Assembly: GCA_028288675.1 (NCBI GenBank)
Contig: JAQBNG010000134.1
Coordinates: 1 to 44,936, forward strand
Reading direction: 5' to 3'
Length of the DNA stretch: 44,936 bases
Source of the DNA: Flavisolibacter sp.
GTDB lineage: Bacteria > Bacteroidota > Bacteroidia > Chitinophagales > Chitinophagaceae
The notes beneath the pieces were generated by a model. The model did no database searches. It saw only the letters and a program-made list of their open reading frames with translations, and was not told the origin of the DNA. The position numbers and the translations under genes were made by a program. Positions 1 to 44,936 of this stretch are shown in pieces. Numbering within the stretch: the stretch's first letter is position 1; each line of letters begins with the position of its first letter.

Positions 1-194
1 GCCTTGTCATCCACTACAACTTGCAAGCCGTACTGTAATAAACTGTCAAGGCTGAGTGTTTTGTACTTCGTTGATCCATTCACAGACACTTTTGGCTGGT
101 AGGGAATATAAGGAAACTTGGACACATCCAAAAACGTCTGACTAAACGCAGTATTCATGTTAAGCAACAGAATAAGAGAAACTAACACTTTCAT
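1..194 (-). CDS. Secreted protein, N-terminal fragment (cut by window edge)
   Basis: The minus strand reads MKVLVSLILLLNMNTAFSQ followed by a polar sequence (TFLDVSKFPYIPYQPKVSV...). This is a Lys start, a hydrophobic core and a small-residue cleavage site ending AFSQ, so a Sec signal peptide is likely. The frame is open to the window edge and the rest of the protein lies outside, so no family can be assigned. The start is at 194; an in-frame ATG two codons upstream (200) is the alternative. It is read in the same direction as the recombinase behind it. Confidence 0.6.
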   Translation of the reverse strand, partial: MKVLVSLILLLNMNTAFSQTFLDVSKFPYIPYQPKVSVNGSTKYKTLSLDSLLQYGLQVVVDDK

Positions 195-331
195 ATGCAT
201 ACTGTTTGAAACCAGGTATTGCTGCTAACACTAAAATAGCCGACATCACTCACCTGACCAAATATGTTCAACCATATGCTCTTCAAGCCTTTCGTATTCG
301 CTTTTCCAATTGTCAGTGTCGGCAAGCCATT

Positions 332-1531
332 TTACCATTCGATATTCTCCCGTTTCCACAAATCATCAAGGGGGCTTGGCAGATTTACAAGGTGTTCTTT
401 TCGTACATGCAGGTAACGCTCAGTTGTTTTAATGCTAAAATGACCAAGCAGGTCCTTGATATACCGGATATCAACACCCTTCTCCAGCAAATGAGTGGCA
501 AAGCTGTGCCGCAGGGTATGAAAGCTGACCTGCTTAAGAATTCCCGCCTCCTGCCTGGCCAGTTGAAAAATGCGCTGTGCACTTTTGGAACTATAGGGCT
601 GCCCCGGCAATTGCCCTTCAAAAAGATAGTGTTGCGGGCGGGGGGTGCACTGCTTTATATACATTCGTAAAACATCGAGCAGCACAGGGCTTAACGCTGC
701 CATCCGATCCTTTTTGCCCTTAGCCCTCTCAATAAAAAGTTGCATGCGGCCACTGTCAACGTCAGCAATTTTTAAATGAACCACTTCGCTTACCCTAAGG
801 CCGGCGCTGTAAGCAGTAAACAAAATGGCTTTGTGTTTTCGATTGGCAATGGCGTTAAACAGCCTGCCCAGTTCCGTCTCTCCTAAAATTTTTGGAAGCT
901 TCAAAGGCCTTTTGGGCCGCGGTAGTTCAAAATAGAGCCTGTCCCAACCCAGTACCTGTTCAAAATAAAATTTCAAAGCATTAATGCGGCTATGAATGGT
1001 GGCCTCGCTCAATCCCTCTTTTGCAATGCAGTGGGCTACATAGCCTCTTAGCCGTGCAGGCGTTAAACTGTTTACCGGGTGATGCTTTAGCAGCCGCAGC
1101 AGGGCCAAAAATTCGTTTCGATAGGTTTTAACCGTACTGGGGCTGTATGCCTTAAGGGTGAGCAGCTGTAAAAAAGAGCCAAGGGCAGCCAGGTTGGCCT
1201 CGCAAAGAGTGGTACTTAGTAAAAGTGAAGCTTGGGTTATGCTTACCACCTTTTGTGGGTTAGCGCCCTTGTTGGGGAGCAACACTTTCCTTTGCCTTAA
1301 ATAGTGTTTTAGTGCACTTACCTCAAGGGTAACGTTCAATGCGCCAAATGCTTTTTTGAGGAGGCTGTAATGTTGCCTGCTAAAGGGCAGGTACCAACAG
1401 CGTTGTGTCTGCGTCCATTTTGCACCAGGGAGTTTTTTTATCGCAGTGGTGATTGTTGGGTCTGTAGTAAAAAACAGAGCAATACTTTCCTGGCCGCGGT
1501 GGTACAGGGGACGAAGCGTGACAGTTACCAT
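332..1531 (-). CDS. Tyrosine recombinase / site-specific integrase
   Basis: A 399-residue tyrosine recombinase that would cut and rejoin DNA through a 3'-phosphotyrosine. The catalytic set is complete: R246 in AYSAGLRVSEV, K271 in the RAKGKKDR hairpin, H338 and R341 in FHTLRHSF, H364 in LLGHFSIKTT, and nucleophile Y373 in ERYLHV. A SAM-like core-binding domain lies at about 110-200 (YSPSTVKTYRNEF). In front of it is an extra N-terminal module of about 75 residues with the pattern KWTQTQRCWYLP, which could be an arm-type DNA-binding region; this is inference. The catalytic half resembles XerC/D and integron-type enzymes, but the extra N-terminus and the accessory setting argue against the housekeeping Xer protein. 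About 440 bp upstream of its start lies an array of 21-bp tandem repeats. Confidence 0.93.
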   Translation of the reverse strand: MVTVTLRPLYHRGQESIALFFTTDPTITTAIKKLPGAKWTQTQRCWYLPFSRQHYSLLKKAFGALNVTLEVSALKHYLRQRKVLLPNKGANPQKVVSITQASLLLSTTLCEANLAALGSFLQLLTLKAYSPSTVKTYRNEFLALLRLLKHHPVNSLTPARLRGYVAHCIAKEGLSEATIHSRINALKFYFEQVLGWDRLYFELPRPKRPLKLPKILGETELGRLFNAIANRKHKAILFTAYSAGLRVSEVVHLKIADVDSGRMQLFIERAKGKKDRMAALSPVLLDVLRMYIKQCTPRPQHYLFEGQLPGQPYSSKSAQRIFQLARQEAGILKQVSFHTLRHSFATHLLEKGVDIRYIKDLLGHFSIKTTERYLHVRKEHLVNLPSPLDDLWKRENIEW

Positions 1532-1967
1532 AAGTTCAGTGTTGCATCACATAAATATAATCATTCATATAACCTTAACAGGTGCCTTGCTTATTAATGA
1601 CCGGTTTTACTATTCACCGGATAATTTACTCCCGGGGCTATCGGTGCCGGTTTTTCCACGATAAACCAGCCACGTACCGTTACCCGTTCTTTTGCTTAGC
1701 CTTATTATCCTGTATAGCACATCAATTTTATCCGCAGGAGTTCAAACCAATATCCACCCATTACGATCCTTGTAAATTACATGAACATTATTGGAACAGT
1801 TATCTCTCTTGTAAAATATTTGTAGCCGTTATCCATAAATAACCTCTTTCTAAAGAGGGGTTGAATTTCTCCGGCTTTCTACCTCAGTGCTGGCTGCAAA
1901 CTTCTATTAACCCTCAGGTAAAAATCCTATGTTGCAAAGGAGCAAACAAGCAGCAGGCTTTCAAAAA
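1532..1967. other. Non-coding stretch upstream of recombinase
   Basis: About 435 bases between the recombinase start and the 21-bp repeat array. Short reading frames here have no recognisable composition or start context. There is a short inverted repeat (CCGGT...ACCGG near 1602-1622). I see no RNA gene, and no promoter I would defend. Confidence 0.5.
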
Positions 1968-2240
1968 CAAAACTCTTTTACCCCCTCTCAATATTCTTTT
2001 GTGCTTGCTCAACACTCTTTTGCCCACGCTTTACATTCTTTTACCCCCTCTCAATATTCTTTTGTGCTCAATCAACATTCTTTTGCCCTCGCTTTAAATT
2101 CTTTTATTCTCAATCAACATTCTTTTGTGCCAGCCCAACATTCTTTTTTGGTCGCTTTGCATTCTTTTGCCCCCGCTCAACATTCTTTCGGGCTTGCTTT
2201 ACATTCTTTTGCACTGCAACAACATACTTTCCTTATTCAT
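1968..2240. repeat. 21-bp tandem repeat array, 13 imperfect units
   Basis: Units begin every 21 bases at 1968, 1989, 2010, 2031 and so on to 2220. The conserved core of each is CATTCTTTTG, usually preceded by CAA or TTA and followed by a variable pyrimidine-rich tail such as CTTGCT or CCCGCT. Units seem to alternate between CAACATTC and TTACATTC types. There are no unique spacers between units, so this is not a CRISPR. The period is two helical turns of B-DNA, so the TTTT tracts all face the same side of the helix. Because 21 is a multiple of 3, one frame stays open and would encode heptads like QHSFALA, but nothing else supports translation. Confidence 0.95.
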
Positions 2241-2428
2241 TGTTCTTTCTTTTTACCTCCAGGGTCTTTATTATCGTATAAAAAGAGTTAAAGGCGTTGT
2301 AATAAGGCTCAACTGCGCCTTTTTACTACGCCCTTTGCGAAAAACGAACAGACAGCTTACTATAGAAAAATACGTAACTACCCCGGCAGCTTACGTACAT
2401 CTACTTAATAAGATAGAGGGTAAACTCA

Positions 2429-2459
2429 TTGCATATTTTTATAAATTGATAAATATTTG
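2429..2459 (+). promoter_or_regulatory. Candidate promoter of the fibronectin-III-like gene
   Basis: TTG at 2429-2431, then 20 bases, then AATATTTG at 2452-2459, close to the Bacteroidota pattern (-33 TTG, -7 TAnnTTTG; one mismatch). It would start a transcript near 2466 with a leader of about 70 bases containing a small TCCGG/CCGGA hairpin. Confidence 0.4.
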
Positions 2460-2534
2460 CAATACAACGCTTAGCCTTTTTCAGCTCCGGCGCAGTGCAC
2501 CGGAAATTATTTAAAACTTAAAACCAATTTTTTT

Positions 2535-3161
2535 ATGGGTAAACCAATCCGTCTTCTCAACAGCTTTGACCTGCTCACCGATGCCAGGCTCCTTGAGCGG
2601 GCCAATTCCATTCATCAGAACATTTCAGGGGCCACTTCTGTTTTTCCTACCCCTTTGCCAACTATGGCCAGCCTGCTTACAGCCGTAGAGGAGTTTCAGT
2701 CAACGGTGAACAACGCAGCCTCCGGCGATAAAAACAAGGCGGCCGTGAGGGATGCCGAAAAAGAAAAACTGGTTGACCTGCTTCACCTGGTGAGCTATTA
2801 TGTACTGTTTACTGCCGCCGGCGATAAACTGGTAGTGCAGCTTTCTGGTTTTACGCAGGCAAAGCCACCCACTCCCCAGCCCGAAATACCGAAGCCGGGA
2901 GAAGTGCAATTGACATTAGGTGACCAAAGCGGTGTTATGTACGCCTCCTTAAAAAAGGTACGGGGCGCTGTTGCATATATGCACCAGTTTAGCACCGACC
3001 CAACACTGCAGATTGATAATTGGGTGAACCATACCTGCACAACTACCAAGTGCACTTTTAATGGCCTTACGCCGGGTACTACCTACTATGTTAGGGTAGG
3101 CGCCATTGGCCATAAAGACCAGCTTAAGTTCTCTGATGTTACCAGCCGCATAGCCGCCTGA
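2535..3161 (+). CDS. Fibronectin type III-like protein
   Basis: 208 residues starting at ATG 2535 after an A/T-rich leader, with no signal peptide, so probably cytoplasmic or released by a non-Sec route. Residues about 1-115 look helical (LLTDARLLERANSIHQN; KEKLVDLLHLVSYYVLF). A proline-rich linker (QAKPPTPQPEIPKPGE) leads to a fibronectin type III-like fold at about 120-208, with the typical ending FNGLTPGTTYYVRVGAIG. Such modules mediate binding rather than catalysis; the ligand is unknown. The gene has its own candidate promoter and a strong terminator, so it is probably monocistronic. It sits between the repeat array and rnpB and may be cargo of the same accessory region. Confidence 0.85.
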   Translation: MGKPIRLLNSFDLLTDARLLERANSIHQNISGATSVFPTPLPTMASLLTAVEEFQSTVNNAASGDKNKAAVRDAEKEKLVDLLHLVSYYVLFTAAGDKLVVQLSGFTQAKPPTPQPEIPKPGEVQLTLGDQSGVMYASLKKVRGAVAYMHQFSTDPTLQIDNWVNHTCTTTKCTFNGLTPGTTYYVRVGAIGHKDQLKFSDVTSRIAA

Positions 3162-3186
3162 CAGTACATACTAAGCGTTGTATAAG

Positions 3187-3216
3187 AAGCCACCCCTTGG
3201 GGTGGCTTTATTTATT
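3187..3216 (+). terminator. Rho-independent terminator after the fibronectin-III-like gene
   Basis: Perfect 10-bp stem AAGCCACCCC / GGGGTGGCTT (3187-3196 and 3199-3208) with a two-base TT spacer, so the inner pairs must open to form a loop, then TTATTTATTT. It lies 26 bases after the stop codon. Confidence 0.9.
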
Positions 3217-3477
3217 TCCGGCGGCTGCTGATTTTTTGAAAGGGAAAGCGGCAGAACGGAGATGCCTTTCTTTAGGGGTAAAAAATAAGGGTAGAAAAGG
3301 CGATAGTTGAATAGCGATAAGAACCTTGAAGAGGGCGACGCAACAAAAGAGTTATAGTACCTCCTAAGCCGGGTACATAATAAACATTGTTTTAAAGTAA
3401 TAATAGTAACAGAAAAGTTTTTTCAACTTAAGTCTCCCGCCCCAGGCAGTGGACAGGAGATCTGGCATTACAAGCGG
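3217..3477. other. Non-coding DNA between terminator and rnpB
   Basis: About 260 bases with no reading frame I would call. The last part is upstream DNA of the RNase P RNA promoter. Confidence 0.4.
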
Positions 3478-3485
3478 TATATTTG
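3478..3485 (+). promoter_or_regulatory. -7 element of rnpB promoter
   Basis: TATATTTG matches TAnnTTTG exactly. It ends about five bases before the predicted 5' end of the RNase P RNA, the spacing expected for a Bacteroidota primary-sigma start. I do not see a convincing -33 TTG. Confidence 0.55.
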
Positions 3486-3594
3486 CCGCACTGCAAGCTG
3501 CGCTATCGTGTGGTGTTTTTTACATCATAAGGAAAGTCCGGACAGCACAGAGCAACGCATCCCGCTAACTGCGGGACTGTTTGTTACCAATGTA

Positions 3595-3635
3595 ATCCGA
3601 TGTTATCCTGAGCTTGTCGAAGGATGTTGAAGGAT
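3595..3635 (+). repeat. Dispersed palindromic repeat inside rnpB, copy 1 (P9 position)
   Basis: Core CCTGAGCTTGTCGAAGG within nested arms ATCC...GGAT and ATCCT...AGGAT. It sits at the tip of the helix GTTACCA (3583-3589) / TGGTAAC (3639-3645), which occupies the P9 position after the P8 hairpin. The core resembles a palindrome dispersed in many bacterial genomes; read on the other strand it gives the familiar peptide SFDKLRIT. Confidence 0.85.
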
Positions 3636-3880
3636 CACTGGTAACAAGCACGAGACAGTGCCACAGAAAATTACTGCCCACTTGTTGGCAACAACAAAGG
3701 TAAAGTTGAAAACGTGGGGTAAGAGCCCACGGCTGTTGAATGGTAACATCAACTTCGGGTAAACCTTGCGTGCTGAAATGCCAAATATACCAATGCCTGA
3801 GGGCTGCTCGCCTGAGTTGGGTGGGTAGGCAGATAGAGGTAAGCAGCAATGCTTATCCCAGATAAATGATAGCGGTTGTT

Positions 3881-3941
3881 GTCCGATGTCATCCGATGTT
3901 ATCCTGAGCTTATCGAAGGATGTCGAAGGATGTTGAAGGAC
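3881..3941 (+). repeat. Dispersed palindromic repeat inside rnpB, copy 2 (P19 position)
   Basis: Second copy, core CCTGAGCTTATCGAAGG, one base different from copy 1. It has nested arms GTCC/GGAC (3881-3884 and 3938-3941), ATCC/GGAT and ATCCT/AGGAT, so the whole insert can fold as one extended hairpin. It lies between CR IV and CR V, where many bacterial RNase P RNAs carry the optional helix P19. It contains extra partial units (GTCGAAGGATG, GTTGAAGGA), suggesting internal duplication. Confidence 0.85.
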
Positions 3942-4127
3942 GGCATTACACAGAATCCGGCTTACAGGCTTGCAGTTTTTATTTATGTTTAGCAGGGAAA
4001 CCGGACTGTCTTGTAATTTTCTTAACCATGCTTCTCTAATGTGATACACGGTTTGTGAACAAGAACCTTAGCGTATGCTATTTTTCTTCGCCTTTGGATT
4101 ATATTGAGGGCTAAACCAAAACAAATT

Positions 4128-4373
4128 ATGCCACAGGTATGCGTTCTTGAATTTGATAAGAAAGATAGACTCTTTAAAGTGCTTTCATCACGTGTGCATC
4201 TATCATCGGTGCCTACCGCCGGAGATAAATTTACAATGAAAATAAAAGATGTGGGCTACATCTTTGATGTGTACGATGTTCATTATGCGCATAACAAGCA
4301 AATTGATGTAAACGTAGTTCGCATAAGCAATATTGAATCTTATCACTCCTGTGGATTCCACGACATTAGGTAG
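4128..4373 (+). CDS. Small protein of unknown function
   Basis: 81 residues (MPQVCVLEFDKKDRLFKVL... ending ...YHSCGFHDIR). The ATG at 4128 is preferred over an in-frame TTG at 4104 because it follows an A-rich leader (AAACCAAAACAAATT) typical of this genome. The sequence alternates charged and hydrophobic residues as in a small beta-rich fold, with no signal peptide and no membrane segment. I do not recognise a family. It stands alone between rnpB and a gene on the other strand. Confidence 0.6.
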   Translation: MPQVCVLEFDKKDRLFKVLSSRVHLSSVPTAGDKFTMKIKDVGYIFDVYDVHYAHNKQIDVNVVRISNIESYHSCGFHDIR

Positions 4374-4422
4374 ATAATGTCTCTGGCTTACTGCTGCTCC
4401 CTTCATTATAGAAAACCCGGAT

Positions 4423-4611
4423 TTACGGCTTCTTCTCCTCTTTACTTACGCTTCGTTTGTATCTTAAAAGAGCCTTAAACCACACTTCTTTTAATTTCGC
4501 CAAATGAGGATAAAGAATACGCCTGTCATTGTGATTTAGCTTGCCGTATTTTATGAGAAACTCTACATACTCCATGTACTTTTTCTCCGCCTCTTCTCTC
4601 TCATTTTCCAT
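4423..4611 (-). CDS. Small charged helical protein of unknown function
   Basis: 62 residues from ATG 4611 (MENEREEAEKKYMEYVEF... ending ...RSVSKEEKKP); a TTG 18 bases further upstream could add six residues. It is rich in Glu and Lys and looks helical throughout, with no membrane segment. Its composition is protein-like rather than random. It converges with the small gene ending at 4373. No family recognised and no catalytic motif visible. A spurious reading frame is possible. Confidence 0.45.
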   Translation of the reverse strand: MENEREEAEKKYMEYVEFLIKYGKLNHNDRRILYPHLAKLKEVWFKALLRYKRSVSKEEKKP

Positions 4612-4903
4612 TATACCTAAGATAAGCAATTGCTTATATAGCGGGATGAATTAAAATTAATTAAAGTATGTTTAAAGATGTGCTATAAAAACGCTACGCC
4701 TATATTTTATAGCCTTTACGGATATATGGGTAAAGGGCAACGCCCTGCATTTAAACGTTATGAAACCAAATATAACCTGGCCAAAATGTCCCTGGTTTGT
4801 GCAAGGCTACGGCTTTAGCCATACAGCGGTTTTATTTTAAATGACCAATGTTGAGTTTGGACGGGTTGAACATTATTCAACGTGCAGCATATACCGGTAA
4901 ACA

Positions 4904-5812
4904 TTATTGCAGCAGCAGGTGCCCTAAATATCCTCCTAATTCCATCAGCCATGCAATGCCTACATGAACCATAAACCCGCCGGTTATTGATCTAGTGTGA
5001 TAGGCTACCACACCTAAAATCATTCCGCCAAAGTAAGAGGAGATACATTCGCCCATGGGCTTTCCAAAATGAATGGTGCAATAAAATATCGCCATCGGCA
5101 GTATCGAATCCCTGCCCGCCCATTTTGCAAAAGCAAGTACTAAAAAGCCACGGAAGAATAGTTCAATGGAAAAGAAATCCAGCCCGTACGAAAGTTCGTA
5201 AAGCAACTTATACCAGCCTTTTTCGGGCTGCAATAAGTATTCAACATTTTGCATGCGCGGGTACATGCTTAAAAAATCTTTTTGTGTTGATGCGGCTGCG
5301 ATCAATGGTATCATAATAAGCAGCATAACCACATACGGCCTTGCCGAAAAGCCTTTTAAAGTGGCACCATAAAAAGGGGCGCCTCTATCAAAAAAGCGAT
5401 GGACAAAGTAAAGCATGGCCGTTATCACAATTACTTTAAATGGCCAGTACACAACTGCGTTCCAGTATTCATTCTTAAAAAAATCAATGGAAAAATCAAA
5501 GTCAACTTCCGCTACCATCTTCCAAGCAAATATGGCCGGTGCAACAAGCAGCAATGCAACAAATTTTTTATGTTGGAATATAGTTGAGCGGGCAACTATT
5601 TTTTGTAACAAATAACAAAAAGAAAAAGCCACCAGGAACACAATATACCAACCGGCATATTGCAAGGGCTCATTAAGCCGGTAGATAAATTTGTTGAGGC
5701 CAAAATAATAATTTGTAAAAACGGCAAGGGCGGTAAACAGTGTTGCAAATAAGAAAATGTACTTATTGCCTGTAATAAAATAATCCTTCACCTGGCTTAC
5801 TATCTTCTTCAT
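4904..5812 (-). CDS. CPBP-family (CAAX protease-like) intramembrane protease
   Basis: 302 residues with about eight hydrophobic segments, so an inner-membrane protein. The C-terminal half carries the family motifs: SIELFFRG (ExxxR, with Ile-Glu instead of the usual Glu-Glu), then FYCTIHF (FxxxH), then YHTRSITGGFMVHVGIAW with the last His. Members are related to CAAX prenyl proteases and bacteriocin-immunity proteins and are thought to cut membrane-embedded substrates, but the substrate here is unknown. Loss of one Glu of the EE pair may affect activity. Start is at ATG 5812 (MKKIVSQVKDYF). An SD-like AGGAGGTC or similar is not obvious in the usual position. It stands as a single gene. Confidence 0.8.
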   Translation of the reverse strand: MKKIVSQVKDYFITGNKYIFLFATLFTALAVFTNYYFGLNKFIYRLNEPLQYAGWYIVFLVAFSFCYLLQKIVARSTIFQHKKFVALLLVAPAIFAWKMVAEVDFDFSIDFFKNEYWNAVVYWPFKVIVITAMLYFVHRFFDRGAPFYGATLKGFSARPYVVMLLIMIPLIAAASTQKDFLSMYPRMQNVEYLLQPEKGWYKLLYELSYGLDFFSIELFFRGFLVLAFAKWAGRDSILPMAIFYCTIHFGKPMGECISSYFGGMILGVVAYHTRSITGGFMVHVGIAWLMELGGYLGHLLLQ

Positions 5813-5965
5813 TCAGGAGGTCTTATGCAGCCTGCAATATATGACCATTGCATTTTACCGGTTGCTTTCTACCTGCCTTACTTAAAACAGGGGTGGCCAT
5901 TCTTAAATGCTGCGGTCTTTATTTTGTAGTGTGTTCAAATGTATGATGGTGCTATGCAAGCTTGC

Positions 5966-6138
5966 AACGGGACGTTCGCTCTGTAAGAGCGCCCCGTTTA
6001 TAGAAAAGACAAAACACCTAAAAGGTTTCCTTAGCTCCACAGGAGCTTCCCCTTCAACACAACCAGAACAGGAGGCTCCAATGGAGCCCTTCCTTTAAGT
6101 AGCCCTATTTCTATAAACAGGAAGCTCCTGCCGGAGCT
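5966..6138. repeat. Cluster of four short palindromes with flanking inverted repeat
   Basis: Four hairpins in 173 bases. First, AACGGG...CGCTCT-GTA-AGAGCG...CCCGTT (5966-5998). Second, AGCTCC-ACA-GGAGCT (6033-6047). Third, GGCTCC-AAT-GGAGCC (6074-6088). Fourth, AGCTCC-TGCC-GGAGCT (6123-6138). In addition GTTTATAGAAA (5996-6006) and TTTCTATAAAC (6108-6118) are perfect 11-bp inverted copies enclosing hairpins two and three. This is REP/BIME-like architecture. Reading frames over it are not convincing genes. Confidence 0.8.
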
Positions 6139-6239
6139 GACAATGAGTTACCAGGTTAAAAGTCATCATACAATTGAATACAATCATTTATTTTAAGAAT
6201 AAAGAAACTTAATTCAATTTTATAGTCAACTACAAGCCA

Positions 6240-7376
6240 ATGAGGAAGGTTCTTCTCCAGGTATTTATTTGCAGTTTTATTTATTCCTGCTCCACTCAAA
6301 AGGCGGCAATCAATAAACCCATTACCGGTTTAAAATTTATCGGCGAGTACTCCCTGCCATACCGGACGGTATTTAATGGAACAACAGTCGGCGGTTTATC
6401 AAGCATTGACTATGCACCTGCCGAAGATCTTTATTATCTTATTTGCGATGACCGTTCCGACATGATACCAGCCCGTTTTTACACCGCGAGAATTTACCTT
6501 ACCGGGAAAGGTATAGACAGTGTCGGCTTTATAAATTCGGTTACATTACTCCAAAAGAATGCTGCCGTTTATCCCAATAAAAAGCAAGACCTCTATAAAG
6601 TGCCAGACCCGGAAGGCCTGCGTTTAAATCGCAGCAACGGCACATTGGTTTGGACGAGCGAAGGAGAACGTACTGTTAGACAAGAAGGATCTGTGATAGT
6701 TGATCCTGCTATAAATATCGCCGGTACCGATGGCCGCTTGCTTGATACATTTCCATTGCCGCCCAATATGCGTATTAGAAAGACGGAAAGCGGCCCGCGG
6801 CAAAACGGTGTGTTTGAAGGATTGGCTTTTGCCGATGATTATAAAACGCTTTATGTAAGTGTGGAAGAACCAATTTATGAAGATGGCCCCCGTGCCGGCC
6901 TTGGAGATTCTACGGGTTGGATACGGATCATTAAATACGATGTTGCTACAAAAAAACAGGTTGCGCAATACGCTTACCAAATAGATCCCGTAGTGCAGGA
7001 ACCCATTTCCGCATCAGCCTTTAAAATTAATGGTGTGCCCGATATTTTAGCCATCAACAACCACCAGCTTCTTGTTACCGAACGTTCTTTCTCAACCGGC
7101 CGGTTAGGTTGTAATGTAAGAATTTACCTGGCTGATTTGGAGGGAGCAGAAAACATTGCAGACATAACTTCTTTACAAAAGAGACCACCACTAAAGCCTT
7201 TGCAGAAAAAACTATTGCTGAACATGGATGGACTTGGGCGGTTGATTGATAATATTGAAGGTGCTACGTTTGGACCAACTTTATCCAATGGTAAAAGAAC
7301 TTTGATTTTTGTAGCGGATGATAATTTTTCTCCGGGCCAAAAGAACCAGTTTTTATTATTTGAAATTCAGAATTAA
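6240..7376 (+). CDS. Phytase-like (esterase-like) lipoprotein
   Basis: 378 residues. The N-terminus MRKVLLQVFICSFIYSCSTQ is a lipoprotein signal with the lipidated Cys about residue 17, so the protein is membrane-anchored and exported. The body matches the 'esterase-like activity of phytase' family: FIGEYSLPY near the start, GGLSSIDYAP, DPEGLRL, VFEGLAFADDYKTLYVSVEEP, and an ending with NIEGATFGP and LIFVADDNFS. These are beta-propeller blades with acidic residues that could hold calcium. Enzyme activity is poorly known for the family, so phosphatase or esterase is only suggested. Single gene; the start is ATG 6240 directly after an AT-rich leader. Confidence 0.85.
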   Translation: MRKVLLQVFICSFIYSCSTQKAAINKPITGLKFIGEYSLPYRTVFNGTTVGGLSSIDYAPAEDLYYLICDDRSDMIPARFYTARIYLTGKGIDSVGFINSVTLLQKNAAVYPNKKQDLYKVPDPEGLRLNRSNGTLVWTSEGERTVRQEGSVIVDPAINIAGTDGRLLDTFPLPPNMRIRKTESGPRQNGVFEGLAFADDYKTLYVSVEEPIYEDGPRAGLGDSTGWIRIIKYDVATKKQVAQYAYQIDPVVQEPISASAFKINGVPDILAINNHQLLVTERSFSTGRLGCNVRIYLADLEGAENIADITSLQKRPPLKPLQKKLLLNMDGLGRLIDNIEGATFGPTLSNGKRTLIFVADDNFSPGQKNQFLLFEIQN

Positions 7377-7415
7377 AGGACATAATATTTTAACCTCCGT
7401 TAACCCATTACCGGC

Positions 7416-7423
7416 TTAATTTG
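7416..7423 (+). promoter_or_regulatory. Candidate -7 element for small secreted protein
   Basis: TTAATTTG (seven of eight matches to TAnnTTTG) lies 18 bases before the ATG of the next gene and downstream of the preceding stop, suggesting independent transcription with a short leader. Confidence 0.35.
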
Positions 7424-7441
7424 CTCTTAAAATAAACAAAT

Positions 7442-7825
7442 ATGAAAAAGCTATTTTTCCTTGCCGTACTGTTTACTGCATGTCTTGGTACTGTTTCAGC
7501 CCAGGGCGGCCCTGGCGGAATGACGCCTGAGCAAAGAGCGGAGCGTCAAAAACAAACAAAGGCTGAACTTATTGTTGCAGCAAAGATCACTGAAGCAGAG
7601 GCTGATAAGATCCTCCAGATTCAGCAGGACTCACGTGCAGGTATGCGCGGCTTGCGTGATCTTTCACCAGAAGACCGTAAAAAGAAAATGGACGAAATGA
7701 AAGTTGAAAATCAGAAAAAGTATAAAGCTATCCCGATCACTGATGACCAGGTAAAAGCGGTTGATACTTATTTTGATGAGCAAATGAAGAAGCGCATGGC
7801 TGGCAATGGCGGCGGCAATCAATAA
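7442..7825 (+). CDS. Small secreted helical protein
   Basis: 127 residues. It has a clear signal peptide (MKKLFFLAVLFTACLGTVSA, cleavage before QGG). The mature part begins with a Gly-rich patch (GGPGGMTPEQRAERQ) and continues as charged helices containing LSPEDRKKKMDEMKVE and ITDDQVKAVDTYFDEQM. The MTPEQRAE..., LSPEDR and ITDDQ spacing recalls small periplasmic proteins of the Spy/CpxP type that bind unfolded proteins or metals, but I do not see a full LTxxQ motif, so this is only a resemblance. Followed by a strong terminator. Confidence 0.75.
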   Translation: MKKLFFLAVLFTACLGTVSAQGGPGGMTPEQRAERQKQTKAELIVAAKITEAEADKILQIQQDSRAGMRGLRDLSPEDRKKKMDEMKVENQKKYKAIPITDDQVKAVDTYFDEQMKKRMAGNGGGNQ

Positions 7826-7844
7826 ATTTTTTTATTAGTTTTGG

Positions 7845-7872
7845 AATCCCGCAAAAAGCGGGATTTTATTTT
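7845..7872 (+). terminator. Rho-independent terminator
   Basis: AATCCCGC (7845-7852), AAAAA loop, GCGGGATT (7858-7865), then TTATTTTTAT. It ends just before the next start codon at 7878, so that gene depends on readthrough or on a promoter inside this segment. Confidence 0.9.
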
Positions 7873-7877
7873 TATAT

Positions 7878-8363
7878 ATGGCAGAAGACTTAACCATTAC
7901 AGCAGGCACAAAGGAAGAACAATACGAGGCAATACTGCCACAAATCAGGGGATTGCTCCACGGAGAACCGGACCTTATAGCGAATCTTGCCAATATATCG
8001 GCAGCACTAAAAGAACAGTTTGGCTGGCTTTGGGTAGGCTTTTATTTGGTGAAAAATGAAGAGTTGGTTTTAGGACCATTTCAAGGCCCTGTGGCGTGTA
8101 CCCGCATAAGAAAAGGACGCGGCGTTTGCGGCACCAGCTGGGCTACAGGTAAAACACTTATTGTTGCTGATGTGGAAGCGTTTCCCGGCCATATTGCCTG
8201 CAGCAGTTTATCCCGTTCCGAAATTGTGGTTCCTTTAATTTTTGATGACAAGGTGATGGGAGTATTGGATGTTGACAGTGTGGAGCTCAGTACTTTTGAC
8301 GAAACAGACCAAAAGTTTTTAGAAGAAATTGTTCAATTATTATCCTTTCTGGAAAGCAATTAA
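7878..8363 (+). CDS. msrC: Free methionine-R-sulfoxide reductase (GAF domain)
   Basis: 161 residues forming one GAF domain; reduces free L-methionine-R-sulfoxide using thioredoxin. The three functional cysteines are C74 (GPVACTRI), C84 (GVCGTSW) and C108 (HIACSSLSRSEIV), with the same spacing (10 and 24) as C84, C94 and C118 of E. coli MsrC. The ending motif GVLDVDSVELSTFDETD is also typical. The start is ATG 7878, six bases after the T-run of the preceding terminator. The role is repair of oxidised methionine in the cytoplasm, which fits the stress-flavoured small genes that follow. Confidence 0.93.
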   Translation: MAEDLTITAGTKEEQYEAILPQIRGLLHGEPDLIANLANISAALKEQFGWLWVGFYLVKNEELVLGPFQGPVACTRIRKGRGVCGTSWATGKTLIVADVEAFPGHIACSSLSRSEIVVPLIFDDKVMGVLDVDSVELSTFDETDQKFLEEIVQLLSFLESN

Positions 8364-8470
8364 AAATATAGTTAGGTGCCACCCAGAGTGATTAGTCTTC
8401 AACAAACGAATCGTATCGCAATAATGAATTAAAAGCTACCTCAAACCACATAGAAACAAATCTTTATTTT

Positions 8471-8496
8471 AAGCTGCCTGGTGCAGCTTTTCTTTT
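8471..8496 (+). terminator. Rho-independent terminator after msrC
   Basis: AAGCTGC (8471-8477), loop CTGGT, GCAGCTT (8483-8489), then TTCTTTTG. About 105 bases downstream of the msrC stop. Confidence 0.7.
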
Positions 8497-8509
8497 GCGA
8501 AAAAAACGG

Positions 8510-8531
8510 CACAGTATTTTAGGGGACTGTG
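8510..8531 (+). promoter_or_regulatory. Inverted repeat in front of the hydrophilic-protein cassette
   Basis: CACAGT (8510-8515) and ACTGTG (8526-8531) with a 10-base spacer containing TATTTTAG (8515-8522), which resembles a -7 element. It lies 15-36 bases before the first start codon of the cassette, so it could be an operator over the promoter. No regulator is linked to it in the sequence. Confidence 0.35.
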
Positions 8532-8546
8532 GTAGTAATCATATTT

Positions 8547-8771
8547 ATGGAATCAAGAGATAACAAACTATCCAGTTTACAGCAAGGTGAGCATCAAAAC
8601 CCTTTAGCCAGGGAAATAAGCGATGACCAAAAAAATTTAAATGAATCGGCCCATAGCGAGGCAGAAAAAGATATGGACGATGATGCTGAATTAACAGCGC
8701 ATAGTCCAAATGATGATTTGGATGAAGGTGAAACTGCCAGGCTGGGAGAGGATATTCCTGCTATAATTTAA
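8547..8771 (+). CDS. Small acidic, probably disordered protein (cassette gene 1)
   Basis: 74 residues from ATG 8547 (MESRDNKLSSLQQGEHQNP... ending ...LGEDIPAII); an in-frame GTG at 8529 is a less likely start. It is dominated by Asp, Glu, Asn, Ser and Gln, with one hydrophobic tail. There is no signal peptide, membrane segment or Cys. Composition like this is typical of intrinsically disordered, hydrophilin-like proteins, but no named family is evident. It is the first of four tiny genes in the same direction, 31 bases before the next. Confidence 0.6.
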   Translation: MESRDNKLSSLQQGEHQNPLAREISDDQKNLNESAHSEAEKDMDDDAELTAHSPNDDLDEGETARLGEDIPAII

Positions 8772-8802
8772 GATCACTATAAAACCAACAAAACCAAATT
8801 TT

Positions 8803-8997
8803 ATGCAGCAATTTACTGGCAGACCTGCCGCAAGAGAAAGAAGAGGCGAAGACGAAAGAAGACAATTTGTAGCTACAGAAAAGAGAGAATCGTACAGCGA
8901 CAGAAGAATGAGTGGCGAACCTGCTAAATATAATACACGGTCTATTCAGCGCCGCATCGTATGGGAAAATGATCTATACGAAAGACAAAGCATTTAA
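8803..8997 (+). CDS. Small Arg-rich hydrophilic protein (cassette gene 2)
   Basis: 64 residues (MQQFTGRPAARERRGEDERR... ending ...ENDLYERQSI). Unlike its neighbours it is strongly basic, with many Arg-Glu pairs (RERRGEDERR, DRRMSGEPA), suggesting nucleic-acid or membrane contact or a charged helix. No known domain. Its stop is two bases before the ATG of the next gene, so the two are almost certainly co-transcribed. Confidence 0.6.
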   Translation: MQQFTGRPAARERRGEDERRQFVATEKRESYSDRRMSGEPAKYNTRSIQRRIVWENDLYERQSI

Positions 8998-8999
8998 CC

Positions 9000-9197
9000 A
9001 TGGACGAGAAACCTGCTAAAGGCAATTACGACCTGACACAAAGCAGTAGTAAACGCCAAGACGAAAAGGCAACCCGTATTGCCCGTGAACAGGAATCGGA
9101 TGACGCTAACGAGAATACAAACCTTGGACAGGTAAGTTCTGAAAAGGGCGATAGCGCTGCCGAAAATAAAGTAGCCACTTCGTTAGATAATGAATAA
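9000..9197 (+). CDS. Small hydrophilic, probably disordered protein (cassette gene 3)
   Basis: 65 residues (MDEKPAKGNYDLTQSSSKRQ... ending ...VATSLDNE). Almost no large hydrophobic residues; rich in Asp, Glu, Lys, Ser, Asn and Ala. It begins two bases after gene 2 stops and ends 11 bases before gene 4 starts. The composition suggests an unfolded protectant or an anchor for binding partners. No family recognised. Confidence 0.6.
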   Translation: MDEKPAKGNYDLTQSSSKRQDEKATRIAREQESDDANENTNLGQVSSEKGDSAAENKVATSLDNE

Positions 9198-9208
9198 AAA
9201 AGTTCAGC

Positions 9209-9409
9209 ATGGCACATAGAACAGATAAAACCCGCGAAGAAGATCCATCAACCAATGAGCAGGCACATCGCAACCCTGTTAAGACGAACGATCTCAAAGG
9301 CGAAGCGCAAAATGTAAATGATGATGCAGGCCGTCCGTTAAATGAAAATGAATTAGGCCATGCCCTTAATAAAGCCAACGAAAGTAAGGGTGAAGAAAGT
9401 TCGCAATAA
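9209..9409 (+). CDS. Small hydrophilic, probably disordered protein (cassette gene 4)
   Basis: 66 residues (MAHRTDKTREEDPSTNEQAH... ending ...KANESKGEESSQ). Like gene 3, with many Asn, Glu, Lys and no Cys, and no hydrophobic core. The two share the character of low-complexity charged stretches but no clear alignable block, so recent duplication is not shown. Last gene of the cassette; it converges with the protease gene 55 bases away. No clear hairpin terminator was found. Confidence 0.6.
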   Translation: MAHRTDKTREEDPSTNEQAHRNPVKTNDLKGEAQNVNDDAGRPLNENELGHALNKANESKGEESSQ

Positions 9410-9464
9410 GCAATTTGCAAAAGTTCCCTACTTATAGAAAATCTTTTTGCTGATTGTTTATTGC

Positions 9465-11060
9465 CTATTGCTTATTGCCAATCGTTTCTATTGCTTTTTT
9501 AAAAATAGGGTCATACAAATTATATACTTCATAAAAACCCTGCGTACGCCATTTCAGGCGGGCTAAATACGCCTTAATTCGTTGCTCGATATTCTTTTTA
9601 TCAAGCGCAGGTATTTTACTTAGGTAAATACTGTCCTTCATAGCATACTCCACCAGATCCTGCCAGGCATCTTCTGTACTTTTATAATTGGCTGCAAATT
9701 CAGTAGGCGTTTTGTATTGCTGAAACTGCGATAAATGCGAAATGTAATACTGGTAAACAAATGCGTTAAAGCGCCCATCCAGATAGAGCTTTGTTACGTT
9801 ATGAGTGAAAGAACTTGTATCTAACGGAACATTTACATCAGGCATAATACCGCCACCGCCATATACAGTGCGGCCTCCACTTGTTTTAAAAGTTAGTTCC
9901 TTAGATACGTGCATGGTATCAGGGTTAATTGTCTCACCATGTTCGTAACGCTGTAACAGTTCTTCCATGTAAATCTTCTTTCCCTTATCGTAAGGCCGTT
10001 GAATGCTGCGGCCTGCCGGCGTGTAGTACCTGGCTACTGTAAGCCGTACCGCCGATCCATCGCTTAAGCCATATTGTTCCTGCACAAGGCCTTTGCCAAA
10101 CGTACGGCGACCAATAATTGTGGCCCTGTCCCAATCCTGTAAGGCGCCGGCTAATATCTCCGAGGCGCTGGCGGTTAATTCATCAACCAATACAACCAAT
10201 TTTCCTTTTTCAAACACGCCTTCTTTGCTTGCATTGTATTCTTTCTTTTGTATGTTGGTGCCCTGCGTGTAAACTATTTTTTTATTGCTGTCTATAAATT
10301 CATCGGCAATATTTACAGCCTGCGAAACATAGCCACCGCCGTTTCCTCTTAAATCTAAGACCAGGTTTTGCATGCCGGATGCTTTCAGTTTCTCCATGCT
10401 CTTCATAAACTCGCCGTATGTTGTTTCCGAGAACTTATTGAGTTTTATATAACCGGTTATAGCATCGGCCATGTAAGTTGCATCAAGTGCAGGCAAAGGA
10501 ATGCGGCCACGGGTAACAGAAATTGTTTGAGGAGAAGCATTACGGATGATACTCAGTTTCACCTGGCTGCCGGCCTGCCCGCGGATAAGCCTGCGGATAC
10601 TTTGGATAGGTATGGTTTTACTGGTAATAGGGGAATTGTTTACAGCGATAATTTTATCACCAATATTCAAACCCGCTTTTTCACTAGGCCCGTCAGGTAT
10701 CACATAAATCACATTAACCGTATCCTTAAATAAATTAAACTCAATACCGATGCCTTCAAAATTTCCCTGTAATTCTTCATTAGCTTCCGAAACATTTGTT
10801 GCAGGGATATAAACCGAATGGGGATCGAGGTGATCCATCACTGCATTGATCGCATCATCTTTTAAAGAATCCAATCCTATCGAATCTACATAGCGGGTCC
10901 TTATCAGATCAAGTGTTTCCTGGAGAGTGGAACTTTTATCCCGCTTAAAAAAATCGTTGGAACCTGTTTGTTGATGGAGCTTAAATCCGAATAACATTCC
11001 AGCAATCATTACTGTTGCTAAAATCAAGGGAAGCCATACCTGCAATTTTTTATTCCTCAT
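9465..11060 (-). CDS. C-terminal processing protease, S41 family
   Basis: 531 residues from ATG 11060 (MRNKKLQVWLPLILATVMIAG), which gives a signal anchor directly at the start; a longer frame to 11108 lacks support. Order: N-terminal cap, PDZ domain at about 95-185 (GIGIEFN, EKAGLNIGDKIIAVNN), then the S41 protease domain with RGNGGG and TASASEI. By comparison with E. coli Prc, the Ser-Lys dyad is S298 and K323 (RRTFGKGLVQ), 25 residues apart as in Prc. It trims or degrades exported proteins at their C-terminus in the periplasm. Divergently transcribed from the BadF-type kinase. Confidence 0.92.
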   Translation of the reverse strand: MRNKKLQVWLPLILATVMIAGMLFGFKLHQQTGSNDFFKRDKSSTLQETLDLIRTRYVDSIGLDSLKDDAINAVMDHLDPHSVYIPATNVSEANEELQGNFEGIGIEFNLFKDTVNVIYVIPDGPSEKAGLNIGDKIIAVNNSPITSKTIPIQSIRRLIRGQAGSQVKLSIIRNASPQTISVTRGRIPLPALDATYMADAITGYIKLNKFSETTYGEFMKSMEKLKASGMQNLVLDLRGNGGGYVSQAVNIADEFIDSNKKIVYTQGTNIQKKEYNASKEGVFEKGKLVVLVDELTASASEILAGALQDWDRATIIGRRTFGKGLVQEQYGLSDGSAVRLTVARYYTPAGRSIQRPYDKGKKIYMEELLQRYEHGETINPDTMHVSKELTFKTSGGRTVYGGGGIMPDVNVPLDTSSFTHNVTKLYLDGRFNAFVYQYYISHLSQFQQYKTPTEFAANYKSTEDAWQDLVEYAMKDSIYLSKIPALDKKNIEQRIKAYLARLKWRTQGFYEVYNLYDPIFKKAIETIGNKQ

Positions 11061-11157
11061 CGTTGCCTTTACTTTGTAATTGTTTTGCAAAATAGGAGGT
11101 ATTTGCAAAAATCTGCACTTTCCTGTTTTTATTCAACAATACTTTAAGCTCAAACGA

Positions 11158-12003
11158 ATGTCTGTAAGTTTAATTGCCGATAGCGGCGCTACGAAAGCCG
11201 AATGGTGTTTAGTAAATGGTAAGAAAAAAGAAACGGTATTTACAACGGGTATCAGCCCTTACTTTTTAACCAGTGACGGCATAGCTGACCTGGTGCGAAA
11301 AGAAGTAGCTTCTGTAGTTGCAAAAAAGTCAATCGATAACGTTTTTTTTTATGGAACCGGTTGCTCTAATCCTCAAAATGCAAAGAGTGTAAAAAAAGCA
11401 TTGAAGCAGGTATTTCCTTCTGCTGCTATAATTGTAAATACCGATCTGATGGCGGCGGCGAGAGCTGTTTGTGGTGCGGAAAAAGGCATCGCCTGCATTT
11501 TAGGCACTGGCTCAAACTCCTGTTATTATAATGGAAAGGTTATAGTTAAAAATAGTCCGGGCATAGGCTATGTTTTGGGCGATGAAGGCAGCGGCGCCTA
11601 TTTAGGAAAAAAGGTGATTCAATATTATATGTACAATACTTTTGATGAAGACCTGCGGGCACGGTTTGATGCGAAGTTTGTAACCACCCCGGTTGAGATC
11701 CTAGACAATGTGTATAAGCAACCATTTCCAAATAGGTACCTGGCAACTTTTGCCCTTTTTTTATCCGAGAACCGTGGCCACTATATGATTGAAAATATTA
11801 TAGAGGACGGATTAAATGATTTCTTTTTTCAACACCTTAATAAATATAACGAGGTATGGAAGTACCCGGTAAATTTTGTTGGCAGTGTGGCAGATGGTTT
11901 TAAAGATGTTATTAAGACTTTATGTTCATCCTATGAATTTGAATTGGGAACGATATTGAAAAATCCTATGCAGGGGCTGGTAAAGTATCATAGTGAGAAT
12001 TGA
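11158..12003 (+). CDS. BadF/BadG/BcrA/BcrD-type ATPase, N-acetylglucosamine kinase-like
   Basis: 281 residues from ATG 11158 (MSVSLIADSGATKAEW). ASKHA-fold features: phosphate loop 1 DSGATKAEW, second phosphate region CILGTGSNSCYY, adenosine region VGSVADGFKDVI, and GYVLGDEGSGAYLGKK, which is characteristic of eukaryotic-type N-acetylglucosamine kinases and their Bacteroidota relatives. It would phosphorylate an amino sugar recovered from peptidoglycan or chitin; the substrate is inferred. The 97-base divergent gap with the S41 protease must hold both promoters. It is followed by pyrB with an independent -7 element. Confidence 0.85.
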   Translation: MSVSLIADSGATKAEWCLVNGKKKETVFTTGISPYFLTSDGIADLVRKEVASVVAKKSIDNVFFYGTGCSNPQNAKSVKKALKQVFPSAAIIVNTDLMAAARAVCGAEKGIACILGTGSNSCYYNGKVIVKNSPGIGYVLGDEGSGAYLGKKVIQYYMYNTFDEDLRARFDAKFVTTPVEILDNVYKQPFPNRYLATFALFLSENRGHYMIENIIEDGLNDFFFQHLNKYNEVWKYPVNFVGSVADGFKDVIKTLCSSYEFELGTILKNPMQGLVKYHSEN

Positions 12004-12079
12004 GTTCTGGGTTTGGTTGAGAAAAGGATGAAATTTTGTTTTGTTTTGAATGAAAATCCTTTAAAATTGCAAACACTTT

Positions 12080-12087
12080 TATCTTTG
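12080..12087 (+). promoter_or_regulatory. -7 element of pyrB
   Basis: TATCTTTG matches TAnnTTTG exactly and ends seven bases before the pyrB ATG, so the start point would fall on or next to the start codon. That predicts a leaderless or nearly leaderless mRNA. A -33 TTG at the usual spacing is not evident. Confidence 0.5.
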
Positions 12088-12094
12088 ACCTTTA

Positions 12095-13024
12095 ATGGCA
12101 CTTTCCACCCGGCATCTACTTGGTATTAAAGACCTTTCTGTTACAGATATTTCCCTCATTCTTGATACGGCCAAACAATTTAAAGAGGTGCTTCAGCGGC
12201 CTGTAAAAAAAGTTCCTTCGCTTCGCGATGTTACCATTGTAAATCTCTTTTACGAAAACTCTACCCGCACAAGAATTTCATTTGAACTGGCACAAAAAAG
12301 ATTATCTGCAGACGTGATCAGTTTCAGCACATCCAGTTCTTCGGTTTCAAAAGGCGAGACGCTGCTTGATACAGTGAACAATATTTTGTCAATGAAAGTA
12401 AATATGGTTGTGATGCGGCATAGTGCCAGCGGAGCGCCACATTTTTTGGCGAAGCATATTCCTGCGGCTATTATTAATGCAGGCGATGGAATTAATGAAC
12501 ATCCCACCCAGGCTCTCCTGGATGCTTATTCAATGATAGAAATATTTGGGAGTTTAAAGGGATTGAGGGTAGCTATTATTGGTGATATTTTGCATAGCCG
12601 GGTAGCGCAAAGTAATATCAGCCTGCTCACAAAAATGGGAGCGGAGGTAGTTGTTTGCGGTCCACCGACGTTGATACCTAAATTTATACAAGAGGCTTTT
12701 GATGTACGGGTTGAATATGATCTGGAAAAAGCATTGCACTGGTGCGATGTTGCCAATGTATTACGGATTCAGTTGGAACGGCAAAACCAGGTTTTGTTTT
12801 CGTCTTTGCGTGAATACAGCCTGGCCTACGGTATTAATAAACAACGCTTAGACCGGCTGAATAAAAAAATTACAATCATGCACCCCGGACCTATTAACCG
12901 GGGAGTGGAATTAGACAGTGATGTTGCAGATAGCGATCAGTCGATTATTTTACAACAGGTAGAGAATGGTGTGGCAGTGAGGATGGCCGCTTTATACCTG
13001 TTGGCAAATTCTACCAGTAGTTAA
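12095..13024 (+). CDS. pyrB: Aspartate carbamoyltransferase catalytic subunit
   Basis: 309 residues, normal length. Joins carbamoyl phosphate and aspartate, the first committed step of pyrimidine synthesis. Carbamoyl-phosphate site FYENSTRTRISFE (S56-T-R-T-R60), the loop SSSSVSKGETLLDT with the mobile Lys, MRHSASGAPH, the HPTQALLD motif, and aspartate-site residues near MHPGPINRGVE are all visible. No pyrI is adjacent and there is no pyrR; pyrE lies 1.2 kb downstream. Starts at ATG 12095. Confidence 0.97.
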   Translation: MALSTRHLLGIKDLSVTDISLILDTAKQFKEVLQRPVKKVPSLRDVTIVNLFYENSTRTRISFELAQKRLSADVISFSTSSSSVSKGETLLDTVNNILSMKVNMVVMRHSASGAPHFLAKHIPAAIINAGDGINEHPTQALLDAYSMIEIFGSLKGLRVAIIGDILHSRVAQSNISLLTKMGAEVVVCGPPTLIPKFIQEAFDVRVEYDLEKALHWCDVANVLRIQLERQNQVLFSSLREYSLAYGINKQRLDRLNKKITIMHPGPINRGVELDSDVADSDQSIILQQVENGVAVRMAALYLLANSTSS

Positions 13025-13059
13025 TTTGTTTTCTAATATGAAAGTTCTTAAATAAAATT

Positions 13060-13554
13060 ATGCGTATAGGTCTTTTTCCAGGAACGTTTGACCCTGTTAC
13101 ATTCGGGCACCTCGATATTATTGAAAGAGCGTTACCGCTTTACGACAAGCTTTACATCGGCATTGGTGTTAATGCTAATAAGGAGCCGATGTTTTCTGCA
13201 GAAACAAGAGTACAGTGGCTTGATGAGATATTTAAAAATGAATCGAAAATAGAAGCTGTCATCTACGAAGGCTTAACTGTGGAATGTTGCAAAAAGGTTG
13301 GAGCTACCTATATTCTCAGGGGAATACGTTACGTGAATGACTTTGAATATGAGAAAGCGATTGCGGATATGAACCGGACCTTGGATGCAAACATCGAAAC
13401 CATCTTTCTAACCTGTTTGCCAAAATACACCTCTGTCGCTTCAACTTTGGTACGGGATGTAATCAGGAATGGGGGTAATGTATCGCAATTTGTTCCGGAT
13501 ATAGTATTGCGCACAATTGGCCAGCGTATAAATAGAAATGGGGTGTTTGCCTAA
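13060..13554 (+). CDS. coaD: Pantetheine-phosphate adenylyltransferase
   Basis: 164 residues. Makes dephospho-CoA from 4'-phosphopantetheine and ATP. N-terminal nucleotidyltransferase motif PGTFDPVTFGHLD (T/HxGH), ILRGIRYVNDFEYE in the middle and, at the C-terminus, YTSVASTLVRD in place of the common ISSSLVRE. Start ATG 13060, 35 bases after pyrB, so co-transcription is plausible. Its TAA stop overlaps the stop of the converging NUDIX gene by four bases. Confidence 0.96.
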   Translation: MRIGLFPGTFDPVTFGHLDIIERALPLYDKLYIGIGVNANKEPMFSAETRVQWLDEIFKNESKIEAVIYEGLTVECCKKVGATYILRGIRYVNDFEYEKAIADMNRTLDANIETIFLTCLPKYTSVASTLVRDVIRNGGNVSQFVPDIVLRTIGQRINRNGVFA

Positions 13555-14192
13555 TTATTATTTTCTGGTAGCTTTTTTTTCCAGGCATTTATCACATCAA
13601 TAATTGAGGCATGGGTATTATCCAAGTAGCGGCCTAACTCATCCACGGGAACCCACCTGCATTCAGAAATATCTTCTTGTACCTGCGGTTTTAAGGGTGC
13701 TCTTTCATCAGCCTTAACTAAAAACCAGTACGATTCTTTTAAAATATGGACTCCTCTTTCAAAGTAAGTATGATACGTCACATGCAAAGGAGATTCAATT
13801 AGGAGAGGGCTTGCGCCGGTTTCTTCTTCTATTTCACGTAAGGCGCATGTTTCAAGGTTTTCTCCTTCCTCTAATTTTCCTTTTGGTAAATCCCATTTTC
13901 CTTTTCTAAATATTAAGAGTAGATCATTGTCTTTTGTATGTACCAATCCCCCGGCGGCTGTGATAAGTGTAAGCTGTGATTTGAATGATTCCAAAAGTTC
14001 GTCCAGGTTATGATGTAAAAAAACACCAGCGTAATAATCGTCCTCTGCCAGTTGCTGCAACATTGTTCTTACAGACGATGCGTTAAGATCATCAATAAAA
14101 ATTGTATCAGGACGGTGCATATACTCTTCAACTTCCCCGGTGGCTTTGGTACTTAAAAAGAGAGGCTTATTTTGAACATAGATTTTGAACAT
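13551..14192 (-). CDS. NUDIX hydrolase
   Basis: 213 residues from ATG 14192 (MFKIYVQNKPLFLS); an earlier in-frame ATG at 14237 lies too close to pyrE upstream to be preferred. The Nudix box is complete: G at KGKLEEG, then the REIEEETGA segment (RExxEExG). It follows an N-terminal domain of about 70 residues, then LITAAGGLVHTKDNDLLLIFRKGKWDLPKG. It cleaves a nucleoside diphosphate linked to another group; the substrate is not predictable. Its stop overlaps coaD by 4 bp (CTAA read both ways) and its start is 56 bases from pyrE, divergent. Confidence 0.9.
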   Translation of the reverse strand: MFKIYVQNKPLFLSTKATGEVEEYMHRPDTIFIDDLNASSVRTMLQQLAEDDYYAGVFLHHNLDELLESFKSQLTLITAAGGLVHTKDNDLLLIFRKGKWDLPKGKLEEGENLETCALREIEEETGASPLLIESPLHVTYHTYFERGVHILKESYWFLVKADERAPLKPQVQEDISECRWVPVDELGRYLDNTHASIIDVINAWKKKLPENNN

Positions 14193-14248
14193 GCTGTTAT
14201 ACTTGCAACGAATATACCGGCAAAAAGCTGTTTTCATACCTTCGCGAG

Positions 14249-14884
14249 ATGACAGATGCTACCGTTACCGCAGAGAAATTATTACAGGCTGAAGCCGTGA
14301 AGCTTAGCCCCGCGACACCATTTACCTGGGCAAGTGGCTGGAAGAGCCCAATTTACTGTGATAACAGGAAACTGCTTTCCCTGCCATTTATCAGGGATTA
14401 TATTAAAAGTGAATTGGCCAGTACTGTTTTTGAAAAATTTACCGACGCAGACTTGATCGCGGGGGTAGCTACAGCCGGAATTCCCTGGGGTATCATGGTG
14501 GCCGACCAGCTTAAGTTGCCGTTTATATATGTGCGGCCAAAACCTAAGGAACACGGCTTAGGCAATCAAATTGAAGGGAAATTTACTTCAGGTCAAAGGG
14601 TAGTGGTGGTAGAAGATCTTATCTCTACTGGTAAAAGTAGCCTCCAGGTGATAGATGTTCTCAGGGATAATCTTTTGGAAGTAGAAGGAATGGTGTCCAT
14701 ATTTAATTACAGGTTTGATATTGCCGCAGAGGCTTTTAAAGCTAAACAAGTAACGGTATATTCATTAACAGATTATCCCTCAATGCTATCCTTAGCCATG
14801 CAAAAGGGTATAATTGCTGGTGAAGACGAGGAGCTTTTGTTAAAGTGGAGCAAGGAGCCTGCAAACTGGACCGGAGTATATTAA
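14249..14884 (+). CDS. pyrE: Orotate phosphoribosyltransferase
   Basis: 211 residues. Converts orotate and PRPP into OMP in pyrimidine synthesis. The PRPP loop VVVVEDLISTGKSS is clear, and RPKPKEHG and FTWASGWKSPIYCDNR are typical. TACCTTCG (14239-14246; seven of eight to TAnnTTTG) ends only two bases before the ATG, so a leaderless transcript is possible. With pyrB it gives two enzymes of the same pathway within 3 kb, separated by coaD and a reverse-strand gene, so they are not one simple operon. Confidence 0.96.
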   Translation: MTDATVTAEKLLQAEAVKLSPATPFTWASGWKSPIYCDNRKLLSLPFIRDYIKSELASTVFEKFTDADLIAGVATAGIPWGIMVADQLKLPFIYVRPKPKEHGLGNQIEGKFTSGQRVVVVEDLISTGKSSLQVIDVLRDNLLEVEGMVSIFNYRFDIAAEAFKAKQVTVYSLTDYPSMLSLAMQKGIIAGEDEELLLKWSKEPANWTGVY

Positions 14885-14906
14885 ATTCGTTTTCAAATTA
14901 TCCCAA

Positions 14907-15269
14907 ATGAAAAAATTTTCTTTATTAGCAGTAATTGCTTTGGGCTTTACCTTTTCTGCTTCTGCCCAAACTAAAGCGCTCCAGGTTGCCAAAATAAGCA
15001 CACCTACTGTTCAATGTGATATGTGCAAAACGCGGATTGAACAATATCTAAAACGGATTGATGGTGTAACCTTCGTGAACGTAGGGGTAAAGAAAAAAGA
15101 GGTAACAGTGAAATACCTTACTGATCGCACAAATATTGAAATGATAAAAACCTCTATCGCCAACGCTGGTTACGATGCTGCTGAAATTGCTTCTAATCCT
15201 GAATCTTACAAAGCGTTGCCTAAATGCTGCAAGAAGCCAGAAGATGGCGGAGGAATGCCCAAAAATTAG
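14907..15269 (+). CDS. Secreted heavy-metal-associated (HMA) domain protein
   Basis: 120 residues. Signal peptide MKKFSLLAVIALGFTFSASA then QTKALQ. The mature part is one HMA fold: VQCDMCKTRIEQYLKRIDGV with metal ligands C37 and C40, NVGVKKKEVTVKY, and ANAGYDAAE. A C-terminal KCCKKPEDGG adds a second Cys pair. This is the copper-chaperone or MerP pattern in the periplasm, but no transporter or sensor is adjacent. It begins 22 bases after pyrE and ends in a good terminator, so it is probably read through from pyrE. Confidence 0.85.
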   Translation: MKKFSLLAVIALGFTFSASAQTKALQVAKISTPTVQCDMCKTRIEQYLKRIDGVTFVNVGVKKKEVTVKYLTDRTNIEMIKTSIANAGYDAAEIASNPESYKALPKCCKKPEDGGGMPKN

Positions 15270-15290
15270 GATACAAATCTTTTTAAAATT

Positions 15291-15320
15291 AAGCCCTGCT
15301 AATGCGGGGCTTTTTTGTTT
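15291..15320 (+). terminator. Rho-independent terminator after the HMA gene
   Basis: AAGCCCTGC (15291-15299), loop TAAT, GCGGGGCTT (15304-15312; one G-T pair), then TTTTTGTTTT. Confidence 0.9.
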
Positions 15321-16337
15321 TGAGGCGCTTAAGGTTAATGCTCCACTTTGCAAAACTTCCTTAAATCATTTTTCCATCCACAATACCAAGCTAGCCAACC
15401 CTTCCTTCTAATTGAAAAAGCTATAGAGATTTATATCTATAAGATTCCAATTACCCTCTAACAGTATTCTGTCATACTGACGTGTTGTTGACAACCATTA
15501 AAAGTCCTCAAAATTCTTTCCCCGGCTGCCAAACTCTTAATCATATAATGGTTGGGCTCTGCCATTAAAATTCCCAGATTAAAGCCAAAAGCATCGTTTA
15601 TTAACTACTAACATATTTAGTAATTCTAATAAAAGCGCCACATAAAGCAAAACTAAATTTCTTTGCAAATATTATAAACTCTAAATGCTAATAATCAGTA
15701 GGTTACAATTATAGTACCTTAAATTATAGGTCATTTAAATAAAGAATATACCATGAACAAAGAAAAATACACTTGTTTTTCATATAAATGTATAATGCGC
15801 AATAACTGATTGTTTATCAATGTTATACAGGTTTATGCAACGAGCTATACTTATTTATATTTAGCTTATAAATGTTTTGCAAATAATTTTGCTGTTTCTA
15901 CTGTCCCACTCTATTAGGGTTATTAAGAACAATCTCTTATTTGTGCTTAAGGGAGTAACAGGTCATCGAAATTGAGTATAGCTAATATTGGAGGCATAAT
16001 GACAGTTTGTCTGGTTGCTTGTTTTAGTTGCTAAGTAAATCTGAGTACGATCTTAATGAACTTCAGAGCGGTCAAGTGCAGGATAACCGAAGCTCTAATT
16101 CGTCTGAGTAGCCTGCTTTTAAGTTTTCCAGAAAAGGATGCGAGCAGGGGGTACAGGGCGCCTTTGATTTTATGCGGAGCCTCTATTATTAGCTTATCGC
16201 TATTATTTGAAGTAGAATATGCACTCCCAAAGCTGGGAGGCGGCAGCTATCTCTTACACTGAGATTCTCTTATCAAGATTTAATGCGCTAACAGAACCAG
16301 TTAGCTTTAACTCCTGATCTGCTGTTATTTTTAACTA
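15321..16337. other. AT-rich non-coding stretch of about 1 kb
   Basis: No reading frame with protein-like composition. A small hairpin (TATAGA...TCTATA near 15422-15441) is visible but has no T-run. No tRNA or known RNA motif recognised. It is the longest gene-free stretch in the window and precedes the giant adhesin gene, so it may hold long upstream regulatory DNA. Confidence 0.5.
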
Positions 16338-16368
16338 TTGAAAAGGAAAGTCTTAAAAAATACTTTTT
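16338..16368 (+). promoter_or_regulatory. Promoter of the PKD adhesin gene
   Basis: TTG (16338-16340), 20-base spacer, TACTTTTT (16361-16368; seven of eight to TAnnTTTG). This is near-consensus spacing for Bacteroidota, giving a start near 16375 and a leader of roughly 37 bases. Confidence 0.6.
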
Positions 16369-16411
16369 AGATTAAATTGCAGTTCATGTATTTAAACTGG
16401 AATGTTAGCTG

Positions 16412-19400
16412 ATGAAGAGACTATATTATTTGCTTATTTTTACTCTAACCACATCTGTGCTGACTACCTATGCTCAGGATTTCTCAAATAAGGGGAAAGA
16501 TTTCTGGGTTGGCTATGGGTATCACCAAGTAATGACCACCGGAAACCAGCAGCAAATGGTGCTTTATTTTGCTACTGATGCGGTTACGACAGTAACAGTT
16601 GAAATACCAGGTTTGGGCTACAGCCAAACGTATGCAAACATTCCTGCCAATACTATTTTTACGTCGAATCCTTTGCCTAAGACCGGATCGCAAGATGCCA
16701 GGTTAACACAGGAAGGTACCTTCGATAATGGAATACACATTACCAGTACAAAACCGATTGTTGCCTATACTCATATCTATAATTCCAGTGTCTCAGGAGC
16801 GACACTTCTTTTTCCTACACCAACGTTAGGCAGGGAATATTACTCGGTTAATTTCACTCAAACCTCAAACTCCGCTAACGCTAATTGCTGGGTTTATGCC
16901 ATAGCAGTAGATACAGGAATTACAACCCTTGAGGTCATTCCTTCTGCCAATACGCTTAATTATCCCGCAGGTGTTCCATTCACTGTTAATCTTAAACAAG
17001 GACAAATTTTAAACCTGATGGGCGAACTGACAAGCAGAAATGATCCCTACACAGGCGAAGACTTAACGGGAACCAGTATTAAATCTATAGGTAGTGGCAC
17101 AGGGGGGTGTAAGAGAATCGCCGTCTTTAGTGGAAGTGGCAGGATAAGCGTTACGTGTAATAACTTTTCATCTTCATCAGATAATTATATTGTTCAGGCT
17201 TTTCCTAAGAATGCATGGGGGAAGAAATACCTGACGGTACCGACTAGTAGTTTGCCTAATAATTTTTTTCGGATCTGTGTTTCAGACCCAACTACTGTAG
17301 TTACTCTAAATGGCAATCCGCTTTCTGGCCTTATCAACAATTTTTATTACCAGTTAAATACCAGCCAGCCGGGACTTATCGAATCAGATAAACCGATTAT
17401 GGTTGCCCAGGTTATTACTTCGCAAGGTGCGTGTTCAAATGGTAGCCCCGGAGACCCTGAGCTTATTTACCTCAGTCCGGTAGAACAAAATATTGACAAA
17501 GTGATTTTGAACTCTACTTCAAATTTTTTAATTACTCAACACTGGATTAATGTAGTAATTAAAAGTACAGGAGTTGCTTCTTTTAAAATTGATGGAATCA
17601 GCTATACTTCCTTTAGTCCGCATCCGAGAGATGTAAATTATTCTTATGCGCAGGTTTCTGTAAGTTCGGGTCAACACACTTTATCCTCCGATTCGGGCTT
17701 TAACGCTATCGCTTATGGGTATGGCAATGCCGAGTCGTATGGCTATAACGCAGGCACTAATGTAAAAGACCTATTCCAATTTGTTTCCCTGCAAAACCAA
17801 TACGCTACTGTTAATTTCCCGTCTACCTGTAGAAATTCTCCTTTTCGTTTTTCAATGACCTTTCCTTATCAGCCTACCCAAATCAAATGGATTTTTGGGG
17901 CCGCTTTAAATGCAATGGGTATAAATGATGTTACCGATAACTCGCCAATGTTTGATTCCTCCTGGATCATCAATGGGAAAACCCTTTACCGTTATCCGCT
18001 TGCAGGTTCTTATACCATTAATACTTCCGGTACGTATCCTATAAAAATACTGGCGCAAAACTCCTCACCTGATGGCTGTAGCGGCGAACAGGAAGTTAAT
18101 TATGATGTTCAGGTAGTCGATCCGCCAGTTGCTGATTTCAATTTCACCACTTCCGGCTGTATATCCGATTCAGTACGATTTACCGATAATACAAGTACAA
18201 CCGGACGGCCTTCTGCTAAATGGTTCTGGAATTTCGATGATGGTCAAGGTTCACAAATACGCAACCCGTCACATTTGTACAATGCCGCAGGTACTTATAA
18301 TGTAAAGTTTGCGGTGGTTACGGATATTGGCTGCATATCGGATACAGTTACAAAGGCAGTTATTATATCGGAGCCACCGGTTGCAAAATTTGGAATTTCG
18401 TCTCCGGCCTGTATTAGTAAAGCAATCACCATAACAGATTCTTCAACTACAGCTACATCAACTATTAGTAAATGGACGTGGAACTTTGGAGATGGATCGC
18501 CTGTGATAGTTGCTACTGCCAATACGCCACAAACACATGCTTATACCACCGCAGGGCCTTATACAATTACTTTACAAGTTGAAAATGCGGGTGGCTGCAA
18601 GAGTCTGGTTTATTCAAAACAGATTATTGTATCCCCAAACCCAACTGTCAATTTTACTTTTGGCAAGGCCTGTTTACCTGCAGGAGCGGTTCAGTTTACA
18701 GATGCTTCAACAATATCCGATGGCACACAAAGTTCTTTTACCTATGTGTGGAGCTTTGGAGATGGTGGCCGTTCCGCTAATAAGAACCCAACTCATAATT
18801 ATGCGGCTATAGGGCCTTACTCAGTTTCCTTAGAGGTAGCGTCAGGAATTGGTTGTGTTGATAGTATTAGGAAAATAGTAGATTCCATATATGCACAGCC
18901 ACTGGCCGGCTTTAACGCACCTGCTGAAGTTTGTTTCGGCACAACAGTAAACTTTACCGATCAAAGCACGGCGCCTGGTAGTTCCATTACAGGGTGGCAT
19001 TGGGATTTTGGAGATGGAACCACTCCATCTACCCAGCAAAGCCCTACTCATAATTATACAGCGTCGGGCACTTATACGGTATCGCTGACAACTACTTCAG
19101 CAGTAGGTTGTATTTCTGCTGCAACAACAAAACAGGTTGTGGTAAACGCTTTGCCTTCGGCAGATTTTACCGCTTCGGCCCCAACCTGCATTACACAAAT
19201 AATTACGTTTACCCATACTTCAATTCCGAATTCGGTTACTATTACTAAATGGACATGGAATTTTGGGGATGGGAGTCCAACATCTAATCAGCAATCTCCA
19301 ACACATACTTATTCAGCAACTGGTACTTACAATGTAACCCTACAGGTTGAAACCGACAAAGGGTGTATAAGTATGGTCAAATCAAAACCTGTAGTAATTA

Positions 19401-20722
19401 GCCCATTGCCTGTACCTGGATTTATTATGCCTGGTAACTGCGTTAATGACCCCATCACTCAATTTATTGACACGACCTCAATTAGCGATGGGAGCCAGGC
19501 TTCATTTACCTATTTATGGAACTTTGGAGATGCGAATGCAACCGCTGGAAATCCAAACACTTCTACACTAAAAAATGCAACCCATAAATTCACCGCTACC
19601 GGTAATTATAATGTGACGATGACAGTTACTTCCGGCAACGGATGCTCTTCTTCAATTTCCCAGGTATTTACTATCAACGGTGCCGTTCCGGTGTCTGCTT
19701 TTGTTATTCAGGGCGGGCAGCAACATTGCAGCAACGACTCTTTGCGAATTACAGACAATTCATCTGTAAATCCGGGTAAATTAATCAAGCTTGAGATCTA
19801 CTGGGATTTTGCCGGAGACCCGACTAATAGGACTGTCATTAATAATCCTCTTCCAGGTGCTTCTTATAGTCATTTATATCCTGAATTTTTTACACCGGCA
19901 ACAAAAAGTTATATAGTAAATATCGTGGCCTACTCAGGAATAAATTGTCTTGCGTCATTTTCTCAAACTGTAATAATGAATGCGACTCCGGATATAGTTT
20001 TTAACGTGTTAGACCCTGTTTGTTCAAACGAACCCTCTTTCCAGGTTGCGGTTAATGTTCCTAACATGACAGGTGGCACAGGTGTTTTCTCAGGCACAGG
20101 CATAAACGGTAGTGGAATCTTTAAACCATCAACGGGAGCAGGAAATTACCTGATTCGCTATACCTATACTGCCCTGAATGGTTGTAGCAATTTTAAAGAA
20201 CAAAACATCAGGGTATATCCTGTGCCCAGAGTTAATGCCGGGCCTGACAAGTTTGTTTTAGAAGGCGGCTCTGCAACATTAAACGGTAGCTCTTCTGGTA
20301 GTGGTCCTGTTTACCTGTGGACCCCTGGAACGTATTTAAATAATCAGGCGATAGCCCAGCCTATAAGTACTCCGGACGGTGATATTACGTACAACTTAAT
20401 GGTTGTTACTTCAGATGGTTGTTCCGATTCTGACCAGGTGTTTGTAAGGCTGTTAAAGTCGCCAACCATTCCCAACGTTTTTACACCAAACGGTGATGGT
20501 ATAAATGATACCTGGGTGATTCAATATCTGGAATCTTATGTTGATGCAACAGTTGAGATTTTTAACCGTTATGGTAGTCTTGTATATCGCTCTGTCGGTT
20601 ATACAAAATCATGGGATGGAACTTACGGGGGTAAGCAAATGCCGGCGGGTACTTATTATTATATTATCAACCCTAAGAACGGCCGCAAACAAATTTCCGG
20701 ATTCGTAGATATTGTAAGATAA
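16412..20722 (+). CDS. Giant secreted adhesin: IgGFc-binding-like domain, seven PKD repeats, T9SS type B sorting domain
   Basis: 1436 residues. Signal peptide MKRLYYLLIFTLTTSVLTTYA. Residues about 25-450 match the IgGFc-binding N-terminal domain found in many Bacteroidota surface proteins (opening NKGKDFWVGYGYHQ). Then come about seven PKD-type beta-sandwich repeats, one per 85-95 residues, each with a W-x-F-G/D-D-G core near 602, 687, 777, 860, 946, 1033 and 1128; the seventh is degenerate (YWDFAGD). The C-terminus from about 1350 (PNVFTPNGDGINDTW...) is the gliding-motility-associated sorting domain that sends proteins through type IX secretion to the surface. It ends with TAA directly touching the ATG of the PorP-like gene, so the two are one operon. 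Confidence 0.93.
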   Translation: MKRLYYLLIFTLTTSVLTTYAQDFSNKGKDFWVGYGYHQVMTTGNQQQMVLYFATDAVTTVTVEIPGLGYSQTYANIPANTIFTSNPLPKTGSQDARLTQEGTFDNGIHITSTKPIVAYTHIYNSSVSGATLLFPTPTLGREYYSVNFTQTSNSANANCWVYAIAVDTGITTLEVIPSANTLNYPAGVPFTVNLKQGQILNLMGELTSRNDPYTGEDLTGTSIKSIGSGTGGCKRIAVFSGSGRISVTCNNFSSSSDNYIVQAFPKNAWGKKYLTVPTSSLPNNFFRICVSDPTTVVTLNGNPLSGLINNFYYQLNTSQPGLIESDKPIMVAQVITSQGACSNGSPGDPELIYLSPVEQNIDKVILNSTSNFLITQHWINVVIKSTGVASFKIDGISYTSFSPHPRDVNYSYAQVSVSSGQHTLSSDSGFNAIAYGYGNAESYGYNAGTNVKDLFQFVSLQNQYATVNFPSTCRNSPFRFSMTFPYQPTQIKWIFGAALNAMGINDVTDNSPMFDSSWIINGKTLYRYPLAGSYTINTSGTYPIKILAQNSSPDGCSGEQEVNYDVQVVDPPVADFNFTTSGCISDSVRFTDNTSTTGRPSAKWFWNFDDGQGSQIRNPSHLYNAAGTYNVKFAVVTDIGCISDTVTKAVIISEPPVAKFGISSPACISKAITITDSSTTATSTISKWTWNFGDGSPVIVATANTPQTHAYTTAGPYTITLQVENAGGCKSLVYSKQIIVSPNPTVNFTFGKACLPAGAVQFTDASTISDGTQSSFTYVWSFGDGGRSANKNPTHNYAAIGPYSVSLEVASGIGCVDSIRKIVDSIYAQPLAGFNAPAEVCFGTTVNFTDQSTAPGSSITGWHWDFGDGTTPSTQQSPTHNYTASGTYTVSLTTTSAVGCISAATTKQVVVNALPSADFTASAPTCITQIITFTHTSIPNSVTITKWTWNFGDGSPTSNQQSPTHTYSATGTYNVTLQVETDKGCISMVKSKPVVISPLPVPGFIMPGNCVNDPITQFIDTTSISDGSQASFTYLWNFGDANATAGNPNTSTLKNATHKFTATGNYNVTMTVTSGNGCSSSISQVFTINGAVPVSAFVIQGGQQHCSNDSLRITDNSSVNPGKLIKLEIYWDFAGDPTNRTVINNPLPGASYSHLYPEFFTPATKSYIVNIVAYSGINCLASFSQTVIMNATPDIVFNVLDPVCSNEPSFQVAVNVPNMTGGTGVFSGTGINGSGIFKPSTGAGNYLIRYTYTALNGCSNFKEQNIRVYPVPRVNAGPDKFVLEGGSATLNGSSSGSGPVYLWTPGTYLNNQAIAQPISTPDGDITYNLMVVTSDGCSDSDQVFVRLLKSPTIPNVFTPNGDGINDTWVIQYLESYVDATVEIFNRYGSLVYRSVGYTKSWDGTYGGKQMPAGTYYYIINPKNGRKQISGFVDIVR

Positions 20723-21727
20723 ATGAAGAGATACTTATTAATGGTAATGGGATGTTTAGTAACATTTGTCTGCATATCGCAGCAACGTCCGCATTATACC
20801 CAGTACATTTTAAATAACTATATTTTAAATCCTGCACTAAGCGGTATTGAAAATTACACCGATTTGAAGTTGAGTGCAAGAGACCAGTGGATTGGTTTTG
20901 AAGGCCGCCCTCAAACATTTTACTTATCGGTTCATGCGCCAATAGGGAAGAAGGACTATAAAACTTCATCTACCTCTTACAATGTTCCGGGGCAAAATCC
21001 ACGAGGTACTTCATACTGGCAGAATTATACGGCTTCGGAAGCGCATCATGGAATTGGTTTCTCTATTGTAAACGACATAACCGGCAACTACAATGTATTT
21101 ACCGCTAACGTTTCTTATGCTTACCATTTAGGATTATCGCCAACTACAAATTTAGCCGCCGGTTTTTCAGGGGGTCTTTCCAAAGTAAATTATAATCGTT
21201 CTAAATCTTCTGCACCTAACGATCCGGGTATAGGTCCGGGTGGAAATATTATTTATAAAACCCGTCCGGACTTGAATGCAGGGCTATGGGTATATTCCGG
21301 TAATTATTTTGTAGGAGTTAGCGCAAAACAAATAATTCCGCAAAAGGTGGCGTTCGTAAACGATACATTAGGATTAAAATTAGCCCCTCATTTGTTTGCA
21401 ACAGCGGGCTACCGGGTTTTGGTAAACGAAGATGTGAATGCAGTGCCTTCCATTATGGTAAAAAGCGTTACAGGAGCACCAACACAAGTTGATTTGAACA
21501 TTAAACTTCAATACCAGGATTTGCTTTGGCTGGGAGGAGGTTATCGTTTTGGAAATGGTTATACAGGAATGGTTGGCTTAAACGTAGGGAACACATTTAA
21601 TATCGGTTATGCTTACGATTATACTACCACCGCAATAAAGACAGTAAGCAACGGTACTCACGAAATAATTATAGGATTTTTATTAGGTAACCGTTATGAC
21701 GATTCTTGTCCGAGAAATGTGTGGTAG
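20723..21727 (+). CDS. PorP/SprF-family type IX secretion outer-membrane protein
   Basis: 334 residues. Signal peptide MKRYLLMVMGCLVTFVCIS, then the classic opening QRPHYTQYILNNYILNPALSGIENYTDLKLSARDQW, diagnostic for PorP/SprF. The rest is a beta-barrel-like series of amphipathic strands ending near GFLLGNRYDDSC. In Flavobacterium, SprF is needed for secretion of the adhesin SprB, and type B sorting-domain proteins often travel with a PorP/SprF partner. That suggests this protein serves the adhesin immediately upstream; the inference is from gene order. Its stop codon abuts the stop of the M56 gene on the other strand with no gap. Confidence 0.93.
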   Translation: MKRYLLMVMGCLVTFVCISQQRPHYTQYILNNYILNPALSGIENYTDLKLSARDQWIGFEGRPQTFYLSVHAPIGKKDYKTSSTSYNVPGQNPRGTSYWQNYTASEAHHGIGFSIVNDITGNYNVFTANVSYAYHLGLSPTTNLAAGFSGGLSKVNYNRSKSSAPNDPGIGPGGNIIYKTRPDLNAGLWVYSGNYFVGVSAKQIIPQKVAFVNDTLGLKLAPHLFATAGYRVLVNEDVNAVPSIMVKSVTGAPTQVDLNIKLQYQDLLWLGGGYRFGNGYTGMVGLNVGNTFNIGYAYDYTTTAIKTVSNGTHEIIIGFLLGNRYDDSCPRNVW

Positions 21728-23419
21728 TTACAAACGAACCACTTTTTTAGGCCGGGTAATTTTAATTGAATCTATATTTCTGCGTAATACTTCCTTTGCA
21801 ATTTTTATTTCCTGAACAGATGCATCAGGTAAAGCTGAACTTTTTGTTTTTGATTTTAGCTTGAACTCTTTTTCCATTTTTAGAAGTTCTGTCAGGGCTA
21901 TGGAATAGATGGTTTGCAAGCTATCAAGCTTTACTTCTGCCATTGCCTTTGATACATTTTCATTAATAGAAGGCCAGTCTAATTTATCGTAACCGGCTTT
22001 TAGGTTTTGCTCAATATTACTCCAGTTGATATTTTCCAGTTCATGCAGGTATTCCTGTTTTACCATTGCCTTTTCCTTTCTGTTTAATACTTCAGCCAAC
22101 GAAGCATCTATTTCTTTCCACTGTAAGGCGCCAACCACTTTTTTAGTTGCGGCTACCGCAGTTTCAACATTTTCAACCTCTTCTTTTGTTAAGTGGCCTT
22201 CTGCATCATCAAATTTTACAGGCATAATATGTTCAGTAACTGGGGGTACCGGCTCCTGCATCTCAGCAGATTCCCGGGGAGCAGAATTATAAATATCAAT
22301 TTTAATCTGGGCCGGAGTAATAGCTACTGAATTTTGAAACTGCTGTAACTCCGGTTTGTTGGTGGCGGGAACTATCTCGCGGCCCTTAGAGTTATTATTC
22401 AATTGCCAAGGCAAAAAAGTTTGCTCATAAGCATATGAAACATCCGGTAGGCCAACTTTTGAATCCTTAATAATCAAAATAGAATTAAAAATAAGTACAC
22501 AAAAAGTAGCTGCCAGCAGCGGAGCAAGTTGCACCAGTTTGAAGGTTTTTTTCTTTTCCATACCAACGATTTTTTCAATGCGTTTGAGTAAATTTTGTTT
22601 ACCGGCAGCGCCTAAAGCCAGTACTACATGTTTAGAGGAGGCTTTTTGTAAATGAAGCAGGGCAGAGGCATAGTCAACTTTGTTATAGCCAAATTGCAGC
22701 ACCATTTCATCACAGCATGTTTCCCTTTCTGCTTCAACAATATCCATAAAAGCTTTTGCAAACGGGTTAAAATACAGGAGTGTATGAATAATGGAAATGG
22801 CAAAATTAACGAGGTAATCGTAACGCCGGATATGTGAAAGCTCGTGCAGTAAAATAGCTTCTACCTGGGAGGCGGATAAATTATTTAAAGCCGCAACCGG
22901 CAAAAGAATAACAGGTTTTAAATACCCGATAGTAAGTGGCGATGAGATCAATTCAGATACAACCAGCTTTACTTTTTTGCCAATGTTTAAATGCGCTGAA
23001 ATTTTTTGTACAAACAACCGGTAATCCAGATCTGCTTTTTGAAGTCCCTCTCTTTTTATAAGCTGCAGAAATTGCCAGTTTTTAAAAAGCCGCAGAGCCG
23101 GAAAAGCCAGCAACAGGAGGTAAGCTATTGAAGCTGAAAAAAGACAAATCTGTAATAGGCTATTGGAATGTGTAACTGTATTTTCAAAAAATGCAAATGT
23201 GTTGGTACTGCTTTGATAATAGGAAAGAAACGTTATTAGAAACCAGGCAAATCCAACCAACATGGCCGCTACTGAAGCCTGGTATTTTTTTGTTGCAGAT
23301 AATTTGAGAAGATAACTAACGCCTGCAAATACACACCATAAAAAAGCCATTTGCCAAAAGCTGTTAAGTGTCGCCCATCCTAAGGCCTGCAAAAATTGCG
23401 ATCCGCTCCATCCGGTCAT
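21728..23419 (-). CDS. M56-family (BlaR1-like) membrane metallopeptidase sensor
   Basis: 563 residues. Several N-terminal membrane spans flank a zinc protease loop with HELSH at 192-196 (LLHELSHIRRYD) and EAERETCCDE downstream for the third ligand, then a span at about 297-316. In BlaR1/MecR1 this protease relays a signal that removes the BlaI repressor. The C-terminal half lacks the penicillin-binding sensor domain: it is a charged, helix-prone stretch ending SIKITRPKKVVRL. The stimulus is therefore unknown and is probably not a beta-lactam. Translated two bases after blaI, so one operon. Confidence 0.92.
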   Translation of the reverse strand: MTGWSGSQFLQALGWATLNSFWQMAFLWCVFAGVSYLLKLSATKKYQASVAAMLVGFAWFLITFLSYYQSSTNTFAFFENTVTHSNSLLQICLFSASIAYLLLLAFPALRLFKNWQFLQLIKREGLQKADLDYRLFVQKISAHLNIGKKVKLVVSELISSPLTIGYLKPVILLPVAALNNLSASQVEAILLHELSHIRRYDYLVNFAISIIHTLLYFNPFAKAFMDIVEAERETCCDEMVLQFGYNKVDYASALLHLQKASSKHVVLALGAAGKQNLLKRIEKIVGMEKKKTFKLVQLAPLLAATFCVLIFNSILIIKDSKVGLPDVSYAYEQTFLPWQLNNNSKGREIVPATNKPELQQFQNSVAITPAQIKIDIYNSAPRESAEMQEPVPPVTEHIMPVKFDDAEGHLTKEEVENVETAVAATKKVVGALQWKEIDASLAEVLNRKEKAMVKQEYLHELENINWSNIEQNLKAGYDKLDWPSINENVSKAMAEVKLDSLQTIYSIALTELLKMEKEFKLKSKTKSSALPDASVQEIKIAKEVLRRNIDSIKITRPKKVVRL

Positions 23420-23421
23420 GG

Positions 23422-23808
23422 TTACTGGTTTTTGAGGTTATTGAGTAAGGTTTGAATCTGCTCCAACTCCTCAGCGGAAACCTTTTGTTCCCCGCTACCC
23501 AATGCCTGCAAAACCAGTTGTGTTGATGAACCGCCAAACAGCGAATCAATCATTTTATCCAATAAATGTTTTTGTGTATTTTCTTTATTTACTGCGGGTT
23601 GATAGACATGTGTTCGCATGCTTTCGTCGCGTTTTACAAGCCCTTTTTCGTGCATGATTTGCATCAGCTTTAAAGTAGTGGTATAGCCAACGTCTTTTAT
23701 TTTAGCTAATCCTTCATGAACATCCCGAACGGTTGATGTGTTATTTTGCCACAAAATATTGAGGATCTCAAGTTCGCTTTCAGTTGGTTTTATGTATTTG
23801 GAAGCCAT
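23422..23808 (-). CDS. BlaI/MecI/CopY-family transcriptional repressor
   Basis: 128 residues: winged-helix domain (PTESELEILNILWQNNTSTVRDVHEGL, then TTTLKLMQIMHEKGLVKRD), then a dimerisation tail (KHLLDKMIDSLFGGS; EELEQIQTLLNNLKNQ). It binds palindromic operators as a dimer and is released when the partner protease is triggered. Directly upstream of the M56 gene. An inverted repeat at 23834-23849, between apparent -33 and -7 elements, suggests that it represses its own operon. Confidence 0.95.
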   Translation of the reverse strand: MASKYIKPTESELEILNILWQNNTSTVRDVHEGLAKIKDVGYTTTLKLMQIMHEKGLVKRDESMRTHVYQPAVNKENTQKHLLDKMIDSLFGGSSTQLVLQALGSGEQKVSAEELEQIQTLLNNLKNQ

Positions 23809-23833
23809 AGCTTAAACTATTGTGCGGCTAATT

Positions 23834-23849
23834 TACGATTTGTTTCGTA
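23834..23849 (-). promoter_or_regulatory. Candidate BlaI operator within the blaI-M56 promoter
   Basis: Perfect inverted repeat TACGA-6 bases-TCGTA, 26-41 bases upstream of the blaI start. On the minus strand it lies between TTTTGG (-33-like) and TAAATTAG (-7-like), which are 18 bases apart. A BlaI dimer there would block the polymerase. Whether BlaI or another protein binds is inferred from position. Confidence 0.5.
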
Positions 23850-24102
23850 TTACCAAAACCTTTTGGGAAGATTTTTTTAGGAAACGATTTTTCATAGATG
23901 AACGGTCTGTTGATTTGATGACTAGAAGTATAGGGAGATGGGGCAAGAAATTCCAGGAATTATGTAGCTGAATCCGGCACGTGCTAAGCAGAAATATCAG
24001 GTTCTTACTTTTGGAAAAGTATTGAGAAAGTAACCACCTGTTCTAATTACGACTACAGATCAATAACCCGGTTGAAAAGAATCGTGGTGGAGTATCATAA
24101 AT

Positions 24103-24142
24103 AAAAAGTCCCCGCTAAGCAGTAAGCGGGGAACTTTTTTTT
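24103..24142 (-). terminator. Bidirectional-looking terminator after hppA
   Basis: Stem CCCCGCT (24110-24116) with AGCGGGG (24125-24131), extended by AGT / ACT on the outside. It has A-run and T-run flanks on both sides, so on the minus strand a T-run (ACTTTTTATTT) follows. It is 18 bases beyond the hppA stop. Confidence 0.85.
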
Positions 24143-24160
24143 GTCTCTCACAAAGCAGAA

Positions 24161-26431
24161 CTATTTTAAATGAATCGTGTTAGGATTCGTTGTATTTGTC
24201 TCTTGTACGGATAAAGACTTCCCGATATTTAATTTCGCTGCACCGGATTCAGAAATATTTTTTGTACCCCAAACCCCGGCAAGGGTAGGTGCAATAACCA
24301 GTGACACAATGGACATCAGCTTTATTAAAATATTCATAGACGGACCCGAAGTATCTTTAAAAGGATCGCCTACAGTATCACCGGTTACAGAAGCCTTATG
24401 CGGGTCAGAGCCTTTAAAATATTTTTGGCCGTTAATGTCAACACCTTTTTCAAAGCTTTTTTTGGCATTATCCCAGGCACCGCCGGCATTGTTCTGAAAC
24501 ATTCCCATTAGTACGCCGCTTACAGTAGCACCGGCTAAAAATCCGCCTAGAGCTTCGGGGCCTAAAAGAAAACCAATAATGAGCGGTGATAGAATCGCGA
24601 TAGCACCAGGTAGCATCATCTTTTTTATAGAAGCCTCCGTTGAGATGGCCACACATTTATCATACTCAGGTTTACCCGTTCCCTCCATAATACCGGGAAT
24701 GGTACGGAACTGGCGTCGCACTTCTTCTACCATTGCCATAGCCGCTTCGCCCACTGCACGAATAGCTAATGAAGAAAAGATAAAAGGAATCATTCCACCA
24801 ACAAAAAGGGAAGCTAAAACATCGGCTTTATAAATATTGATGCCTTCCATTGTAAAGCCATTTTGGTTAATGACACCAACATAAGCTGCAAATAAGGCCA
24901 GCGCAGTTAAGGCAGCAGAGGCGATTGCAAAGCCTTTACCAGATGCTGCAGTCGTATTGCCAACGGCATCCAGTGTGTCCGTTTTTTCGCGAACTTCTTT
25001 TGGCAGTTCACTCATTTCGGCTATGCCACCTGCATTATCGGCAATAGGTCCAAATGCGTCAATAGCTAACTGCATAGCGGTTGTCGCCATCATACCGGCA
25101 GCGGCGATAGCCACACCATACAAACCCGCGAAAGCATAAGAGCCATAGATGCCGCCAGCTAAAACTAAAATAGGTAAAAAAGTAGATTCCATTCCTACGG
25201 CAAGGCCACCAATTACATTAGTAGCATGGCCCGTTCCTGACTGGCGAACAATACTCATTACAGGGCGTTTGCCCATAGCAGTATAATATTCTGTAATGAC
25301 GCTCATTAAGGTACCTACAACCAAACCAACGGCAATAGCGCCAAAGACTTCCATCTTCGTAAAGGCGAACCCCCTTAGGAACATATCGCCGTTAGGCAAA
25401 ATAAAATCGCAAAGAAAGTAAGAGGCGATAGCTGTTAATATTATAGAACCCCAGTTACCCATATTCAAGGCCCGTTGAACTACAGCCGTGCTTATGCCTG
25501 CAGTATCGCTGATGCGCACAAAAAAAGTTCCGATGATGGAAAACAAAATTCCTACACCGGCAATCAGCATCGGCAATAAAATTGGAGAGAAGCCCTCATA
25601 GCCATCACTCAAAGGTGTCATGTCGGTAACAGAAACAGAAGAAGTTACTTCATGGCCTAATACGATTGTTGCTAAAACGGTAGCCACATAAGAACCGAAT
25701 AAATCGGCGCCCATGCCTGCCACATCACCAACGTTATCGCCAACATTATCGGCAATGGTTGCGGGGTTACGGGGATCATCTTCCGGGATGCCTGCTTCCA
25801 CTTTACCTACAAGATCAGCCCCTACGTCGGCAGCTTTGGTATAAATACCGCCGCCAACACGGGCAAATAAAGCAATGCTTTCTGCACCCAAAGAAAAGCC
25901 CGTTAGTACTTCAATCGCTCTTGTTACATCGTGCGAAGTAGAAATAGCACCGGGAGCAAAATATTTAATTACTACAATAAACAATCCACCTAAGCCTAAT
26001 ACGGCCAAACCAGCAACGCCCATTCCCATGACGGCTCCGCCGGTAAAGGAAACATTCAATGCTTTTGATAAAGAAGTACGGGCTGCATGCGCAGTACGTA
26101 CGTTTGCTTTAGTAGCTGCACGCATACCAATATAGCCGGCCAAAGCGCTGAAGAAAGCGCCAATTAAAAATGCCACAGCAATAAACCAATGCGATTCTTT
26201 GTTGGTATAGCCCATAATGCCTAACAATATGGCTACAATAATTCCGAAATAAGTAAGCACTTTCCACTCAGCTTTTAAGAAAGCCATTGCACCTTCGGCA
26301 ATGTAATTAGCAATCTCTTTCATCCTGTCGGTGCCGGCATCTTGCCTGCTTACCCAGTTAAATTTCCATATAGTGTACAGAAGTCCAATAATGCCCATTA
26401 GAGGGGCTAAATAATACACGTAAGAATTCAT
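24161..26431 (-). CDS. hppA: Membrane-bound pyrophosphatase, K+-dependent type
   Basis: 756 residues with about 16 membrane spans. Couples hydrolysis of pyrophosphate to pumping of H+ and/or Na+. Substrate-site segments are intact: [43 protein letters not shown], and [15 protein letters not shown] near the end. [10 protein letters not shown] has Ala where K+-independent enzymes have Lys (GNTTKA), which marks the K+-dependent class. That class includes Na+, Na+/H+ and H+ pumps, so the ion is not settled here. Single gene with a promoter on its 5' side and a strong terminator. Confidence 0.97.
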
Positions 26432-26504
26432 GCTTATTGTTTGTTTTTTAATCCGTGCAACGCAACATAAATACCTGCAGGGTTTGTTAATTTTTAAAGG
26501 AGGG

Positions 26505-26512
26505 CAAAGATA
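26505..26512 (-). promoter_or_regulatory. -7 element of hppA
   Basis: On the minus strand TATCTTTG, an exact match to TAnnTTTG, about 74 bases before the hppA ATG. A TTTTCC-like stretch lies about 16 bases upstream of it. Confidence 0.5.
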
Positions 26513-26760
26513 AGGGTTTAGGGTATTTGGAAAAGAGGCGGCGTGCTATAGGCCAAAGCCTTTAGTGATGTACAATTTTATAGATAAAAATTGCGAATAG
26601 ATAAAGGAGAGATACCAAAGTCATTTGTATTACATGCTTATAAATTATATAAGACTCCTTCCGGAAATCTTTGATGTATAGTGGTATTAATCTTACGTCA
26701 ATTTATTGCCTACTTATAAAATATAGATGACTCCGAAAATTTTAATATTAGGCTGGTATG

Positions 26761-26768
26761 TAATTTTG
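26761..26768 (+). promoter_or_regulatory. -7 element of the membrane-protein gene at 26792
   Basis: TAATTTTG, an exact match to TAnnTTTG, 23 bases before the start codon; the leader would be about 17 bases and contains AAAGGAA. Confidence 0.5.
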
Positions 26769-26791
26769 TAGAATACATAAAAGGAATTACA

Positions 26792-27286
26792 ATGAAACCA
26801 GGAACTGTTTTAGCAGGAGGGTTAGCAGGCGCGGCAACAGTTACTTTGCTGCACGAAAGCATTAGAAGGGTAGTGCCAACTGCACCACGCATGGATCGAC
26901 TAGGGATGGAAGCAATCTCTAAAGGATTGAAAAAGGCGGGTTTGAAAGTGCCTGAGGAAAACGCACTATTTACTGTAGCCATGGCTGGCGATTTGGTTAG
27001 CAATGCCATTTATTACAGCGCTGCCGGTATTGGTTCAGAAAAAAATATTTGGCTTCGTGGATCTTTGCTGGGTTTAGCCGCAGGCATCGGCGCAGTTCTG
27101 CTACCAGGACCTTTAGGGTTAAGCAAGCGCCATAGCAACAAAACGGTAGCCACGCAGGTAATGACCATTGGCTTATATGTGACCGGGGCATTGGTAACTA
27201 CGGCGGTTATTAAATTGCTTAACAAAAAGAAACAGGTAAAGCATAAAGAATGGGAGCAGCGGCTCATGACATCTGCAATGGGATAA
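26792..27286 (+). CDS. Small integral membrane protein of unknown function
   Basis: 164 residues. Hydrophobic segments at about 5-20 (LAGGLAGAATVTLLH), 60-80 (LFTVAMAGDLVSNAIYYSAAG), 88-107 (GSLLGLAAGIGAVLLPGPLG) and 120-140 (MTIGLYVTGALVTTAVI), with a Lys-rich tail (NKKKQVKHKEW). This fits a four-span inner-membrane protein. Small residues (Gly, Ala) dominate the first span. I do not recognise a family, though proteins of this type appear among stress-associated genes in Bacteroidota; that is inference. Confidence 0.75.
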   Translation: MKPGTVLAGGLAGAATVTLLHESIRRVVPTAPRMDRLGMEAISKGLKKAGLKVPEENALFTVAMAGDLVSNAIYYSAAGIGSEKNIWLRGSLLGLAAGIGAVLLPGPLGLSKRHSNKTVATQVMTIGLYVTGALVTTAVIKLLNKKKQVKHKEWEQRLMTSAMG

Positions 27287-27754
27287 GATAATCTGATACC
27301 GTTCTGGTTAAACGAAAAACCCAATACGAAAGTGAAATTTTTATCCGTCGAGACAACAATTTCCATACGTCAACTTGAGCGGTTGGATAATCCATTACTA
27401 AGAGGAATGTTTATTTCAATGTTTCGAGACTGTAGCCATTAAAGGAAGTTATAAGGTTTAAGCTTTATTCCTTCAGTTCTGCCTATCGTTCCTGGTGAAA
27501 GGGATTGGGGCTGTAATGCAACCCAGTTCCAGCAATTGACTTAGGCCTTTTTATTTCACTAAAAATTTTATTGTTCATATGCCATGTTGCAGTTTAGTTT
27601 TTATCCAGGCTCGCCGTATGGCTCCAAACTGCTTTTACAATGTGTTCCACTAAAACGTTCAACTTTTAAAGGGTGTTATCATTATCCGATATAATCAAAA
27701 TTTCAAATCCTTACTTATTCCAGCCCTTTAACGTACCTCTATAAAACTTTCCTA
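27287..27754. other. Non-coding stretch upstream of the DHH gene
   Basis: About 470 bases; no convincing reading frame, RNA motif or repeat. The last bases are the DHH gene promoter. Confidence 0.45.
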
Positions 27755-27762
27755 TACTTTTG
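27755..27762 (+). promoter_or_regulatory. -7 element of the DHH phosphoesterase gene
   Basis: TACTTTTG, exact match to TAnnTTTG, eight bases before the start codon. The predicted transcript would have almost no leader. Confidence 0.5.
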
Positions 27763-27770
27763 CGCCGTTC

Positions 27771-28778
27771 ATGAAAGAAATACACGAAATATACCCTCAC
27801 TTAGAGGAGAGAAAAAAGGTTGTCATCACTACCCATCAAAAGCCCGATGCCGATGCTATGGGTTCATCGCTGGGACTGGCTCATTTCTTACGGCAATTAG
27901 GTCATGAAGTAACAGTAATTTCTCCAACGAACTGGGCACGCTGGCTTGATTGGATGGAAGGCACAAAAGAAGTTTTAGATTATGAACTTCACCGTACTGA
28001 AAGCGATAAGAAATTAGAAGAAGCAGACTGGCTTTTTTGTTTGGACCATAACCATTTCAGCCGCACAAAAAGCATGGCCCCAAAACTTGCTGAAATCAGT
28101 TGTACAAAAATTTTAATCGATCATCACCAGGAGCCTGATACAACTTCTTTTGATTATGGTGACTCCAACACCGGTAAAAGTTCTACCTGCGAAATGGTGT
28201 ATGATTTTATATCAGGTTCTGGTCACCAGGATAAAATAAATGTTTTTGTAGCCGAATGTCTATATGCCGGTGTTGTAGCAGATACCGGGTCGTTCCGTTT
28301 TTCTTCCGCCCATGCATCGGTTCATCACATGGTTGCTTATTTAAAAGAGACAGGCCTGGAACATACAAAAGTTCATGAAGCTCTTTATGATAACTTCTTA
28401 GAAAACAGGCTCCGGTTTTTAGGGTATGTTCTCAGTCAGAAAATGGAAGTTGATTACGAATTAAACACCGCTTTAATTCATATTACAAAAGCAGAAACTG
28501 CAAAATTCGGAATTAAAACAGGCGACACAGAAGGGTTGGTTAATTACCCGCTTTCGATCCAGGGTATTAAGTTAGTGGGTCTTGTAATTGACCGCGACGA
28601 AGAACGTAAATGGAGCTTCCGCAGTAAAGGTGCTTTCGATTGTAACACATTTGCCCGTACCTGGTTTAGTGGCGGTGGTCACTTTAATGCAGCCGGTGGC
28701 CGCGACACAGAGTCTTTACAGGAAACCGTAAAAAAATTTAAACACGCTATAAAGGAAAATAGCTCACTATTACAATAA
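27771..28778 (+). CDS. DHH/DHHA1 phosphoesterase (NrnA-like)
   Basis: 335 residues. N-terminal DHH domain with HQKPDADAMGSS, FCLDHN, and the signature LIDHHQE, then GVVADTGSFRFS. C-terminal DHHA1 domain ends with the glycine motif SGGGHFNAAGG. Members use manganese to degrade nanoRNA, pAp or cyclic dinucleotides; NrnA-type activity is the best guess but the substrate cannot be read from the sequence. It is followed 12 bases later by the FKBP gene. Confidence 0.9.
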   Translation: MKEIHEIYPHLEERKKVVITTHQKPDADAMGSSLGLAHFLRQLGHEVTVISPTNWARWLDWMEGTKEVLDYELHRTESDKKLEEADWLFCLDHNHFSRTKSMAPKLAEISCTKILIDHHQEPDTTSFDYGDSNTGKSSTCEMVYDFISGSGHQDKINVFVAECLYAGVVADTGSFRFSSAHASVHHMVAYLKETGLEHTKVHEALYDNFLENRLRFLGYVLSQKMEVDYELNTALIHITKAETAKFGIKTGDTEGLVNYPLSIQGIKLVGLVIDRDEERKWSFRSKGAFDCNTFARTWFSGGGHFNAAGGRDTESLQETVKKFKHAIKENSSLLQ

Positions 28779-28790
28779 ACAACCAGTTAA

Positions 28791-29735
28791 ATGAAACGAT
28801 CAAATCAATTTTTGGCTATCGCTCTTATTGCAATGAGCGCAGTAGCCTGCAAAAACACCGACTTCAAAAAAACAAAAGAAGGCTTCCCTTACAAAGTGTT
28901 TAGCGATGAGAAAGGTGAGAAAATTATGCCCGGCTATGTAGTACGTTATCACATGACCAATAAGTTGGAAGATAGCACGATGAGCACAACCTATGGCAAC
29001 CCTGCTCAATGGATAGCTATTCCAAAACAAGGTGACGAAAATCCAATGACAAAGCTTTTATTGGAAGCCCGAAAGGGTGATAGCATCCTGGTTATTCAAC
29101 CGGTGGATTCTATTATGAAAAAAGATCCGCGGGCCGCGCAGGATTCATTTTTAATGGCTAATAAAGGCAAGCAATTTAAAGCTATTATTAAAGTAGTGGA
29201 AGTATATAAAGACGAGACTGCCGCACAGGCAATTTTTGAAAAAGAAGCGACAGAGAATTTTTATAAAGACCCTTCCAACTCACGTCAAAGGGCAGCAGAC
29301 GAAGCAGAAATTAATGCGTATTTAAAGAATGCTAACATTACCACAAGACGTACTCCATGGGGTGCTTATGTGCAAACGCTTTCTGGCGGTAATGGACAAA
29401 AAGCTAAAATGGGCCAGTTTATGATGTTGCGATATACCGGTAAGGATCTTACCGGGAAAATATTCGATACCAACAACACTCCTGGCGGACAGTTAATGCC
29501 GCTTCAAGTTGGCGCCGGTGGCGTGATCCAGGGTTTTCAGGACGGTGTAAAAAGTCTTTCTAAAGGTGAGAAGGCAATTATCTATGTTCCTTCTGTGATT
29601 GGGTATGGTGCACAGGGAAGCCCGCCTAAAATTCAGCCAAACCAAAATATTTTATTTGAGATTGAAGTGGTTGATATAACTGATAAACAGCCAGCTCCTC
29701 CAGCAATGCCCCAGGCCGATACAACAAGAAAATAA
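28791..29735 (+). CDS. FKBP-type peptidyl-prolyl isomerase lipoprotein
   Basis: 314 residues. Lipoprotein signal with the lipidated Cys at residue 20 (MKRSNQFLAIALIAMSAVAC). The C-terminal part (about residues 205-300) is an FKBP domain: QFMMLRYTGKDLTGKIFDT, PLQVGAGGVIQGFQDGVKSL, KGEKAIIYVPSVIGYGAQGS, then LFEIEVVDI. The N-terminal half has a second, degenerate FKBP-like unit (GYVVRYHMTNKLEDSTMS). It would help fold exported proteins at the membrane. Probably in the same operon as the DHH gene; ends in a strong terminator. Confidence 0.9.
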   Translation: MKRSNQFLAIALIAMSAVACKNTDFKKTKEGFPYKVFSDEKGEKIMPGYVVRYHMTNKLEDSTMSTTYGNPAQWIAIPKQGDENPMTKLLLEARKGDSILVIQPVDSIMKKDPRAAQDSFLMANKGKQFKAIIKVVEVYKDETAAQAIFEKEATENFYKDPSNSRQRAADEAEINAYLKNANITTRRTPWGAYVQTLSGGNGQKAKMGQFMMLRYTGKDLTGKIFDTNNTPGGQLMPLQVGAGGVIQGFQDGVKSLSKGEKAIIYVPSVIGYGAQGSPPKIQPNQNILFEIEVVDITDKQPAPPAMPQADTTRK

Positions 29736-29763
29736 TTTTTAAGGTAAAGTTTTACCGACTTTT

Positions 29764-29796
29764 ACAGTCCCGCTTTGGCGGGACTGTTTTTATTCC
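29764..29796 (+). terminator. Rho-independent terminator after the FKBP gene
   Basis: Perfect 10-bp stem ACAGTCCCGC (29764-29773) / GCGGGACTGT (29778-29787), loop TTTG, then TTTTATT. Confidence 0.93.
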
Positions 29797-29799
29797 CCT

Positions 29800-29977
29800 C
29801 TGTGTGAACAGGCTCCGTTTTTAGTCCAAATTTTAAAAGATCTCCGAAGCCTGTGAAAATAATCCACCCGGTTTTTAGTAGCGAATAACTATCCCTCCTC
29901 ATGAAAAAAGGAATCATCTGGTAGCATAAGCCAAATAGCATTTGGTGAGATTGTGGCAGCTTTCGGGCTGCTTTTTT
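29800..29977 (+). ncRNA. Candidate small RNA between FKBP and folP
   Basis: No good protein frame. Three stems in order: ACAGGCT (29808-29814) / AGCCTGT (29848-29854); CCAAAT-AGC-ATTTGG (29931-29945) inside a weak AATC/GATT helix; and a terminator-like GCAGC (29956-29960) / GCTGC (29967-29971) followed by six T. This plus-strand terminator has no coding gene to serve, since the FKBP gene already ends in its own. It would overlap the 3' end of folP, which runs the other way. I could not match it to 6S, SRP or another known RNA, and no promoter is evident. Confidence 0.3.
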
Positions 29978-30803
29978 ATGCAGTGTAAGCAAGATATAAT
30001 TGAATAGCTTCTTTGGCTTCCCTTACATCATGTACCCGTAAAATATTGGCACCATTTAATAAGGCGATTGTATGCAAAACTGTAGTTCCGTTCAAGGCTT
30101 TATCAGCCGTTGTTCCCAAAGTTTTGTAAACGGTACCTTTTCGTGATAATCCAACCAAGAGTGGTCTTTCTAATTGTGTAAAGAAATTCAGCTCCCGTAG
30201 TAACCGAAAATTATGACTGATAGTTTTCCCAAAACCAAACCCGGGGTCAATAATAATATCTTTTATGCCTGAGTGGTGCAGTTCTTTTAGTTTAAATGAC
30301 AAAGCATCAAAAACATCCAGTGTTACATTTTTATATTGCGGGTCCAGTTGCATGGTTTGAGGATTGCCCTGTATATGCATCAGGATATATGGTACACCTA
30401 ATTGTGCAACGGTTAGCAATAAATTTGCATCAATTGTTCCTGCACTTACATCGTTAATTATAGATGCTCCTGCTTCTATTGCTTCCCTGGCGACAGATGC
30501 ATAAAAGGTATCAATAGAAATAATTTGTCCGGGGAAGTTTTTATGAACAGCTTCTATGGCAGGGAGCACCCTTTTTCTTTCTTCCTCTTCCAGAATCCTT
30601 TCGCTGTTTGGCCTGGTGCTTTGTCCGCCGAGGTCTAAAATTGTAGCTCCATCCTTTATCATTTGCTCCGCCTTTCTGACTAGTTCATCAACATTACTGA
30701 TACGACTGTCGTCATAAAAAGAATCAGGCGTAGTATTTAAAATCCCCATTACTATGGGCTCTTTTATTGTTAACAGTTGTCCTTTACAATTGAGGGTAAA
30801 CAT
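29976..30803 (-). CDS. folP: Dihydropteroate synthase
   Basis: 275 residues. Joins 4-aminobenzoate to a pterin diphosphate in folate synthesis and is the sulfonamide target. Motifs: IMGILNTTPDSFYDDSR, DLGGQSTRPNSERI (binding loop), ISIDTFYASVAREAIEAGASIINDVSAG, LMHIQGNPQTM, IIDPGFGFGKT, GLSRKGTVYK, and the final RVHDVREAKEA. Start ATG 30803, 48 bases from the divergent DUF1599 gene; their promoters overlap (minus-strand TACATTCG about 25 bases upstream). A folP-DUF1599 arrangement is common in Bacteroidota. Confidence 0.96.
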   Translation of the reverse strand: MFTLNCKGQLLTIKEPIVMGILNTTPDSFYDDSRISNVDELVRKAEQMIKDGATILDLGGQSTRPNSERILEEEERKRVLPAIEAVHKNFPGQIISIDTFYASVAREAIEAGASIINDVSAGTIDANLLLTVAQLGVPYILMHIQGNPQTMQLDPQYKNVTLDVFDALSFKLKELHHSGIKDIIIDPGFGFGKTISHNFRLLRELNFFTQLERPLLVGLSRKGTVYKTLGTTADKALNGTTVLHTIALLNGANILRVHDVREAKEAIQLYLAYTA

Positions 30804-30817
30804 TAGGCGGTGTTGCT

Positions 30818-30825
30818 TACTTTTG
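30818..30825 (+). promoter_or_regulatory. -7 element of the DUF1599 gene
   Basis: TACTTTTG, exact match to TAnnTTTG, 26 bases before ATG 30852. TTG at 30790-30792 is 25 bases upstream, a little far for -33. Confidence 0.45.
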
Positions 30826-30851
30826 AAGCGAATGTAGTTAATAATAAAAGC

Positions 30852-31394
30852 ATGTCCACCTTACAACAATACGAATCGGTCATAAACAAGTGCGAAGAGC
30901 TTTTTATAAAAAAAACGGCCGATTACGGCACCTCGTGGAGGGTGTTGCGTACTATCTCTGTCGTTGACCAAATTTATATAAAAGCCTACCGCATACGCAC
31001 CATCCAGGAGCTTGACCAACAGAAAGTTGGAGACACTGTAAATGATGAATTTACCGGTATTATTAACTATGCCATTATTGGGTTGATACAGTTGGAGCTA
31101 ACCGAAGATGATGAGGAGGAATTAACTATAGAGGCTGTAAAAACTTTGTATGATAACCATGCTTTTGCCGCAAAAGATTTAATGCAAAAAAAGAACCATG
31201 ACTATGGCGAGGCCTGGAGGCAAATGGGACAGGAGAGCTTTGTTGATTTGATCCTTATGAAGCTGCAACGAATGCGGCAGATTATTACAAACAAAGGAAG
31301 AACGATTATCAGTGAAGGGTTGGATGCCAATTATTACGACATAATTAATTATGCTGTTTTTGCACTCATTCTTATTGAAGAAAAAAACGGGTAA
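30852..31394 (+). CDS. DUF1599 protein (nucleotide-modification-associated type)
   Basis: 180 residues from ATG 30852 (MSTLQQYESVINKCEELF). Two related halves, each with a 'K.x.DYG..W' core: KKTADYGTSWRVLRTIS and KKNHDYGEAWRQMGQES, followed by similar helical stretches (IYIKAYRIRTIQEL; LILMKLQRMRQIITNKG) and INYAIIG / INYAVFA. This duplicated helical fold is the DUF1599 pattern. Biochemical role unknown; a nucleotide-related role is suggested by the family name and by the MazG-like helical look. Followed 6 bases later by the membrane protein gene. Confidence 0.88.
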   Translation: MSTLQQYESVINKCEELFIKKTADYGTSWRVLRTISVVDQIYIKAYRIRTIQELDQQKVGDTVNDEFTGIINYAIIGLIQLELTEDDEEELTIEAVKTLYDNHAFAAKDLMQKKNHDYGEAWRQMGQESFVDLILMKLQRMRQIITNKGRTIISEGLDANYYDIINYAVFALILIEEKNG

Positions 31395-31399
31395 CCACT

Positions 31400-32548
31400 A
31401 TGAAAATTTCTGTACGTATCGTTCAAATATTCGTTGGGGTTTTATTTATTGTGTCTGGGTTGGTCAAGGCTAATGACCCCTTAGGTTTAAGCTTTAAAAT
31501 GCAGGAATTTTTTGAACTGTGGGGTGCAGGTTTTGCACCAGGTTCTTTCATATCAGGTTCTTTAACGGTATTACATAAAAGTTCATTGCTACTTTCCATC
31601 AGCATGATAACCCTGGAAGTCATGGCTGGTATCACCTTACTGGCGGCCTGGAAGAAAAATTTCATTCTATGGCTGCTGTTGGTGCTGATTGTTTTCTTTA
31701 CTTTTTTAACCGGCTATGCATATTTATCAGGCAAGTTTACCAATTGCGGTTGCTTTGGCGATTGTCTGCCCATTACACCATTAACCTCTTTTATAAAAGA
31801 TATTGTGTTGCTGGTCATGATCATCTTTTTGTTATTTGGGCAAAAGCATATCACTCCCATTTTTACTCCAAAATTGCGAACCGCTATTCTTACACTTAGC
31901 CTTATTCTTACGCTTGCCCTTCAATGGTATGTGCTCAACTATTTACCTATAGCCGATTGTCTTCCTTTCAAAAAGGGTAACAACATTTCGGAACAAATGA
32001 AGGCGCCGCCCGGCTCTCGTCCTGATAGCATCGCCATAAAATATATTTATGAAAAAGAGGGCAAAAAGTACGAGTGGGGGATGGATGAATTACCAGCCGA
32101 TTACAGCTCGTATAAATATGTTGACAGGATTGATAAGGTGGTTCGCAAAGGCAATGCAGATCCTCCCATAAAAGGCTTTTCATTAGTAGGTGTATCCGGG
32201 CAAGATTCCGCCCAGGCAATTTTAGCGCAGCCCTTCGCCATTTTAGTATACGCACAGGACTTTAAAAATGCAGAATGGATTGGCAAATTCAAAAAAATAA
32301 TTGAGGCAGCTAAAGCAAAAAATGTAGCTGTTTATGTTGCTTCGCCCAACTTAGCCGAAGGCGAAAAAGCATTTACAGCAGCTGGTGTTTCCAACGTGCA
32401 ATTTTTTAATTCTGATTTTACAGTTGTGCGTACAGTGGCGAGAACTACACCAACAATTCTGCTTCTGCAAAATGGTACTGTTACAAATAAGTTCGGCAGG
32501 AAAGAAATAGATAAAGCTGTTGAGTTTATTTCTAAAACAAAGCTGTAA
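31400..32548 (+). CDS. BT_3928-like membrane protein (DoxX/MauE-like plus thioredoxin-like tail)
   Basis: 382 residues. N-terminal half has about four to five spans, beginning VQIFVGVLFIVSGLVKANDPLG, with a Cys cluster in FTNCGCFGDCLPI after the third span, as in MauE or DoxX-type redox membrane proteins. The C-terminal half (about 240-382) has a thioredoxin-like outline (PFAILVYAQDFKNAEW; TTPTILLLQNGTV) but no CxxC, so it may not be a thiol enzyme itself. It sits directly after DUF1599 in the folP neighbourhood. The role is unknown; redox or electron transfer in the inner membrane is inference. Confidence 0.82.
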   Translation: MKISVRIVQIFVGVLFIVSGLVKANDPLGLSFKMQEFFELWGAGFAPGSFISGSLTVLHKSSLLLSISMITLEVMAGITLLAAWKKNFILWLLLVLIVFFTFLTGYAYLSGKFTNCGCFGDCLPITPLTSFIKDIVLLVMIIFLLFGQKHITPIFTPKLRTAILTLSLILTLALQWYVLNYLPIADCLPFKKGNNISEQMKAPPGSRPDSIAIKYIYEKEGKKYEWGMDELPADYSSYKYVDRIDKVVRKGNADPPIKGFSLVGVSGQDSAQAILAQPFAILVYAQDFKNAEWIGKFKKIIEAAKAKNVAVYVASPNLAEGEKAFTAAGVSNVQFFNSDFTVVRTVARTTPTILLLQNGTVTNKFGRKEIDKAVEFISKTKL

Positions 32549-32565
32549 AATCATAACTTGAAGGC

Positions 32566-33612
32566 GTGCTGAAATTCATTCTCAAAAAAATATTGTACGG
32601 GCTATTTGTATTGATAGGAGTAGTGATTTTAGTATTTGTTCTCTTCCAGGGTTTTGGAGATCCATCACGTTTAGTAATGGGACAAACAGGCGATGCTGCT
32701 ACCCAGGCTGCCATTCGCAAGGAGCTTTATTTAGATCAGCCTAAGTGGAAACAATTTATTTATTACGTTAACGATCTTTCACCAATAAGCTTTCATACAA
32801 AAGAAGAAATTAAGAAAAAAGACCTGGCTGGAATTTTTATTGGCGGCGATACCAAGCTCGCCATCAAAATGCCTTACCTGCGTCGATCATATCAAACAAA
32901 AAAGCCGGTCGGCAGCATATTAATGGAAGCCTTGCCCGGCACATTACTCCTGGCTATTTCGGCTATGTTTATTGCAGTATTAATTGGAATTCCATTAGGT
33001 GTTTTAGCAGCAGTTAAGCAAAACTCTTGGATGGATACATCGGCAGTGTTTGCCAGTATCATCGGTATCTCAGCGCCATCATTTTTTATGGCGATTATCA
33101 TGGCCTATTTATTTGGTTTTGTTTGGGCCGATTGGACAGGTTTACACATAACGGGCAGTTGGTTTGATATTGATTCCGCAGGTGTCAAACGGCTTACTTT
33201 ACAAAATCTCATCTTACCAGCTTTTACATTAGGCATTCGTCCGCTGGCTATTATTACGCAATTAACGCGTAGCGCCATGCTTGATGTTTTAGACCAGGAT
33301 TACATTCGTACTGCATATGCAAAAGGCCTTAGTAAACAAGCCGTGATTTGGAAGCATGGTTTACGTAATGCACTTAACCCGGTTATCACAGCTATCACCG
33401 GCTGGTTTGCCGAATTACTTGCCGGCGCCTTTTTTGTTGAGTGGATCTTTGGCTGGAAAGGTATCGGCAAAATAACGGTTGATGCTTTGGAGAAACTCGA
33501 TTTTCCTGTGGTGATGGGATCTGTTTTAGTATCAGCAACCTTCTTTATACTTATCAATATTTTAGCCGATATTTTATATGGTGTTGTTGATCCTCGTGTA
33601 CGATTAAAATGA
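32566..33612 (+). CDS. ABC transporter permease, DppB/OppB type
   Basis: 348 residues from a GTG start at 32566 (no in-frame ATG upstream of the first span). Six-span permease of the dipeptide/oligopeptide/nickel family: first span KKILYGLFVLIGVVILVFVLF, conserved EAA-like loop DYIRTAYAKGLSKQAVIWKHGLRNAL that contacts the ATPase, and the ending VDPRVRLK. A periplasmic loop of about 90 residues follows span 1. No DppC-like partner, ATPase or substrate-binding protein is adjacent within the window, which is unusual since these normally come as a set. It starts 17 bases after the previous gene. Confidence 0.9.
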   Translation: MLKFILKKILYGLFVLIGVVILVFVLFQGFGDPSRLVMGQTGDAATQAAIRKELYLDQPKWKQFIYYVNDLSPISFHTKEEIKKKDLAGIFIGGDTKLAIKMPYLRRSYQTKKPVGSILMEALPGTLLLAISAMFIAVLIGIPLGVLAAVKQNSWMDTSAVFASIIGISAPSFFMAIIMAYLFGFVWADWTGLHITGSWFDIDSAGVKRLTLQNLILPAFTLGIRPLAIITQLTRSAMLDVLDQDYIRTAYAKGLSKQAVIWKHGLRNALNPVITAITGWFAELLAGAFFVEWIFGWKGIGKITVDALEKLDFPVVMGSVLVSATFFILINILADILYGVVDPRVRLK

Positions 33613-33686
33613 TAGCTCTGCAATGTGTGTTTTCAGTAAAACGTTTTAATTTTATTACACAAGCAGCCAATACATTTAACGATCGA

Positions 33687-33720
33687 TCTCTAACGGCAAA
33701 CCCTCTCTAACGGCAAACCC
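33687..33720 (+). repeat. 17-bp perfect tandem duplication before the CBS gene
   Basis: TCTCTAACGGCAAACCC occurs twice in direct succession (33687-33703 and 33704-33720), seven bases before the CBS start codon. It falls in the leader or core promoter, so copy-number change could alter expression. Confidence 0.9.
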
Positions 33721-33727
33721 TCTTGCT

Positions 33728-34171
33728 ATGGAAAAAGTAGCTGAATTATTGGCCCGCAAATATCCACAGTTTAATACGGCTGCAAGCAATTGCCTTGTAA
33801 GCGATGCGCTCTATCAAATGTGTTGCGAAAATGTAGATTACCTCATTGTTATGGAAGAGGATAAGTTCAAAGGAATTATTACTGACCATGGCATCACCTC
33901 AAAGATTTTATTTGAAACAAGACCATTGAATAAAATCAGGGTAAGTGAATTTATGACTACGTCGCTACCCGTGGCTACTCCAGATGATTCGCTGCAAAGT
34001 TGTATGCAAATGATGGAGCGTTTTAACGTGCGCCATGTTGTGGTATTTAACCGTTTTGAATTTAGAGGAGTGGTATCTACTTATGATTTAATGCAGGAAG
34101 CATTGAACAAGCCGGATGCTTTTTTTGTGGAAACCGAACCGCCCAGAAGAGGCTACCCATGGACTTATTGA
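33728..34171 (+). CDS. CBS-domain pair protein
   Basis: 147 residues made of two CBS motifs (Bateman module): about 1-70 (LVSDALYQMCCENVDYLIVMEEDKFKGIITDHGITSKIL) and about 75-135 (VSEFMTTSLPVATPDDSLQSCMQMMERFNVRHVVVFNRFEFRGVVSTYDLM). CBS pairs bind adenosyl ligands such as AMP, ATP or SAM and regulate a partner; here no enzyme domain is fused, so the partner is unknown. The end overlaps the stop of the DUF721 gene on the other strand by seven bases. A 17-bp tandem duplication lies in its 5' region. Confidence 0.85.
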   Translation: MEKVAELLARKYPQFNTAASNCLVSDALYQMCCENVDYLIVMEEDKFKGIITDHGITSKILFETRPLNKIRVSEFMTTSLPVATPDDSLQSCMQMMERFNVRHVVVFNRFEFRGVVSTYDLMQEALNKPDAFFVETEPPRRGYPWTY

Positions 34172-34446
34172 ATTACGATGTCTTCAATTACTTTTTCACC
34201 TAACGCTTCATTCACACGGGACTTTATTTTTTCTTTTTGGTAAATCAATTCCTGTTTTAGCGGGGCTACATTAGTGGTGATGAAAAGTGTTTTATTTATC
34301 ACTTTTATATTATCGGTATAGCGGGCAATTGTTTTGCCCATCACGCTTTCCCATACGTCCTCAATCTGCAAAGCCTGTATAGAACCTTTGAGCCGGCTTT
34401 GCGCCAGGAATTGTTTAATTGCTTCGCCCATTGAGTATTGCGCCAT
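34165..34446 (-). CDS. DUF721 (DciA-like) protein
   Basis: 93 residues from ATG 34446 (MAQYSMGEAIKQFLAQSRL); an upstream extension to 34518 lacks the family look. Core: SIQALQIEDVWESVMGKTIARYTDNIKVINKTLFITTNVAPLKQELIYQKEKIKSRVNEAL, the DUF721 pattern. Members related to DciA load the replicative helicase in many bacteria, whereas in Bacteroidota short DUF721 proteins often stand near recF. The role here is unproven. It converges with the CBS gene and its stop lies within that gene's last codons. Confidence 0.82.
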   Translation of the reverse strand: MAQYSMGEAIKQFLAQSRLKGSIQALQIEDVWESVMGKTIARYTDNIKVINKTLFITTNVAPLKQELIYQKEKIKSRVNEALGEKVIEDIVIQ

Positions 34447-34633
34447 AGGGCGAAGGTAGGGAGTTTGATGTTTGAGAATAGTGTTGGGGTTGAGGCTTTT
34501 TATGCGTAAAAGTCTCAAGTTTTTTAAAGTTTACTATTGTTTATTCTTTTGAAAAAGAAACATGCTGTGCTTTCGTTTTCTAGTATATGCGAACCAAGGG
34601 TTCAATTAATTGAATCGGTATTCTATTATCATC

Positions 34634-34805
34634 TGTAGCAACGGATTTCAATCCGTTGACATTGAAACATGGGGCAGAATGGAGAACCGTAGGAACCGTA
34701 CGTTCGGTTCATATAAGAAAGTGCGCTTTTGAGATATGTATCAAGCCTACTGCTCTCTTTTTTTCAAACCTGTTTAACTACACCGGATTGAAATCCGTTG
34801 CTACA
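34634..34805. repeat. 172-bp element with perfect 22-bp terminal inverted repeats
   Basis: The left end (34634-34655, starting TGTAGCAACGG) is the exact reverse complement of the right end (34784-34805, ending CCGTTGCTACA). Each end also folds on itself (CGGATT/AATCCG). Inside is GAACCG-TACGTT-CGGTTC (34693-34710). Just outside lie GAACC-AAG-GGTTC (34591-34603), TTCAATTAATTGAA (34601-34614) and GAGCC-TAT-GGCTC (34815-34827). No transposase frame is present and no target duplication is evident. MITE-like or REP-like non-autonomous element. Confidence 0.82.
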
Positions 34806-34976
34806 AAATGTTTCGAGCCTATGGCTCTATATGAAACCTTGATTCGTGTTAGTTCGTAAAATATCAGCGCCCAATTTCAATAGTCAACTATTAACTAAAA
34901 GCCTATCTAAATCCTGTTGTTGCATTCATCAGGCTTTGCTGTAATGTATTAGCTTGCGGCGTCTTACATTTACGCA

Positions 34977-36872
34977 ATGGCAAAAGTGTTCACTATAACA
35001 GAAGGATTGGAAAATATGGGCGCCTTAAAAACAGGCGGACAGGGATCGGTATACAAAACCCGGAGGGTAGGAGAGATCATCACCGCGGTAAAGCTTTTGC
35101 CTACGCCGATCCACAGCGAAAGCGCACAGGATAAAAACTTCACTTCCTTTCAAAATGAAGTTGCAAAACTAAAAAAAGTAAACGAAGAGCCTAACCCTAA
35201 CATAGTAAAAATTCTTTCTTCAGGCATTACCGATAGTGGCTCCTTTCCTTTTATTGAGATGGAGTTTATCGAAGGTCCGGATATGGAGGAACTGCTGAAG
35301 CCACCCCATACTCCTGTCTTCACAATAAAAGAAGCCATAAAAGTTGCAGAGCAATTATCACATGCCTTAGCCCATTGTCACCGCCTGGATGTGAAGCATG
35401 GCGATATGAAAAGCAATAACGTAAAATTTAATAAGGCTACAGGCAATTATATATTGATTGATTTTGGTTTATCGGCAATGAGCGATGAACAGCGGCGGAC
35501 AAGTTTACGCCATGCAGGAGCCATTGAATTTATGGCCCCGGAACAAGGAGCAGGGCAGCTCTTTTTTCAAACAGATATTTACGGGTTTGGTGTAATATTA
35601 TTTGAACTTTTGGCTGGCCAGGTGCCATTCCCTTTACGCGACAGCAGCGAGTCGGCCCGCAACCAGATCATGCTGGCGCACATGGAAACCCCACCACCCG
35701 ATTTAAAGGCTCTGCGTGAACAACATTTGCCCCCGGAGTGGAATGATGAACAAAGAAGAAAAGAAGCATCCATACCAGAATGGCTATTAAGCACTATCTA
35801 TCGTTGCCTCCGTAAAAAACCTGAAGAACGTTTTGCAAATGGAATCGAGCTGCACAATTTTATTGTGGCTAATAGTGTCGGTAACCACCGCCAGGATTTT
35901 AGTGCAATAAGCAATGACGGCTGGCAGGCGCAGGCTGAAAAACTATTGAAAGAAAAACAAATGTTACAGCAGCAGTTGGCTGCAAAAGAGGCCGAATTGC
36001 AAGTTTTAAAAAGACAACCGGAAGGTCCTGAACGCATTCCCGGCCAGGATGATTATAATGGAAACCGTAAAAAAAATACAGCCTGGGTTATTGCTTTTAT
36101 AATTACACTTTTAGTAGCAGGCGGCTTGGCATATGCCTTAATTGAAGGCGGTAAAAAAGAACCGGAAATAAAGCCGAAGGTTGAAGAGCCAAAACCTTTG
36201 CAGGCAATAGCACAGTACCGGGTGTTGTCAGCAAAAGCAAATTTTTATAATGAGCCTGATGAAGCCACCCGCAGAAGTGCCTTTATTCCTACAGATGAAA
36301 TGGTGACGGCTTATGAAGAAAAGAACGGATTTATTTACACCGAGTTTACTAATTCCCGTGGACAAACCTCGAAAGGCTGGTTGCGCAAACAGGATTTAGT
36401 TACACCGGAAGAATGGGAGCAAAAAAGAACAGTGAATGCTAAACCAACTGAGGCTGATATAAGAGGTCAGTTAAGCGAAGCGGCTGGTTACCTGCAAAAT
36501 AACCAGGTAGAGGATGCATTGCGCATTTATAATTTCTTAACTGGTTTTAATGTGCCTGATGCCATGTATGAGGCGGCGAATCTATCCTTGCAAGGAAAGA
36601 ATGCTGCACTGACCTGCGATGAAGCCATAGCCTTATTAAAAAAATCGGCCTATGTTGGCCACCTGCCGGCGAAGCGCACCCTGGGAATCTTATACCTGTT
36701 TGCCGAAAATAAAGCTGTGCTTCAAATCAATAACTATACGCAATGTGTGTTCGATAAGAATTTTGCAAAGGGCAGGTCGTACCTGACCGAAGCGGCAAAC
36801 GGAGGCGATACTACGGCACGGCAGCTTTTAGATCAATTAAACATTACGGAACAAGCCGGCCCGCCGCAATAG
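34977..36872 (+). CDS. Transmembrane Ser/Thr protein kinase with SH3-like and Sel1-like regions
   Basis: 631 residues. Eukaryotic-type kinase domain at about 10-295: Gly-rich loop GGQGSV (20-25), ATP lysine K39 (AVKLL), catalytic HGDMKSNN (H141-D143, N148; the usual Arg of HRD is Gly), metal-binding DFG at 162-164, APE at 187-189. A coiled-coil stretch follows (EKQMLQQQLAAKEAELQVLKR, about 320-345). One membrane span is at about 366-386 (WVIAFIITLLVAGGLAYALI). Outside the membrane are an SH3-like domain at about 408-465 (YRVLSAKANFYNEPDEAT... WLRKQDL) and Sel1/TPR-like repeats at about 490-620 (AKRTLGILYLF; EAANGGDTTARQLL). The upstream TACATTTA (34964-34971) may be its -7 element. Next gene is a lipoprotein. 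Confidence 0.9.
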   Translation: MAKVFTITEGLENMGALKTGGQGSVYKTRRVGEIITAVKLLPTPIHSESAQDKNFTSFQNEVAKLKKVNEEPNPNIVKILSSGITDSGSFPFIEMEFIEGPDMEELLKPPHTPVFTIKEAIKVAEQLSHALAHCHRLDVKHGDMKSNNVKFNKATGNYILIDFGLSAMSDEQRRTSLRHAGAIEFMAPEQGAGQLFFQTDIYGFGVILFELLAGQVPFPLRDSSESARNQIMLAHMETPPPDLKALREQHLPPEWNDEQRRKEASIPEWLLSTIYRCLRKKPEERFANGIELHNFIVANSVGNHRQDFSAISNDGWQAQAEKLLKEKQMLQQQLAAKEAELQVLKRQPEGPERIPGQDDYNGNRKKNTAWVIAFIITLLVAGGLAYALIEGGKKEPEIKPKVEEPKPLQAIAQYRVLSAKANFYNEPDEATRRSAFIPTDEMVTAYEEKNGFIYTEFTNSRGQTSKGWLRKQDLVTPEEWEQKRTVNAKPTEADIRGQLSEAAGYLQNNQVEDALRIYNFLTGFNVPDAMYEAANLSLQGKNAALTCDEAIALLKKSAYVGHLPAKRTLGILYLFAENKAVLQINNYTQCVFDKNFAKGRSYLTEAANGGDTTARQLLDQLNITEQAGPPQ

Positions 36873-36909
36873 AAGATGGGGTTGGAATGTTCTTTGAATA
36901 TAGATTAGC

Positions 36910-37371
36910 ATGATGCGAAGCCTTTCAGCAGTAATTTTTTTCTTTTTTTGTTTTGCCTGTAGCAACAACAAAGCTGAAAACGTGGTTGTTACGGCACCAC
37001 CTCCATCTCCTGCATATTATTTTTATCCAAAAGCCAATGTTTATTTTGATACGGTGAATAAGGACTATGTTTTTTTAGCCGGCGATAGCAAAACATGGCA
37101 AAGCGTAAAACAAATTCCTGCTGCTATGCAGGTGTTGATGGATAAAAATGTTTTGATTGATTCGCCTGCCAAACCAGTTTGGAAGGATAACGAAAGGCAC
37201 AAGCTTATTTATTCTGCGGTGCTCTATGCTTCGCCTTCGGATACGCAGGAAGTAAAGCCGGTAACACAGGTAAAGGAAGCCCCTATGGAAGTAAAAAAAG
37301 AAAAAAAAGGGCTGCGTAAATTCTTCGATAAAATTTTTGGGGGAAAGAAGAAAGATGATGCTGACAACTAA
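36910..37371 (+). CDS. Lipoprotein of unknown function
   Basis: 153 residues from ATG 36910. Lipoprotein signal (MMRSLSAVIFFFFCFAC, Cys about 17) followed by SNNKAENVV and a Pro-rich linker (APPPSPAYYFYPKANVYFD). The C-terminus is Lys-rich (EVKKEKKGLRKFFDKIFGGK), a charged tail that could contact membranes or nucleic acid. No family recognised. It lies 37 bases after the kinase gene, so co-expression and a kinase-linked role are plausible but unproven. The last four bases overlap the stop of the pirin gene. Confidence 0.75.
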   Translation: MMRSLSAVIFFFFCFACSNNKAENVVVTAPPPSPAYYFYPKANVYFDTVNKDYVFLAGDSKTWQSVKQIPAAMQVLMDKNVLIDSPAKPVWKDNERHKLIYSAVLYASPSDTQEVKPVTQVKEAPMEVKKEKKGLRKFFDKIFGGKKKDDADN

Positions 37372-38237
37372 TTCAGATCTTCTGCCCGCCCAAACGCTCC
37401 ATTATTATACTCATCAAACGCATTCATAATTTCTTCCCTGCTATTCATAACAAAAGGGCCATAGGCAGCAAATGGTTCATTGAAAGGTGTTGCATATCCA
37501 AATAAGATTACCGCTTCAGTGTTGCCAGTTACTGCAAGCTCTTCTCCCTCATTATTAAGTTGCACAAGGTGATGCATTCCCGCATCGGTACCATTCACAT
37601 TCACTTCTCCCTTTACCACATAAAAGAAGATGTTTTGCAATGAGGATATAGAAAAATTTATACTTCCTCCTTCGCTAAATTCTATCCACGAAAGATGAAT
37701 GTCTGTTAACGGTTCAAAAGGTGCTTTAACGCCATTCCATAATCCTGAAACCGGGTGAAGAATGACCTTGCCGTTATCTGAAGCAATTGATGGAATAGCC
37801 TCTTTTTGAAGGCCCGTATATTTCGGCTTTGTCAGCTTGAATTGTGCCGGTAGATTTACCCATAATTGTAAAATTTCCAAAGGACCGCCTTGTATTTTAA
37901 ATGCTTCCGACGATACTTCGGCATGTATCAAACCGCTGCCTGCCGTCATCCATTGTACGCCACCTTCTTTTATGATGCTGTTAGCGCCGCTGCTGTCTTT
38001 ATGCGTAAGGTCGCCCGCTAAAATAAAGGTCACCGTTTCAAAGCCCCGGTGCGGATGCGGGCCAAAAGGTAAGCCGCCATTCATGGGTAAATATTCCTGG
38101 TAACCGTGATGGTTTAAAAAGATGAAAGGATCAATTGCATTCATGGGCACTGCTTCGGTAGGCATTGCCCGGTAGGTTACCAAATTACCGATGGGTTCAT
38201 AAACTGCTTTGTGAATGGCTTTAATGGTTCGTTTCAT
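37368..38237 (-). CDS. Pirin family protein
   Basis: 289 residues, a bicupin. N-terminal cupin holds the metal ligands in GPHPHRGFETVTFILAG (two His), SGLIHAE (His, Glu). Opening MKRTIKAIHKAVYEPIGNLVTYRAMPT and the C-terminal cupin (FYVVKGEVNVNG) are typical of the pirin/YhhW family. Some members are quercetinases, others transcription cofactors; the activity here is unassigned. Its TAG stop shares bases with the TAA of the lipoprotein gene (CTAA read from both strands). Confidence 0.93.
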   Translation of the reverse strand: MKRTIKAIHKAVYEPIGNLVTYRAMPTEAVPMNAIDPFIFLNHHGYQEYLPMNGGLPFGPHPHRGFETVTFILAGDLTHKDSSGANSIIKEGGVQWMTAGSGLIHAEVSSEAFKIQGGPLEILQLWVNLPAQFKLTKPKYTGLQKEAIPSIASDNGKVILHPVSGLWNGVKAPFEPLTDIHLSWIEFSEGGSINFSISSLQNIFFYVVKGEVNVNGTDAGMHHLVQLNNEGEELAVTGNTEAVILFGYATPFNEPFAAYGPFVMNSREEIMNAFDEYNNGAFGRAEDLN

Positions 38238-38280
38238 ACAATAAATAATTTCGCAAAGTTCCTTGTATCCGGCTTAAAAT

Positions 38281-38320
38281 AAAAAAGCTTATCTCACTAA
38301 CAAATCAGTGAGATAAGCTT
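38281..38320 (-). terminator. Long-stem terminator downstream of guaD
   Basis: Perfect 14-bp stem AAGCTTATCTCACT (38285-38298) / AGTGAGATAAGCTT (38307-38320), loop AACAAATC. On the minus strand it is followed by TTTTTTATTTT. It serves the deaminase gene about 150 bases upstream; no T-run on the other side. Confidence 0.9.
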
Positions 38321-38468
38321 ATCCAAACTATAGCAATATTGTAAGATTACACCGCAGCGCTGGCAGCTAATTTCTATCGTTTAAAAATTAATCATTTTAA
38401 TGATAGCGTTTCTGACTTGAACAAATCTCTTTTTTATGCTCTTTTCTTTACGGCTGTCATTTCATTTG

Positions 38469-38942
38469 CTAATAACCAATCTTATTTTCATTCTCCTTCC
38501 ATTCCTCAAAAACTCTAAACGCTTCATCATGCGCTACTGAAATCATCGGTATCATCCGGTCACTTAAAGGCTTACTGCACTCTTCATAGATCATCGAATC
38601 ATCAAAACCGATAGCTGCTGCATCTTCGCGGTTATTGGCGTAGTAAATTACTTTTGGCCTTGCCCAATATATTGCACCAAGGCACATCGGGCAGGGTTCA
38701 CAGCTTGTATAAATCTCGCAGTCATCTAATTGAAATGTGCCCAGGTTTTTGCACGCATCACGAATAGCTACTACTTCGGCATGTGCGGTTGGGTCATTAG
38801 TGGAAGTAACTTTATTATTTCCCCGACCAATTATGCTATTGTCTTTTACAATCACGCAACCAAAAGGGCCGCCTTCTCCATTTTCACTTCCATTTTTTGA
38901 AAGTGCAATGGCTTCCATCATAAATTTTTCTTCACGGGTCAT
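38469..38942 (-). CDS. guaD: Guanine deaminase
   Basis: 157 residues from ATG 38942 (MTREEKFMMEAIALSKNGSE); a longer frame to 39029 is unlikely. Cytidine-deaminase fold: H54 and general acid E56 in PTAHAEVVAI, zinc ligands C84 and C87 in CEPCPMCLGAIYWARPK. Length, the PTAHAE/CEPCPMC pattern and the AAAIGFDDSMIYEE segment all match Bacillus GuaD closely. Converts guanine to xanthine in purine salvage or catabolism. Single gene, ending in a long-stem terminator. Confidence 0.93.
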   Translation of the reverse strand: MTREEKFMMEAIALSKNGSENGEGGPFGCVIVKDNSIIGRGNNKVTSTNDPTAHAEVVAIRDACKNLGTFQLDDCEIYTSCEPCPMCLGAIYWARPKVIYYANNREDAAAIGFDDSMIYEECSKPLSDRMIPMISVAHDEAFRVFEEWKENENKIGY

Positions 38943-39061
38943 GTGCAAAGATTGGGAATTAAGAAGTTGATTCAGGTGTTGAAATTGGATAATGTTATTG
39001 TTCAAATCCTTTACTAAAAGCAGGGCCATCAGAAGTTGTTACGATTCCTACTGATAAAAGT

Positions 39062-39493
39062 TTACACCAACAAAGGCAGTTCTTTATCCATAATATCTTT
39101 CACCGTTCTTTTCTCCAGCACTTTTAAAAGGGCATCCCGTGCTTCTGCCATTACGGGGTTGATGCCACAACTTAACTGGTTACAATTATCGCAGGATTTA
39201 TAGAAGTTAAGGCTTACACAACTCAGCAAAGCAATTGGCCCATCAACTATACGTATCACTTTTGCCAGTGTGATATTTTTAGGCGCCATTGACAAGCGAT
39301 ATCCGCCACTGCGCCCTCTGGAACTTATTAAAACATCATGATTTTTTAGTTCACATAAAATGGCTTCCAAAAACTTAATAGGAATATTGCGGTCACGGGC
39401 AATGGTGCCAATTAAAACCGGGTTCCCATTGGTATATTGCGCGGCCAGGTAGGAGAGGGCTTGCAAGGCGTATTTTGCTTTTTGTGACAGCAT
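39062..39493 (-). CDS. Rrf2-family transcription regulator
   Basis: 143 residues. Winged-helix N-terminus MLSQKAKYALQALSYLAAQY, recognition part IPIKFLEAILCELKNHDVLISSRGRSGGYRLSMAP, and four cysteines C92, C101, C104 and C109 in SCVSLNFYKSCDNCNQLSC, the region where IscR and relatives hold an Fe-S cluster. So an iron-sulfur or redox-sensing regulator is likely. The regulated genes are not evident; the nearest are guaD (downstream, same strand) and the S9 peptidase (upstream, same strand). Confidence 0.92.
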   Translation of the reverse strand: MLSQKAKYALQALSYLAAQYTNGNPVLIGTIARDRNIPIKFLEAILCELKNHDVLISSRGRSGGYRLSMAPKNITLAKVIRIVDGPIALLSCVSLNFYKSCDNCNQLSCGINPVMAEARDALLKVLEKRTVKDIMDKELPLLV

Positions 39494-39656
39494 AGTAAAA
39501 ATTCAAAGCAAATATGCAGAATCCTTTTAAATTCCGGCGCAGCCATTAGTTTAATAAATAGCCGGCCTAAAGATGGGTGCCGTACATATTGACATTCATG
39601 AATTAAAGTGCACAAATATCATAACGCTTTTTCATCTCCCAGGCAAATCACAATGC

Positions 39657-41804
39657 TTACTTCAACCACCTTTCAAAAAATTCATATGTCCGCAGCATCT
39701 GATCCATGCGCTGTCGGTTGTCGCCGCTACGGGTAATTTCATGCGTAGCTCCCGGATGGCGCACATACTCAACCGGCCTGCCTAAAACCTTTAAACTTCT
39801 ATACATCATTTCGCTCTGCACAAAACCGGTACGACGGTCATTATCGCCGTGAAAAATAATATAAGGCGTAGTGATGTTTTGCACGTAGTTAATGGGCGAT
39901 TCTCTTTCAAGCAAAGCTTTTGTTTTTGGTTCCCATGGATAGCCACCAAAATAACGCGGCACCAAGCGCCATGCATTTCCTTCGCCAAAAAAAGTACCCA
40001 GGTCATATACGCCGCGTTGCGAACAAGCAGCCTTAAAGCGATAATCATGTGCAATGATCCAGGCTACAAGATAGCCGGCATAGGATCCGCCGGTGATCAA
40101 AAGCTTTGATGTATCAGCCCAACCTTCCGCGATTGTTTTATCCAATGCCGTTAAAACATCAGATGCCGGGCCTGTGCCCCAATCTCCCACATTAGCTTTT
40201 AAAAACTTTTCGCCATAGCCGCCAGAGCCTCTTGGATTGCTGTAAACAACACCATAGCCCTTGCTGCAGAAGTATTGAAACTCATGCCACATGCCTGCTT
40301 CACCGGGACCCCACATAGCTGCCGGCCCGCCATGAATCTCTAAAAGCACCGGATACTTTTTACCGCTTTCGAAGCCCTTTGGCTTCATCACCCAATATTC
40401 TACGGTAAGCCCTTTCTCATTTATAAATGTTTTCTTTTCAGGAATTGAAAGCGCTTTTGTTTTTACCCAGTCGTTATAAGAACTGATGCGAACCGGGGAC
40501 TTCATAGCGGCATCTGCTACATATAATTCAGATGGATTCAGCACTTCTGTTTTAGCAAAAATAATTTTGTCTTTAACCGGGGCATAAGAGGTTATCCCGG
40601 CATCAAACCCGGAAAGTTGTTCAACTTTTTTAGTTGCTATTTGCACCCTGTATAACTGTGAGCCTCCATTGCTTTGCGCAGTGAAATAAAGATGTTTTTC
40701 ATCTGCGCTCCAGTTGATTGCTCCTTTGCTTCTATCAAATGGAATATCGATGGCATCTTTTTCAGAACCTGCCAAAGGCATAACAGCTAATGATGGAACG
40801 TCCCCATTTACACTGTCATACTGGTAAGCTAACCACTTGCCAGAAGGCGAAAGCTTTGCACTGTTATAGCTCATGCCTTTTTTGCCAAGCAGCAGCCGAA
40901 GATTTTTTCCATCTGCATCAGCTATATAAATTTCACTTTCCATAGAACGGTCGGGATGTTCTGACGAATCAATATCGGCTGTTAAAATAAGCTGCTTACC
41001 ATCGGGAGTGCTTAGTAGATTATCGAAGCGAAAGGCGCCTTTTATTAAAATTTTAGGTTCCGAAGAGGGTGCAACATCAATTGTAAAAAACTGGTTGAAA
41101 CTTGTATTCCCCGAAATGTTATTTTCATCCTGAAAGGCAAGTTTATTAAGTACAGTCGCTTTTCCATCACCTTCATTATTTAGCAGGTACGCCCTTATCT
41201 CATCCATGCTTCCATCAGGGGCCGCTTTTGCTTTTGCCGCTTTTTGCATATCGCTATAGCTTACTCCCGGTTTTTCGGAAGGCCATAAGGGGTAGGAGCG
41301 GGAGGGGTTAAGAACAGAATCTTTTAAAAAGCTTTTTTGTTGTACAGAAGAAACAAAAATAATTTTTTTGCCGTCGGGGAACCATCTGGGCGCACTGGCG
41401 CCATATTGCGATTTTGTAAGTTGCCAGGCTTCACCACCATTTACAGGAAGAATAAATATCTGCGGTTTACCATCGGCACTGCGTACAAAAGCAATGCTCT
41501 TTCCATCGGGGCTCCATGCAGGTTGTGATGATGATTCTTTTGAAAACGTAAGTTGAACCGGGGTTGATGTGGCAGTTACATCTGTTATATAAAGTTGGGT
41601 CAGGTATTTATAATCAAGGACGTTCTTTTCATCAGGCTCAATTGCTGTTACAGTAAAAGCAGCCTTAGTGCCATCATTATTCGTTACAAGGTTGCCAACC
41701 GTTTTTATTTTAAGCATGTCGGCAAGCGTCACCGGCCCGGTACCTTGTGCAAATAATAATTGAAAACCGGCTATAAAAAGCGATAGCAAAGAAATTTTTT
41801 TCAT
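39657..41804 (-). CDS. S9 family prolyl-oligopeptidase-type peptidase, secreted
   Basis: 715 residues from ATG 41804 (MKKISLLSLFIAGFQLLFAQ); this start gives the signal peptide, while the longer frame to 41870 does not. The N-terminal beta-propeller (about 30-470) has repeats such as PAWSPDGKSIAFVRSADGKPQIFI. The C-terminal alpha/beta-hydrolase carries the triad: nucleophile in GGSYAG (about 570), Asp in FHGDNDRRTG, His in HPGATHEI. Resembles dipeptidyl-peptidase 5 / acylaminoacyl peptidase. Works on peptides in the periplasm or outside. Confidence 0.93.
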   Translation of the reverse strand: MKKISLLSLFIAGFQLLFAQGTGPVTLADMLKIKTVGNLVTNNDGTKAAFTVTAIEPDEKNVLDYKYLTQLYITDVTATSTPVQLTFSKESSSQPAWSPDGKSIAFVRSADGKPQIFILPVNGGEAWQLTKSQYGASAPRWFPDGKKIIFVSSVQQKSFLKDSVLNPSRSYPLWPSEKPGVSYSDMQKAAKAKAAPDGSMDEIRAYLLNNEGDGKATVLNKLAFQDENNISGNTSFNQFFTIDVAPSSEPKILIKGAFRFDNLLSTPDGKQLILTADIDSSEHPDRSMESEIYIADADGKNLRLLLGKKGMSYNSAKLSPSGKWLAYQYDSVNGDVPSLAVMPLAGSEKDAIDIPFDRSKGAINWSADEKHLYFTAQSNGGSQLYRVQIATKKVEQLSGFDAGITSYAPVKDKIIFAKTEVLNPSELYVADAAMKSPVRISSYNDWVKTKALSIPEKKTFINEKGLTVEYWVMKPKGFESGKKYPVLLEIHGGPAAMWGPGEAGMWHEFQYFCSKGYGVVYSNPRGSGGYGEKFLKANVGDWGTGPASDVLTALDKTIAEGWADTSKLLITGGSYAGYLVAWIIAHDYRFKAACSQRGVYDLGTFFGEGNAWRLVPRYFGGYPWEPKTKALLERESPINYVQNITTPYIIFHGDNDRRTGFVQSEMMYRSLKVLGRPVEYVRHPGATHEITRSGDNRQRMDQMLRTYEFFERWLK

Positions 41805-42060
41805 GTACGATTGTTTATTTAATTCAGCATTAAACTTAACGAAAAATGTAAGCTTATCCGGTAGAACCAATAAAAATTAATCGCAGATAATGGTTATACA
41901 ATGAATTTAGCTGAAACTAAAGCTGCTCAGTATTTAATTGATTGATGCCGTTTTCTTCCGTTGCGTTTTACGCGTACGGGGTTAAAAAGCCGAATAAAGT
42001 TTTATTGTAAAAGAGTGCGACGCCTATGCAGCTAGAAAGTATTCTATAGCTGGTAACAAA
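41805..42060. other. Non-coding region between the S9 peptidase and a converging terminator
   Basis: About 256 bases, AT-rich, no gene or RNA motif seen. It should hold the S9 peptidase promoter (minus strand) and ends at a bidirectional terminator. Confidence 0.4.
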
Positions 42061-42094
42061 AAAACCCAACCAACAAAAGCCGGTTGAGTTTTTT
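42061..42094 (-). terminator. Terminator hairpin downstream of the 42147 gene
   Basis: CCCAACC (42065-42071) pairs with GGTTGAG (42082-42088; one mismatch), flanked by AAAA before and TTTTTT after, so it can act in both directions. On the minus strand it follows the membrane-protein stop by about 60 bases. A second hairpin, ACTTCCGG/CCGGAAGT, is at 42121-42145 next to that stop. Confidence 0.75.
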
Positions 42095-42146
42095 ATAAAT
42101 TAGTAACACGAAGTACAAAGACTTCCGGTGGATTTAGCCGGAAGTT

Positions 42147-42467
42147 TTATATGTCTGTGCCTGCATCTCTTTCCACTGTTTTCTTAACTACTACGCGGTC
42201 TGTAGTTGATGATGTGTCTCTTCGCTTACCGCCGCTTAATAAGGCAACCAGTAATAAAATAAATACAGCAGCGCCTACAATCCATACCCATGGCTGTGTG
42301 TACCAGGTGTCATTGGCAGTAACATTGATGTCTGTGGTTTTAGTGGTAGTTGTTGTCGTAGATTTTGTTTCTCCCCCGCCGGCTTCATTATTTTCTTGTG
42401 CCCATACCGCCAAAGTAAAAAGGCTAAAAAAGCAGAGTAGAAAAATGCGTGGTACTGTAACTTTCAT
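42147..42467 (-). CDS. Small membrane protein with low-complexity Thr linker
   Basis: 106 residues from ATG 42467 (MKVTVPRIFLLCFFSLFTLAVWA), a signal peptide. The mature part has a Gly/Thr low-complexity region (GGGETKSTTTTTTKTTD), then one membrane span at about 64-83 (WVWIVGAAVFILLLVALLSG) and a basic, Ser/Thr-rich tail (GGKRRDTSSTTDRVVVKK). So a type I topology with a short cytoplasmic tail is suggested. No family recognised. Confidence 0.65.
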   Translation of the reverse strand: MKVTVPRIFLLCFFSLFTLAVWAQENNEAGGGETKSTTTTTTKTTDINVTANDTWYTQPWVWIVGAAVFILLLVALLSGGKRRDTSSTTDRVVVKKTVERDAGTDI

Positions 42468-42570
42468 TGTTTGTATCATGTTTTCATATTTAATGAGAGG
42501 TTAATAATCCGGCTACAATCCTTTTCAAGAATTACGCCACTACAAGGTTAATCCCGATGCTTCCTGAGTG

Positions 42571-42855
42571 CTATCGTTCTATGGTATCCCACGGGGTTAT
42601 GGGATTATCTGTTGTAGCAACATCAGTATCGTCATCTTTTTCACGTTCGCTTTCTATATCATCAATTAATTCTTCAAGGTTTTGTTCCGACTGCACTTCA
42701 TGTGAAGGGCTTATTCCAATCCGAACGCTGCGGATGTCTTCATCAGTGATAATGTCGCTTTCGTTTTCCAAATGGCGGCGTACGATTTTTTGCGAGTCTG
42801 TTTCAAACTGTTCCTTAAAGTGGGGTTCTTTGGGTTCCAGGGATTCGTTGTTCAT
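42571..42855 (-). CDS. Small acidic hydrophilic protein
   Basis: 94 residues (MNNESLEPKEPHFKEQFETD... ending ...NPITPWDTIER). Very rich in Glu, Asp, Ser, Asn; no Cys and no membrane segment. Predicted to be mostly unfolded with a possible helix (LEELIDDIESEREKDDD). Its composition resembles the four tiny proteins at 8.5-9.4 kb. No family recognised. Confidence 0.6.
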   Translation of the reverse strand: MNNESLEPKEPHFKEQFETDSQKIVRRHLENESDIITDEDIRSVRIGISPSHEVQSEQNLEELIDDIESEREKDDDTDVATTDNPITPWDTIER

Positions 42856-43238
42856 GATGTGGTTTTAAGAGTTATTGAGAAAGATGTGCCAAACAGATGA
42901 GTTACGTGTAATTAAACGGCAGAAGTAGTCAGGCATAAAAATTACATAGTATCTGCATCCAAACTTTGGGTAATAAAATCGGCAGACACAGAAAACGTTT
43001 GTAAACAAACTTAAACGAAAAATAAGTTTCATTGCTGATAACAGCGCTGATTGTTTATTCATTGCTACAAAAAGAAATTTATCATTTAGACAAATTACAT
43101 ATAAGTAAAATGCTTGGGTACAAAAGATGACCGTATCTATTACAAAGTTGAGGTGATAATGCGAGGTAATGAATAATTAACTATTTGGCAGGAAAGTTGG
43201 AACTACAATTTTTCATCTATAAAATAACGGAGGAAATT
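42856..43238. other. Divergent non-coding region with an inverted repeat
   Basis: About 380 bases between two divergent small genes. It contains GTTTGT-AA-ACAAAC (42997-43010), an inverted repeat that could be an operator for one or both genes. No convincing extra gene; a 65-codon frame on the minus strand lacks a good start and composition. Confidence 0.4.
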
Positions 43239-43511
43239 ATGGCAACAAACGAGGATACAGTTAAAACGGTTAGAACCGGTCGTAAAAATCCTGAACATAC
43301 AGAAGGACCTGTAGCTACGGCAATTGAAGAACAAACGGCGAAGCTGCCTTCTGATTTATTTTTATGGGCTGCAGTAGGTTCAATAGTTATTTCGCTTGGA
43401 TTTCAAATTGCGGGAAGAAAGAAAGACGCATTGTTTGTAGGGCAGTGGCCTGCGCCTTTCTTGCTTTTAGGCTTGTATAACAAGTTAGTGAAATTAGAAG
43501 GACACGATTAG
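43239..43511 (+). CDS. Small single-span membrane protein
   Basis: 90 residues from ATG 43239 (MATNEDTVKTVRTGRKNPEH), which is preceded by GGAGGAAATT, a rare strong Shine-Dalgarno sequence in this window, so the start is well supported over the TTG at 43185. N-terminal 45 residues are polar; a membrane span follows (LFLWAAVGSIVISLGFQIAG), then a short amphipathic second segment (PAPFLLLGLYNKLVKLEG). No family recognised. It faces the acidic protein gene across a shared upstream region. Confidence 0.7.
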   Translation: MATNEDTVKTVRTGRKNPEHTEGPVATAIEEQTAKLPSDLFLWAAVGSIVISLGFQIAGRKKDALFVGQWPAPFLLLGLYNKLVKLEGHD

Positions 43512-43534
43512 AGTTGGTATATCTAATAAACAAT

Positions 43535-43566
43535 AAATGACTGTATTTTATGTACGGTCATTTGTT
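43535..43566 (+). terminator. Terminator-like hairpin after the 43239 gene
   Basis: AAATGACTGTA (43535-43545) pairs with TACGGTCATTT (43553-43563; one G-T pair), loop TTTTATG, then GTTGTTTG. The T-run is weak, but the stem is 11 bp and sits 24 bases after the stop. Confidence 0.6.
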
Positions 43567-43732
43567 GTTTGCACTAAGGCATGAAGTAAAAAGACGATGG
43601 TTTTCCTGCTTGATTTCGTCTTAAAATGCTCTGATATGCTCGTTGTGGTGGAAAGAATTCGAAACCGTCCCGTGCTATATATAACATTGTTTGAAGCACG
43701 GCAATTTTTATGAAACAGGTTTTGGTAGATAG

Positions 43733-44206
43733 TTATTTCTTCTCAATTATTCCATAAAAAGAAATTGCCTGCCTGTTGTTGCTTGTAACCTGTAAGGTGG
43801 CAAAGCCGTTTGTAGAAACGGAATAAATTAGCTCGTGAATATCTTTAGCATCAGCCGGCTTTATTACAATCTCCCATCCACCCTTCGACTTTTCTTTAAG
43901 CTTATACTCAAATTTAGTGGACGTAAAATTAATTCCGCCACCAGTGTTATAACCCGCAGAATAGGCCCTTCCAAAATAAGGGAGATAGGTATTGATGGAA
44001 TCTATAAGAATTTTCATATCAAAGCCGGGATTCAACTGTACTACAGTTCCTTGCAGCGGCCACGCCGACTGTGCTTTAAAAACAAAAGTTTTAGTGGAAA
44101 GCAAGCTTTTTAAAGCAGCTTCATTATTTTCCTGCGCTACTAATTGTGTAACGCTTAAAACAATAAGCGAGAGAAATAATATTGATTTTATAAGGCTGTT
44201 TCTCAT
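43733..44206 (-). CDS. DUF4251 domain protein, secreted
   Basis: 157 residues with a signal peptide (MRNSLIKSILFLSLIVLSVTQLVAQ). The mature part matches DUF4251: KTFVFKAQSAWPLQGTVVQLNPGFDMKILIDSINTYLPYFGRAYSA, then GGINFTSTKFEYK and the ending RQAISFYGIIEKK. The family is found mainly in Bacteroidota and has no known function. Beta-rich, periplasmic or surface. Single gene, 111 bases from the oxidoreductase gene. Confidence 0.88.
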   Translation of the reverse strand: MRNSLIKSILFLSLIVLSVTQLVAQENNEAALKSLLSTKTFVFKAQSAWPLQGTVVQLNPGFDMKILIDSINTYLPYFGRAYSAGYNTGGGINFTSTKFEYKLKEKSKGGWEIVIKPADAKDIHELIYSVSTNGFATLQVTSNNRQAISFYGIIEKK

Positions 44207-44317
44207 TATTCAACTTTCTTTTACTGCACTGCAAATGTATTTAAATGGCACTCTTATAAAAGCACCGCCAGAGAACATTAACAGGCCTTAAAAGTTAAAT
44301 TCAAATATAAATGAGGT

Positions 44318-44936
44318 TCAGGAAAGCACAGTTTCCGCTGTAGGTTGTATGGTTAACTCTTTTTGCAATTCTTTATTGATCAGCACTCCGGCTTTGGCGC
44401 CTTCTGCTGCTGCCACTACTACAAAGTGCATGTCCTTTGAGGCATCACCGGCAACGTATAAGCCTTCAATATTTGTTTGCTGAAATCTATTGGTAAGCAC
44501 TACGCCTTTCTTCGTCATATTGCAACCAAAGGTTTCGGCGAGATTGCATTGCTGGTCAAAGCCATTTACAAAAAACAAGGCATCGCAAGGGCGGCTTTCT
44601 CCATTCTTAAAAACCAGTTCCTTTAATTTGCCTCCATCCGATTCTAACCGTTCAATAGGGTAAGAAATGATGCTTATATTATTTGCCGCCAGCGTTTCAA
44701 CTTCGGCAGGCTTAAGCTTGTTTTTTCCATCAGCAAAGTAGGTCACGTTTTCGCTCCATCCTTTTAGGGCTAACGCTAGTTCGTAACCACTTTTATTCCT
44801 GGCGTAAACACCCAGCTGTTTATCGCTTACTTCCCAGCCATCGCAGTAAGGACAATGGTGAACAGATTTGCCATATAACTCTTTAAACCCGGGAATGTCG
44901 GGTAGTTTATCAGTGAGACCAGTGGCGATAAGTAAT
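44318..44936 (-). CDS. FAD-dependent pyridine nucleotide-disulfide-type oxidoreductase, partial
   Basis: Cut by the right edge; only the C-terminal part (about 205 residues) is present, and the frame is open through 44936. Visible order: LLIATGLTDKLPDIPGF (end of the FAD/NAD dinucleotide region), HHCPYCDGWE with the CxxC pair as in thioredoxin reductase, then YARNKSGYELALALKG (NADPH-binding region), and the FAD-binding ending NIEGLYVAGDASKD. So a thioredoxin-reductase-like flavoprotein. The substrate is unknown. A GTG at 44746 is internal and is not the true start. Confidence 0.88.
   Translation of the reverse strand, partial: LLIATGLTDKLPDIPGFKELYGKSVHHCPYCDGWEVSDKQLGVYARNKSGYELALALKGWSENVTYFADGKNKLKPAEVETLAANNISIISYPIERLESDGGKLKELVFKNGESRPCDALFFVNGFDQQCNLAETFGCNMTKKGVVLTNRFQQTNIEGLYVAGDASKDMHFVVVAAAEGAKAGVLINKELQKELTIQPTAETVLS

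Follow-up and report, generated by a model that had tools for sequence, protein, structure and literature searches.

A dispersed palindrome at the tips of helices P9 and P19 in the RNase P RNA of a Flavisolibacter species and other Chitinophagaceae

RNase P RNA is an essential ribozyme that trims tRNAs. In the window, by which the whole analysed stretch of 44,936 bases from a Flavisolibacter sp. genome is meant, its gene rnpB lies on the forward strand at 3490-3980. The Rfam search matched the class A model RF00010 there over its full length (model positions 1-367 of 367) with 220 bits and an E-value of 3.3e-70, which on score places the gene in the family, given a gathering threshold of 100. 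The sequence-only reading of this DNA had put rnpB at 3489-3976 and had suggested a check against the class A model. By this model, the gene is 491 bases long, and the matches in other genomes range from 328 to 522 bases (n = 54). It is the single rnpB match in the 4.74 Mb assembly, which is 99.82 % complete. Since only one match was obtained and the model is fully covered, the possibility of a pseudogene accompanied by a second intact copy was rejected.

Directly 5' of the RNA, a candidate -7 box, TATATTTG, was read from the sequence at 3478-3485 (+). It fits TAnnTTTG, which the excerpted text of PMC9723704 gives as the Bacteroidota -7 box consensus. A scan of 3300-4150 for sigma-70 type promoters returned no promoter-like site, and this type of promoter and terminator scan gave no terminator-like site 3' of rnpB. 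Further upstream, a tandem array at 1974-2212 can be described with a unit of 21 bases (10.2 copies, 65 % matches) or of 63 bases (3.8 copies), and a 399-aa frame at 332-1531 (-) presumably encodes a tyrosine recombinase, judging by its motifs. On the strand opposite to rnpB, a mechanical open reading frame at 3603-4049 (-) reads HPSTSFDKLRITSD across the P19 palindrome.

Two helices of the RNA are extended by related inserts. The extended P9 at 3578-3650 (+) was recognized as an inverted repeat and by the fold of 3581-3651; its host arms, 3578-3592 and 3636-3650, flank an insert at 3595-3635 (+) with the unit ATCCGATGTTATCCTGAGCTTGTCGAAGGATGTTGAAGGAT, which was delimited by alignment and self-repeat comparison and carries the palindrome core CCTGAGCTTGTCGAAGG at 3607-3623 (+). 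The extended P19 at 3877-3945 (+) has an outer stem of 3877-3884 and 3938-3945 in the fold of 3869-3949. According to the alignment, its insert at 3881-3941 (+) comprises the unit of the P9 insert plus extra 10-base steps, with the core CCTGAGCTTATCGAAGG at 3903-3919 (+). The outer borders of both inserts are approximate because the comparison included no closely related strain that lacks them; the nearest other rnpB in the tree described below has 77 % identity to that of the window.

The two cores, which form the tips of P9 and P19, are exact copies of the 17-mer CCTGAGCTTRTCGAAGG. With up to three mismatches allowed, these are the only two sites in the 44,936 bases; the mean expectation is 0.05, and none of 100 shuffles had two. 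The palindrome copies described in the sequence-only reading are thus present in both helices and nowhere else in the window. That reading had also held that each insert folds on itself, which applies to the whole arms but hardly to the palindrome. The P9 arm (3581-3651) folds with a z-score of -3.03 and the P19 arm (3869-3949) with -2.38, with 3 and 4 of 200 shuffles being as good, whereas the lone 17-mer as RNA reaches -0.3 kcal/mol and a z-score of +0.86, equalled by 147 of 200 shuffles. The inserts can be aligned with each other over about 40 bases with few changes. They have the 25-mer ATCCGATGTTATCCTGAGCTTRTCG in common, which at up to three mismatches occurs in just these two places of the genome, both in rnpB, and the P19 insert matches itself in register at 10-base steps.

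A genome-wide count of the 15-base core CTGAGCNTRTCGAAG, as suggested by the sequence-only reading, gave 21 copies in the own genome compared to none for the reversed control. The core is present in 138 of 394 sampled genomes of the family, the own genome included, with 2102 copies when summed by hand, while the control gave 2 hits. The loci fetched provide 43 distinct contexts, not all of them independent: the bases directly beside the core can pair in 41 of these, using four pair types, and those one position further out in 32, whereas pairing out of register, tried in six ways as a control, gave 3-18 of 43. A stop-to-stop frame of more than 1,000 nt runs over 2 of the 21 copies, counted as frames in the stretches fetched rather than as gene calls. 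In one other genome, G348, palindrome arrays with periods of 25 and 17 bases were seen on contigs C46 and C29 (L162, L163).

These properties recall REP elements and their RAYT genes, where the REPs are described in the excerpted texts of PMC3733652 and PMC6006769 as short imperfect palindromes that are dispersed. The palindrome resembles them in being short and imperfect with arms kept complementary, as well as dispersed, multi-copy and mostly outside long reading frames. In contrast to REPs, it has no consistent GTAG or CGTC foot: TGTCA stands beside the core in 16 of 21 copies, GTAG in one (L156) and CGTC in none. It further differs in that a linked RAYT gene was not found around the transposase matches of the own genome, and in that two copies lie in a structured RNA gene. 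The element is thus REP-like in appearance, yet it departs from the REP definition in two points, the foot and the linked gene.

The palindrome also overlaps with Flavo-1 (RF01705), likewise a dispersed hairpin repeat of Bacteroidota, but a longer and separate element. At least 48 Flavo-1 matches were found in the own genome, 43 of them above the cut-off, a lower bound as 150 of 1014 candidates were scored. In 13 of the 48, including one under the cut-off, lie 13 of the 21 core copies, each at most 4.5 bases from the centre and in both orientations relative to Flavo-1. The other eight, including both rnpB copies, are outside the listed matches, and the covariance search of the window gave no Flavo-1 match, with RNase P alone reaching its gathering score. 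Despite the two orientations, the overlap may in part reflect the spread of one composite. In the excerpt of PMC9723704, a transcriptome study, Flavo-1 hits are sense and antisense alike, and no function is drawn from them there.

Comparison with relatives addresses the question of whether the helices are ancestral. Among 17 genomes of the same genus, 15 gave an rnpB match. Allowing up to two changes, the core is found in P9 of none of these 15 and in P19 of two (G006 and G014), where its orientation is reversed. Helices shared by all relatives had been named beforehand as a sign of ancestry, but P9 and P19 of most relatives are unrelated in sequence. For this reason, an ancestral origin of the sequence was rejected, and insertion is the better fit. 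In addition, just 10-11 bases take the place of P19 in 19 of 114 distinct rnpB, although this sample is uneven. P19 is thus dispensable, which fits the tolerance of an insert.

When the genomes of 84,980 species (contigs of at least 3,000 bases) in a collection were scanned for the core in either orientation at 3-33 bases from CR V, seven loci besides the own genome emerged: two each in Flavisolibacter and Niabella, and one each in Ginsengibacter, a Chitinophagales MAG and Mycolicibacterium. The Mycolicibacterium locus (L064), the sole match outside Bacteroidota, was dismissed as a chance match in an ordinary GC-rich P19. The MAG locus (L063), whose rnpB is identical to that of G257, has a copy of the palindrome in each of the two helices, as in the window. 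Within the family, the 394 genomes were searched twice by helix length, which returned a long P19 in 26 and a long P7-P9 in 41, mostly due to other sequences. The palindrome or a variant of it was found in P9 or P19 of 12 further genomes, with at most one change in 8, so that the window is not an isolated case. In P9, it is exact in G348, differs by one change in G130 and G257 and by two in G243 and G407; G112 has a related P9 end with three changes. In P19, it is exact in G006, G084, G157 and G257, differs by one change in G014 and G274 (changes in the latter read by eye) and by two in G313, while G180 combines a decayed P19 palindrome (three changes) with one in P3 (one change). Together with the window, this amounts to 13 of 394 genomes (14 with G112), which is a lower bound because the searches selected long helices only. 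No rnpB was obtained from G300. A looser search with one mismatch on both strands matched 20 of the 114 distinct rnpB, while its reversed control matched 5 of 114; core matches away from a helix tip (L024, L032, L034, L038, L095, L096 and L103) were dropped as chance.

Other length variants were seen alongside. The P3 palindrome of G180 (L186), located 5' of CR I, reads TGAGTTTATCGAA, and its variant GAGTTTATCGA is also present in P9 of the congener G243. P12 is greatly lengthened by GC-rich hairpin sequence in L041 and L042 (G011 and G016). Other palindrome types lengthen P19 in G113, G353, G362, G377, G028 and G125, for example CCCGCC..GGCGGGT or TCATTGCGA..GCGAAGCAA, and the one in G028 starts with CGTC.

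States with and without the palindrome occur within single genera. In genus g113, G257 has it in both helices, G130 in P9 only and G205 in neither; the P19 of G257 occupies the place of ATAGCCCACG, which lies 5' of CR V in G130 and G205. In genus g67, it is found in P9 only in G348, in P19 only in G084, and in neither helix of the seven others read. On a tree of the 114 distinct rnpB, for which P9 and P19 had been largely left out, a minimum of 6 gains or losses is required for P9 (7 if G112 with its three changes is included) and of 7 for P19, with L189 (G274) not being part of the tree. If the count is limited to cores that differ from the 15-base core by no more than one change, which omits G243, G407 and G313 (two changes) and the P19 of G180 (three), the minima are 4 and 5. 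The tree is weak, with 95 % support on 30 of 111 inner branches and long branches in four rows, and a shared origin of the cases in g113 and g81, if it applied, would lower the larger minima by one or two. Taken at face value, the palindrome has apparently been gained several times at the tips of P9 and P19 in the family.

Whether rnpB is a favoured target depends on the null model. At least seven exact core copies lie within rnpB in six of the 394 genomes (two in the own genome; the others are G006, G084, G157, G257 and G348). If copies could fall anywhere, assuming an rnpB of 400 bases and a mean genome of 4.4 Mb, 0.19 would be expected, and the probability of six is 6e-8. If they are restricted to intergenic DNA, assumed to be 8-15 % of the genome, 1.3-2.4 would be expected with P between 0.002 and 0.035; when the ten genomes with over 41 copies each are excluded, P lies between 9e-5 and 7e-4 at 8-12 % intergenic DNA. 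The enrichment over the intergenic-only null is modest. These values indicate that helix tips of rnpB accept copies no less readily than free intergenic DNA, while the evidence for any stronger preference is not firm. It is quite possible, although we lean slightly away from it, that hairpin tips are preferred landing sites: the palindrome caps Flavo-1, P9, P19 and, in one genome, P3, and would in Chitinophagaceae even have created a P19 where sister species have about ten bases, with the repeat repeatedly remodelling an essential ribozyme.

For the window itself, the history that we regard as probable starts with the insertion of a dispersed palindrome into one of the two helices, followed by copying within rnpB to the other and by lengthening of the arms. 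The REP-like palindrome, comprising the core and its complementary arms, would have entered first at the tip of either P9 or P19. The second helix would then have been reached by an intragenic copy through recombination or template switching, of which both mechanism and direction are our suggestion, and the arms would have grown in 10-base steps, possibly through fold-back synthesis or slippage. Most likely, one of the inserts derives from the other, since the shared 25-mer is restricted to the two inserts and the other exact core copies of the genome have different arms. The RNA is predicted to remain active because a palindrome at the tip would merely lengthen its host helix, and the insert is most likely a tolerated passenger rather than a gain of function.

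An addition compatible with this insertion and copying, which we consider doubtful, is that the palindrome owes its spread to a RAYT (TnpA-REP) family that targets hairpin tips. Y1_Tnp matches are present in 14 of 15 genomes searched, including five matches at four places in the own genome, and the central position of the 13 copies in Flavo-1 would suit such targeting, but these copies may have spread as a single composite. The core, searched as TGAGC-N2-4-TCGAA, is absent from the stretches fetched at all four Y1_Tnp places, none of which shows a RAYT gene with its own repeat on its flanks; a single near-copy was seen, some 600-700 bases away from one place. The usual TGTCA flank instead of GTAG or CGTC also speaks against a RAYT. 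Of the description of the palindrome as mobile-looking, the dispersal in 21 copies stands; a link to a mobilising gene was not found, and mobility is deduced from the dispersal.

The sequence-only reading had assumed two separate insertions, one in each helix, which now seems improbable. Singly occupied helices elsewhere, with P9 alone in G348, G130, G243 and G407 and P19 alone in G084 and G157, are in line with it. However, the 25-mer has no further match in the genome even at three mismatches, and the arm ATCCGATGTTAT is found in 0 of the 19 other exact core copies; both favour one insertion with within-gene copying. Least credible is convergence at the RNA level, in which the stem-loop would be a useful RNase P motif arising anew and would resemble dispersed repeats only secondarily: the same two helices are used recurrently across genomes and their whole arms fold well, but the identical 15-mer is dispersed outside rnpB too, the 17-mer RNA alone hardly folds, and the P19 palindrome occurs in both orientations (G006 and G014 read CTTCGACAAGCKCAG) and hence in differing RNAs.

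Judging by the title of a 1997 paper by Vioque, cited in PMC2858038, STRR repeats are said to lie within the RNase P RNA genes of heterocyst-forming cyanobacteria. This case, known by title, is the closest precedent, as both concern dispersed genomic repeats inside rnpB; the STRRs are, by that title, short tandem repeats of cyanobacteria, whereas the repeat in the window, from Bacteroidota, is palindromic, has complementary arms and sits at the tips of P9 and P19. Among the matches listed in a search of open-access literature, nothing on such palindromes in RNase P RNA was found. The window exemplifies a process that recurs in Chitinophagaceae, and length variants of rnpB should be treated with caution since they may be repeat insertions. 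Within single genera, the family provides a natural series in which the identical helix tip of RNase P RNA either bears a repeat or does not. Such a series allows a test of whether ribozymes extend their variable helices by repeat capture or by slow base change, and of whether or not repeats choose stem tips.
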